IMG/VR virus record: IMGVR_UViG_3300025645_000147
Location: 1 to 42,394 of that record
DNA: 42,394 nt
Direction: 5' to 3' (one strand)
DNA from: a virus
A program made the position numbers and the translations under genes. The notes under the pieces are model-generated. The model had not been told where the DNA came from. It did no database searches and saw nothing but the letters and a program-made list of their open reading frames with translations. Positions 1 to 42,394 of the stretch are shown here, one piece after another (the stretch's first letter is position 1; each line of letters begins with the position of its first letter).

Positions 1-1
1 G

Positions 2-937
2 TATAGTAATATAACAGGTAGCGATAATGTATTTATAGGACACCAAGCAGGGTATAACGAGACAGGCAGCGACAAGCTATATATAGACAATTCTAGTACC
101 TCAACGCCCTTGATAGGGGGTGATTTTGCTACGGATGAAATAACGGTAAATGGGGATTTAATCGTAAAAAGTGGGGAGGGTATTAGTCTACCAACAGCAG
201 GAAACGGAATAGGGTTTGGCTCAAGTGACCTATCCAACGAGACTTGGAAAATGGAGTGGGGAGGTAATAGGGAGTTATCTTATTATAGAAATGATACTAA
301 CAAAGTAGCTGGATGGGTAGGAGTATCTACCCAAGGCGCCCGTTTTGCAATGTATCAATTTTCTTTAAGAGGGACGGCAGACAATAACCCCGCCTATTCT
401 TTTTTACAGGATGGCGATACTGGTCTAGTTCGATATGACGCAGATGAAGTCGGGCTAGTGACGGGCGGAGTAACTAGATTAATTTGCATGGCAGACGGTG
501 ACACGGGAATAGGAACGGACGCACCAAGCGAAAAGCTAGACGTTAACGGGAACGCCCGATTTAGGTCGATAGGTTCGGGAACAAGTTCGGGGGCTTTGCA
601 CTATGAAAGTGACGGAACATTGACTACAAATACTTCTGACATAAGATTGAAAAAGAACATAACTAGAATCAAGTCTCCAATCAAAAAGGTACAACGCCTA
701 AGAGGTGTAAAGTATAGTTGGAAAGACAGCAACGATGCGAGTAGACAAATAGGATTAATTGCACAAGAGGTAGAAAAAGTAGTTCCTGAGTTAGTTTTTA
801 CTAATCCAGTTGATGGCTATAAAGGAGTACACTACGATAAAGTAGTAGCTCTATTGATAGAAGCTATGAAAGGACAGCAGATACAGATTGAAGCTTTGCA
901 AAAAGAAGTAAAAAGGTTATTAAAAAAAAGTCGTTAA
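2..937 (+). CDS. Tail fibre C-terminal part with S74 intramolecular chaperone (5' partial)
   Basis: The reading frame is open from the left window edge, so the N-terminus is missing. The first ~40 residues contain GSDNVFIGHQAGYNETGSDK, a YadA-head-like fibre repeat. The last ~100 residues look like a Peptidase_S74 / endosialidase chaperone domain: SDIRLKKNI with the candidate autocleavage Ser at codon 635-637, then IGLIAQEVEKVVPELV, then a C-terminal helix (YDKVVALLIEAMKGQQ) ending in a Lys-rich tail. In this family the domain helps trimerise the fibre and then cuts itself off. The protein is probably a host-recognition fibre in the late operon; the next gene starts 33 bases downstream. It could be the end of a fibre gene like the one at the right edge of the window, but the frames do not join directly. 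Confidence 0.85.
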   Translation, partial: YSNITGSDNVFIGHQAGYNETGSDKLYIDNSSTSTPLIGGDFATDEITVNGDLIVKSGEGISLPTAGNGIGFGSSDLSNETWKMEWGGNRELSYYRNDTNKVAGWVGVSTQGARFAMYQFSLRGTADNNPAYSFLQDGDTGLVRYDADEVGLVTGGVTRLICMADGDTGIGTDAPSEKLDVNGNARFRSIGSGTSSGALHYESDGTLTTNTSDIRLKKNITRIKSPIKKVQRLRGVKYSWKDSNDASRQIGLIAQEVEKVVPELVFTNPVDGYKGVHYDKVVALLIEAMKGQQIQIEALQKEVKRLLKKSR

Positions 938-970
938 ATCATAAATCATTAAAATTAAAAACTTATAAAC

Positions 971-1624
971 ATGAAAAAGCTATTATTCTTAAATATATTC
1001 ATACTCATTTTAGTAAGTCTTAGCGCACAAAATTACGATGTCATAAAAGACCCGATTGATACTACTTTGTTTATCATTAGTCAAAGCGAAGATATTCAAC
1101 CCGTATCGGAGCAGGAAGCAACGGGCAAAGATTCTGCCAGAACGCTAAATAAATTATTTAGGCTAATTGGTAACGAATATTTGAATATTTCGCAATTAGA
1201 ACAGGAACTTGAAAGAGCAAAAAAGAGCCTAAAAACATTAGTGAAATTACCCGAGAAAATCAATCCAGATACTAGCTATTCAGATTTTGCAGAAGCAAAG
1301 CACCTTAACAAATGGCTTGGCGAATACAAGTTTTTTGTTGAAACAGTAGATACTTTTGACGTAGTGATTGACCAGACAGCAGGGGGCAACGTGCGAATAA
1401 AAGAAGATATAACACCAGCCAACGCCGCAAGGAAATACAATATTTCGATTAATTCAGAAAGAGGTCTAACTATAAAAAAACTGGACATAGGCGATATTGA
1501 ATATAAAATAAATTTGAATCAAAACCCACTTAATCCGAGGGTATTCAATTCGAGCAACTACGATGTAAAAAGCATCAATTCGAGCATATTTATACCACGT
1601 GTAAAACTACGGCGCAAAAAGTAA
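971..1624 (+). CDS. Exported protein of unknown function, fibre locus
   Basis: This 217-residue protein starts with a clear Sec signal peptide: MKK, a hydrophobic core LLFLNIFILILVSL, then SAQ with probable cleavage before Gln, as is common in Bacteroidota. The mature part is hydrophilic, with a predicted coiled-coil stretch around residues 62-95 (LNKLFRLIGNEYLNISQLEQ and following) and a basic C-terminus (RVKLRRKK). I recognise no family. It lies between the S74 fibre and the membrane protein genes on the late strand. A fibre accessory, a periplasmic lysis-related protein and a superinfection factor are all possible. Confidence 0.75.
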   Translation: MKKLLFLNIFILILVSLSAQNYDVIKDPIDTTLFIISQSEDIQPVSEQEATGKDSARTLNKLFRLIGNEYLNISQLEQELERAKKSLKTLVKLPEKINPDTSYSDFAEAKHLNKWLGEYKFFVETVDTFDVVIDQTAGGNVRIKEDITPANAARKYNISINSERGLTIKKLDIGDIEYKINLNQNPLNPRVFNSSNYDVKSINSSIFIPRVKLRRKK

Positions 1625-1660
1625 AAACCTTTTATTATCTATCTACAAAATTATAAATCC

Positions 1661-1954
1661 ATGCAACAGGTTATCCAAACAATCAAAGAAAGTTGGGAGG
1701 CAATCGCCGTAATTATTACGGGTTTAGGGGGATTTGTTGGGACATACTTAAAATGGAAAAGAGACCAAAATAAATCCACTGCTATGCTTTACCAAGAGTT
1801 AGAAAGGTTAAAAAAGCTTATCATAGAGAAAGTTCCAAAGGATATACAGAATGCTCAGACAATAGCAGAGCAAAATTCTCTATTGGAACAGCTTAAAGAA
1901 CATTGTCCAGAATGCTACGAAAAAATTAAAAAGCTAAACAATGTGCAATATTAA
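1661..1954 (+). CDS. Small membrane-anchored coiled-coil protein (holin/spanin-like)
   Basis: The protein has 97 residues. Residues ~14-30 (AIAVIITGLGGFVGTYL) form one transmembrane segment, followed by a basic stretch (KWKRDQNK) and a long helical, coiled-coil-like region to residue ~75 (LYQELERLKKLIIEKV). The C-terminus carries CPEC. One N-terminal membrane helix with a charged coiled coil suits a holin accessory or an i-spanin-like lysis protein, but no family signature is visible. Its 3' end overlaps the next gene by 14 bases, suggesting translational coupling. Confidence 0.65.
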   Translation: MQQVIQTIKESWEAIAVIITGLGGFVGTYLKWKRDQNKSTAMLYQELERLKKLIIEKVPKDIQNAQTIAEQNSLLEQLKEHCPECYEKIKKLNNVQY

Positions 1955-2351
1955 AGATGCTTTAGTAATAATCTCTGACATAAATCTCATATTGAGCTTA
2001 AAATGGGATAATTTCATCTCATTTGAAAAGATTAAGTCTTGGCCTTTAGATGAGACTAGGAGTATAGAAGGAGTAGTAAACGTTAATATTCTACACAGCA
2101 ATACGCATTGTAGGTTTTTAACTATAGTTCCTCCATTGAAATCCTTTAACATTCATTGGCATGATTGTTTTAAAACATGTAATGTTTTATCAGGCACAAT
2201 GGTTGATGCAGAGAAAAATACAAAGCACAAAGTTGGAGAAACATCCAGCTACAAAGCTTTTGAGAAGCACATTCCTAGTAACCCTAGTGGTACCGACTAT
2301 TTGTACCTAATAGTGGACTTTTATTCGCGTTCTAAGGAATCCTTTTTTTAA
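1941..2351 (+). CDS. Cupin-like small protein
   Basis: The 136-residue product has a central stretch resembling one cupin barrel: a His-x-His pair in NIHWHDCFKTCNVLSGTMVD (residues ~71-90), then KVGETSSYKAFEKHIPSNPS, where a later His would complete a metal site. Cupins are common small enzymes and binding proteins; no substrate can be proposed. The start codon lies inside the upstream gene, and the ORF is well formed despite the overlap. It sits in the lysis/fibre end of the late operon, an odd place for a metabolic fold. The cupin call comes from motif spacing only. Confidence 0.6.
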   Translation: MCNIKDALVIISDINLILSLKWDNFISFEKIKSWPLDETRSIEGVVNVNILHSNTHCRFLTIVPPLKSFNIHWHDCFKTCNVLSGTMVDAEKNTKHKVGETSSYKAFEKHIPSNPSGTDYLYLIVDFYSRSKESFF

Positions 2352-2446
2352 TTCCATGTATTCCTATGGAAAATTTAATTGGACCCCTTAGGTCTATTGT
2401 TATGTATATTAGAATTAATTATTTATTCACATTAAAATTCATAAAC

Positions 2447-2869
2447 ATGAAGTTCCTAAAGAATTTAATATTATTCACGTGCTTGAGCATATTCTCATGC
2501 ACAGCTTTTTCACAATCAGTGGCAGATAGCGAAGCACCTACTACTGAGACATCTGTTCAGATAGATGTACCAAACGGAGACGTATTCGATGGCGAAAAGC
2601 CTGATTTAGATCTAATTTTGAATTGGTACAATGGCCTTATAGCTTTATTAACAATGCTATGGGGGTTCATTGCCAAAGCTTTCAAGATAGATAAGAAAGT
2701 AAATAACTTTGTATTTGTAGTCCTAGCAGGTGGAATTGCTATTATAGCTATATTTGTATATTGGGGACTAGCCGGTGGGATAACAGCTGCTCTATCAGTT
2801 TTAACAGCTATGGGGATTTTTGACCTATTCAAAGGCGGAGTTAAACTAACAGCGAAAAAAGAATCATAG
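2447..2869 (+). CDS. Signal-peptide membrane protein, holin-like
   Basis: I start at the internal ATG at 2447, which gives a standard signal peptide (MKFLKNLILFTCLSIFSC). The longer in-frame ATG at 2366 only adds an unlikely leader. The mature 140-residue protein has an acidic Thr/Glu-rich stretch, then three hydrophobic segments around residues 60-75 (LIALLTMLWGFIAKAF), 85-105 (VFVVLAGGIAIIAIFVYWGL) and 108-125, and ends in a short Lys-rich tail. This topology fits a holin or another inner-membrane lysis protein. It is the last gene of the late operon, followed by a bidirectional terminator. A lipoprotein reading is possible because a Cys follows SIFS. Confidence 0.65.
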   Translation: MKFLKNLILFTCLSIFSCTAFSQSVADSEAPTTETSVQIDVPNGDVFDGEKPDLDLILNWYNGLIALLTMLWGFIAKAFKIDKKVNNFVFVVLAGGIAIIAIFVYWGLAGGITAALSVLTAMGIFDLFKGGVKLTAKKES

Positions 2870-2890
2870 TCTTCGTGTTTAATTGAAAAT

Positions 2891-2920
2891 AGGCTAGTAG
2901 GTTGTGCTTCCTACTAGCCT
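2891..2920. terminator. Bidirectional intrinsic terminator between convergent blocks
   Basis: A perfect 11-bp stem AGGCTAGTAGG / CCTACTAGCCT encloses an 8-base loop. It is followed by TATTTTATTT on the plus strand and preceded by AATTGAAAAT, so it can also end minus-strand transcripts. It lies exactly between the end of the rightward late genes (2869) and the end of the leftward block (2929). Confidence 0.85.
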
Positions 2921-2928
2921 TATTTTAT

Positions 2929-3114
2929 TTAGTGTCTAGCCTCTGCGCAATCATCACAAATCAATCTATTCTCGTTCCCATCAATATAGATTAAGTGAGT
3001 ATAGATAGATTTGCTTTCTTGCCAATTGCGGTTACAATCATAACAGGTTCTAAAGCATTTTCGGTATTTAATGTTACTAAGCATATCAACGTACAGTTTG
3101 AATTGATAAATCAT
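2929..3114 (-). CDS. Small CxxC zinc-ribbon-like protein
   Basis: The 61-residue product has two CxxC pairs, CYDC near residue 24 and CDDC near residue 54, spaced as in treble-clef or zinc-ribbon miniproteins, and an N-terminal hydrophobic stretch. It is the last gene of the leftward block. Its ATG overlaps the TGA of the upstream gene in an ATGA arrangement at 3111-3114, which supports this start. The function is unknown; many phages carry such small zinc proteins among early genes. Confidence 0.65.
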   Translation of the reverse strand: MIYQFKLYVDMLSNIKYRKCFRTCYDCNRNWQESKSIYTHLIYIDGNENRLICDDCAEARH

Positions 3115-3374
3115 TTTTTATTAGCATAGTTATTTAAAGCTCCCATGTATGCTACAGCATCTAGGAGATTATCTTCTTTGTGACTGTGCTTCTGCCTAGA
3201 TAGCTTTAAGGCTAACATAGCCATAAACATATCTTCAGTTGTTAATTTATAGCCAGTCATAGCATTAAATATGTCTCGCATACTATCCATGCTATCTGAG
3301 AAGGATCCATACTGGCGTTTCTTCTCTTCAGACCGTTCGTTAACAATACGGTTGGCTTCTTTTAAGATATTCAT
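3111..3374 (-). CDS. DUF6378-like small phage protein
   Basis: This 87-residue protein matches my recollection of the DUF6378 pattern: an N-terminal (I)LKEANRIVNERSEEKKRQYG, a middle TTEDMFMAMLALKLSRQKHS, and a C-terminal HKEDNLLDAVAYMGALNNY. The family is widespread in phages and has no firmly known activity; the conserved His/Asp-Asn-Leu-Asp stretch looks like a MazG- or nucleotide-binding-type helical motif. The gene is tightly packed: it shares an ATGA with its downstream neighbour and overlaps a small upstream ORF. Confidence 0.75.
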   Translation of the reverse strand: MNILKEANRIVNERSEEKKRQYGSFSDSMDSMRDIFNAMTGYKLTTEDMFMAMLALKLSRQKHSHKEDNLLDAVAYMGALNNYANKK

Positions 3375-3501
3375 TTATATAGCTTTTATGCTTCGAGTAT
3401 AAAGCATTGTCAATAAAAGATAACTTTGCCATTATAGTGTACTTAGGCAAAGTTACTTTAAAAATTCTAAATCCTTCTTTATTATTTAGTTTAATAGTCA
3501 T
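3340..3501 (-). CDS. Small hypothetical protein (53 aa)
   Basis: A short ORF starts at ATG 3499-3501, which overlaps the TGA stop of the upstream gene (ATGA), a junction used repeatedly in this block. It begins MTIKLNNKEGFRIFKVTLPK and is basic, about 53 residues long. It overlaps the start of the DUF6378-like gene by 35 bases in another frame. Codon use resembles its neighbours. The function is unknown; support comes from the coupling and from filling an otherwise unexplained 120-base gap. Confidence 0.5.
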   Translation of the reverse strand: MTIKLNNKEGFRIFKVTLPKYTIMAKLSFIDNALYSKHKSYINEYLKRSQPYC

Positions 3502-3740
3502 CTTCTTAGTTTTTTAGCTAACTTGATTCTATCCTCAAGTATAGCGATGAGTAAATGGACATTATCTAGTTTATACCAATCATGTAATTTCAATATAGCA
3601 CTAAAGTAATAACCTTCTATGTCGTTAGTATTTCTCACTAACCTATAGTCTGTTTGCGTTTTTCTATTTAAGCCTTCATTCCTTAAAAACTCCCAATATG
3701 TTCTTATGTTAGGAGATAATACTGCAATAGGTTCTTTCAT
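3498..3740 (-). CDS. Hypothetical protein (80 aa)
   Basis: This 80-residue, basic, probably helical protein starts MKEPIAVLSPNIRTYWEFLR and ends in a Lys/Arg-rich tail (RIKLAKKLRR). No family is recognised. It lies three bases after its upstream neighbour and shares an ATGA with the downstream 53-residue ORF, so it is a member of the leftward polycistron. Confidence 0.6.
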   Translation of the reverse strand: MKEPIAVLSPNIRTYWEFLRNEGLNRKTQTDYRLVRNTNDIEGYYFSAILKLHDWYKLDNVHLLIAILEDRIKLAKKLRR

Positions 3741-3743
3741 GAT

Positions 3744-4160
3744 TTAATTTTTTATGTTAACTGAAATAGGTAAGAACACCTTACCTGCTGTATACTGATT
3801 GACCCACAGCTTTTTAGTTCTAAATATTTCTTTGAGTTGCTTTTTATCTAAATTAAAGATCCAAGTTACTGGATTGGTTCTATCTATACGCTCACCAAAA
3901 GCAACTCCACCTGCACTAGCGCAAGCCTCAAGTCCCATCAAGCCTATTGTAACAGGCTGTAGATCTTCATTGAAGGTTAACTGCGTAACTGTAATACCTG
4001 ACGTTTCATAGAGTTGAGCTAATTCATTATCAGTCAATTCAAAACACATGCTATATGGAACCGATATGTTGTTTCTATGCTTGAAAATATATAAACTTTC
4101 ATAGTCTTCTTGGTCTTCAGCTAATACACAGTTGTGACCCGCAAATTTAAATGACTTCAT
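3744..4160 (-). CDS. Hypothetical phage protein (138 aa)
   Basis: This soluble 138-residue protein has mixed secondary structure. It has a Gly/Ala-rich central segment (LMGLEACASAGGVAFGERID) and no membrane or signal segments. I do not recognise it. Its ATG overlaps the stop of the dCMP deaminase gene (4157-4160), so the two are probably co-translated; whether it works with nucleotide metabolism is only suggested by position. Confidence 0.6.
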   Translation of the reverse strand: MKSFKFAGHNCVLAEDQEDYESLYIFKHRNNISVPYSMCFELTDNELAQLYETSGITVTQLTFNEDLQPVTIGLMGLEACASAGGVAFGERIDRTNPVTWIFNLDKKQLKEIFRTKKLWVNQYTAGKVFLPISVNIKN

Positions 4161-4558
4161 ATTTTAGTTAATGTTACCCCAGCTTTAATTAGAAGTTTAA
4201 CTCCTTCTGAGCTTCTATACTCTTTTCTGTATACAACTCTAATTATACCGGATTGGATTATAAGTTTAGCACATTGAATACATGGAACCACTAAGGTATA
4301 AATAGTAGCTCCTGCAGAACATCTAGTAGATTTAGCTAATTTGGTTATAGCATTAGCTTCTGCGTGTAAAACATGAGCATAGGTATTACCTTCAAAATCT
4401 TCACATGTGTTATCAAAACCTGAAGGAGTACCATTGTAACCGTCAGATATTATAGAACCGTCTTTAACTATTATAGCTCCTACTTTCAATTTCTTAGCAT
4501 AAGAATTGAGGCTCCAAATTTCAGCTATTTCCATATAGCGTTTATCTAAATTCCGCAT
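4157..4558 (-). CDS. Deoxycytidylate (dCMP) deaminase
   Basis: This 133-residue zinc deaminase has the full CDA signature: HAEANAI (zinc His and catalytic Glu, residues ~65-71) and PCIQCAK (two zinc Cys, ~93-98). An upstream AKKLKVGAIIVKDG and GYNGTPSGFDNTC match dCMP deaminases of phages. The enzyme converts dCMP to dUMP, feeding thymidylate or modified-pyrimidine synthesis. It fits with the dUTPase and TS-like enzyme at 12.9-14.0 kb. It overlaps the SNF2 helicase gene by 17 bases. Confidence 0.92.
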   Translation of the reverse strand: MRNLDKRYMEIAEIWSLNSYAKKLKVGAIIVKDGSIISDGYNGTPSGFDNTCEDFEGNTYAHVLHAEANAITKLAKSTRCSAGATIYTLVVPCIQCAKLIIQSGIIRVVYRKEYRSSEGVKLLIKAGVTLTKI

Positions 4559-5942
4559 ACTTTTGTATTCTAGCTTTTACAGCATTAATTAATCCATCTT
4601 GTGATCTAGACTTTTTAGTTATGGCATTTCTTACATCCATGTCTATCGTCCTAACAGCTATAAGATGGTGAACTATAGTTATATCTTTTTGACCTTGCCT
4701 ATGAAGCCTAGCATTTAACTGCTGATACAGCTCAAGTGACCATGTTTGTCCGAACCATATTATAGTACTACCTCCTTTCTGGAGATTAAGACCATGGCCA
4801 CCTGAAGCTGGATGCATCATAAGAACTTGTATTTTTCCGTCATTCCAATCTTTAATGTCTTTTGTCTCTTTTAAATCTCTAGGCTTGTATTTCTTCAATC
4901 TCTCGTGTAGTCTGTACATATCATGCCTATACGTCCACGCAATAAGAATAGGCTTTCCGTTGTTCTGCTCTATGATCTCTTCTACAGCTTTTAACTTCAT
5001 GTCATGAACAGCGTGCCAATCTTTATTCTCGTCGTATACAGCTCCGTTAGCATATTGTAAAAGTTTATTGGATAGAGCAGCCGCATTAATAGCTGTTATA
5101 ACTTTATCATCTCCGTTTTCATCTTTGCCGAAGAACTCTAATACTTGCTCTTTCTCAAACTCGTCATACTTTCTCTGTGTCTCTAAATCCATTTTAACAT
5201 CTATAAAATTGTCTATTCTATCAGGTAGTTTCAAGTAGTCTTCCTTACGCATGCTTATACATATATCTTTTATCTTACTGGATATAATCTTCTCAGCTCC
5301 TTTCTTAAGTTTGTAAGAAAATATAACTTGCTGGTTACGCTTATTAGGCTCAAAATATATCCGCCTGTAATCACTTATTGTCTTTTCTAACCTTTCGCCT
5401 TTATCTAACAGGTATAGTTGGCTCCATAGGTCCAACAGACCATTTGGGGATGGGGTACCCGTCAATATAACCCGCCTAGAGAATGAACTGATTGTCTTTT
5501 TTAAAGCTTTGAACCTTATAGATTTAGGGTTTTTAAAGCTACTACTCTCATCCATTACAATCATGTCAAAAGGCAAATACAGTCCACCATATTGACTACA
5601 CAACCAAGCAATGTTATCTCTACCTATTAAGTATATATCTGATTTCTTAGTTAGAGCTTCTTTTCTCTGATTAGCTGTACCTGTGATAATAGTATAAGTA
5701 AGGTGATTTAAATGTTCCCACTCTGCTATTTCATCAGACCAAACATTCTCTGCAACTCTCTTAGGAGCTACAACTAAAACCCTAGATATATCTAACTCCT
5801 CATACATGAGTTGTTGAATTGCTGTTAGAGTTATAACAGTTTTGCCTAATCCCATGTCTAGGATCAAACCGCAACTAGGGTTATCTAAAATATGCTTGAC
5901 ATTATTTACTTGATACTCGTGCAATAATTTCTTTGACTTCAT
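4542..5942 (-). CDS. SNF2-family DEAD/DEAH-like helicase
   Basis: The protein has 466 residues and the motifs of an SNF2-type ATPase: Walker A DMGLGKT (residues ~29-35), a VMDESS Walker B variant (~133-138), LTGTPSPNG motif III, and the C-terminal RecA lobe with GHGLNLQ and QQLNARLHRQGQ (motif VI). Such proteins couple ATP hydrolysis to duplex translocation or remodelling and typically occur in phage replication modules beside a VRR-NUC nuclease, as here. The gene overlaps VRR-NUC by 41 bases. It probably assists replication-fork or recombination steps. Confidence 0.93.
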   Translation of the reverse strand: MKSKKLLHEYQVNNVKHILDNPSCGLILDMGLGKTVITLTAIQQLMYEELDISRVLVVAPKRVAENVWSDEIAEWEHLNHLTYTIITGTANQRKEALTKKSDIYLIGRDNIAWLCSQYGGLYLPFDMIVMDESSSFKNPKSIRFKALKKTISSFSRRVILTGTPSPNGLLDLWSQLYLLDKGERLEKTISDYRRIYFEPNKRNQQVIFSYKLKKGAEKIISSKIKDICISMRKEDYLKLPDRIDNFIDVKMDLETQRKYDEFEKEQVLEFFGKDENGDDKVITAINAAALSNKLLQYANGAVYDENKDWHAVHDMKLKAVEEIIEQNNGKPILIAWTYRHDMYRLHERLKKYKPRDLKETKDIKDWNDGKIQVLMMHPASGGHGLNLQKGGSTIIWFGQTWSLELYQQLNARLHRQGQKDITIVHHLIAVRTIDMDVRNAITKKSRSQDGLINAVKARIQKYAEFR

Positions 5943-6204
5943 CTATGAATTTTTTTATTGTATCGTGGTTATCAATCACCCTAACATCAAATCCCATATA
6001 GCGTAGTTTCCTATGATATACGAGTTGTAGCTTTCTAGGCTTTTCACCTGGAGCTTTTACTTCCACGAATATAACTAAACCAGTAGGAAATAAGCACATT
6101 CTATCAGGTATTCCACCTTCAAATTCAGCACTAAGCTTAATGCACCTACCTCCAATTTCTTTGACTTTCTTTCTTAGGTAGCTTTCTACTCTAGATTCTA
6201 ACAA
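5902..6204 (-). CDS. VRR-NUC domain nuclease
   Basis: This 100-residue single-domain PD-(D/E)xK nuclease has GIPDRMCLFP (catalytic Asp, residues ~30-40) and FVEVKAPGE (Glu-x-Lys, ~46-54), preceded by an N-terminal Glu-containing helix (LESRVESYL). Stand-alone VRR-NUC proteins of phages are Holliday-junction or structure-specific nucleases. Here the gene sits between the VapE-type helicase and the SNF2 helicase, overlapping both, in the order known from many Firmicutes phage replication cassettes. Confidence 0.92.
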   Translation of the reverse strand: MLESRVESYLRKKVKEIGGRCIKLSAEFEGGIPDRMCLFPTGLVIFVEVKAPGEKPRKLQLVYHRKLRYMGFDVRVIDNHDTIKKFIDEVKEIIARVSSK

Positions 6205-8557
6205 AATAACGTTGTGTGCCGTAAAGACTAAACTTCTTTACGCTGTTAATTAATGTCCAACCTTCCATTGATTTCATAACATCATTTACGGATCTGGTTT
6301 TATATCTAGTCATCTCATTCTTTTCTTTGCATAAACACTCACACCATATTTCAGCTACACATACAATATCACGTTGAATGTCACCTTTTCTGTCTTCGTC
6401 ATCAAAGTATATTCTTCGTTCGTATAAACCTAAACTGTCCCAGTTCCTAGGTAGTTTTATATCAAGGAATTGACCTATAACTCCTTTTCTTTCGTCATAA
6501 CCACTATGGCTACTTTGCTCTATTCTAGCTATCTTGTTTCCAGCTTCATTCAAGTATAGTTTCTCACCTCTCTTGTATCTAGCAACAGCCTCAGCCCACA
6601 TTTGATCTACGGTTTTCTCGTCTAAACCAAATATGTCTTTAGAGGCTTCCCTCATATTTATGTCTATAGGCATGAAACGTCTATTACCAGTAGGATCAGT
6701 TAAAAAATCCTTATTATTAGTAGTGCCTATAAACACACATTGTCTAGGAAACGTTTCTGTAGCTCTAGCATAAGCGGGTCTGAATGTATCTTCCTGTTTG
6801 GATATGAAGTGCTTAACTGATTCGATTTCAGCTTTTCTTAAACCAGCTAATTCAGCCATTTCTATTATCCAAGCTCCTTGTAGTTGTTCAAAAGAATCTT
6901 TGCCATTAACAGTATTGAACGAATCACTAAACCAATCTTTTCCTAGTTTCTTAGCTAAGGTACTTTTACCTGTTCCTTGTTTACCAACAAGGGTTAAAAC
7001 CAGATCGAACTTACTACCAGGCTTATATATTCTAGCAACAGCTCCGACCAATGTTTTTACTATGGATTGCCTTGTGTATTCATTGTTAGAGCATCCAAAA
7101 TAGTCTACAAGCAGCATATCAATTCTTTCAACACCGTCCCAACGTATATTGTCTAGGTACTTCTTAACTGGGTGGAAAGCGTGCTTTTGAAATATAAGAG
7201 CTAGTGAATCATCTATTTTGCTACTAGACACAATACCATAGATAGACTCTATGTAGTTTCTAATACCTGCATAGTCTACATTCTTTATAGGCTCTGGTTT
7301 AGCTACTTTTCTCCATGGTACGTCTCTGTAAATGTATCTTTTGTTATCAAACTGGTTGTATTTAAACACTTCCTTCAAGTGTGGATCATTGGTGAATATA
7401 AGGTTTAGATTCGTAGCTGATGAAAGGTATCTACCTTTAGTATCTATTACTAATCTTGATAGCCATTCATCTGGTTCATCTGGTTCATCCGGGACTTCAG
7501 GTTCAACAACATCAAAATCGTATTGAGCTCTGCTTATTATATCTTTAGCTATAGTCTTCTTTACTTTAGCGTCTCTTAACACTAACTTTTCTAACTCCTT
7601 GTAGCTCTTAGCTTCTTTGCCATCTTTCCTAAGTAGATCCATAGTGCCAAACAGGTGTATTCTTGCTAAATCCCAAGCATTACATAATCTACCGCTTATA
7701 GGATCTGTACCATGAAATGAAAAGCAAAAAAGATCGTCATATACAATCAATCCACCTGCTGTAGATCCATTTATATATGTGTATCTATCTTTATCTAACC
7801 TGTTGTATTTATCTTTAAGCAATCCATCTAATACCTCCGAAACTCCATAGGTCCTACAAAAAGCACCTACTATTCCTAGTTTCTTTCTTGGGTCCTGTTG
7901 CTTGTGCCTATTGAAATCTACAGTCTTCATAAACTTCTCTGATGTAGGCCAAGAGCTAGAATCTTTCCAATCCAAATAGGTATTCAGTACATCATCAACA
8001 TTAAGAAATTCACCTTTTTGATGTTTAACATAAAACTCTACGTCTTTAGAACATGAAGGCCAAAACATTAATCTACTAGCCTGAAAGGTAGTGTTGTCAA
8101 AATATTCTATGTTTATATCACCTGCTACTCTTCTAGCTAAAGCGACATATTCATCTGGTGCGACCTCTCTATTCAAAGGCATAATAAGTCTATACCGTGG
8201 AGTCTTGGCAGAATGTGAATGAGTTGAATGCAGGATAGCTTCATTTGTGAACAACTCCTTAAACTCATGCCAAACATCTAATGTGGCATAATCTAAATCC
8301 AGAGTTAGTATTTGCCTATGCATTACATTATCTGGTTTCCGTCTTCCTCCTCTTAGAAAACCTCCAACATAGCCACCGACATCTTTTATTTGTTGCCTTT
8401 CGTCTTTGGATGCCTGACTATATTCAACTTTAGTTTCTCTTGTTCTATGAGGTTTTAGTAGCTTATCTCTTATGTAAATCCAGCTCCATCTTTTATTAGC
8501 CCACTTTTTAGATTTATACGAGCGTCCCAAGCTTATATCCATAGTGCTTTCATGCAT
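6191..8557 (-). CDS. Primase-helicase, VapE/VirE family
   Basis: I choose the ATG at 8557, one base after the polymerase stop; an upstream in-frame ATG at 8599 would overlap the polymerase. The 788-residue protein has an N-terminal primase-polymerase-like part (LTLDLDYATLD with the Asp-x-Asp pair, and later RYRLIMPLNR) and a Pro/Glu/Asp-rich linker. The C-terminal VirE/VapE ATPase has Walker A GKQGTGKST, Walker B-like IIEMAEL, FIGTTNNKDFLTDPTGNRRF (sensor and Arg finger) and a winged-helix-like tail. It is probably the replicative primase-helicase that works with the neighbouring family A polymerase. Distinct domains on one chain argue against a simple VapE. Confidence 0.9.
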   Translation of the reverse strand: MHESTMDISLGRSYKSKKWANKRWSWIYIRDKLLKPHRTRETKVEYSQASKDERQQIKDVGGYVGGFLRGGRRKPDNVMHRQILTLDLDYATLDVWHEFKELFTNEAILHSTHSHSAKTPRYRLIMPLNREVAPDEYVALARRVAGDINIEYFDNTTFQASRLMFWPSCSKDVEFYVKHQKGEFLNVDDVLNTYLDWKDSSSWPTSEKFMKTVDFNRHKQQDPRKKLGIVGAFCRTYGVSEVLDGLLKDKYNRLDKDRYTYINGSTAGGLIVYDDLFCFSFHGTDPISGRLCNAWDLARIHLFGTMDLLRKDGKEAKSYKELEKLVLRDAKVKKTIAKDIISRAQYDFDVVEPEVPDEPDEPDEWLSRLVIDTKGRYLSSATNLNLIFTNDPHLKEVFKYNQFDNKRYIYRDVPWRKVAKPEPIKNVDYAGIRNYIESIYGIVSSSKIDDSLALIFQKHAFHPVKKYLDNIRWDGVERIDMLLVDYFGCSNNEYTRQSIVKTLVGAVARIYKPGSKFDLVLTLVGKQGTGKSTLAKKLGKDWFSDSFNTVNGKDSFEQLQGAWIIEMAELAGLRKAEIESVKHFISKQEDTFRPAYARATETFPRQCVFIGTTNNKDFLTDPTGNRRFMPIDINMREASKDIFGLDEKTVDQMWAEAVARYKRGEKLYLNEAGNKIARIEQSSHSGYDERKGVIGQFLDIKLPRNWDSLGLYERRIYFDDEDRKGDIQRDIVCVAEIWCECLCKEKNEMTRYKTRSVNDVMKSMEGWTLINSVKKFSLYGTQRYFVRI

Positions 8558-8558
8558 A

Positions 8559-10505
8559 CTAATCTTTTTTATAAAATGTTGACATAAAACCATCAGCACT
8601 AAGAGGTAAGCCCTTAGCCCATGGTATTTCCCTAGACATTATTCCGCACATGTCGTCTAACACTTCTTGCTCATTTGGTATTTCACATACGACTTCATCA
8701 TGTATGTGCATAGTTATCTTATAACCTTCATTGTGTAGAGACATCATACTAAATGCAAGTATATCTCTAGCAACAGCTTGAACTATGTTCTCAGTTAGTT
8801 TACCACCGTAAGTGTCAATGTATGTCCATTGCTTAGTCATACCGTCTACACCTTTGTATTGAACAGCTGTCTTGCCCCATCTGTTTTGACCTAACTTAGG
8901 TTCCCTGTAAAATAGTTCTCTTCCACTTGGTAGTTTAACTATAAAGTTCAATTTATCAGAGTAAAACTCTAGTCCATGGTTTCTAACAACTTTTCTTTTC
9001 TGGCTAATAGCGATCAAAGCTGCTTTTTCTACAGAATACCAGAACTTAACTATGTTAGGATTGGCTGTACGCCACTTCTTAACTATGAGTTTCATCTCCT
9101 CATCGCTAAGTCCCATAGACTCTCCACCCATTGCTTTTAAGGCTCCAAGTGATCCTTGATAACCTAAAGCTAATTCAGCTATCTTACCTTTTGTTCTTAG
9201 TTCAGATCCTTTTTCTATGCTTTCTATCGGTACATTAAACATCATGGAAGCGGAAGCTTCATAGATTTTACCGTGTGATTTGAATACGTCTAATCGCCAT
9301 TTTTCATCAGCAAGCCAGGCAATAACTCTGGCCTCAATGGCACTAAAATCAGCTACACCTAGAATCGTTCCTGGTGGTGCTATAAAAGCAGTTCTTATCA
9401 ATTGGGAAAGTAGAGAAGGTATATTGTCGTGGCAGTGTTTAGATTCTTCAATGTTCTTAGTTCTTATTATGTTTCTAGGTACGTCTATATCCTTAATGTA
9501 GTTTCTAGGTAGATTTTGCAATTGAACTAAACGTCCAGCCCATCTACCGGTTCTATTAGCTCCATAATATTGAAATAAACCTCTTACTCTGTTATCTTCA
9601 CTTGAGGCGCAATTCAACATCGATATGTATTTCTTGGTTGATGTCTTTGAGGATTTAGCTCTTAACTCTAAAACGTCCCTAACAGCACCAGGTTCGCATT
9701 CAGCGATAAGGCTATTTAACTTATCCTTAGCTAGACTTTTTATTTCGTTACCTGTTTGGATAGTCAGCCATGCTTTTATTTGAGCTGGACTGTTAGGGTT
9801 GTCTATTCCTGTTATGTCTTTTATTTTGCTTCTTATCTCACCTGACATGTGATCATCTAATCTGTAAGCCATTATAGCTAATTGCATATCCACTAGAACA
9901 CCGTTATCATTTATGATTTGATCTAAGATATAGTTTTTTCGTTCAAAATCAGAGATTTTATAAGCTGATAACTGCCTGTGTATCTCCCTCTCTGCTATAA
10001 CATCGCCTACGCAGTATTCTTTGAATTGCTCCCACTGTTTCTCGTCGTGGTGCCAAAAATTCCTTAGCCTAACTGATCTCTTATTAGTATTAGGCATACA
10101 GAAATATCTTATAAGAGCTCTACCTGTTTTTAACTTAGCTTTATCTGTTAGTTCTAAGGCTTTAGAAAGAGCTTCAAGGCCTAATGGTAATCCGCAGTAA
10201 GCAGCTTTAACCATAGTACATCTCCACTGATCTATAGGCACATCATAGCCTATAGCTTTTAATATGTTTCTTTCAAATGATGCATTGTGAGCGTATTTTT
10301 TTATGTTAGGATCCATCAAAGCGTCTGTGAACCTAAACGGTAACTTTTCTCCTTTAGCTAAATCTATTATTTGGACATTTTCATCATCAAAACAATAAGC
10401 TAACATGAGAATTTCAAAATCTAGCGAAGAAACATATTTGTATAAACCACTTGATTTAATGTCTATACTTGAATACGTTTCACCGTCTATATGGAGTCTA
10501 GGCAT
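8559..10505 (-). CDS. Family A DNA polymerase with 3'-5' exonuclease
   Basis: The polymerase has 648 residues from the ATG at 10505 (MPRLHIDGETYSS). A longer frame would need a TTG inside a hairpin. The N-terminal DnaQ/DEDD exonuclease has DGE (residues 7-9) and AHNASFER. The polymerase domain shows motif A ADFSAIEARVIAWLA, motif B with KGKIAELALGYQG, and motif C MHIHDEVVCE. It is compact compared with E. coli Pol I and lacks a 5'-3' exonuclease, like other phage replicative Pol A enzymes. It is flanked by DUF2815 upstream and the VapE helicase downstream. Confidence 0.95.
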   Translation of the reverse strand: MPRLHIDGETYSSIDIKSSGLYKYVSSLDFEILMLAYCFDDENVQIIDLAKGEKLPFRFTDALMDPNIKKYAHNASFERNILKAIGYDVPIDQWRCTMVKAAYCGLPLGLEALSKALELTDKAKLKTGRALIRYFCMPNTNKRSVRLRNFWHHDEKQWEQFKEYCVGDVIAEREIHRQLSAYKISDFERKNYILDQIINDNGVLVDMQLAIMAYRLDDHMSGEIRSKIKDITGIDNPNSPAQIKAWLTIQTGNEIKSLAKDKLNSLIAECEPGAVRDVLELRAKSSKTSTKKYISMLNCASSEDNRVRGLFQYYGANRTGRWAGRLVQLQNLPRNYIKDIDVPRNIIRTKNIEESKHCHDNIPSLLSQLIRTAFIAPPGTILGVADFSAIEARVIAWLADEKWRLDVFKSHGKIYEASASMMFNVPIESIEKGSELRTKGKIAELALGYQGSLGALKAMGGESMGLSDEEMKLIVKKWRTANPNIVKFWYSVEKAALIAISQKRKVVRNHGLEFYSDKLNFIVKLPSGRELFYREPKLGQNRWGKTAVQYKGVDGMTKQWTYIDTYGGKLTENIVQAVARDILAFSMMSLHNEGYKITMHIHDEVVCEIPNEQEVLDDMCGIMSREIPWAKGLPLSADGFMSTFYKKD

Positions 10506-10519
10506 GTTGAAAGGATTAA

Positions 10520-10549
10520 ATATAGGCTTGTAGTTATACAAGCCTATAT
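10520..10549 (-). promoter_or_regulatory. Perfect 13-bp hairpin before the polymerase gene
   Basis: ATATAGGCTTGTA and its exact reverse complement TACAAGCCTATAT flank a 4-base loop. The hairpin lies between the DUF2815 stop (10561) and the polymerase ATG (10505), 14 bases upstream of it, and is not followed by a strong U run. It may act as an attenuator, an mRNA processing or stability element, or a translational operator that sets polymerase levels. Confidence 0.6.
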
Positions 10550-10560
10550 GTTTAGTGTTA

Positions 10561-11082
10561 CTACATTAAAGGATCAGAAAAGTCAGCTTCTGCCGTTGGG
10601 CCGCCAACTAATCTTTCACCATCTGCTAACTTCTGTAAGTTGTTCAAACCACATGCAATACCTTTATTGCCGTTAGTGTTGAACGCATAGAAATTAACTG
10701 ACACTCGGCCATAGCAACCAGAGTAGAAGTCTTCCGAATCCATAATAGGATTTAACTCCGCATCTACTACACCAGGCTTCAATCCTGAAGAAGCATTCAA
10801 AAACATGCAGTTAGCATAGTTAGGATCATCCTCTCTGTCAATATCACCATCACGTAATGGTGTTTTCAAATTAGCTGGTACTTTACCGCCTAGCTTTGCT
10901 TTACCATTTTCAGCTGCTAATTTAATAGCGTCTTGCACTTTTTTAAGGGTGACTTTATCATCCTTACTTATAAGCACAGAAGCTGAATACTTCTTCTTGT
11001 CACCTCCTAAAACAGTTTGAGGTTCAAAAACGTGTAAGTAACATAATCTCACTTTTCCAGTGATAACTTTTGTTGTGGACAT
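10561..11082 (-). CDS. DUF2815 family ssDNA-binding-like protein
   Basis: This 173-residue protein has the DUF2815 layout: N-terminal TGKVRLCYLHVFEPQ, KYSASVLISKDD, then a C-terminal MDSEDFYSGCYGRVSVNFYAFNTNGNKGIACGLNNLQKL-type stretch rich in Tyr/Phe, with an acidic tail ending in DFSDPLM. The family has an OB-fold-like ssDNA-binding role in phage replication cassettes. The acidic C-terminal tip resembles the partner-docking tip of SSBs. The gene lies between DUF2800 and polymerase. Confidence 0.9.
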   Translation of the reverse strand: MSTTKVITGKVRLCYLHVFEPQTVLGGDKKKYSASVLISKDDKVTLKKVQDAIKLAAENGKAKLGGKVPANLKTPLRDGDIDREDDPNYANCMFLNASSGLKPGVVDAELNPIMDSEDFYSGCYGRVSVNFYAFNTNGNKGIACGLNNLQKLADGERLVGGPTAEADFSDPLM

Positions 11083-11092
11083 AATTTAAATT

Positions 11093-12235
11093 TTATAAAT
11101 TGAAAAAATCTAGTTTAGCTTGCTCATCTCCCAGAGCTGGTTTTGGATCATCAACGTGAACCAACTTAGGAGCACTTGGTTTCTTGAATACTTGTTCACC
11201 TAGCATCGGTTGGAATTTAGCTCCAAGTAGCCGTTTTATATCAGTTATAGATTTAAGCTTACTATTCTTTATATCAGTATAGCCATTTTTCTCTAGTATT
11301 TCAACTATCTTTTCTTTGTCTAACCATGTGTTTTTCTTCTGTCCTGCTACTAACTTAAAATTGTTCCACTTCTTTCCTTCTAGTGCAGAATCATACATAT
11401 AGGACTCAATGGACTTTATCCAATCTTTGATCATGTGCAAAGAGGCATATAACTCTTCTAACCTATCATCATTTAATAGATCAGGTGTTTTGAAATCAGA
11501 CTTAGCTGCTACAACAGCGAACTTAGCCATTTCGGAACATTTGTGCTTAACAGCACACCATCTACACCATTCACCTGTTACCTTATTGCCAAGACCTTTA
11601 AAAGCCATCTGTGCTTTAGGCTTAACGTGATCTCCCCAATTTAGTAGTTCTGCTTTAGTCATAGTTTCCGTAGTAATAGAATCTAATCTAGGCTGTACAA
11701 CTGTCATTTTTATTATCTGTATAGAGTGGGATAACTCAACTAGCTTTAGAGCTCCTAAACCATAAAGCCTTAGTTGACTATTGTTATGAGCATCCACTTT
11801 AACTCCTTTTCCATATTTCAAGTCTACCATCTCTAATACATCATCTTCGACTAGTACTATATCACCTGTACCAAATCCTTCAGGTACGTAGTCAGAAAAA
11901 TCTAGTCTTTCTTCTACGTATATTTCTGAATTTTCAGTATAATTCATTAATATGTAGTCTATGTACATATTAACGTATTTCAACATTTCAGGCTTGTAGA
12001 ACTTGTTATCTTTTATGCGATTAAACTCTGTTTCAAAGTCATCATCAGATAATCTATCTAATGTATTAGCTATTATGATTTCGGATAATTCATGTGCCAA
12101 AGTGCCTTCTTGAGCATACATAGAGCTTTTACTCTTTTTCTGAGCATCTTCAAGTCTAGCACTGGGAGTACAATTCATCCATCTCTTAGAACCTGAGGCT
12201 GATAACAGGGCATGCTTTCTTTCACTATGGTTCAT
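11093..12235 (-). CDS. DUF2800 family PD-(D/E)xK nuclease-like protein
   Basis: This 380-residue protein starts with HALLSASGSKRWMNCTPSAR and AQEGTLAHELSE, then GTGDIVLVEDDVLEMVDLKYGKG (the Asp and Asp-x-Lys positions of a PD-(D/E)xK site), VVQPRLD, and WCRWCAVKHKCSEMAKFA with a Cys cluster that could hold an iron-sulfur cluster as in Cas4/AddB-like nucleases. DUF2800 proteins are Cas4/RecB-like and accompany DUF2815 in phage cassettes, probably in recombination. It overlaps the upstream 90-residue gene by an ATGA. Confidence 0.9.
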   Translation of the reverse strand: MNHSERKHALLSASGSKRWMNCTPSARLEDAQKKSKSSMYAQEGTLAHELSEIIIANTLDRLSDDDFETEFNRIKDNKFYKPEMLKYVNMYIDYILMNYTENSEIYVEERLDFSDYVPEGFGTGDIVLVEDDVLEMVDLKYGKGVKVDAHNNSQLRLYGLGALKLVELSHSIQIIKMTVVQPRLDSITTETMTKAELLNWGDHVKPKAQMAFKGLGNKVTGEWCRWCAVKHKCSEMAKFAVVAAKSDFKTPDLLNDDRLEELYASLHMIKDWIKSIESYMYDSALEGKKWNNFKLVAGQKKNTWLDKEKIVEILEKNGYTDIKNSKLKSITDIKRLLGAKFQPMLGEQVFKKPSAPKLVHVDDPKPALGDEQAKLDFFNL

Positions 12236-12504
12236 AATGATTTTAGATAATCGACGAAAGTTTCATATTTACTTTCCTCTAGGTTAGTAACACTGCTGGC
12301 ACCTAATTCACTGAGCTTAGCCTTTATGGCGGCTCTGTTATCTTTAACTTTGGTGCTTAGTTCAGATCGAACATCATTTATAGAATAACTCGACTTAGCT
12401 GTTTTAGGTTCATAAGCTACTTGTCTTGTGAACCGTTTCAAGAAATCTATAGACTCTTTGATGCTTTTAGGGTCATCAACATTTATAGATAGTGTTATTT
12501 GCAT
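12232..12504 (-). CDS. Small phage protein beside the recombination cassette (90 aa)
   Basis: This 90-residue hydrophilic, mostly helical protein has a C-terminal half (INDVRSELSTKVKDNRAAIK, then a LGASSVTNL stretch and YETFVDYLKSL) that recalls a short helical domain seen in many small phage proteins encoded next to recombination/replication genes. The activity is not known. It overlaps both neighbours by a few bases and is clearly part of the same operon. Confidence 0.65.
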   Translation of the reverse strand: MQITLSINVDDPKSIKESIDFLKRFTRQVAYEPKTAKSSYSINDVRSELSTKVKDNRAAIKAKLSELGASSVTNLEESKYETFVDYLKSL

Positions 12505-12884
12505 TTTTCTATTATTTTTTCAATGGATGCTATATACTCCGATAAGGTTATAGAACCACCATGGAGTATAGCATCATGTATTAACGAATTAGACTTACGT
12601 ACGGTTGTAACCCAAGTCTGTGTATTTAATCTAGCCTCAAAATTGTCTCTTTTAAAAATATGAACATTTTCAACGGTCTCATGTTTCCAGACACCGGAAT
12701 ACAATTCATTGATAGATATATTAGCTAGTTCTGCTAATATTTTAGCTTGATCGACATCCAATTTAGATATACCATTAATCACTCTGTTAAGAGCATGGTA
12801 TGGATGCCTATTACTAGGAAACAAATGATTTGCTACCTCAGTATTACTTAATCCGGTTTTAGTGATGACCTTTGATAGGTTCAT
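12495..12884 (-). CDS. HTH (Xre-like) DNA-binding protein
   Basis: The N-terminal ~65 residues of this 129-residue protein read as a five-helix Xre/Cro-type DNA-binding domain: TKTGLSNTEVANHLFP (helices 1-2), HALNRVINGISKLDVDQAKI (recognition region) and LAELANISINELYSG. The C-terminal half is unknown. It could regulate the replication genes directly downstream or bind an origin. Its ATG overlaps the stop of the TS-like gene. Confidence 0.75.
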   Translation of the reverse strand: MNLSKVITKTGLSNTEVANHLFPSNRHPYHALNRVINGISKLDVDQAKILAELANISINELYSGVWKHETVENVHIFKRDNFEARLNTQTWVTTVRKSNSLIHDAILHGGSITLSEYIASIEKIIEKCK

Positions 12885-13516
12885 AATTTCAAGTGTTTAT
12901 TGTATAAATGTAAATCAGCAGCAAAGTGATAATACCAACCTACGTTTAGGTTGAGTCTCTTAGCTACTAAAACCTGTAGTTTAGAAAAGCAATATTGATC
13001 ATTGCAAAAACCGAACCAAAGGTCGTTAGACCTCATTATGACTTGCATGCACAACTCGTTTTCTATTATTCTAAACCCTACATTTAACGTGCAAGGTGTA
13101 TCTTTCTCGTACGTTTCAATCTCCTTAGCATCATATATTGTAATCCAAGCACGTCTTGTATCTTTATCTTCTTTCAGTAGTTTAATCACCTTTTCGAGTT
13201 GATTGTTTCTCTTCCACTGCCATCCGTAGTTACTGTTAACTATGTCATCGCCAGTATGCATTTTATCCCATATAGGTGCATACTTTTTAATGTTCTTAAC
13301 AGATCTGTCACCAGACAAATACCACTTCCATTCGCGTTCAGCATATCTGTCAGACCACTTACGCCAAAAGGTTCTTATCTGGTTATCTATAGGATTTTCA
13401 ATGATGAATCCAACATTGAAAAGAGCCTTTGTGCCATTGTCTAACTTTAAACCATTCTTCTTTATTTGATAATAGAAGTGTTTAAAAGCAATATCTGCAC
13501 TAGTGAATTTATTCAT
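12881..13516 (-). CDS. Thymidylate-synthase-fold pyrimidine C5-modifying enzyme (Asn177 to Asp type)
   Basis: From the catalytic Cys142 (in TPCTLNVGF) to His208, the protein aligns without gaps to E. coli TS 146-212 as I recall it: Arg162, Ser163, Asp165, Gly169, His203 and Tyr205 match Arg166, Ser167, Asp169, Gly173, His207 and Tyr209. Glu62, Trp83 and Arg121-Arg122 match Glu58, Trp80 and the Arg pair. Two positions differ: Thr143 replaces His147, and Asp173 replaces Asn177. Asp at 177 is the hallmark of dCMP-using hydroxymethylases such as T4 gp42. The protein (211 aa) lacks the last ~50 residues of TS. It may make 5-methyl- or 5-hydroxymethyl-dCMP (or act on dUMP). Confidence 0.85.
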   Translation of the reverse strand: MNKFTSADIAFKHFYYQIKKNGLKLDNGTKALFNVGFIIENPIDNQIRTFWRKWSDRYAEREWKWYLSGDRSVKNIKKYAPIWDKMHTGDDIVNSNYGWQWKRNNQLEKVIKLLKEDKDTRRAWITIYDAKEIETYEKDTPCTLNVGFRIIENELCMQVIMRSNDLWFGFCNDQYCFSKLQVLVAKRLNLNVGWYYHFAADLHLYNKHLKL

Positions 13517-13959
13517 TATTTATCTCCTGTTGATCCAAAACCTCCATCGCCACGCTCAGTTTGAACACCGCCATAAAGTGCTTGGTGTGAATTGACTAAT
13601 TCTATTTCATCATAGCACACATACCTAACAATACCTTGAGCCAATTTGGCACCTGGATCTATTACCTGCGTTTCTGTTCCTACATTTATAAGATGTAGAT
13701 GAACTTCTCCTTGATAGTCATTATCAACAACCTTAGCACCTATAATAAGAAGTTTTTTGGCTACACTAGATTTGTTTTGAAAGACTAGATCGGTACCTTT
13801 AGGTAGCTTAATCTTAAGACCTGAAGGTATCAAAGCATCTTCGCCTGGTTCTATGTACCAAGGAAATAAAGCCTCAGGCACAAAGAAATCAATACCAGAA
13901 CTCAATTCAGTTCCACGTTCGGGAGTCTTGACATCCCGGATTTTCCACATTTTAATCAT
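13516..13959 (-). CDS. dUTPase (dUTP diphosphatase)
   Basis: This 147-residue trimeric-type dUTPase shows all five motifs: SSGIDFF (1), NKSSVAKK (2), VVDNDYQGEV (3), KLAQGIVRYV (4) and the C-terminal ERGDGGFGSTG (5). It hydrolyses dUTP to dUMP and pyrophosphate, keeping uracil out of DNA and supplying dUMP. It lies directly between the TS-like enzyme and the methyltransferase with end-to-start overlaps, forming a pyrimidine cassette with the dCMP deaminase at 4.2 kb. Confidence 0.95.
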   Translation of the reverse strand: MIKMWKIRDVKTPERGTELSSGIDFFVPEALFPWYIEPGEDALIPSGLKIKLPKGTDLVFQNKSSVAKKLLIIGAKVVDNDYQGEVHLHLINVGTETQVIDPGAKLAQGIVRYVCYDEIELVNSHQALYGGVQTERGDGGFGSTGDK

Positions 13960-14723
13960 TATTTTTGCTTTAGGATCCAGATTGTGTTCCGGCTATGCTC
14001 CGGAAAGAATGGAGCCATGATGTTTGAAATAAGGTTTGCGTCGTAATATGCTCTTAGGCTATTGAACATCATTTTTTGCCAATCGTTCATGTGTGGCCTG
14101 TAATCTCGCATACTAGCGAAAGTGCCAAATTTGTTTACGATTCTGAAGTGTCTTTCTAAAATGTCTTGTAACTCGAAGTGTCCAAACTCTTGAACGTCTA
14201 CACCTCTTCCATCGCCAGAATCATAGGTATGGTTACCAGCAGCTCCTACTATTGGATCGTAGTTAGGAGTGGATAGATAGTAGGTAGCATTTTTATGCCC
14301 ACAGGCTTTAAAGTTCTCTAAGAACACATCAGCATTTTGCTTTCCAACATGTTCTATAACCTCAAATGAACATACTTTATCTGCCTCAATAGCAGAGTAA
14401 TTATAATCATTTTTGCATAAATCAGCACAATCAAATTCAGCCCAATCAACTTTGGCAAATTTATCATTTGCTACTCGGATTGTTCTTTCTCTGATGTCGA
14501 TGCCTATGTACCGACTTTGCTTAAAGCGATTGCGGTATAGGACTTCTAATAGGTTTCCTCCTCCACAACCGAAATCACACATCACTTCGCCTATTCTAGC
14601 CTCTTTTAAGATGTGAGTCCATCTTAGGTAGTGTGCGAACTGGTCACGGTGGAATACGTGCCTTTCAAATGTTGTTACTGGATTGAGGTCCGTAACATTG
14701 TACTTAGACTTGTCAATTTTCAT
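13959..14723 (-). CDS. Class I SAM-dependent methyltransferase
   Basis: This 254-residue Rossmann-fold methyltransferase has motif I MCDFGCGGGNLLEVL (residues ~48-62), an acidic end of strand 2 in RYIGIDIRERTI, AEFDCADL, and motif IV/V-like CSFEVIEHVG. The C-terminal part (GHFELQDILERHF) is typical of the broad Methyltransf_11/25 group. There is no DNA-methylase DPPY or PC motif, so the target could be a small molecule, a nucleotide, RNA or protein. Adjacency to the TS-like enzyme and dUTPase makes involvement in base modification possible but unproven. Confidence 0.85.
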   Translation of the reverse strand: MKIDKSKYNVTDLNPVTTFERHVFHRDQFAHYLRWTHILKEARIGEVMCDFGCGGGNLLEVLYRNRFKQSRYIGIDIRERTIRVANDKFAKVDWAEFDCADLCKNDYNYSAIEADKVCSFEVIEHVGKQNADVFLENFKACGHKNATYYLSTPNYDPIVGAAGNHTYDSGDGRGVDVQEFGHFELQDILERHFRIVNKFGTFASMRDYRPHMNDWQKMMFNSLRAYYDANLISNIMAPFFPEHSRNTIWILKQK

Positions 14724-14865
14724 AGCTTAGCAATTTAATATTGATTTTATTCATTTCATCTAACATGCCTTTTTTCAAGAACTCGTTTCGTGCTCTAACG
14801 AGACAAGCATATTCAAATACGGTTAAATGATCTTTGGAAATAAGATTTTTGATTTTTTCACTCAT
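14713..14865 (-). CDS. Small hypothetical protein (50 aa)
   Basis: The ORF starts MSEKIKNLISKDHLTVFEYA and is helical and charged. Its ATG is part of an ATGA with the stop of the upstream 33-residue ORF, and its TGA overlaps the methyltransferase start by 11 bases. This head-to-tail coupling supports real translation despite the short length. The function is unknown. Confidence 0.55.
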   Translation of the reverse strand: MSEKIKNLISKDHLTVFEYACLVRARNEFLKKGMLDEMNKINIKLLSYEN

Positions 14866-14963
14866 TTTTTAAAGTGTTTATAGACTTCCCAGAAACACCA
14901 AAGTGCCTGGAAAACTAATAGGATTTTTATTGTTGTTAACTCTTCGGGACTAAAACATTCCAT
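14862..14963 (-). CDS. Small membrane-like peptide (33 aa)
   Basis: MECFSPEELTTIKILLVFQA is followed by an aromatic stretch (LWCFWEVYKHFKK). A hydrophobic helix around residues 12-27 with a basic tail suggests a single-pass membrane miniprotein. The stop overlaps the next ATG (ATGA), evidence of coupling. Below usual gene-calling limits. Confidence 0.45.
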   Translation of the reverse strand: MECFSPEELTTIKILLVFQALWCFWEVYKHFKK

Positions 14964-15032
14964 AATTTAGATTTAATCAGACCAACCGAAAATCAATTGG
15001 TCTATAGGTGTTAATTGAGCATTGTATTTATT

Positions 15033-15129
15033 CTACCTATCTGTGGCATCTACGCTTACGCTATAAGCCTTTGATGTATCTGCTTTTATTTCGTCCTCTA
15101 TTTTCCAAAAAATACTGTTTAGCTTTCAT
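15033..15129 (-). pseudogene. Possible small ORF interrupted at a six-T run
   Basis: An ATG at 15129 starts MKAKQYF and continues in that frame for only 22 codons. Removing one T from the run TATTTTTTGG near 15111-15116 would give WKIEDEIKADTSKAYSVSVD and a natural end at 15033 (31 residues). The composition of this second part looks protein-like. It may be a decayed gene, a homopolymer read error, or chance. The remaining bases to 14963 hold nothing else I can recognise. Confidence 0.25.
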
Positions 15130-15343
15130 GTGCTTTTTTCGTTTGAACAGCAGCAACGTATCTAGCTACAAGCTTACTTATATTCCAGATAATCCACCAG
15201 ACATTTAGCTTGCCGTTTGGTTTAAGAATATCCTCGATTAAAGGCTCGAGGATTGTTTCAATAATGCTGATTTCAACATCATCCTTAGCTTCGAACTCGC
15301 TTGTAGCTCTGTGGAGCTCGCGCTCATACTGTTTAATTTTCAT
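15119..15343 (-). CDS. Hypothetical protein with a hydrophobic C-terminal helix (74 aa)
   Basis: The N-terminal ~45 residues are acidic and helical (RELHRATSEFEAKDDVEISI and following). Residues ~48-66 (VWWIIWNISKLVARYVAAV) form an aromatic, hydrophobic helix that could insert in or lie on a membrane. No family is recognised. It starts four bases inside the end of the upstream 165-residue gene. Confidence 0.6.
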   Translation of the reverse strand: MKIKQYERELHRATSEFEAKDDVEISIIETILEPLIEDILKPNGKLNVWWIIWNISKLVARYVAAVQTKKAHES

Positions 15344-15837
15344 AATACTAATTTACAAAGTTTTTTAGATTGACGCATTTTGGCATGCTTGTATCTGCTT
15401 AAATCGCTTGTCGTAAGAGCGAATGCCGCAGCTTCTGCAATGGCGTCTCCCACTTCCCACATTTCTATGTGGAAAGATACAATCTTAGATATGACTTCGC
15501 AGAACATGATAGAACTTATGTCAGCTGCGTTATAACCGAGGTTCCTAGCCGTTTGAGCTATATATGTTATTTCAAATTCTTGCAATTCACCTTCTCCGAA
15601 TTGTCGGAGTTCTTCCATCATTTTATATGTGTTACTAGGCATTAAATAACTATATGAGTTTAAACATTTATACAGCAATTTAACTCGCTCTTGATTTGAT
15701 ATATTCTCGTCTTGGTTTTCTACGTACCAAAGTAACCAATCTATACGCTCACACTTGGAAATAGGATTGGTGGCGAAGAAATCTCTAGCTTCTTCATAAT
15801 CTGTTAGGTGGACATTCATAATAAGGATGTTTAACAT
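15340..15837 (-). CDS. Hypothetical helical protein (165 aa)
   Basis: This soluble, mostly helical acidic protein includes EEARDFFATNPISKCERIDW and AIAEAAAFALTTSDLSRYKH. It has no motif I recognise. A second in-frame ATG at residue 7 (MNVHLTDYEE) may be the real start. It is the first gene after a gene-free 300-base stretch with terminator-like hairpins, so it probably heads its own leftward transcript unit. Confidence 0.6.
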   Translation of the reverse strand: MLNILIMNVHLTDYEEARDFFATNPISKCERIDWLLWYVENQDENISNQERVKLLYKCLNSYSYLMPSNTYKMMEELRQFGEGELQEFEITYIAQTARNLGYNAADISSIMFCEVISKIVSFHIEMWEVGDAIAEAAAFALTTSDLSRYKHAKMRQSKKLCKLVL

Positions 15838-15950
15838 GAGCCCCAGAATCGCGTTCTAAGGAATCATTTTTTTAATATTGAGGAATATATAGTATCTAAA
15901 TTTAGATCTACTAGGTGTAATGTTAGGTATTAAAAATTTAATATTTGGGT

Positions 15951-15978
15951 TTAAAAAGAGCTCCAATTTGGAGCTCTT
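15951..15978 (-). terminator. Leftward intrinsic terminator in the 15,838-16,135 gap
   Basis: On the minus strand, an 11-bp stem AAGAGCTCCAA / TTGGAGCTCTT is followed by TTTTTAA. It could end transcripts coming from the 16.1-20.0 kb gene cluster. I see no ORF in the surrounding 300 bases. Confidence 0.65.
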
Positions 15979-16077
15979 GACAATTTCGATTACAACCCTT
16001 AGTCTTAAAAACGAGGGAGGAGAGGCCCGCAAAACCTCAACTCCCGTTCGTCCACCCTAACAAAATATCTTAAGTGT

Positions 16078-16107
16078 GGAGAGGCCCTATAAGCCTCTCC
16101 TATTTTT
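16078..16107 (+). terminator. Hairpin with U run (plus-strand orientation)
   Basis: GGAGAGGC and GCCTCTCC flank a 7-base loop followed by TATTTTT on the plus strand. No plus-strand gene precedes it, so its role is unclear; it may block antisense transcription or belong to a structured RNA. A related GGAGAGGCC sequence lies ~60 bases to the left, and a second small hairpin (AGGCT...AGCCT) follows. Confidence 0.4.
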
Positions 16108-16135
16108 AGGCTCTTAAGCCTATGTGGGATTTAAA

Positions 16136-16282
16136 CTATCGAACACATAGTTTCTTTATCACCCCTGTACCTTTACATCTGGTACAGGGTATGATCTCAC
16201 CAGTCTTGGTATTTCCTTTTAAATGAGTTGCTCCTTTGCACTCTGGACAGTAAGCTAAATAGACTTTATTCTTTTGGTTCAT
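16136..16282 (-). CDS. Mini zinc-ribbon, DnaJ-like CxxCxG repeats (48 aa)
   Basis: The product starts MNQKNKVYLAYCPECKGATH and has a second motif CTRCKGTG. Two CxxCxG-type motifs separated by ~20 residues are the half-site pattern of the DnaJ central zinc domain. The ORF is only 48 residues, is preceded by an overlapping 50-residue ORF (17-base overlap), and precedes the terminator-bearing gap. It is probably a zinc-binding miniprotein; chaperone binding or host-factor mimicry is only a guess. Confidence 0.65.
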   Translation of the reverse strand: MNQKNKVYLAYCPECKGATHLKGNTKTGEIIPCTRCKGTGVIKKLCVR

Positions 16283-16418
16283 AGCACATTGTTTCAACGA
16301 AGAATGATACAGCCGTTATGACTAATAGTAGATAAGATAAGAACTCTATCATGAGGTAGGTTTTTAAAGTGAGTGAGGATAGACTAAAGAACCTATCCCC
16401 ATTCACGTAATCAATCAT
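16266..16418 (-). CDS. Small single-pass membrane protein (50 aa)
   Basis: It starts MIDYVNGDRFFSLSSLTLKT and continues with a hydrophobic helix EFLSYLLLVITAVSFFVET (residues ~25-43). The stop lies inside the zinc-ribbon ORF, so the two genes overlap by 17 bases. The start follows the stop of the 143-residue gene by 14 bases. The function is unknown. Confidence 0.55.
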   Translation of the reverse strand: MIDYVNGDRFFSLSSLTLKTYLMIEFLSYLLLVITAVSFFVETMCYEPKE

Positions 16419-16432
16419 ATAAAATATTAACT

Positions 16433-16864
16433 CTAATCCAAAGACTCTTGAGCCGGCACATCTTCCACAATCTCAAAGATCTCTACATCCGGATTGTTGA
16501 TCGTTGTGTGCATTTGCTTCTTGGTAGCAACACCATCAACATCAACCTCAGCAATTATTCGATAGAAGGCTTGATTAACACGCTTATCAACCGTGATACC
16601 TTTGATCTGGCCGGTAGTCAAATCCTTGTTTCGTGGAGTATAAGTGATGTATAAACCAACATTTTCTTTTGCAGCTTTATACTCAGGAGATTCCATCACC
16701 GGAGGTCCTAACTCCTTAGGAGCTTTAGGAGCTTTAACTTCTGCAGGTGCGTTAACATCTACGTTGCGACTGTCTAAAATTTCCAAGATCGTTGTTTTGT
16801 CCTCTGCGGACGTTTCTCCATTGTGAAATAGAGCTAATAAAGACTTCGTGCTTTTCTTTTTCAT
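16433..16864 (-). CDS. Early-cluster protein, VDKRVN family, copy 1 (143 aa)
   Basis: The C-terminal half is homologous to the protein encoded at 19,634-20,026. The shared core runs from SPEYKAAKENVGLYITYTPR to TVDKRVNQAFYRI (VDKRVN at residues 92-97). The N-terminal half is a variable, Ala/Pro/Lys-rich linker. The core looks like a small beta-rich domain. No known family is recognised. The two copies bracket the paralogous cluster at 17.1-19.5 kb. The ~280 bases upstream (16,865-17,142) are AT-rich with short inverted repeats and no convincing gene. Confidence 0.7.
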   Translation of the reverse strand: MKKKSTKSLLALFHNGETSAEDKTTILEILDSRNVDVNAPAEVKAPKAPKELGPPVMESPEYKAAKENVGLYITYTPRNKDLTTGQIKGITVDKRVNQAFYRIIAEVDVDGVATKKQMHTTINNPDVEIFEIVEDVPAQESLD

Positions 16865-17142
16865 GTTAAATAAACTTTAAATGCGATAAATTATTTTATT
16901 TTAATTATAATATAAAAGTACAATAAAAATATGAAATATAAAAATTTTTTGGTACTTTTTTTAAAATTTCATAGATAAAGCTTCTTAAATGTTGGAAAAA
17001 CTGATCTAATTGCCTTTGCTTTGTCTCCAGATCTTATCATGTCTCTAAAGGATTTTTCCTAAGTAAGGAACATTTTAATGTACCAATAGCCATTTTGCCT
17101 AGGTTTTATCTTTTGATGGTATAAGCATTCTTTGTGCTTTGT

Positions 17143-17796
17143 TCATATCAAATCAATTAAAGGTGTTGGTAATATTCCCATACAGCTTAAATACATTCTC
17201 ATGCATAAGCCTGGGTAACCTGTTAATTCGCATATTGTTTTTAGTGCTGCTTCGCTATATGCAGGTGGGGTCCATTCCATGAGTTCACATGTTTCAGAGG
17301 GCAACAATAGTTTGTTGCCATTATACAACAATCCGTAGTAAGATAACATTATTTGTGTTATCATGTCTTCAGAACCTGTTTTGTATGTGGCTATTTGATA
17401 TGGCTTGTTGGCTGCGATCTTTTCCCACTGTGACGATAAGTCCCACGTGTTTAGCATGTGTAGCGGTAGGTCTACACCTTGTGAGGTTACTAACCGTCGC
17501 TTGCATGCTATTAAACATTTGACCGCAAAACATGTTTCATACGAGACATTTAGCTTTATTGGATTTATGTCTGGTGCCTTTATGTAATGCTCTTTCACCA
17601 TGAGGTGTTGAGCTAATATGTGAGGTTTTTGCTCGCGGTCTCTGAAGTAATACTTCATGGTCGTGAATGGGTCCAACTGCCTATAAGCACATTCGCTTAT
17701 AGGAGTTGAACCATGAGGGAAGTCGACCTGAGTTATGGTCTTGACGATCAACTCACCCTTTTTTGCTTTTATGCAAAGATTCTTGATTGCTAACAT
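17143..17796 (-). CDS. Early-cluster paralogue family, member A (217 aa)
   Basis: A soluble, mostly helical protein of 217 residues, homologous along its length to the protein at 18,517-19,137. Shared landmarks are AYRQ(x)5TMKYYF versus VYRQ(x)5VFKCFF (residues ~37-51), NVSYET versus CVSWET (~84-90), SSQWEKI versus STIWNKI, GYPGL versus KLPGL near the C-terminus, and a final LIDLI versus LFELI. It is Cys- and Met-rich compared with other window proteins. No known family is recognised; an anti-host or regulatory early role is inferred only from position. Confidence 0.7.
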   Translation of the reverse strand: MLAIKNLCIKAKKGELIVKTITQVDFPHGSTPISECAYRQLDPFTTMKYYFRDREQKPHILAQHLMVKEHYIKAPDINPIKLNVSYETCFAVKCLIACKRRLVTSQGVDLPLHMLNTWDLSSQWEKIAANKPYQIATYKTGSEDMITQIMLSYYGLLYNGNKLLLPSETCELMEWTPPAYSEAALKTICELTGYPGLCMRMYLSCMGILPTPLIDLI

Positions 17797-17895
17797 ATTT
17801 TAATTTTTTAGAGTTCTCCAAGCTTATCATGTAGCCACTTTACAAAGTTGATTATAGCTACAGCTATTAACATTTGTTCAAAATCGCTTGGCTCA

Positions 17896-18291
17896 TCAAT
17901 AAGGTTTTAACTTCTTGTGATATTTGGCTATTAGCGGATGTTGTTCTAATCTTTCAGGTGTTAATCTACCAGGATTGTCGTCCACTAAGACCTCGTTTAG
18001 ACACATGTCGATCATAATCATCATAATCACTTGATCTGTATGTTTGGTATCGAACAGACATTCGATATGATACAAGTGGAAACGTTTCATATCCGGTATT
18101 TTGGCTATGAACTCATTTACAGCATCATCTAGGAAGTGTAGCCTGAAGACATCTTCCACAGTCGCCTGTACGTATTTGACTGTTACTGGGTGTTGTTCGC
18201 CTTCAAACAAGATGTAGTTCACCTGTTCGAGTTGGAGTTTGGATTGATGTGCCCGTAGGCACATCTTTACTAGGTTATTTGTATGTAACAT
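17896..18291 (-). CDS. Early-cluster paralogue family, member B, C-terminally truncated (131 aa)
   Basis: Its N-terminal region matches members A and C: YVQATVEDVFRLHFLDDAVN aligns with YRQASVTDVFKCFFHNNDVQ of member C. It ends after KKLKPY at 17,896. A +1 shift just before the stop would continue as LIDEPSDFEQMLIAVAIINF to a stop at 17,808, which resembles the corresponding part of member A (GSEDMITQIMLSYYGLL). B therefore looks like a paralogue shortened by a frameshift; a 21-residue ORF (MLIAVAIINF...) remains downstream. Confidence 0.65.
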   Translation of the reverse strand: MLHTNNLVKMCLRAHQSKLQLEQVNYILFEGEQHPVTVKYVQATVEDVFRLHFLDDAVNEFIAKIPDMKRFHLYHIECLFDTKHTDQVIMMIMIDMCLNEVLVDDNPGRLTPERLEQHPLIAKYHKKLKPY

Positions 18292-18294
18292 AAG

Positions 18295-18507
18295 TTAAGT
18301 ATTTAATAAATAAATATGTTCCAGATCCTTTTGACTGTTTAGGTCATAAAAGAAGTTTAAGACTTGAAACGTTATTGGCTTTATAATAATGTGTTTCTCC
18401 CACATGCTCTTTTTCACGAGAATCAATTCATTCTCGCATAAGACCTTTATTATTCCGAGTTTGTTTGTCTGTTTCTGTCTGACAAGGACATAGATTGGGT
18501 AGATCAT
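18295..18507 (-). CDS. Hypothetical protein (70 aa)
   Basis: This basic, beta-rich small protein starts MIYPIYVLVRQKQTNKLGII and contains ELILVKKSMWEKH. It lies between paralogues B and C, with 3-9 base spacers on either side, and is in the same orientation. No family is recognised, and no clear similarity to the flanking paralogues is seen. Confidence 0.55.
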   Translation of the reverse strand: MIYPIYVLVRQKQTNKLGIIKVLCENELILVKKSMWEKHIIIKPITFQVLNFFYDLNSQKDLEHIYLLNT

Positions 18508-18516
18508 GATATTATA

Positions 18517-19137
18517 TTATATTAGTTCAAATAACTCGTTTAGCGTTAGAACATTATTTGTTCTTCCGCATACGATCTTATTAAAATAAACATGCTCAGC
18601 GACATGTTGGATGAATAAACCAGGTAGCTTTGATATCTGGAATAATGTTCTGGTCCTTATTTCAGATGATGACATAAAGTCCAGATCGCCTTTTAACATG
18701 CAGTTCATTTCCATGAAGATGTTTGTGTACGAGGTTGATGAGACATATTGATCTCTGCCTAAACAGATTTTGTTCCAGATGGTTGACATCTCCTGAGTCG
18801 GGTGTAAATCCTTGACACAAACTGGACCTCTGCTTGAATACAGGCGACCGTTTAAGGCATAATTGATTCTAAGCATTAAAGATGTTTCCCACGAGACGCA
18901 TGCTAGAAGCGGCATTAGTTTCTCAACGTGTGTGTTTGTATACGGTTCTGTTGATTCATCGATAAATGCCTGGACATCATTATTATGGAAGAAACATTTG
19001 AACACGTCTGTTACAGACGCTTGTCTATAGACATGTTTTGTCTGGTGTGTTTGACCTGCCATTGTTGTTCTTTCCTCAACTGTTATGGACAGATTTTGAT
19101 CGTATGCCTGTTGGCATAATTTGATTAAATCTTTCAT
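18517..19137 (-). CDS. Early-cluster paralogue family, member C (206 aa)
   Basis: The best-preserved member along with A. The N-terminal helix MKDLIKLCQQAYDQNL resembles MLHTNNLVKMCLRAH of B. The core KHVYRQASVTDVFKCFFHNN is followed by CVSWETSLML, STIWNKI, KLPGLFIQHV and LNELFELI at the end. The protein is Cys-rich (at least eight Cys), predicted helical, and has no signal peptide. Function unknown. It is preceded by a 12-bp hairpin that separates it from the gene at 19,213. Confidence 0.7.
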   Translation of the reverse strand: MKDLIKLCQQAYDQNLSITVEERTTMAGQTHQTKHVYRQASVTDVFKCFFHNNDVQAFIDESTEPYTNTHVEKLMPLLACVSWETSLMLRINYALNGRLYSSRGPVCVKDLHPTQEMSTIWNKICLGRDQYVSSTSYTNIFMEMNCMLKGDLDFMSSSEIRTRTLFQISKLPGLFIQHVAEHVYFNKIVCGRTNNVLTLNELFELI

Positions 19138-19170
19138 GATTAAAATTTTATATGTTATTCTACCAGCGAA

Positions 19171-19198
19171 ACCCTGTCAGCTAACAAGCTGACAGGGT
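19171..19198 (-). terminator. 12-bp hairpin between early-cluster genes
   Basis: ACCCTGTCAGCT and AGCTGACAGGGT form a perfect stem with a 4-base loop. It stands between the stop of the 97-residue gene and the start of member C. There is no strong U run, so an RNA-processing or attenuation role is as likely as termination. Confidence 0.5.
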
Positions 19199-19212
19199 GT
19201 TGACTGGAGGAA

Positions 19213-19506
19213 TTAAACGTTTGTTCCGTATCCTGGTTCCGTGTCCAATCTGTGATTATGTATATCACTTAAGTAGTCTTCTATCTCCTCAATGTTCTTG
19301 TCATTGAACATGTGCTTGATCTCCATCAGTGTCGTTTCCAACTCTAACAATGATTCTGGGTACCAACTTTTTTGTCTCAGTACATGTTTAAATTCGTGTG
19401 GTCCTACCAACGCTTGTGAGTGTCCAAATGTTTCGTTGAAGACATGTGCTTGTTCACACTCGTCTTGTTGGATTAACAGTGAACAGATTAAATGTTTAAG
19501 AGTCAT
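19213..19506 (-). CDS. Early-cluster small protein, possible distant member D (97 aa)
   Basis: This acidic helical protein starts MTLKHLICSLLIQQDECEQA. Its middle EFKHVLRQKSWYPESLLELE aligns loosely with TKHVYRQASVTDVFKCFF of member C, so it may be a short, diverged member of the same family. The similarity is only suggestive by eye. A hairpin lies on each side of the gene. Confidence 0.6.
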   Translation of the reverse strand: MTLKHLICSLLIQQDECEQAHVFNETFGHSQALVGPHEFKHVLRQKSWYPESLLELETTLMEIKHMFNDKNIEEIEDYLSDIHNHRLDTEPGYGTNV

Positions 19507-19592
19507 AATCGAAATTTTTATGTTAGTAAATAAATAAATAAGTTCTTCTATCTGTAATACCCTTCGAGTCAGGAGACTGTCAGGTTAAAATA

Positions 19593-19617
19593 CCACCAGT
19601 GTTCATAACACTGGTGG
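19593..19617 (-). terminator. 11-bp hairpin downstream of the first early gene
   Basis: CCACCAGTGTT and AACACTGGTGG enclose a 3-base loop. On the minus strand the stem is followed by TATTTTAA, so it can work as a weak intrinsic terminator or attenuator just after the 130-residue gene. Confidence 0.55.
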
Positions 19618-19633
19618 GTTTCGGAGATGTCTG

Positions 19634-20026
19634 TTACCAGACTTCTTTCGTTATTGCGGTGTGGAATAACTTCCCAGTTTCGTCATACATTCTGTAGAAA
19701 CCCTTGTTTACTCGTTTATCCACAAATATGGATTTGACTTTCGCGATATGACTTGAATCACCAAATCCATGTCTGGAGTTGGGAAAGAAATTAACCCATG
19801 TCCCAATCCGTTCCACTGCTTGTTTGTAGACTTCAGTGGTTTTGATTGATTCACCATTTATGGTTGTTGAACCAGGTCTGGTTCGGACTACAGGTTTCGG
19901 TGCTAGTTCTTTGACTGGTTCTGGTGTAGTTTTAACTTCTGATGTGGTTTCAACTTCTGGTAACATTTGAGGTACTATACCAGGTTTGTGAGTTGGTAAA
20001 GTGGAAACTTCCTTTGATTTTGACAT
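19634..20026 (-). CDS. Early-cluster protein, VDKRVN family, copy 2 (130 aa)
   Basis: It is homologous to the product at 16,433-16,864: TEVYKQAVERIGTWVNFFP and SIFVDKRVNKGFYRM (VDKRVN at residues 102-107). The N-terminal ~60 residues are a low-complexity Pro/Thr/Glu/Lys linker. It is the first gene of the leftward block, next to the repeat region, so it should be among the first expressed. No known family is recognised. Confidence 0.7.
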   Translation of the reverse strand: MSKSKEVSTLPTHKPGIVPQMLPEVETTSEVKTTPEPVKELAPKPVVRTRPGSTTINGESIKTTEVYKQAVERIGTWVNFFPNSRHGFGDSSHIAKVKSIFVDKRVNKGFYRMYDETGKLFHTAITKEVW

Positions 20027-20159
20027 TTTAAAATATTTTATATGATTAATAAATAGCCATTAAAAAAAACCTACCCTCTGGGGGGAAATGAAAGTAGATT
20101 CAATCTGGATGTTAATCCAGATTATGTTTTTATTTTTATTTTTAAATTATAATTTATTT

Positions 20160-20427
20160 GATGAAGTAAATATATATATAATATTTTAATAAAAAAAATT
20201 TTTTTAATATTATTTTTAAATTATTTTTAATATTATTTTATGATGTAAATATATATATAATATTTTAATAAAAAAAATTTTTTTAATATTATTTTTAAAT
20301 TATTTTTAAATTATAATATTAAATATATATGATTAAAAATAATTTTTTTATTTATTTTATGATGTAAATATAATAATAATATTTTAATAAAAAAAATTTT
20401 TTTAATATTATTTTTAAATTATTTTTG
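20160..20427. repeat. Three ~70-bp AT direct repeats with A/T tracts
   Basis: Near-identical copies start at about 20,160, 20,242 and 20,361. Each begins GATGNAGTAAATATA or GATGTAAATATA, continues with AATATTTTAATAAAAAAAA and a T7 tract, and ends TTTTTAAATTATTTTT. The paired A8/T7 tracts can form a hairpin or a bent segment. The copies are spaced 82 and 119 bases apart. Confidence 0.75.
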
Positions 20428-20435
20428 GATATTTT

Positions 20436-20779
20436 TTATAACGCATTGAGAATCAATTCATTATAATAATATTAAAAATAATTAAAAATTTATTATTATT
20501 TTGGTCAAAATATTATAACGCATTGATTCTCAATATATTATATAATAAATAATAAATATTAAAATAAATATTAAATAATAATAATAATAAATATTATAAG
20601 GATTATAATAAATTTTTATTTTTTTTTTTCGGTTTTATTTTTTGGGGTTTTATTATTTATTTTTAATATTTTATTATAACCCATTGATTCTCAATAGGTT
20701 ATAATATATAATGGCTTATGGCCTATTATTTATTATTATTTATTATTGGTCTAAGTGATTGATTATCAATCCGTTATAA
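20436..20779. repeat. Four ~31-bp dyad (palindromic) elements
   Basis: Elements at 20,436-20,466, 20,513-20,543, 20,674-20,704 and ~20,749-20,779 share the core ATTGATTCTCAAT (or its reverse complement ATTGAGAATCAAT; the last is ATTGATTATCAAT) and outer arms TTATAAC / GTTATAA. The third is nearly perfect: TTATAACC pairs with GGTTATAA around the core. Elements 3 and 4 are both followed by ATATATAATGGCTTAT. Likely binding sites for a dimeric initiator or regulator. Confidence 0.75.
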
Positions 20780-20837
20780 TATATAATGGCTTATTGCCTT
20801 TATTTATTTAATAAAAATTTTATAGGTTTGTACATAC

Positions 20838-21507
20838 TGAAGGTTCAGAAGGTTCAGAAGGTTCAGAAGGTTCAGAAGGTTCAGAAGGTTCAATAAAAAT
20901 TGAAGGTTCAATAAAAATTGAAGGTTCAATAAAAATTGAAAGTTCATTTGAATTGATTATAAATAAATCGAGGATCGCGATCTGGTACACATAATATTAA
21001 ACCTAATGGATCCGAATGTGATTCGTATATAATATAATATAAATAATCACGATTCCTTAGAACGCGCGAGAATGGATCGTGGTTCAGTCCTAATTGAAGG
21101 TTCAATAAGGATTGAAGGTTCAATAAGGATTGAAGGTTCAATAAAAATTGAAGGTTCAATAAAAATTGAAGGTTCAATAAAAATTGAAGGTTCAATAAAG
21201 CCTGAAACCTCACAGGCTCAATCAGGACTGAACGTTCAATCAGGACTGAACGTTCAATTAGGACTGAACCTTCAATTAGGACTGAACGTTCAATAAGGAT
21301 TGAAGGTTCAATGGATTCTGAACGTTCAATTTGAATTGAAAGTAACCAAATAGGTTATACCGTAATCAGATTGGTTACGTTCAGTGGATTCAATCCGTAC
21401 TGAACCTTCAATTAGGACTGAACGTTCAATAAGGATTGAAGGTTCAATGGATTCAATTCGTACTGAACGTTCAATCCTTATTGAACGTTCAATAAATACT
21501 GAAAGGA
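20838..21507. repeat. 18-bp period array of TGAASSTTCA decamers next to terS
   Basis: The array starts with six head-to-tail 9-mers GAAGGTTCA (20,839-20,892), then an 18-bp unit GAAGGTTCAATAAAAATT repeated to ~20,946. A second block (21,095-21,346) and a third (21,401-21,507) keep the 18-bp step, with decamers at 21095, 21113, 21131, 21149, 21167, 21185, then 21229, 21247, 21265, 21283, 21301, 21319, and 21401, 21419, 21437, 21464, 21482. Left copies are TGAAGGTTCA; right copies are mostly the perfect palindrome TGAACGTTCA. The spacers drift (ATAAAAAT, ATAAGGAT, ATCAGGAC). It is directly upstream of the small terminase gene. Confidence 0.85.
21342..21378. repeat. Inverted repeat inside the array
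   Basis: GTAACCAA and TTGGTTAC flank 21 bases and separate the second and third blocks of the 18-bp array. It is the only part of the array region with clearly different sequence, so it could be a distinct recognition or cleavage site. Confidence 0.5.
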
Positions 21508-21632
21508 GGGGCCCCCATGCGACCACAGAGCCTCTCCTAGGTAACTCTGCTATCTGGAGAATAGCTGATGTAGACATATTGTTATCTAATAACTGCCCCA
21601 CAGCACAGCCTAGGGGATTAATAAACTTTATC

Positions 21633-22073
21633 ATGGCATATAACTTAGAAAGACTAAAAAGATTAGCCTTAGAGGCTATAAAGGAAGAAGAGATAGTTTT
21701 CATATCTGAACTCCCTTTGTACTTACCGTGTGTTAGGACTACGTTCTATCATCACAAACTACACGAAGACAAAGACATCATAGAGGCTATACAGTATAAT
21801 AAGATCTCGATTAAAGCGCAGCTTAGAAAGAATTGGGCCAAGTCTAAGAATGCTATACTTAATCTAGCTCTTTACCGGTTATTAGCCAATGACGATGAGC
21901 GTAAAAGGCTTATACATAATAAAGAAGACGTCGGCGAGCTAGGTAATAAACCTAATATTCCAGCTATATCCTGGACCACTAACAATATTAACATACAACC
22001 CACCGACACAAACCAACAACCCTCAAACCCTATTGTCATCGACATCACGCCTAAAACCGATCCAGAATCATGA
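21633..22073 (+). CDS. terS: Terminase small subunit
   Basis: I start at ATG 21633 (MAYNLERLKRLALEAIKEEE), because the longer open frame from 21,384 only translates the repeat array. The 146-residue protein has a helix-turn-helix-like N-terminus: IVFISELPLYLPCVRTTFYHH, then IIEAIQYNKISIKAQLRKNW and ALYRLLANDDERKRL. This pattern is that of the small terminases of many Bacteroidota phages. It recognises the packaging site and hands DNA to the large subunit. Its TGA overlaps the large-subunit ATG. Confidence 0.85.
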   Translation: MAYNLERLKRLALEAIKEEEIVFISELPLYLPCVRTTFYHHKLHEDKDIIEAIQYNKISIKAQLRKNWAKSKNAILNLALYRLLANDDERKRLIHNKEDVGELGNKPNIPAISWTTNNINIQPTDTNQQPSNPIVIDITPKTDPES

Positions 22074-23293
22074 TTGAATTGAATCCGAAGTTTAAAGAGA
22101 TATTAACAACAGACAAGAGGATAATAATCGTTACTGGCGGAAGAGGGTCGTCAAAGTCCTTTTCTATAGCTACTATTGCTAACCTGCTTACATACGAAGT
22201 GGGACATAGGATATTGTTCACCAGATATACCATGACGTCAGCTAAGATTTCAGTTATACCTGAGTTCGAGGAGAAAATAGCATTGTTGGGTGTTCAGGAG
22301 CATTTTGCTGTTAGGCAGAATCAAATAGTTAACAGGGTTACAGGGTGTGACATTATCTTTAGAGGGTTAAGAGCTGGGTCCAGTACGCAGACAGCCAATT
22401 TGAAGTCTATACAGGGGATAACCACCTGGATATTAGATGAGGCTGAGGAGCTTGTAGATCAGGACGTGTATGATAAGCTGAATCTGTCTATTAGATCTAA
22501 GGCTGCTAAGAATAGAATAATACTGGTATTGAATCCTACTACTATAGACCATTGGATTTGGAAGGAGTATTTTGAGATGTCTCATAGGTATGATCAGATA
22601 GAAGGTTTTGACATACCGATGTCAACTCATCCGGATGTACTCCATATACACGTAACCTATAAGGATAATGAACAAAATCTTAGTGAGTCGTTCTTAGCGG
22701 ATTTAGAAAAGACCAAGATCAATAAACCTAATAAGTATAAACATAAGATCATAGGTGGATGGCTTGAAAGATCAGAGGGAGTAGTGTTCGAAAATTGGCA
22801 AGATGGCTTCTTTCCGTCAGCATTGCCTTATGTATATGTACAGGATTTAGGCTATTTTCCAGATCCGTTGACATTAGTGAAAATAGCGGTAGATAAGAAG
22901 AAGAGTATCATATATATAGATGAATTGGTATACGATGTTAAGCTATCAAACGAGGATATAATAAGGAAATATAGAGCTTTAGTGAAGAGGAGGAGAGACC
23001 TTATATTAACTGATACTAACGAACCTAGGCTATCTGCGAATCTGAAGAAAGAAGGGTTTAACATGAAAAAGGTCTCTAAACGTAAAGTAACAGAAGGCAT
23101 AAGAGAGATGCAAGATTACTTGATTGTTGTAACGAAAAGAAGCTACAATGTGAAAAGAGAGCTTAGACTATATGTATGGAACAATAAAAAAGCATCTATA
23201 CCAGTAGACTCAAATAACCATGCAATGGACGCAATGCGGTATGGATATGAGTTCCTAACAACAAGAAGGTTCAAAATGAGGAAAAAAAATTAA
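22070..23293 (+). CDS. terL: Terminase large subunit
   Basis: The 407-residue packaging motor has Walker A TGGRGSSKS (residues 22-30), Walker B WILDEAEEL (~122-130), a coupling-type VLNPT, and a C-terminal RNase H-like nuclease with DLGYFPDPLTL (first Asp), YIDELVY, LTDTNEP and DSNNHAMDAMRYG (last acidic residue). It cuts concatemers and pumps DNA into the prohead using ATP. It is coupled to terS by an ATGA overlap, the expected order. Confidence 0.95.
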   Translation: MIELNPKFKEILTTDKRIIIVTGGRGSSKSFSIATIANLLTYEVGHRILFTRYTMTSAKISVIPEFEEKIALLGVQEHFAVRQNQIVNRVTGCDIIFRGLRAGSSTQTANLKSIQGITTWILDEAEELVDQDVYDKLNLSIRSKAAKNRIILVLNPTTIDHWIWKEYFEMSHRYDQIEGFDIPMSTHPDVLHIHVTYKDNEQNLSESFLADLEKTKINKPNKYKHKIIGGWLERSEGVVFENWQDGFFPSALPYVYVQDLGYFPDPLTLVKIAVDKKKSIIYIDELVYDVKLSNEDIIRKYRALVKRRRDLILTDTNEPRLSANLKKEGFNMKKVSKRKVTEGIREMQDYLIVVTKRSYNVKRELRLYVWNNKKASIPVDSNNHAMDAMRYGYEFLTTRRFKMRKKN

Positions 23294-23324
23294 GACCTCT
23301 ATGTCATTATTCAAATTTAATTTA

Positions 23325-23332
23325 TACATTTG
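23325..23332 (+). promoter_or_regulatory. Bacteroidota-type -7 box before a structural gene
   Basis: TACATTTG matches the Bacteroidota primary-sigma -7 element TAnnTTTG, 14 bases ahead of the ATG at 23,347. I see no clear TTG at the -33 position, so this is only half a promoter; host-like codon use in the following gene fits high expression. Confidence 0.45.
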
Positions 23333-23346
23333 TAAGAAAAACAACA

Positions 23347-24009
23347 ATGAATTTATTTGCTCTTTTATGCTGTTCTACTCCGGGAACCGCACTTACACCT
23401 TTAACGTCTAGAACAACGCGTCAAAACTTTGGCGAAGTGCAAAGAGTTGTTTTTCAAAGACGTTTGAACGGAACCGTAGTTAATTCGTGGACTATAGGAA
23501 CTGACGATCCTAAATTAAAGGCCACCTGGACAACTACCAATGCGGCAGCAGATGCCACAAAAACTGTTTTCTCACCTTATACTGAAGGATTGGCATTCAC
23601 ACCAGGTGCAGCTATCTCTTTTGGAGGCAATGGCGAAACTTTGGGTGGAACTCAAAGAAACGTCGGTAAAGAGCCTACAAACGTAGAGGGTATGTTCTAC
23701 GGTTTATGGCAATCTACCATTCAAGAAATTGAGGATCTGAATTGCGATGATATTAGCGTATTTTTGGTTAACGAATGTGGCCAAATTGCTGGAATCTCCG
23801 ATGATCCGGTCACACCAACGACTTTCAGAGGTTTCCCAATCGCGATTGGAACTTTATTCTTTGGGGATAAGAAAATTGGTGGTAAAACTGAAGATGACTC
23901 CAATGCAGTCAAATGGCAGTTTATCGCTGGTTGGTCTAAATACTTTACGGTGTTAACTCCAACTGATTTTAGCCCTGTAGATGATGCGTCGTTAAATACT
24001 ATATTCTAA
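23347..24009 (+). CDS. Virion structural protein, candidate major tail (tube) protein
   Basis: This 220-residue beta-rich protein contains RRLNGTVVNSWTIGTDDPKL, PTNVEGMFYGLWQSTIQEIE, and a C-terminal WSKYFTVLTPTDFSPVDDA. Codon choice is more GC-rich and regular than in the neighbours, as also seen in the capsid gene, which suggests strong expression. No tail-tube gene is visible in the usual place between the connector genes and the tape measure, so by elimination this may be it, moved between terminase and portal. A decoration protein is an alternative. Confidence 0.55.
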   Translation: MNLFALLCCSTPGTALTPLTSRTTRQNFGEVQRVVFQRRLNGTVVNSWTIGTDDPKLKATWTTTNAAADATKTVFSPYTEGLAFTPGAAISFGGNGETLGGTQRNVGKEPTNVEGMFYGLWQSTIQEIEDLNCDDISVFLVNECGQIAGISDDPVTPTTFRGFPIAIGTLFFGDKKIGGKTEDDSNAVKWQFIAGWSKYFTVLTPTDFSPVDDASLNTIF

Positions 24010-24010
24010 T

Positions 24011-24220
24011 ATGAGCGATCAAAAAACAATGACTCTTTACCATGATGGTATGTACCCTGATGGTAAAGAGTTTGAAGTTGAACATGCTAAAAGGATATTA
24101 GCCATTAAGGACAATGGCGGTATATATAAAAAGGAAAATGTCGATCAAGCAAAAAGAAGTACAAAAATCATTAGACGAGTTACCGGTAAAAGACCAACTA
24201 AGTCAAGCGATACAGCTTGA
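24011..24220 (+). CDS. Hypothetical small protein (69 aa)
   Basis: This basic protein starts MSDQKTMTLYHDGMYPDGKE and contains the helical segment FEVEHAKRILAIKDNGGIYK. It starts one base after the structural gene and overlaps the portal start by 83 bases in another frame. Function unknown; a DNA- or capsid-associated role is not supported by any motif. Confidence 0.55.
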   Translation: MSDQKTMTLYHDGMYPDGKEFEVEHAKRILAIKDNGGIYKKENVDQAKRSTKIIRRVTGKRPTKSSDTA

Positions 24221-25901
24221 GGATAGAGTAAGGTTTCATACTGAGTCCTATGCAGGTAACAACGGCGTAGATAACTTCTATTTACATGATTACTTCAATT
24301 GGATAGGGACTTTAATACCTGAGGATAAACTCAGACTTTATAAGTCCATGTTCAGATTTCCTTCTGAGTCTTGTACCTTATCTGATAAGGTGTTTGACAT
24401 ATACGAAAAGATATTCGACGGGCAAGATGCAAGCTTCAACTATGATTTCAATAGCAAAGAGACTAAGCAGAATGCTTTATCTTTTTTAGAAGAAATCGAG
24501 TTTAGATACAATTGGAGAAAAGACTCCATGAGGAAGTTTAGAACAGGTCACAATTCCTTGGTAGTTATAGATTTGCCTCAAGAGCAAAAAAATGATCAGC
24601 CAAACCCCTATTATTTCTTCTTAGATATAAGAAGCGTGATTCATGTTCAAACTTCCAAAAATTGTATCGACTGGTTAGTTTTTAGGATTAACGATGAGAC
24701 TATAGCTGTATTAGATGATACATCTTACCGGTTGTTTCAAGTCGATGATGCTCAAATAACTAAACTGCTTTTTGAGAAAGAACATGGATTAGGTTATACT
24801 CCATGTTGCTGGTTAGTTGATGATTTAATCGACGAACGAACACCTATAATTAGACGCAGCCCTATAACTGCTTATCTAACCCAATACGATAAATACTTAC
24901 TTTTTACGGTTTCTAAACAGGTTTTTGACCTTTACGGTCCTTATCCTATTATATGGGTATTCAGCGAAGATTGCGAATACATGCAGGAATCGACTAGAGG
25001 AGATGAGTATACTAGAATAGAATGTAGAGGTGGGTATCTAGTAAATGAGAGTGGAGTTTCCTTGCTAGATGGCTCTAAACTTAAAGAATGCCCAGAATGT
25101 GCTAGAAGACGGATTACAGGAGCTGGAGGTATATTGGAAGTTGAGCCCCCATCAGGTATGAATGAGAAAACAAATCTCAGAGAGCCTGTAGGTATTGTGG
25201 AAATTGGCACTGGGCAACTCAATTACAATGTAGAAGAGGTTGAGAGACGAAAAACAGAGATACTTAAAGGACTTACAGGTAACGACATAGATTTTATAAC
25301 CGAAGCAGTCAATAAGACTCAAATGGTTGGATCTTTTGAAAGTAGAAAGAGTATACTACTTAAAATTAAGATCGGTTTTGAAAAAGTGGAGAACTTCGTT
25401 ACTAAAACTATGCTTAGATTACGATTCAATGAAAAATTGAATGTATCTATATCATACGGAAGTGAGTTTTATTTATATGATGCTGATACAATACTAAAGA
25501 ACTACACAGATAGACGAGCTAGTAAATTGGATGTAGCTACTTTGGATTATTTACATGATCAGTATACGAGTACAAGATTTAAGAACAATAACTATGCTCT
25601 AAAGCGTAGTTTGATAGTTAATAACTTAGATCCTTTACGCCATGTAACCTTAGAAGAAGCTATAAAGCTTCAAGGATTAGATGTAATAAGCTTAGAGGAT
25701 TTACAAGTAAAAGCTAATTTATCTTCTTTGATAGCCAGGTTTGAAAGAGAGCAGATAAGCATAGTGGAATACGGAGAAGATTTAACTTTTGAAGCTAAAA
25801 TTAAAGATATTAAGAAAACTATAAAAACTTATTTACATGAAAAAAGTAATCAAGACCCCAGTAGTGACTCCGAAGCAGGAGCCAACAGCACCCAAGTCTA
25901 G
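24138..25901 (+). CDS. Portal protein
   Basis: From ATG 24138 (MSIKQKEVQKSLDELP; preceded by AAGGAAA) the protein has 587 residues; an earlier ATG at 24,114 is less likely. Size, position after terminase and before scaffold/capsid, and stretches such as FPSESCTLSDKVFDIYEKIF, GHNSLVVIDLP, YFFLDIRSVI and GLTGNDIDFITEAVNKTQ support a portal: the dodecameric ring at the DNA entry vertex. Four Cys at residues 279, 296, 318 and 321 (CPEC) could form a zinc site in the middle of the chain. No database comparison was possible. Confidence 0.8.
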   Translation: MSIKQKEVQKSLDELPVKDQLSQAIQLEDRVRFHTESYAGNNGVDNFYLHDYFNWIGTLIPEDKLRLYKSMFRFPSESCTLSDKVFDIYEKIFDGQDASFNYDFNSKETKQNALSFLEEIEFRYNWRKDSMRKFRTGHNSLVVIDLPQEQKNDQPNPYYFFLDIRSVIHVQTSKNCIDWLVFRINDETIAVLDDTSYRLFQVDDAQITKLLFEKEHGLGYTPCCWLVDDLIDERTPIIRRSPITAYLTQYDKYLLFTVSKQVFDLYGPYPIIWVFSEDCEYMQESTRGDEYTRIECRGGYLVNESGVSLLDGSKLKECPECARRRITGAGGILEVEPPSGMNEKTNLREPVGIVEIGTGQLNYNVEEVERRKTEILKGLTGNDIDFITEAVNKTQMVGSFESRKSILLKIKIGFEKVENFVTKTMLRLRFNEKLNVSISYGSEFYLYDADTILKNYTDRRASKLDVATLDYLHDQYTSTRFKNNNYALKRSLIVNNLDPLRHVTLEEAIKLQGLDVISLEDLQVKANLSSLIARFEREQISIVEYGEDLTFEAKIKDIKKTIKTYLHEKSNQDPSSDSEAGANSTQV

Positions 25902-26151
25902 GTTTACACCTAATGCAACACAGCAGAAAGATTTAGATAATTTACCTGATGACTTCGTAGCTGTGGTTATTGAGAAGAGAGAAAGAGATCCTGATACAGG
26001 TGAATTGGTATCTAAACCTATATTATATATGACCGACAAAAGAAGTTGGTCTACATTCTATTCTAATAGAGCTAGTCAAGGTTATAAGGTTAATGAGGTA
26101 TTAGCAGGAGTAGAGGGAGTAAAGCGGGATCCTGACAAAGGATGGAACTAA
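25837..26151 (+). CDS. Hypothetical protein between portal and scaffold (104 aa)
   Basis: It starts MKKVIKTPVVTPKQEPTAPK with a Pro/Lys/Thr-rich disordered N-terminus overlapping the portal end by 65 bases in another frame. A compact C-terminal part follows (DFVAVVIEKRERDPDTGELV, RSWSTFYSNRASQGYKVNEV). Possibly a capsid assembly accessory; no family recognised. Confidence 0.6.
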   Translation: MKKVIKTPVVTPKQEPTAPKSRFTPNATQQKDLDNLPDDFVAVVIEKRERDPDTGELVSKPILYMTDKRSWSTFYSNRASQGYKVNEVLAGVEGVKRDPDKGWN

Positions 26152-26187
26152 CTGATTAATTAACTAAACATAAAATAGAGCCTTTTT

Positions 26188-27045
26188 ATGAACACGATTT
26201 TAGACTTATTAAACGCACAAGAAGATCTTAAAACATTACCTGAAGATCAGAAAAAGCAGATTGAAAGCATATTCACTGCTCAACTTGGAGCTCAGCACAA
26301 AAAGATCCATTCAACCTACGACGGTTTAGTAAAAGAAGTTTTAGGTGAAGATAAACCAGGAGGTACATTATCTTCTGACTTTATCAAAAACAAGTTAACA
26401 GGATTACTTAGCGAAAGAGACACTCTTAAAGAAGAGTTAAAAGGTAAGATTCCTGAAGGAGCTGCAAAGCAGAAATTAGCTGATGCTGAAAAGCTTGTTA
26501 CTGATCTTAGAACAGAACTAAGCGAAGCAGAAGCTAAATTTAATGCTAATCTACACAGCATTAAAGTTAACAACCACCTAGCAACAGCTTTAAACAAGTT
26601 GAAATTTGTAGATGAGGAAACCATTCCTAAAGTAGTAAGAGACAGCTACGTTAAGAGTGCTTTAGCTGAAATACAAAATGAATTTAAGTTAGAGCTAGGA
26701 GAGGATGGTGGAGCTGTGTATAGAAACAAAACCACAGGTGATATACATGCCAATAAGAGCAATGCTTTGAGGCCTTATACAACTGAGGAGCTTTTAGCTG
26801 AGAAGTTAAAGCATGTAACAAAGCAAAATGTGGTGAGAGAAGGTTTAGGACTTAATACCAAGGTCATTAAAGCTCCAGGGATAGAATCTGATATAAAGAT
26901 AACAGCTTCCTCTAAAATAGAGGCTGATGAGCAGATCAGAAAAGCCTTAAGTGCTAAAGGTATTGAAACAAGCAGTAATAAATACCAAGATATGTTCTCT
27001 AAAGCGAGAGCAGCTAACAATGTTAGTGAATTACCAACGAGATAA
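26188..27045 (+). CDS. Capsid scaffolding protein
   Basis: This 285-residue, highly charged helical protein has a long coiled coil around residues 70-130 (LLSERDTLKEELKGKIPEGA; LADAEKLVTDLRTELSEAEA), directly before the major capsid gene. That is the usual layout of the GP20/scaffold family. The C-terminal ~45 residues (EADEQIRKALSAKGIETSSN to NVSELPTR) probably bind the capsid protein. It is expected to direct prohead assembly and be lost from the virion. Confidence 0.8.
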   Translation: MNTILDLLNAQEDLKTLPEDQKKQIESIFTAQLGAQHKKIHSTYDGLVKEVLGEDKPGGTLSSDFIKNKLTGLLSERDTLKEELKGKIPEGAAKQKLADAEKLVTDLRTELSEAEAKFNANLHSIKVNNHLATALNKLKFVDEETIPKVVRDSYVKSALAEIQNEFKLELGEDGGAVYRNKTTGDIHANKSNALRPYTTEELLAEKLKHVTKQNVVREGLGLNTKVIKAPGIESDIKITASSKIEADEQIRKALSAKGIETSSNKYQDMFSKARAANNVSELPTR

Positions 27046-27103
27046 TAAGCGTCTAGAGCCACGGCGTTGAAGTATATTTTTTTTAATTTATCAATGAATT
27101 TAT

Positions 27104-28153
27104 ATGTCTTTAGTAACAACGTTATCACAGGAGTTCAGACGAATGACTCCTAGGTTCGATAATTTCGAGCTACGTCTTACTACCGCTGGGCTATACGATG
27201 CTTTTTTACGTCAAACTAAAGGATCATCTAGTTTCATCACGCCTGCTTTAAAGCAGACTGCTGCGATGTCCCCCGGTAGAGATTTAAAGATCCCAGTGAT
27301 CAATTACAAGGATGTTACCGTCCGGTCCACTCGTCCTCTGACGATCGTGGCTGATGAAAACACATCCGCTCTTTACACAGTTGTTTGGAACACGTATGCT
27401 TACGGTTTCAAAATGTACCGAGCACAGCACAAGAACAACGACGTGTCTTACCAGTTAGATTGGAACAAGAAGTATTTGGCAATGATTAAGAAAATGCGGT
27501 CAACGATTGAAGCTGCAGCTTATACAGCTATCGATGCAGCTAAAACGCAAGTTTTACCTACTGTTGTTGGTGGTCATACATTCGCAACGAGTTTATTGAG
27601 TGAAACCGGAATTGCAACTCTTAATGATAGTTATATCCTTAACGATTTGGATCCTTCCATGAATACTAACGATTTTGACTTCTTCGGAGGTGATATTGTT
27701 GGTAACCAAGGTTTGAATGCGATTCTATCTCGTATGGCTGGATTTAGCAAGTTCAATAGTGAGAACAAAACTCTTCCTTACCAGGATAAGTTTATGCACT
27801 TCTCTAATTCTATTCCTGATGCTGGTGCAGCGAAAGCTACTGGATTTGGTATTGCAGATGGTCACTTAGGACTATTAACTAGAGTTGAGCCAGATTCTGA
27901 AATGAGAACTAAGCTGAAAACAGGTCATGAATGGGATAAAGTGAATGTTCCTTTACTAGGAATCGAAATGGGTTCTTATACTTACGAAGAAGCAGTTGAT
28001 GCATCTGGTTTAGGTGCTCATGCAACCCACTTAACAAGAACAGGAGCTGAGGTATTTGACTTCGCAGTCGATATGGCTTTTGTAATTGCCTACAACTCTG
28101 ATCGAACTACTATTCCAAGTGGTATCTTGAAATTTGATATTGCAACAGTATAA
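27104..28153 (+). CDS. Major capsid protein
   Basis: This 349-residue protein follows the scaffold gene, has strongly biased, GC-richer codons in its first half, and is followed by an intrinsic terminator. Features fit an HK97-type subunit: an N-terminal arm (TLSQEFRRMTPRFDNFELRL), ALKQTAAMSPGRDLKIPVIN, a spine-helix-like stretch KKMRSTIEAAAYTAIDAAKT, and a late P/A-domain part ending RTTIPSGILKFDIATV. It should form the icosahedral shell. The assignment rests on context and general pattern. Confidence 0.85.
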   Translation: MSLVTTLSQEFRRMTPRFDNFELRLTTAGLYDAFLRQTKGSSSFITPALKQTAAMSPGRDLKIPVINYKDVTVRSTRPLTIVADENTSALYTVVWNTYAYGFKMYRAQHKNNDVSYQLDWNKKYLAMIKKMRSTIEAAAYTAIDAAKTQVLPTVVGGHTFATSLLSETGIATLNDSYILNDLDPSMNTNDFDFFGGDIVGNQGLNAILSRMAGFSKFNSENKTLPYQDKFMHFSNSIPDAGAAKATGFGIADGHLGLLTRVEPDSEMRTKLKTGHEWDKVNVPLLGIEMGSYTYEEAVDASGLGAHATHLTRTGAEVFDFAVDMAFVIAYNSDRTTIPSGILKFDIATV

Positions 28154-28173
28154 AATTTCATAGTTTTCCATAA

Positions 28174-28211
28174 GGCAGGAAGCTTTAGTGCTTAGTTTCC
28201 TGCCGCTTTTT
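28174..28211 (+). terminator. Intrinsic terminator after the capsid gene
   Basis: GGCAGGAA pairs with TTCCTGCC around a ~15-base loop that can form a further small stem, followed by GCTTTTTAA. It probably lets partial read-through set the capsid transcript above downstream tail genes. Confidence 0.8.
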
Positions 28212-28224
28212 AACTAACACATCT

Positions 28225-29343
28225 ATGTTTAATATAACAACTATAAAAACTGAATTTGCGGACTTAGTAGGATGGCGTCAAAGCCTAAGTACTGATGACG
28301 TTCAGATAGATGCTGCACTGTTAACTAGCACATCAGGATTATACTATTCAGACATTCACCCACTGTTGACTTATGCTAATATAGCCTCTGTAGCTCCTGA
28401 TTATGCCTCTATAGTTGGAGCTACAGAAACTATAAATGACTTCTTAACTCAAAAGACAGATCAAAGTATTATTAACCTACTACACAAGTGGTTAGGCCAG
28501 AAGATAGTTAAGAAGACAGCAAAAAACCTCTTATCCAGAAAGAAACTATTTGAATTGTCAGGCAATCTCACAAATTTAACTGCTTCATCAGATAAGCGAG
28601 TAGGCTATGAGATAGTGCCTAAGAGACGAACAGGGATTAAATTCACAATAACCCAATTAGGTTTATTGTTTACAGATGCTCAGCCTAGTTTAGATATAAA
28701 GCTATTTAGGTCTGGGACTAGTGCTCCTATATATACTGAGAATGTTAACTACGATACAGCTGGATCTGAAAAGTGGATTACTATAACTACTCCTTGGGAA
28801 TTAGATTCAGGTTATTCTTACTACTTACAGTATGATCACAATGTTATAGCTGGTTCTTCAATCAATGGAGCTGAGGATCATACGCTTGGAGGTAATGGAA
28901 CACATGCTTTTAACAGCAACCGATACTTTAGCATACATGGAATAACGACACTTAATTCAAATGCTGCTTTAGGTGACTTAGAGAATACTGTATATTCTCA
29001 TGATGACAACTACGGAATAAATCTTAAGTTCGACGTTAGATGTGACTATACTAGTTTTATTGCTGATACTAAAGGATTATTTGCTAGAGCTGTACAACTG
29101 CAGGTTGGTATAGACATGTTAAATCTACTTCAATCTAACCCTGAAAGTAGAGTTAACAGAAATGAAGCTAATATCAACTGGCAGAAGATGCAATTAGCCT
29201 TATATGGCGAATCTGATAAGAAGCCTTATGGTTTAGTACACGATTTAGACTTAGCTATTAAAGCCATACAGTTTGATGTAACTGGAATAGATAGTGTGTG
29301 TTTACCTTGTGGTCGATCAGGTGTTAGATACAAGACAATATGA
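28225..29343 (+). CDS. Head-tail connector/neck structural protein
   Basis: This 372-residue late structural protein has an N-terminal helical part (IINLLHKWLGQKIVKKTAKN) and a central beta-sandwich-like insert (residues ~110-260, e.g. VPKRRTGIKFTITQLGLLFT). The C-terminal helices end in SVCLPCGRSGVRYKTI. Position right after the capsid gene suggests a head-completion or adaptor protein; the beta insert might be displayed on the neck. No precise family assigned. Confidence 0.65.
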   Translation: MFNITTIKTEFADLVGWRQSLSTDDVQIDAALLTSTSGLYYSDIHPLLTYANIASVAPDYASIVGATETINDFLTQKTDQSIINLLHKWLGQKIVKKTAKNLLSRKKLFELSGNLTNLTASSDKRVGYEIVPKRRTGIKFTITQLGLLFTDAQPSLDIKLFRSGTSAPIYTENVNYDTAGSEKWITITTPWELDSGYSYYLQYDHNVIAGSSINGAEDHTLGGNGTHAFNSNRYFSIHGITTLNSNAALGDLENTVYSHDDNYGINLKFDVRCDYTSFIADTKGLFARAVQLQVGIDMLNLLQSNPESRVNRNEANINWQKMQLALYGESDKKPYGLVHDLDLAIKAIQFDVTGIDSVCLPCGRSGVRYKTI

Positions 29344-29768
29344 GTTTTCTAAATAAGATAAAAGGTTTAGGTTCATACATAATCAATAGGTCTAAGATCA
29401 TTGAAGAAGTATTGAATGAGCTTAAAGACGATATAGCTGAAATGAATAGGCAACAAATGCTTAGAGGAGAGACGAGTAAAGGAGGTCCTATACTACCTGA
29501 ATATGCAGACAGCTACTTAAAAACCAAAAGAAAATTAAGTCAACCGTCATACGTCACCTTATTTAAAACAGGTGATTTTCATAGTTCTATAAAAACTGAA
29601 GTGACTCGTAAGCGATTCGAGTTAATCGCCACAGATGAAAAAACAGAAAAACTATTAGCTAAATACGGTGAAGATGTTTTAGGTTTGAACGATCAAAACC
29701 TTAAGATAATAAAAGATAAAATAGCAGATAGACTAAATTCAAAATTCAAAGAAGCTATAAATGTATAA
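29340..29768 (+). CDS. Tail-completion / neck protein, gp10-like (142 aa)
   Basis: This basic protein has PEYADSYLKTKRKLS, LFKTGDFHSSIKTEV, and a YGEDVLGLNDQNLKIIKDKI tail. The pattern 'target-size, TGD(F) xxSI, then D-K-L-x-Y-G' is that of small neck/tail-completion proteins (virion morphogenesis type) in Bacteroidota phages. The start overlaps the upstream stop (ATGA). Confidence 0.65.
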   Translation: MSFLNKIKGLGSYIINRSKIIEEVLNELKDDIAEMNRQQMLRGETSKGGPILPEYADSYLKTKRKLSQPSYVTLFKTGDFHSSIKTEVTRKRFELIATDEKTEKLLAKYGEDVLGLNDQNLKIIKDKIADRLNSKFKEAINV

Positions 29769-30351
29769 TCCAGCGAAACCTATATTAGCAGATGCCGTTT
29801 ATTTCGATAAAGCTTTTGCTGAGATCGGTGATAAGCTTTCAACTGATTTAACATGGTTAACTAATAACTATGGAAGAGCTGAATACATACCCGAATTGGA
29901 TGATCTAGGGAAGGTCTATGGGAAAACCATATATTTCCCTGCAGTTTACGTCGGGGACCCTAAGAAGCCAACAGAATACCTCAGTATGATGCCAGATGAG
30001 CATCTTGATAACCACGTTTTCTTTTTACTAGAAGATGTACAAGAGATAAATCCTAGATTAGGAACTATAGGTAATATGAAATCTGAGTTCTCCATCATTT
30101 TTTGGTGGGACTACAGAAAGGTATATGTAGATCACCTTGTAAGATCTGTAGAGAATGTCAAGAAAGATATTTTAACTGTATTATTAAAAGCAGCTTTCAA
30201 AACATGCACATTGGATATTAAGTTTAGTTACGTTGATAACAAAAATGTCTATCTAAATTTTGAAGCTGATCAAGTTAATAGAAAGTACTTGATGCGCCCT
30301 TATGGCGGATTGAAATTATCTGGAACCATTAAATTAAACACGACATGTTAG
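29761..30351 (+). CDS. Tail terminator-like protein (196 aa)
   Basis: This is a mixed alpha/beta protein with MYNPAKPILADAVYFDKAFA, FPAVYVGDPKKPTEYLSMMP, SIIFWWDYRKVYVDHLVRSV and a C-terminal YLMRPYGGLKLSGTIKL. Position between the gp10-like and tail chaperone genes suits a tail-terminator or head-closure protein. The call is positional only. It overlaps the following small ORF by 7 bases. Confidence 0.6.
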   Translation: MYNPAKPILADAVYFDKAFAEIGDKLSTDLTWLTNNYGRAEYIPELDDLGKVYGKTIYFPAVYVGDPKKPTEYLSMMPDEHLDNHVFFLLEDVQEINPRLGTIGNMKSEFSIIFWWDYRKVYVDHLVRSVENVKKDILTVLLKAAFKTCTLDIKFSYVDNKNVYLNFEADQVNRKYLMRPYGGLKLSGTIKLNTTC

Positions 30352-30524
30352 AACAGTTATTACTTAGACTAGGATTTGTTAAACTCGATGTTCTTTTAAA
30401 GGAACGCCTAAAATCCTTTGAACTAGAAAAGAAACTAAAGAGAATTGAGGAAAAAAAATCCTTTGAACTAGAAAAGAAACTAAAGAGAATTGAGGAAAAA
30501 AAAACATTAGGCAAGATCTCTTAA
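30345..30524 (+). CDS. Short coiled-coil ORF, zero-frame product of a frameshift site (59 aa)
   Basis: It begins MLEQLLLRLGFVKLDVLLKE and holds two exact copies of SFELEKKLKRIEEKK, a Lys/Glu-rich coiled-coil heptad-like segment made by a 45-base tandem duplication. The ATG overlaps the previous stop by 7 bases, supporting its translation. It ends ...TLGKIS after a run of nine A (30,496-30,504). Slipping back by one base on A AAA AAA (30,497-30,503) joins residues 1-53 to the amidase frame. The product could be a stand-alone adaptor, the N-terminal domain of the amidase, or both. Confidence 0.7.
   Translation: MLEQLLLRLGFVKLDVLLKERLKSFELEKKLKRIEEKKSFELEKKLKRIEEKKTLGKIS
30411..30500 (+). repeat. 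45-bp tandem duplication in the coiled-coil ORF
   Basis: Two copies (30,411-30,455 and 30,456-30,500) encode SFELEKKLKRIEEKK. Each copy ends in GAGG plus an A run: eight A at 30,451-30,458, nine at 30,496-30,504. The second is the candidate slippage site. Confidence 0.85.
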
Positions 30525-31075
30525 CTAACCACAACCGGCCTGCTCTCAAGAATCCTAAATTCTATAGAATAAGAGAAGTAAAGGCTATAGTATTACATTG
30601 GACAGCGAACCTAAACAATGGCGCAAATGCAAAAGCAAACAGGGACTATTTCAATAGCACACAAAGGAAAGCCAGTGCGCACTTTATTGTAGATGAAAAA
30701 GAAGTAATACAATGTTTACCGCTTAATGAAGTGGCCTATCATTGTGGAGATAGAAACCACCGAATTTTAAAAAAGGACGTGAAAAAATATGGGTACACTA
30801 AATTTGGTTATTCCCTTTTGGATGAAAAAAGATTAACCCCAAATTTCTATACTATAGGGATTGAAATGTGTGTAAACGAGGATGGTGATTTCAAAGGAAC
30901 TTTAAGGAGAACAGTAAAATTAATTCGATACCTTAAAAGCATTAATGGTAATGTTCCTTTAGTCCGACATTATGATATAACAGGCAAAAAATGCCCAAAA
31001 CACAAAGTCTTAGGTACTTGGAAACTACTAGATAAAAGGCCTTGGAAAGAATTTAAAAAAGCATGTGAACTATGA
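30503..31075 (+). CDS. N-acetylmuramoyl-L-alanine amidase domain, no start codon of its own (frameshift product)
   Basis: The frame is open from 30,494 but has no ATG, GTG, TTG or CTG until GTG 30,731, which lies after the first zinc His. The domain is Amidase_2/T7-lysozyme-like: VLHWTAN (zinc His), SAHFIVDEKEVIQCL, EVAYHCGDRNH, IGIEMCVN, and VRHYDITGKKCP, in which His and Cys stand eight apart with a Lys two before the Cys, as His122, Lys128 and Cys130 of T7 lysozyme. It should cut between MurNAc and L-Ala. With a -1 shift the fusion is 53 + 190 = 243 residues. Downstream is the tail chaperone gene (ATGA overlap). Confidence 0.85.
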   Translation, partial: NIRQDLLTNHNRPALKNPKFYRIREVKAIVLHWTANLNNGANAKANRDYFNSTQRKASAHFIVDEKEVIQCLPLNEVAYHCGDRNHRILKKDVKKYGYTKFGYSLLDEKRLTPNFYTIGIEMCVNEDGDFKGTLRRTVKLIRYLKSINGNVPLVRHYDITGKKCPKHKVLGTWKLLDKRPWKEFKKACEL

Positions 31076-31803
31076 AAGAAGTAAAGCACAAAGGTCATAC
31101 GCTAGTCATGTACGATAGCATTGATGATCTACCAATAAGAAGATTTCAAGCACTCAATTTGAACCTAGCACTTGATGCTGGTATAGGTTCTGATCAAGAA
31201 GCTGTAACTAGACATTCAGCAATGATACGTAAGTTTATACAAGCTGGTCAAACTGAAGAAGCCTTAGTGCAGTTGAATAACTACGAGCAGTGTTTAACTT
31301 TTATAGTTCAAGGTATAAATCCTAAGCTATTTTCTTTCGTGTGCCTATTACACAAACTAGATGGAAAATTAATTACAGATTTAACTGAAGAGGGTATAAA
31401 GCAAACATTAGATAAGATGGATATAGCTAATCACAGCTTTATAACGAATCTTATGCTTGAAGCTAAAAAAAAACTTTATCAGGAGCTAGAAATATGTTTC
31501 CCAAAACTTTCCAAAGGGACAAACGAGACTAGATACTGGAACGCACTAAAAAACAATGTTATCTATAGGCTTAAGAAAGTAGCAGGACAAGAGGTAGATG
31601 ACATGTTAGAAAAAATAGAACTAGGTTTATTGAATATAGTTAAACCTAAAATATATGCTGGGACTACGGGAATAGAGGTTAAAAACAAGAAGAGTTTTGA
31701 GAACCTAAGTACTAAAGTGGATAAGGAATTTAACGTAAATACGAACGATCTTAATGTTTTTCAGTTTTATAGCAGAGTAGAACAGTTAATGAATAAAAAA
31801 TGA
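31072..31803 (+). CDS. Tail assembly chaperone candidate
   Basis: This soluble 243-residue helical protein sits immediately before the tape measure gene, where siphoviruses encode tail chaperones. It has LVMYDSIDDLPIRRFQALNL, EALVQLNNYEQCLTFIVQGI and FSFVCLLHKLDGKLITDLTE. A run of nine A (LEAKKKLYQEL) lies mid-gene in frame, but there is no long overlapping -1 ORF at the 3' end, so a classical G/GT arrangement is not evident. Function by position. Confidence 0.6.
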   Translation: MKEVKHKGHTLVMYDSIDDLPIRRFQALNLNLALDAGIGSDQEAVTRHSAMIRKFIQAGQTEEALVQLNNYEQCLTFIVQGINPKLFSFVCLLHKLDGKLITDLTEEGIKQTLDKMDIANHSFITNLMLEAKKKLYQELEICFPKLSKGTNETRYWNALKNNVIYRLKKVAGQEVDDMLEKIELGLLNIVKPKIYAGTTGIEVKNKKSFENLSTKVDKEFNVNTNDLNVFQFYSRVEQLMNKK

Positions 31804-34800
31804 GTAATCCAGTAACTAATAGCCAGCTTTACAAAGATGACGGTAAACTCAAAGAGCTGTTAAAAACGCTCAAAGAGATACAAACTGTGTATGCAACTAT
31901 GTCTGATGGCATAACCAATAAAGCTAAGGCATTAGAATTAGCTCTCAATGGCGTTAATCTTAAGACTGATGAAGGTAGAAGAGCTTTAAAAGAAGCTGCA
32001 GCTGAAACTAGTAGATTAGAAAAATTAACAGTTAAGTACAACAGAGCTTTAAGCAATAATGCTGTAGATGTGGCTAGAGTTAATGAAGAGATAAAGAAAC
32101 TAAATAGACACAACAAATTACAAGCTACTATAGTTAATTCAACAGCTACTAGTTATAATAGATTAAAAGCTACATACGACAGTAATATACAAAGGCTTAA
32201 AGCTCTTAGCCAAGGTACTAGAGACAATACAGCTGAAGGCCAGAGATTAATCCACGTCACTCAAAGAATGAAGAATGAATTGAGACGACTGGATGATCAG
32301 TTTGGTCGTAATAGGCTTAGTATGATAGAACAGAATACATCTGCTTCTAGGCTTTGGGGATCACTTAAGAATTTAGTGTTAACTTATCTATCTATAACTA
32401 CGGTGATGAGACTCGCTAATAGCGTGTTTAGAAACACTAAAAGTATAGATTCATTAAATTTTGCTTATAATCAAGTTATCGATACTAGTGCTGAGCTTGT
32501 AAGATCTCAGCAATTCATAAAGGACATTACAACTGATTTAGGTTTAGATTATATATCTACGTCTAAAGCCTATTTAAAGTATAGAGCTGCTATAAAATCC
32601 ACTAACTTAACAATAGAAGAATCAGATAAGATATTTACTAGTTTCGCTAAGGCATCAGCTGTATTAGGTTTATCAACTTCAGAAAACAAAGGTGTGTTCT
32701 TAGCCTTAGAGCAGATGATTTCCAAAGGTAAGATTAGTTCAGAGGAATTAAGACTACAATTAGGTGAAAGAATGCCAGGTGCTTTGGATATATTTGCTAA
32801 GAGTATGGGAGTGAGTGTAATGACCTTATCAGACATGCTTAAGAAAGGAGAGGTTATAAGTGCAGAAACTTTACCTGCATTCGCTAGAGAACTTGAAAAA
32901 GCATATAATATAACAGACGTTAAAACAGTAGATACCTTAACAGCAGCACAAAACAGATTGAATAGAGAATGGGTATTGTTTGTAGAATTTCTAGAAGGTA
33001 GCGATGCAATAAAGAGAGTATTTGATTCACTTAGAGAAGGTTTAGTTTTTATCAGGAGTAATTTCAGCACTATTGTTAATCTTACTAAAGGAGTAGCTTT
33101 AGTTGCTTCAGCTTTTGTATCATGGCACGCAGCTTTATTAATCACTAATGTAGCACAGAGGTTATCTATAGGAGCGACTATAGCTGATATAGCAAGTAAA
33201 GGTTTATTAGCTGCAGCTACAGGAGCAGCTGCAAGAGCTCAAGCTGCATTCAACCTAGTTTTAAAAAATAATCCTTATGCCTTAGTGGCAACAGTATTAG
33301 CGACTATTATATCTGGTTTAGTCTTATTTGAAGAAAGAGTAGATAAAACAAAAGAAAGTTTAAAAAATATCTCTGTACAAGCTGAGCAGAGTATAGTGGC
33401 CGCTAAGCTAAAGACTGAAGCTCTAGTAGAAGTTCTTAAGGATGAGAATGCTGAAAGAGAAGATAAAGTAAAAGCTCTCAAAGAGCTAAAGAAGATAAAT
33501 AAAGATTATTTTGGTGCTTTAGACACAGAAAAAAGCAAGATAACTGATATTGATGATGCTTTAAAAAGTTATAGTGCTTCTATCCTAGTGGCTGCTAAGG
33601 CTCAAGCTGCTATTAATCGTATAATTCAACTGGAGCAGGAACTTTTAGACACAGACAAACTATGGGAGGAATCAGAAACTTCTCTTCTAGACTATGCAAC
33701 AGCTGCAATAAAAAGTGGAGGCAATATATTCTTATTAGAAAACAGGCTACAAATACAAAGAGCAAAGAATTTCCAAGAGAGGAAAAATCAGATAGAGGAA
33801 GAAATAGCTGCTTTAGGTATCTTAGCAGATCCAAAAAATATAATACCAATTAGTACTATAACTGATGACGATGACGATGACGATGACGACGATAAAGGAA
33901 AGACTGATAAGCAATTAGAAGCTGCTGAAAAGCAGATAACTAAAATGAAAGACCTAGCAGCTGAAGGTCAAGCTATCCTTGGAGGTAAAGCAGCAGAAGC
34001 CAGATTGGAGTACGACAAGACAATACGCAAGATAGATGACATGAAAGCTAAACTAGCTGAGTTCAACAGAGACTTCAAGATGGATGTCAAAGTGGACTTC
34101 TCTCCAACAGTGCAAGTGGCTGATATAACCTTAGCTCGTAAGTTAGATGAATTGTTATTTGCTGAAAATGATAAGATTAAAGATGGTTTCGATATACTCG
34201 AAGAGCAAATAAGAAAAGGTTTAAAGTTTTCAGTACAATCACCTTTAGAAGAAGAATTAGCTAAAAGCATACCTGAATCATTCCTAGCTAAGAATGAAGC
34301 TAGAGCAGATGAATTAAAAAAGGCTGTAACTTCTACATTTGAAGATGATGTAAAGGATGAAGGGCTATTTGCAGCTATTGGTTTTAAGCTAGGTTTAGAT
34401 GAAGATGAAATCAAAGGATTACAGACTACTTTTAGCTTTGTGAAGAAACAATTAACCTCTTTAGCTAGTTTTAGAAAGAAAATAGCTGATCAAGAGGTAA
34501 CCAACTCTGCTAATGAAGTGAGATCTAAGGAAACAGCTCTTAAAAATGAGATAGCTAATAGGAATGCAGGCTATGCTCATAGTGTAGAATCTGCTACAAG
34601 AGATTTAGATTTAGCTAAAGATACCCAGAAAAAAGCATTAAAAGAACAGGAAAAGGCTCAGAAGCAACAACTAGCTGCTCAAGCTGTGCAAGAAGCTGGA
34701 AACCTAGTAGGAGCTGCAGCTAAAATATGGTATCAGCTAGGATTTCCTTTTGCTATACCAGCAATAGCACTTATGTTTGGTACTTTTGCAGCAGTTAAAT

Positions 34801-35219
34801 TAAAAGCTGCTCAACTATCTAAAAAGAAGTTTAGTACTGGTGGTTATGAAAAGCTTGGAGGTGGATCGCATGCAAGTGGAAAGGACACATACTTAGGTTT
34901 TGAAAGTGAGGGGAAACCAGCATTCGCTGAGAAAGATGAAGGTATAGCTATATTTAATAAAAAAGCTGTTAACAAATATGGTGATATTATACCTCAACTT
35001 GTAGAGTCTGCTAATAATCTACAGCTACATAATGTAATGGATAGACAGCAAGTTATAGCTAAAAGAATAAGTGTACAAGTCAATAATATATCTGATAATG
35101 CTAAAATGGAGTATTACTTAATGCAATTACTAGAGAATAGTAAGAATAGTTCTTACAACGAGAAAGACGGAACACCAGTAATAACTAGAAACAATGTAAC
35201 TCAAAGAGTCCATGGCTAA
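31800..35219 (+). CDS. Tail tape measure protein
   Basis: At 1139 residues this is the longest gene. The N-terminal ~200 residues are coiled coil. Residues ~217-370 match the tape-measure N-terminal domain (TIGR02675-like): TDLGLDYISTSKAYLKYRAA, SAVLGLSTSENKGVFLALEQ, MISKGKISSEELRLQLGERM, PGALDIFAKSMGVSVMTLSD. Hydrophobic segments follow near 420-510, then more coiled coil, an unusual run of ten Asp at residues 689-698, and a hydrophobic stretch near 960-990. The length suggests a ~170 nm tail if 1.5 Angstrom per residue applies. It sets tail length and may form the DNA channel. Confidence 0.93.
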   Translation: MSNPVTNSQLYKDDGKLKELLKTLKEIQTVYATMSDGITNKAKALELALNGVNLKTDEGRRALKEAAAETSRLEKLTVKYNRALSNNAVDVARVNEEIKKLNRHNKLQATIVNSTATSYNRLKATYDSNIQRLKALSQGTRDNTAEGQRLIHVTQRMKNELRRLDDQFGRNRLSMIEQNTSASRLWGSLKNLVLTYLSITTVMRLANSVFRNTKSIDSLNFAYNQVIDTSAELVRSQQFIKDITTDLGLDYISTSKAYLKYRAAIKSTNLTIEESDKIFTSFAKASAVLGLSTSENKGVFLALEQMISKGKISSEELRLQLGERMPGALDIFAKSMGVSVMTLSDMLKKGEVISAETLPAFARELEKAYNITDVKTVDTLTAAQNRLNREWVLFVEFLEGSDAIKRVFDSLREGLVFIRSNFSTIVNLTKGVALVASAFVSWHAALLITNVAQRLSIGATIADIASKGLLAAATGAAARAQAAFNLVLKNNPYALVATVLATIISGLVLFEERVDKTKESLKNISVQAEQSIVAAKLKTEALVEVLKDENAEREDKVKALKELKKINKDYFGALDTEKSKITDIDDALKSYSASILVAAKAQAAINRIIQLEQELLDTDKLWEESETSLLDYATAAIKSGGNIFLLENRLQIQRAKNFQERKNQIEEEIAALGILADPKNIIPISTITDDDDDDDDDDKGKTDKQLEAAEKQITKMKDLAAEGQAILGGKAAEARLEYDKTIRKIDDMKAKLAEFNRDFKMDVKVDFSPTVQVADITLARKLDELLFAENDKIKDGFDILEEQIRKGLKFSVQSPLEEELAKSIPESFLAKNEARADELKKAVTSTFEDDVKDEGLFAAIGFKLGLDEDEIKGLQTTFSFVKKQLTSLASFRKKIADQEVTNSANEVRSKETALKNEIANRNAGYAHSVESATRDLDLAKDTQKKALKEQEKAQKQQLAAQAVQEAGNLVGAAAKIWYQLGFPFAIPAIALMFGTFAAVKLKAAQLSKKKFSTGGYEKLGGGSHASGKDTYLGFESEGKPAFAEKDEGIAIFNKKAVNKYGDIIPQLVESANNLQLHNVMDRQQVIAKRISVQVNNISDNAKMEYYLMQLLENSKNSSYNEKDGTPVITRNNVTQRVHG

Positions 35220-37347
35220 GTATAATATTACAATATCATATGATTCAGAGTCTTATACTACTCAACGAGGGTATGATAGCTCTAATCTATTTAATTATGA
35301 CAAAGAGTCTGAATATGTTTTCTATAGACGTAGTCTTAATGCTGATTTAGTATTTATAGCTGAGGGTTTTTGGTTCATAGACAATGCTCCTTTTGAGACT
35401 AAGTTCGATCTATCTGTACAAGAAGTAGGAATTTATTCAGGATCTAACATAGGTGATCCTTGGATAGGTTTTTTCTACAAGACTGATTGCAAGTTTACTA
35501 AAACCACTAAAACCAAAAAAGTAATAGTAAAAGCTCAAGTAGAAGACGTGTATAAGAATGTATTAAATAGCTTAGACAAGGAAATTAACATTCTTAAGCA
35601 TAGACCACTGACAACTAAAGTGAGTTATTCCAAGCAACCTTTAATCCAGATATATTTACCTGGCTCTTCGCTTATACAAAACATACTAGGTGGAGTTGTG
35701 TGGGAGTCAGAAGTTACACCTACTGAGAGTGATGCTACATTAACTAATGATTATTTATTCACTAAGTCTTTCGACAAGATAATCATAACAGGTTCAGAAG
35801 CTTCACTAGCTGAAGACATTTCAGGTATATACAATGGAGTCACTAAAGTGAGAGAGGATGGAGTTTATACCATAATACAAGATACAGTTATACGTAGTAT
35901 ATGGTATGTGCGCAAAAATTCATCCGGTTTAAATGTTTTCACTGGTGGTGGGCTGGACACAGGATTGTTTGGTTTTCCACAACATTCTGACTACAATAGA
36001 ACGTTCTTTAATGTAGCTGATATAACTGAACAAGTTAGAGCTTTTAGAGTTTCAGCTTATGCTAGAATACTAACAGATGTTTCAAGTGGTAATCAAGTTA
36101 TACCTGCAGTAGACATATCAGAATTTGGTTATACTCATGTAGCTTCATTAGTTACAACTGATTTTACATTAAATGACACTAGCCAAACAACTAATAGCTC
36201 TTTTGGTCAGTTTGACAAAAATAGCATTCAGAATCCTGATTTATATTTTCCAGCTTATGATGATGTTACTTATGGTAGAGCTACTCCAATTCTAAAATCG
36301 ACTTGGAGCGAGTTCGCTATATGGTTTAGTTTAAACAGTGACCTAGTAGCTAAACAACAATCTTTAGCTGTTGAATATACAGATAGAACTACATATAAGC
36401 TGAGTGATGTTCTATATACTCTTTTAGAGGAGTTAGAAACTGGAACTACGTTCTTAGGTAATTCAGCTCACTCACAGTTCCTATATGGTTTAGTCAATCC
36501 TATTTCTGGAATAGTAGAGCCTACACTGACCTTAACACCTAACAGTAATATATTAGCTGGAAACTATGACACTCCAACTTCTAAAGCTAATATTAAGTTA
36601 GGTGACGTATTAACTATGCTTAAGAATGTTTATAACCTCGATTGGATTATAAACGAGGACAACAAATTAATAATTGAACACTCATTATATTTCGAGAATG
36701 GAGGTAGTTATACAACAGCTACAGTAGGAACAGACCTTACAACACTAGTGCAACCAGCAAATGAATTGGTATGGAGTTATAGTACTGAAGAATGGGAATA
36801 TGATAAAGCCGAAATGCCTGAACAAATAAGGTTCAAATGGCAACATAAAGTATCAGAGCCTTTTGATGGTTATCCAATAGATGTGATGAGTGCATTCGTG
36901 GAAAAAGGCAACATAAAGGAGAATAACATAGGTGTGTTTACTAGCGATTTAGACTACATGCAAGCTATATCAGGTGAAATATCAAATGATGGTTTTACTT
37001 TATTGGGCGTGGATATAACTACAAATAAAGTAGCTTTTTTCAATATAGTTAAAAATGCTGAAGAATATTGGCTTATGCAAAATGGTCAACTATCACTAGT
37101 ATACTTAGTTGATAAGTTCCACAAGTATAATTTACCAGCCGCGAACATTAAGGTTAATGAGGCTGTTACTACAGCGACTACTGTCCAAAGAAATAAGATT
37201 CAGGAAGTTTCATTCCCATCGCTTGCTAACATAGATCCTATAAAGTTGATAAGAACATCGTTGGGTACCGGCAAAATAGATAAGATAGAAACTAACTTGA
37301 GTAGCAAACACATTAAAACAACTATACGACATGACACCGAGAGTTAA
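35212..37347 (+). CDS. Tail protein (distal tail/tail-tip, 711 aa)
   Basis: This large late protein lies right after the tape measure, where distal-tail and baseplate-hub proteins are encoded. It is beta-rich and Tyr/Ser/Thr-rich, starting MAKYNITISYDSESYTTQRG. It has a central LGDVLTMLKNVYNLDWIINE region resembling tail-tip hub proteins, and ends LIRTSLGTGKIDKIETNLSS. No catalytic motif is visible. It probably forms the tail-tip hub or adaptor to the fibres. Confidence 0.65.
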   Translation: MAKYNITISYDSESYTTQRGYDSSNLFNYDKESEYVFYRRSLNADLVFIAEGFWFIDNAPFETKFDLSVQEVGIYSGSNIGDPWIGFFYKTDCKFTKTTKTKKVIVKAQVEDVYKNVLNSLDKEINILKHRPLTTKVSYSKQPLIQIYLPGSSLIQNILGGVVWESEVTPTESDATLTNDYLFTKSFDKIIITGSEASLAEDISGIYNGVTKVREDGVYTIIQDTVIRSIWYVRKNSSGLNVFTGGGLDTGLFGFPQHSDYNRTFFNVADITEQVRAFRVSAYARILTDVSSGNQVIPAVDISEFGYTHVASLVTTDFTLNDTSQTTNSSFGQFDKNSIQNPDLYFPAYDDVTYGRATPILKSTWSEFAIWFSLNSDLVAKQQSLAVEYTDRTTYKLSDVLYTLLEELETGTTFLGNSAHSQFLYGLVNPISGIVEPTLTLTPNSNILAGNYDTPTSKANIKLGDVLTMLKNVYNLDWIINEDNKLIIEHSLYFENGGSYTTATVGTDLTTLVQPANELVWSYSTEEWEYDKAEMPEQIRFKWQHKVSEPFDGYPIDVMSAFVEKGNIKENNIGVFTSDLDYMQAISGEISNDGFTLLGVDITTNKVAFFNIVKNAEEYWLMQNGQLSLVYLVDKFHKYNLPAANIKVNEAVTTATTVQRNKIQEVSFPSLANIDPIKLIRTSLGTGKIDKIETNLSSKHIKTTIRHDTES

Positions 37348-38527
37348 CTATAACCCTGTAGCTATATATGATTCTCTGTCTTTACAGAATCATAGGCTTT
37401 CATACTCGTATGGAGATATAGCTCCTATTCCTGTATTGAAAGACAACATTTTGCCTTTTCAGTTTCCAGTGACTGTAGGCGGCAGTGTAACTGTTTTCAA
37501 GGTAGTTAAATTAGATGATGGTACTGAAACTGATATTCTATCTAACATTAATGCTAGCGGGCTACAAGTTATAGCTTTTGAAAACTACAGTTTAGTTGTT
37601 TACAATGCTACAGCAGCTCTTTCAGCTTCATTAGGAATAGGTAGATACTATTTCTATTTTACTGTAAGTGCTGTTACTTACTACTCTGAGGTATTTGCTT
37701 GGAGGGATTCAGTAGATGATTTAATTAAGATAGAAGCTTGGCATGGAGATAACATCAACTATGAAGGTGGATTGATTAGATACAGAGCTCCATACAAGTC
37801 AACTATATACATTCAATCTGATGTAGGTCAACCGACTTATCCTTACGAAGAAGAGGTACAGAAGCGAGATGGAAGAAACTTCCCTATTCAGCAGATAAGT
37901 TATAAGCTACATAAGTTTATAATGCTTACTCCTGAGTATTTAGTTGATTTTATGAGGCTTATAAGAATACATCATTTTGTTGAAATAACCTACAAAGGCC
38001 AAACTCACAAAGTAGATGAGTTTATAATGAATGATCCAAGCTGGCAAGGTAATGGAAACATAGCTAGTTTAACTATAGAATTTAAAACTGATTCTGTTAT
38101 AGTTGAAAACTCTAGAGGTTTAGAAGATTTAACCTATGCTCAAGTTACTGTGCTTACTTCTTGTCCAACAGCTATAGAAGGTAGGTATACTGACCATGCG
38201 GCAGCAGGTACTGGAGGTGTAGTCGCAGATGAATACTTTGCTATAACTTCTCAGTCTGGAATAGTTATTCAACTTGATGCAACTCAGTCATTTTATAATG
38301 ATACTGAAGCTAGTGCTCAGTTAACAGAAGATAGCTGCTATGCAGTTGTGGTTGGTAACCAATATGCTTTACCTAAGAATGCTGTTAGAAAACTAAACCC
38401 TACATTGACATATAATACTGATGTCGATGCTACAGCTGGAGGTATAGCTGTAGATGGTATCTATTATACTGGATTTTCCCATGAAAGAGCTGTTCCTTAT
38501 GGCACAGCTGTAATACGTTTAACATGA
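37331..38527 (+). CDS. Tail protein (398 aa), baseplate/tip component
   Basis: The start overlaps the previous gene by 17 bases. This beta-rich protein includes APIPVLKDNILPFQFPVTVG, FYFTVSAVTYYSEVFAWRDS, KLHKFIMLTPEYLVDFMRLI and a C-terminal adhesin-like domain. It is the last late protein without a signal peptide before the exported set. The role is inferred from position: a tip component bridging hub and fibres. Confidence 0.6.
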   Translation: MTPRVNYNPVAIYDSLSLQNHRLSYSYGDIAPIPVLKDNILPFQFPVTVGGSVTVFKVVKLDDGTETDILSNINASGLQVIAFENYSLVVYNATAALSASLGIGRYYFYFTVSAVTYYSEVFAWRDSVDDLIKIEAWHGDNINYEGGLIRYRAPYKSTIYIQSDVGQPTYPYEEEVQKRDGRNFPIQQISYKLHKFIMLTPEYLVDFMRLIRIHHFVEITYKGQTHKVDEFIMNDPSWQGNGNIASLTIEFKTDSVIVENSRGLEDLTYAQVTVLTSCPTAIEGRYTDHAAAGTGGVVADEYFAITSQSGIVIQLDATQSFYNDTEASAQLTEDSCYAVVVGNQYALPKNAVRKLNPTLTYNTDVDATAGGIAVDGIYYTGFSHERAVPYGTAVIRLT

Positions 38528-39552
38528 AAAACTATATATTACTTTTATTTTTGGTTGCTTACTCTAATGTATATTGCCAAACTACTGATTCTTCAATTGA
38601 TAAAGGCGTTGGTATCTATTACTTCACAGCTAAACCTGGTATCGTACCAGATGAGTCTTTTGGCTCTGAGATAGCAGTCAATATGCCAGCTAGAGTTTTA
38701 TACTTATGGAATAGAACTGGAGCTAAGTGGGAACGATATGGCAAAATAAAATATGCTGATGGAGTTCCTAGTGGAGCACCTATAGACGATTCTTACATAG
38801 GTCAATACGACACCACTACCGGTAGGTTATATAGATGGACTGGAAACCAATGGATAACAGGATCTGAAACTTCAATCTCTGTGGTAAGTAGTCCTATACT
38901 TTTTGATTCATCAGGCGTAATAGGTATAGACTTCGATAGATTAACTCAGGTAGATGTAGGAACCATAACGAATACTATAATGGCCGATGAGACAGCTAGG
39001 ATCGCTATAATAGATACTACTACGGCTCTGATTAATACATCAGATTTTACTGATCTACAAATAGTTAACTTAACAGACAGGATAGTAGAAACAGACGATG
39101 CTATATCCAACATAACTAATAATGCTATCGATATTAAGAATGAATTGATAGTCAATGCTACAGGTACAGATGCTTTTGTTAAGTATACAGGCAAAGCTCC
39201 AACATACTCTGGTAACCTAGGCATATATACTATGACGTTTGACATAGATAGTACTAATATTAAAAGTTGGAGGTTCGGAGGAGGTAGTAACGATAATATA
39301 TGGGATGGTAGTGGAGACATGCAAATCAACGTAGTGTTATCTAATGCTAGTCCTACGTTGTCTGAACTCAATGCTATATTTGGAAACATACAATTTATAA
39401 ATGCAGGTAACGGAGAAGTGATTAGTGATTTAAAAGCACAATTTCAAGTATCTTTATTTCAAGAAGCTACATCATCTACTACTGTTCAGATGAGAGCTTC
39501 AAACCTAACAGGTTTTGGAACAGAGGGATTTAAAATGATTATAACGTATTAA
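38524..39552 (+). CDS. Fibre-locus protein with signal peptide (342 aa)
   Basis: MKNYILLLFLVAYSNVYCQT is a Sec signal peptide with probable cleavage before Gln. The mature part has a short motif rich in Trp/Tyr (LYLWNRTGAKWERYGKIKYA; YDTTTGRLYRWTGNQWITG) that recalls receptor-binding or carbohydrate-binding beta elements of Bacteroidota phage fibres. Two helical, coiled-coil-like heptads (~residues 150-205) and a C-terminal beta domain ending GTEGFKMIITY follow. Its ATG overlaps the tail gene stop (ATGA), so it is co-translated with tail genes. Confidence 0.7.
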   Translation: MKNYILLLFLVAYSNVYCQTTDSSIDKGVGIYYFTAKPGIVPDESFGSEIAVNMPARVLYLWNRTGAKWERYGKIKYADGVPSGAPIDDSYIGQYDTTTGRLYRWTGNQWITGSETSISVVSSPILFDSSGVIGIDFDRLTQVDVGTITNTIMADETARIAIIDTTTALINTSDFTDLQIVNLTDRIVETDDAISNITNNAIDIKNELIVNATGTDAFVKYTGKAPTYSGNLGIYTMTFDIDSTNIKSWRFGGGSNDNIWDGSGDMQINVVLSNASPTLSELNAIFGNIQFINAGNGEVISDLKAQFQVSLFQEATSSTTVQMRASNLTGFGTEGFKMIITY

Positions 39553-39554
39553 AC

Positions 39555-40322
39555 ATGAAAAGAGTTGTATTTATATTAGTTTTAGCTTTATTAGCTTTCA
39601 ACTCCTATGGACAGTTTAGAGCTAAGGTAGATTGCCAAGGTTTCACTTTGTTAGCTGATTCTACCTATACAGGAAATTTAATAAAGTTTGTTGATCAAAC
39701 CAATAATAACTTTCTGCCTATAAACACGCAAGTAGATTATGTGTTGACTGATGCTTCATATAATAACTATGTTATTGATACTATACACAGTTATACTTTT
39801 ACTAGCTTAAATGTTACAGTGACAAAATTGGAAGGAGGTAATAACTTCGCTCCATTAGGTATAAGCCAAATAAGTAAAAACTTTGAAGAAGGCTTTATAG
39901 CTGTAGTTCCACAAAACAAAGACGGTATAAGTCCAGTTGTGAAGAGTTCAATTGAAAGTCAGAACTATAAACGAATGGCTGATTCGTTGCATTTTTTATT
40001 GGACCGGTCTATAGATTCTATAAAGTTTGAGAACGATAGCATTAGTGTTTATTACCATAGAAAGACTACAGGTAGAATACGGTTAGGTGACGCTATAATT
40101 TCGGTAGACACCCTTACGGCGTCCTCTGGGAGTTATATAGACGTTTCTTTTGATCTACCTACCACCAACATAGAAAACGAATTAGAGGTCATTAGAGATG
40201 GCTTTTCGTGCTCTTACTTGAGAGACTATACAATAGGATTAGATGGTGCTGGAGATAGAAGACGGATAACATTTGTGATTGATTTGCTATATGAATTTGT
40301 AAGAGTAAATTTAAGATTATGA
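39555..40322 (+). CDS. Fibre-locus protein with signal peptide (255 aa)
   Basis: It starts MKRVVFILVLALLAFNSYGQ, a strong signal peptide with Gln at the likely +1 position. The mature 235 residues include VTKLEGGNNFAPLGISQISK, helical RMADSLHFLLDRSIDSIKFE and a C-terminal beta domain with VDTLTASSGSYIDVSFDLPT and RDYTIGLDGAGDRRRITFVI, which looks like a jelly-roll or adhesin end domain. Overlaps the next gene by an ATGA. Confidence 0.7.
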   Translation: MKRVVFILVLALLAFNSYGQFRAKVDCQGFTLLADSTYTGNLIKFVDQTNNNFLPINTQVDYVLTDASYNNYVIDTIHSYTFTSLNVTVTKLEGGNNFAPLGISQISKNFEEGFIAVVPQNKDGISPVVKSSIESQNYKRMADSLHFLLDRSIDSIKFENDSISVYYHRKTTGRIRLGDAIISVDTLTASSGSYIDVSFDLPTTNIENELEVIRDGFSCSYLRDYTIGLDGAGDRRRITFVIDLLYEFVRVNLRL

Positions 40323-40912
40323 GAAAAATATTTATAGCTTTTATGTTTTTGTATGCTGTTAACTTATCAGCTCAGGTACCATGCTCAGTAGACAGTATAG
40401 GTATTAAAGACTGTGTGATAGGTGAATACCAATATATTATACCTGTTTTTGTAGGTACTACTGGAATAGCAGATAGTGTGAAGGTAGAAGCTACAGGTTT
40501 AGACTACGACTTTCAAACACAGTACTTTAGAATGTATCAATCTTTTTCAAATCCAGGTAATGTAAATAGCTTTCATTTTCCTATCTATAGTTATGCAGAT
40601 CAGATAGTAAATAATGTGGATGTAAAAGTAACATTGATTGGAGGTACGTGTGATGAGTCTACGGATTTTTTAATGGTTACACTAGGTATAGATGATCCAC
40701 TATGCTTTTGTACTGAGTTTAGAGTTTTAACAGGTACGCTTAATGCGAATAAGCTATATTATGCTAGTGACTACATAAGCAGTAGTCAAAACATTCTGAA
40801 CGGAAATACTGTTTTATATTCAGCAAATAATTATGTAGAATTAACCGATGGCTTTATCTTAGAAAATGATGCTATCTTAGAAATAAATGATACAGGATGC
40901 GTATTAAACTAA
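40319..40912 (+). CDS. Exported adhesin-like protein with flavobacterial surface motif (197 aa)
   Basis: The signal peptide MRKIFIAFMFLYAVNLSAQV is cleaved before Gln-Val. The N-terminal domain has several Cys (PCSVDSIGIKDC, GGTCDE, DPLCFC) and could be a disulfide-rich Ig-like fold. The C-terminus (NGNTVLYSANNYVELTDGF to the end NDTGCVLN) fits the Bacteroidota surface-protein motif 'G..V.Y.A...I.L..GF....gA.....i..C'. The gene resembles a captured host cell-surface module. It overlaps the fibre gene by 16 bases. Confidence 0.7.
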   Translation: MRKIFIAFMFLYAVNLSAQVPCSVDSIGIKDCVIGEYQYIIPVFVGTTGIADSVKVEATGLDYDFQTQYFRMYQSFSNPGNVNSFHFPIYSYADQIVNNVDVKVTLIGGTCDESTDFLMVTLGIDDPLCFCTEFRVLTGTLNANKLYYASDYISSSQNILNGNTVLYSANNYVELTDGFILENDAILEINDTGCVLN

Positions 40913-42394
40913 TTATATTTTTCAGTTTATTTTGCTTTATGCTTTCAGCACAGAATGAAGGTATGAACTACTATTTGATTAAGCCAGCTCCTAATCAAGG
41001 GTATGTTTTGTATTCAGCCGATATGGGAGGTAGGTTTTCTCCTGCTCTACTATCAGAGTTAGTTGACACTTCAGGTGTGGGACTAGACTCTATAGTTACT
41101 CAAAACCAGATGGTTGCCATATCGCCTATGCTTACACAAGGTGGAGATACTACAGGAACCATTTTTATGTTATCCGGTTCAGGTGGTCAACTATATTATA
41201 AAAAAGGCTGGGGCGTTGATATTCAAACAGACGGATTGAGTACGATTATTAATTCTGATTCGACTACCTTAGATCTAAGATTCTTTAAACTAAATACTGG
41301 AAATGCTGTATTAGACACTCTAGGTTTTATAGCTGATACTCTAGATGTATTTAGAGATTCAATCGATAGTCATGAAGAAAGGTTAGACACAATAGAAGCA
41401 AATATCAGTGATAACCAAACACTAAGTTTTGTGTTTCCAGACCTTACTATCTTAAGAGGAAATACTGTTAGCCTTTCATCTTTAAGGGAGTGGGCTAACA
41501 TAACAGGTAAACCAGCTACCTTTGCTCCGTCAAGCCATACACACATTGAAAGTGAAATAACAGATCTCACTCACTTCACTTTCGCTGATGTATTAGCTGC
41601 AGACGGAACAGGTAGTACTTTAGATGCTGATTTCCTAGATGGACAAACAGGCACTTACTATCTAGATAATACAGATGGCCAGTTAGTCAGTTGGGATGCT
41701 GTGCTTAATCAACTCACAATATCAGGAGGTAACACAACTACTTTAACAGGTTTCTCAGAATCAAGTCATACACATACGGAAGCTAATATAACAGATTTAG
41801 ACCACTATACAGACGCTGATATAAGTGGAAGTGAAACAGCTTTTAGCGGATGGGATAAAGATGTTAGTGATGACTTTGATGGGGTATATTCTAGTTTAAC
41901 AGGTAAACCAACGACAATCAGTGAAGCTCAGGCGAGTGCCATAACAGCTAATACTGCTAAGGTCACATACCCTAGTGCTGATGCCTCTAAACTCTCAGGA
42001 ATAGCAGCAGGAGCTGAAGTCAATGTACAGAGTGATTGGAATGCAGTTTCAGGTGATGCTCTTATATTAAATAAACCCACTACTATAAGTGCAGGACAAG
42101 CAAATGCTATAGTAGCGAATACGGCTAAGACAGGGATAACAGCAGATCAAGCAAGTGCAATAGTGACTAACACTGCTAAGGTCACATATCCTAGTGCTGA
42201 TGCCTCTAAACTCTCAGGAATAGCAGCAGGAGCTGAAGTCAATGTACAGAGTGATTGGAATGCTGTGTCAGGAGACACTTATATAATGAACAAACCTACT
42301 ACTATAAGCGGTGTGGGTTTAGGTTTAGATCTAGAATCTGGTAATACAGAAGTGCACTTGAACTTTTCAGAGTTACCTATAGATGCTAGCCCAA
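40897..42394 (+). CDS. Exported tail fibre, 3' partial (at least 499 aa)
   Basis: The frame from ATG 40,897 is open to the window end. It begins with a signal peptide (MRIKLIIFFSLFCFMLSAQN). Next come a globular N-terminal part (~1-150, ending in coiled-coil-like LGFIADTLDVFRDSIDSHEE) and fibre repeats: ITGKPATFAPSSHTHIESEI and SSHTHTEANITDLDHYTDAD, the 'SHTH..ITDL' repeat common in phage fibres. A ~92-base unit then occurs twice (from 41,953 and 42,172, 219 bases apart), encoding KVTYPSADASKLSGIAAGAE. It probably ends in an S74 chaperone outside the window. Confidence 0.85.
   Translation, partial: MRIKLIIFFSLFCFMLSAQNEGMNYYLIKPAPNQGYVLYSADMGGRFSPALLSELVDTSGVGLDSIVTQNQMVAISPMLTQGGDTTGTIFMLSGSGGQLYYKKGWGVDIQTDGLSTIINSDSTTLDLRFFKLNTGNAVLDTLGFIADTLDVFRDSIDSHEERLDTIEANISDNQTLSFVFPDLTILRGNTVSLSSLREWANITGKPATFAPSSHTHIESEITDLTHFTFADVLAADGTGSTLDADFLDGQTGTYYLDNTDGQLVSWDAVLNQLTISGGNTTTLTGFSESSHTHTEANITDLDHYTDADISGSETAFSGWDKDVSDDFDGVYSSLTGKPTTISEAQASAITANTAKVTYPSADASKLSGIAAGAEVNVQSDWNAVSGDALILNKPTTISAGQANAIVANTAKTGITADQASAIVTNTAKVTYPSADASKLSGIAAGAEVNVQSDWNAVSGDTYIMNKPTTISGVGLGLDLESGNTEVHLNFSELPIDASP

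Follow-up and report, generated by a model that had tools for sequence, protein, structure and literature searches.

The 42,394-nt window (the whole stretch of DNA analysed here) is a tailed phage record in which terminase, portal, head, tail and tape-measure families were matched by profile searches. The phage records that have tail genes in common with it (45 and 75 records) name hosts that are almost throughout Bacteroidota. Within the tail module, an amidase lies between a gene of the phrog_8145 family and a gene of the phrog_8914 family, the latter being followed by the tape measure. The features of the locus are as follows.

29761..30351, + strand: tail-module gene of the phrog_8145 family (unknown function), its end overlapping the ATG of the 59-codon ORF
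30345..30524, + strand: 59-codon ORF, rich in Lys, Glu and Leu and coiled-coil-like by eye; the 0-frame that enters the A9 tract
30410..30454, + strand: 45-bp perfect tandem repeat, copy 1 (15 codons, frame kept)
30451..30458, + strand: A8 tract, at which a -1 slip leads to a TGA after two codons
30455..30499, + strand: 45-bp perfect tandem repeat, copy 2, extending into the A9 tract
30491..30493, + strand: TGA, the final amidase-frame stop ahead of A9
30494..31075, + strand: Amidase_2 (N-acetylmuramoyl-L-alanine amidase) frame, XlyA/PlyL-like, without a canonical start
30496..30504, + strand: candidate A9 slippage tract with the in-frame heptamer A_AAA_AAA at 30497-30503
30506..30508, + strand: ATT codon, a rival non-AUG start, one to two codons past the Met position of the stand-alone relatives L014-L016
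31072..31803, + strand: phrog_8914 gene adjoining the tape measure, annotated in some records as tail assembly chaperone
31465..31473, + strand: second A9 tract, AAA AAA AAA in the 0-frame, at the conserved run of the phrog_8914 family
31800..35219, + strand: tail tape measure protein (profile matches)

The amidase frame opens after the TGA and comprises 193 residues and a stop, with the A9 tract beginning 2 nt past its opening. The original prediction held that this frame has no ATG, GTG, TTG or CTG ahead of the first zinc His, and its coordinates were reproduced: the first ATG, GTG or TTG is the GTG at 30731, past that His, and CTG is also absent before it as judged by eye. The 59-codon ORF runs from the ATG at 30345 to the TAA at 30522-30524, ending 20 nt past A9, and the amidase frame is -1 relative to it. 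As had been proposed, a -1 slip at the heptamer, or one A added on the A9 tract, leads into the amidase frame, and the -1 product consists of 53 + 190 = 243 residues. The 45-bp duplication carrying A8 and A9 runs was also recovered, as a perfect tandem repeat at 30410-30499.

The encoded protein matches Amidase_2 (PF01510) with 68.8 bits against a curated cut-off of 26, over profile positions 3-130 of 131. Residues H35, H159 and K165 are invariant in the seven aligned sequences, and C167 is present in the window and in contig L003; following T7 lysozyme, we take the two His and the Cys to be the zinc ligands and the Lys to be catalytic. Judged by its sequence, the protein is a member of the Amidase_2 zinc amidases, for which zinc binding is predicted. 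Its nearest solved relatives, by sequence as well as by predicted fold, are XlyA and PlyL/PlyG, which share the fold and sequence of the Amidase_2 catalytic domain and, unlike the window amidase, are stand-alone chains. The structural model has a mean pLDDT of 72, with 23 residues under 50, and so is of moderate confidence; it contains a predicted strand at residues 5-7. The Met of the stand-alone relatives L014-L016 aligns with residues 3-4 of the open amidase frame, the match to XlyA sets in at residue 5 of the XlyA chain, and similarity to these stand-alone amidases begins directly at the A9 tract. Since the homology begins there, the start of the amidase is expected at or near A9, where no canonical start is found.

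The window contains a single Amidase_2 match, and the amidase is the only clear lysis protein among the 40 window ORFs scanned with PHROGs, a scan that left out two large minus-strand ORFs (6191-8599 and 8559-10541) and several small ORFs. The tape measure shows a weak match (E 2.5e-4) to phrog_971, which is labelled endolysin. Among the phrog_8145 loci listed, the slot between the phrog_8145 and phrog_8914 genes usually holds a protein of 80-90 residues, annotated as DUF1360 in one record, in which a CxxC motif and a pair of hydrophobic stretches can be made out by eye; a membrane role for this small protein, which takes the place of the amidase in most loci listed, is conceivable. An amidase frame occupies the slot in six of the best 80 of 125 phrog_8145 loci, all from the two lineages described here; L019 and L020 stop inside the slot and L026 stops before it. 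Profile searches placed an Amidase_2 gene elsewhere in the genomes of P2559Y and BKO1-3 and gave no Amidase_2 match in P2559S or TCUEAP2.

The length of the A run was compared with that in other contigs. Near-identical DNA was not found among phage records; three further IMG/VR contigs covering the site (3300000116_000095, 3300022072_000085 and 3300000101_000053; loci L002, L008/L019 and L020), with 0-1 mismatches to the window over 3.8-8.6 kb, all carry A9, neither the ten nor the eight A that had been named as speaking against the proposal. Homopolymers are error-prone, and a homopolymer or assembly error that hides a gene in frame would account for the junction. A sequencing slip is not likely, because the three contigs bear different metagenome numbers and have the same run, and A9 is also present in the five contigs of the second lineage described below. 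An error at this site is thus considered very improbable.

This second lineage (L003-L007) carries the same amidase in the same slot. The DNA of the two amidases is near-identical for about 400 nt from the zinc His on and diverges near the end. The upstream ORF in the second lineage has 80 codons (L003 3777-4019) and a sequence dissimilar to that of the 59-codon ORF; neither matched a PHROG at E<=1, and searches with either of them found their own lineage only. The amidase is again -1 to the upstream ORF, and an A9 tract (L003 3846-3854, ATC AAA AAA AAA GCC) is again located at the edge of the open amidase frame. The run has nine A in five of five second-lineage contigs, hence in nine of the nine contigs covering the site when the window is counted, and the fusion after a slip has 264 residues (a count from the sequence). 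The duplicated coiled coil, which had been regarded as part of the set-up, did not hold up as such: both the repeat and that sequence are absent from the second lineage, and the 45-bp repeat was dropped as a component of the mechanism. A 9-nt sequence shared upstream, AGAATTGAG, was considered as a trace of an ancestral in-frame link of the two N-termini and proved too short to use. In L003, the amidase is directly followed by an additional ORF (4578-4856; 92 codons), which is Lys/Glu-rich and coiled-coil-like; in the window the phrog_8914 gene adjoins with no ORF in between.

A third amidase lineage was not found by searches with the window amidase and A1 over viral contigs, by the A1 search of genome contigs, which gave one distant Lachnospiraceae match, or through the phrog_8145 neighbour (best 80 of 125 loci). 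A degenerate DNA pattern returned 31 loci (L140 among them being the contig of L013), all with an amidase ORF and none with an A run replacing the start. As a control, 36 other amidase loci, several of them near-identical, were examined. Only L137 is likewise devoid of a start ahead of the zinc His; no A run is present at its junction, which resembles a seam left by recombination or assembly.

Between the lineages, the 23 codons before the zinc His show a dS of 1.01 and a dN of 0.12, while the part after it shows a dN of 0.074 and a dS of 0.102, i.e. few changes and constraint that is not strong. The core at about 30590-31000 is near-identical to L003 DNA; the neighbouring proteins of the two phages are only 41-49% identical. 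The segment before the zinc His is, by these rates, under purifying selection, and its dN of 0.12 against a dS of 1.0 argues that it is translated. The pattern also suggests that the amidase core was recently exchanged between the lineages. With cores that share recent ancestry, the loss of the amidase start in the two lineages may have been one event, which counts against reading the junction as a site of slippage, as does the consideration that the window would show the same picture if a longer run had lost 1 nt and the gene had been crippled by it.

The latter scenario, in which one base lost from the A run cut the amidase from its start and the gene is becoming a pseudogene, draws on the ease with which A runs mutate, on the 45-bp repeat as a sign of recent instability and on the weak constraint past the zinc His. 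It is nevertheless considered quite unlikely, given that the domain is intact and scores above the Pfam cut-off, that the segment before the zinc His has diverged at silent sites with its protein conserved, and that two lineages with different junctions are in the same state, with A9 in all nine contigs.

Initiation at a non-canonical codon, most likely the AUU at 30506, with the upstream ORF acting only as a leader, would also yield an amidase of fitting length. In the stand-alone relatives L014-L016 the Met lies one or two codons ahead of the position aligned with the AUU, the 5' context is A-rich, Bacteroidota initiate translation without strong Shine-Dalgarno pairing, and a GTG at 3881, 9 codons past A9, would serve in the second lineage. 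Against this, AUU is a very rare start codon, the codon aligned to it is ATC in the second lineage, and such a start leaves unexplained why A9 stands at the edge of the open frame in the two lineages; this explanation is considered unlikely. The -1 frame of the second lineage is open over 54 codons, through the entire overlap, an outcome kept in 0.4-0.5% of draws when the 0-frame was resampled synonymously and in 13.5% when codon order was shuffled. On resampling, the part from A9 to the GTG stayed open in 24% and the part after GTG 3881 in 1.8%, and these openness tests do not discriminate well between entry at A9 and a start at GTG 3881.

The placement of the run was then weighed against its background frequency. 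A9 by itself is not rare in the AT-rich window (with both strands counted, 5 overlapping matches against 3.74 expected), and the in-frame heptamer A_AAA_AAA is rarer than expected (7 observed, two of them in the 59-codon ORF, against 13.0 +/- 3.6 in codon shuffles). Its position is what stands out: the tract starts at the 3rd nt after the last amidase-frame stop in the window and at the 8th nt in the second lineage. With 0.163 runs of at least nine A per kb across 68 related loci, the chance of such a run starting within about 10 nt of the frame edge is about 0.0016 in each lineage and about 3e-6 in both, an estimate that is post hoc, assumes an even spread of runs and is overstated since both ORFs are Lys-rich. 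The odds are too favourable because Lys-rich ORFs promote A9: at the AAA share of 0.62-0.75 among the Lys codons of the chaperone genes (L002 and L003), three consecutive AAA would arise by chance in 0.24-0.42 of KKK stretches. That A9 is not rare and is promoted by Lys-rich ORFs counts against the slippage reading. Elsewhere in the window, four A8 runs lie within some 340 nt (20062-20403) of a region with few long ORFs, and three of these runs pass straight into T7.

The strongest context for reading the amidase A9 as a working site is the conserved A run in the neighbouring phrog_8914 gene. In the window, this gene carries A9 in frame at 31465-31473, from which a -1 slip ends after 19 codons and a +1 slip after 4. 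The 84 loci with a match to the family represent 65 distinct proteins, 62 of which cover the site (L031, L034 and L096 end before it). Three Lys codons followed by I, L or V are found at the site in 58 of these 62. Two more are split genes with A8 (L010/L084) or A9 (L092) at the site and no KKK in the first ORF, and the remaining two (L046; L082/L083/L085) have no A run and an unsplit ORF; these two relatives count against the slippage reading. The Lys codons were scored as AAA AAA AAA in 57 of the 58 KKK sequences, the exception being L059, in which the first KKK was scored and the second reads ATTAAAAAAAAACTT.

A non-redundant set of 48 sequences (less than 90% alike by crude ungapped comparison, drawn from 58 of at least 200 residues, with kinship ignored in the counts) was used for comparison with other columns. 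AAA-AAA-AAA was present in all 46 with Lys at the site, two of the 48 being without Lys. Of the 52 further conserved columns that were compared, not one had a single codon throughout, and AAA was used in 22/43, 30/44 and 9/41 sequences at other conserved Lys columns. Runs of 9-11 A were observed in nine further phages, namely B40-8, FpV9, tant8-1, BF486P2, PD482P1, BF698P3, BF486P1, AS73P1 and C1_85S2P. The phrog_8914 gene is split into two frames in P2559S (L010/L084), in the P2559S-like L092 and in L072, the first ORFs covering profile positions 1-133, 1-134 or 1-146 and the second ORFs 132 or 133 to 244-245; the break therefore falls at the A run. A -1 slip ends after at most 27 codons in 57 of the 58 KKK sequences (exception L072) and a +1 slip after at most 24 codons in all 58, with L059 read elsewhere, at its first KKK. 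In AT-rich DNA, stops at such short distances would arise by chance, and they carry no weight alone.

The phrog_8914 gene lies directly before the tape measure and carries a conserved A run, as would be expected of a tail assembly chaperone of the lambda G/GT kind, and the gene is split at the run in three relatives, two of them P2559S-like. The lambda gpG-T system had been invoked as the model for the amidase junction; its nearer counterpart is this second A run, and the amidase is unrelated to lambda G or T. In lambda, a frameshift site in a chaperone gene that serves the tape measure gives a short and a long product, as described in PMC5009743. The long form is the 0-frame in most phrog_8914 relatives, where, unlike in lambda, a slip would give the short form. 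A joined (frameshifted) gene at the site is marked in none of the 13 phage annotation tables; P2559S is annotated with two separate genes and BF486P1 with no gene at the site. Taken together, these sequence comparisons make it very probable that recoding at A runs is used by this Bacteroidota phage family in its tail-chaperone-like gene, with a primary product that varies, and programmed slippage in the tail chaperone, of a polarity mostly inverted relative to lambda, is likely.

Two mechanisms could act at the amidase run. In both lineages, an A9 is present from which the downstream frame is reached by one added A, as in RNA-polymerase slippage; in the window and in L003, a 0-frame X_XXY_YYZ heptamer lies inside the overlap with its target in -1, as in a -1 frameshift cassette. 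Hairpin-type folds of the 60 or 90 nt after the tract were in neither lineage clearly better than those of shuffles (window, z 0.08 and -0.15; second lineage, z -1.37 and -0.69). The heptamer and A9 put forward earlier as directing -1 frameshifting or slippage are present, and a stimulatory downstream structure was not found. Classical -1 ribosomal frameshifting of the lambda G/GT type, operating with no polymerase slippage, is a sub-case of the slippage fusion and does not compete with it. It agrees with the presence of A_AAA_AAA in frame at each of the two junctions, but no downstream structure stands clearly above shuffles in either lineage, the phase of the run differs in three relatives of the neighbouring gene, and the A8 of P2559S could not be served by a -1 shift, although this case is one phage, present twice, and may be a sequencing error. 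Ribosomal shifting as the only mechanism is considered doubtful. Because a stimulatory RNA structure was not found and the A runs of the next gene stand in differing phase in three relatives, the analysis leans towards polymerase slippage as the first choice and ribosomal shifting as the second, the same 243-residue fusion being predicted from both.

Of the explanations weighed, production of the amidase as a slippage fusion accounts best for the locus and is, on the evidence of the sequences compared, likely. The amidase frame would form the second half of a gene expressed by slippage, and a slip on A9, in transcription or in translation, is probably the only way in which the enzyme is produced. 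RNA polymerase (or the ribosome) would slip on the run, most simply with one A added, and a minority of the products would be fusions (243 residues in the window, 264 in the second lineage), the remaining product being a short peptide of 59 or 80 residues. Ribosomal -1 shifting on A_AAA_AAA may contribute beside polymerase slippage. Such an arrangement would hold the output of the amidase low and supply it with a new N-terminus. The amidase may act in the virion, as the position of its gene in the tail module would suggest, or in lysis.

Comparable arrangements are known from other systems. Efficient polymerase slippage in vivo on runs of nine A or nine T is described in PMC5009743, which also includes dnaX of Thermus thermophilus, with a run of nine, near stops in both other frames and two products, and the Shigella spa13 and IS-element orfA-orfB fusions, in which slippage appends a C-terminal part from another frame (in spa13, 58 codons are followed by a 112-residue extension). 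The dnaX site is closest in kind to that of phrog_8914; dnaX is, however, a DNA polymerase gene and not a phage gene, and its slippage leads to a short form, as against the long form that would result at the amidase. The spa13 and IS-element fusions concern other proteins and include no amidase.

A Lactococcus phage lysin, in a study cited by the PRFect paper, is reportedly made of two overlapping genes. The PRFect paper (PMC10885494) counts lysins among the genes known to contain a frameshift, the Lactococcus study being one of several that it cites. The mycobacteriophage Ms6 gp1-lysA pair, in which a lysin is tied to an upstream or overlapping ORF and frameshifting has been suggested, has a GTGA site and no A run, unlike the A9 of the amidase, according to PMC3111421. 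For two genes in the tail chaperone cluster of a phage, PMC3711429 gives measured frameshifting of 6-7%. In the literature surveyed, which was mostly without subscription papers and in part available as partial text, no report was found of an amidase made by A-run slippage, or of an A run in Bacteroidota tail-chaperone genes.

Slippage on A runs could be an expression device shared by these Bacteroidota siphophages, in which a short chaperone would arise from the long ORF and a mobile amidase would twice have been plugged in behind such a run, -1 to two unrelated N-terminal peptides, to be made only as a rare slippage product; the chances of this wider view are rated as even. The chaperone A run in B40-8, P2559Y and FpV9 offers a clear place to ask whether polymerase slippage takes the part that ribosomal frameshifting has in lambda. 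If the proposal for the amidase is true, a cell-wall enzyme wholly dependent on slippage would represent an unusual use of recoding, and this dependence would provide a simple restraint on a toxic activity.
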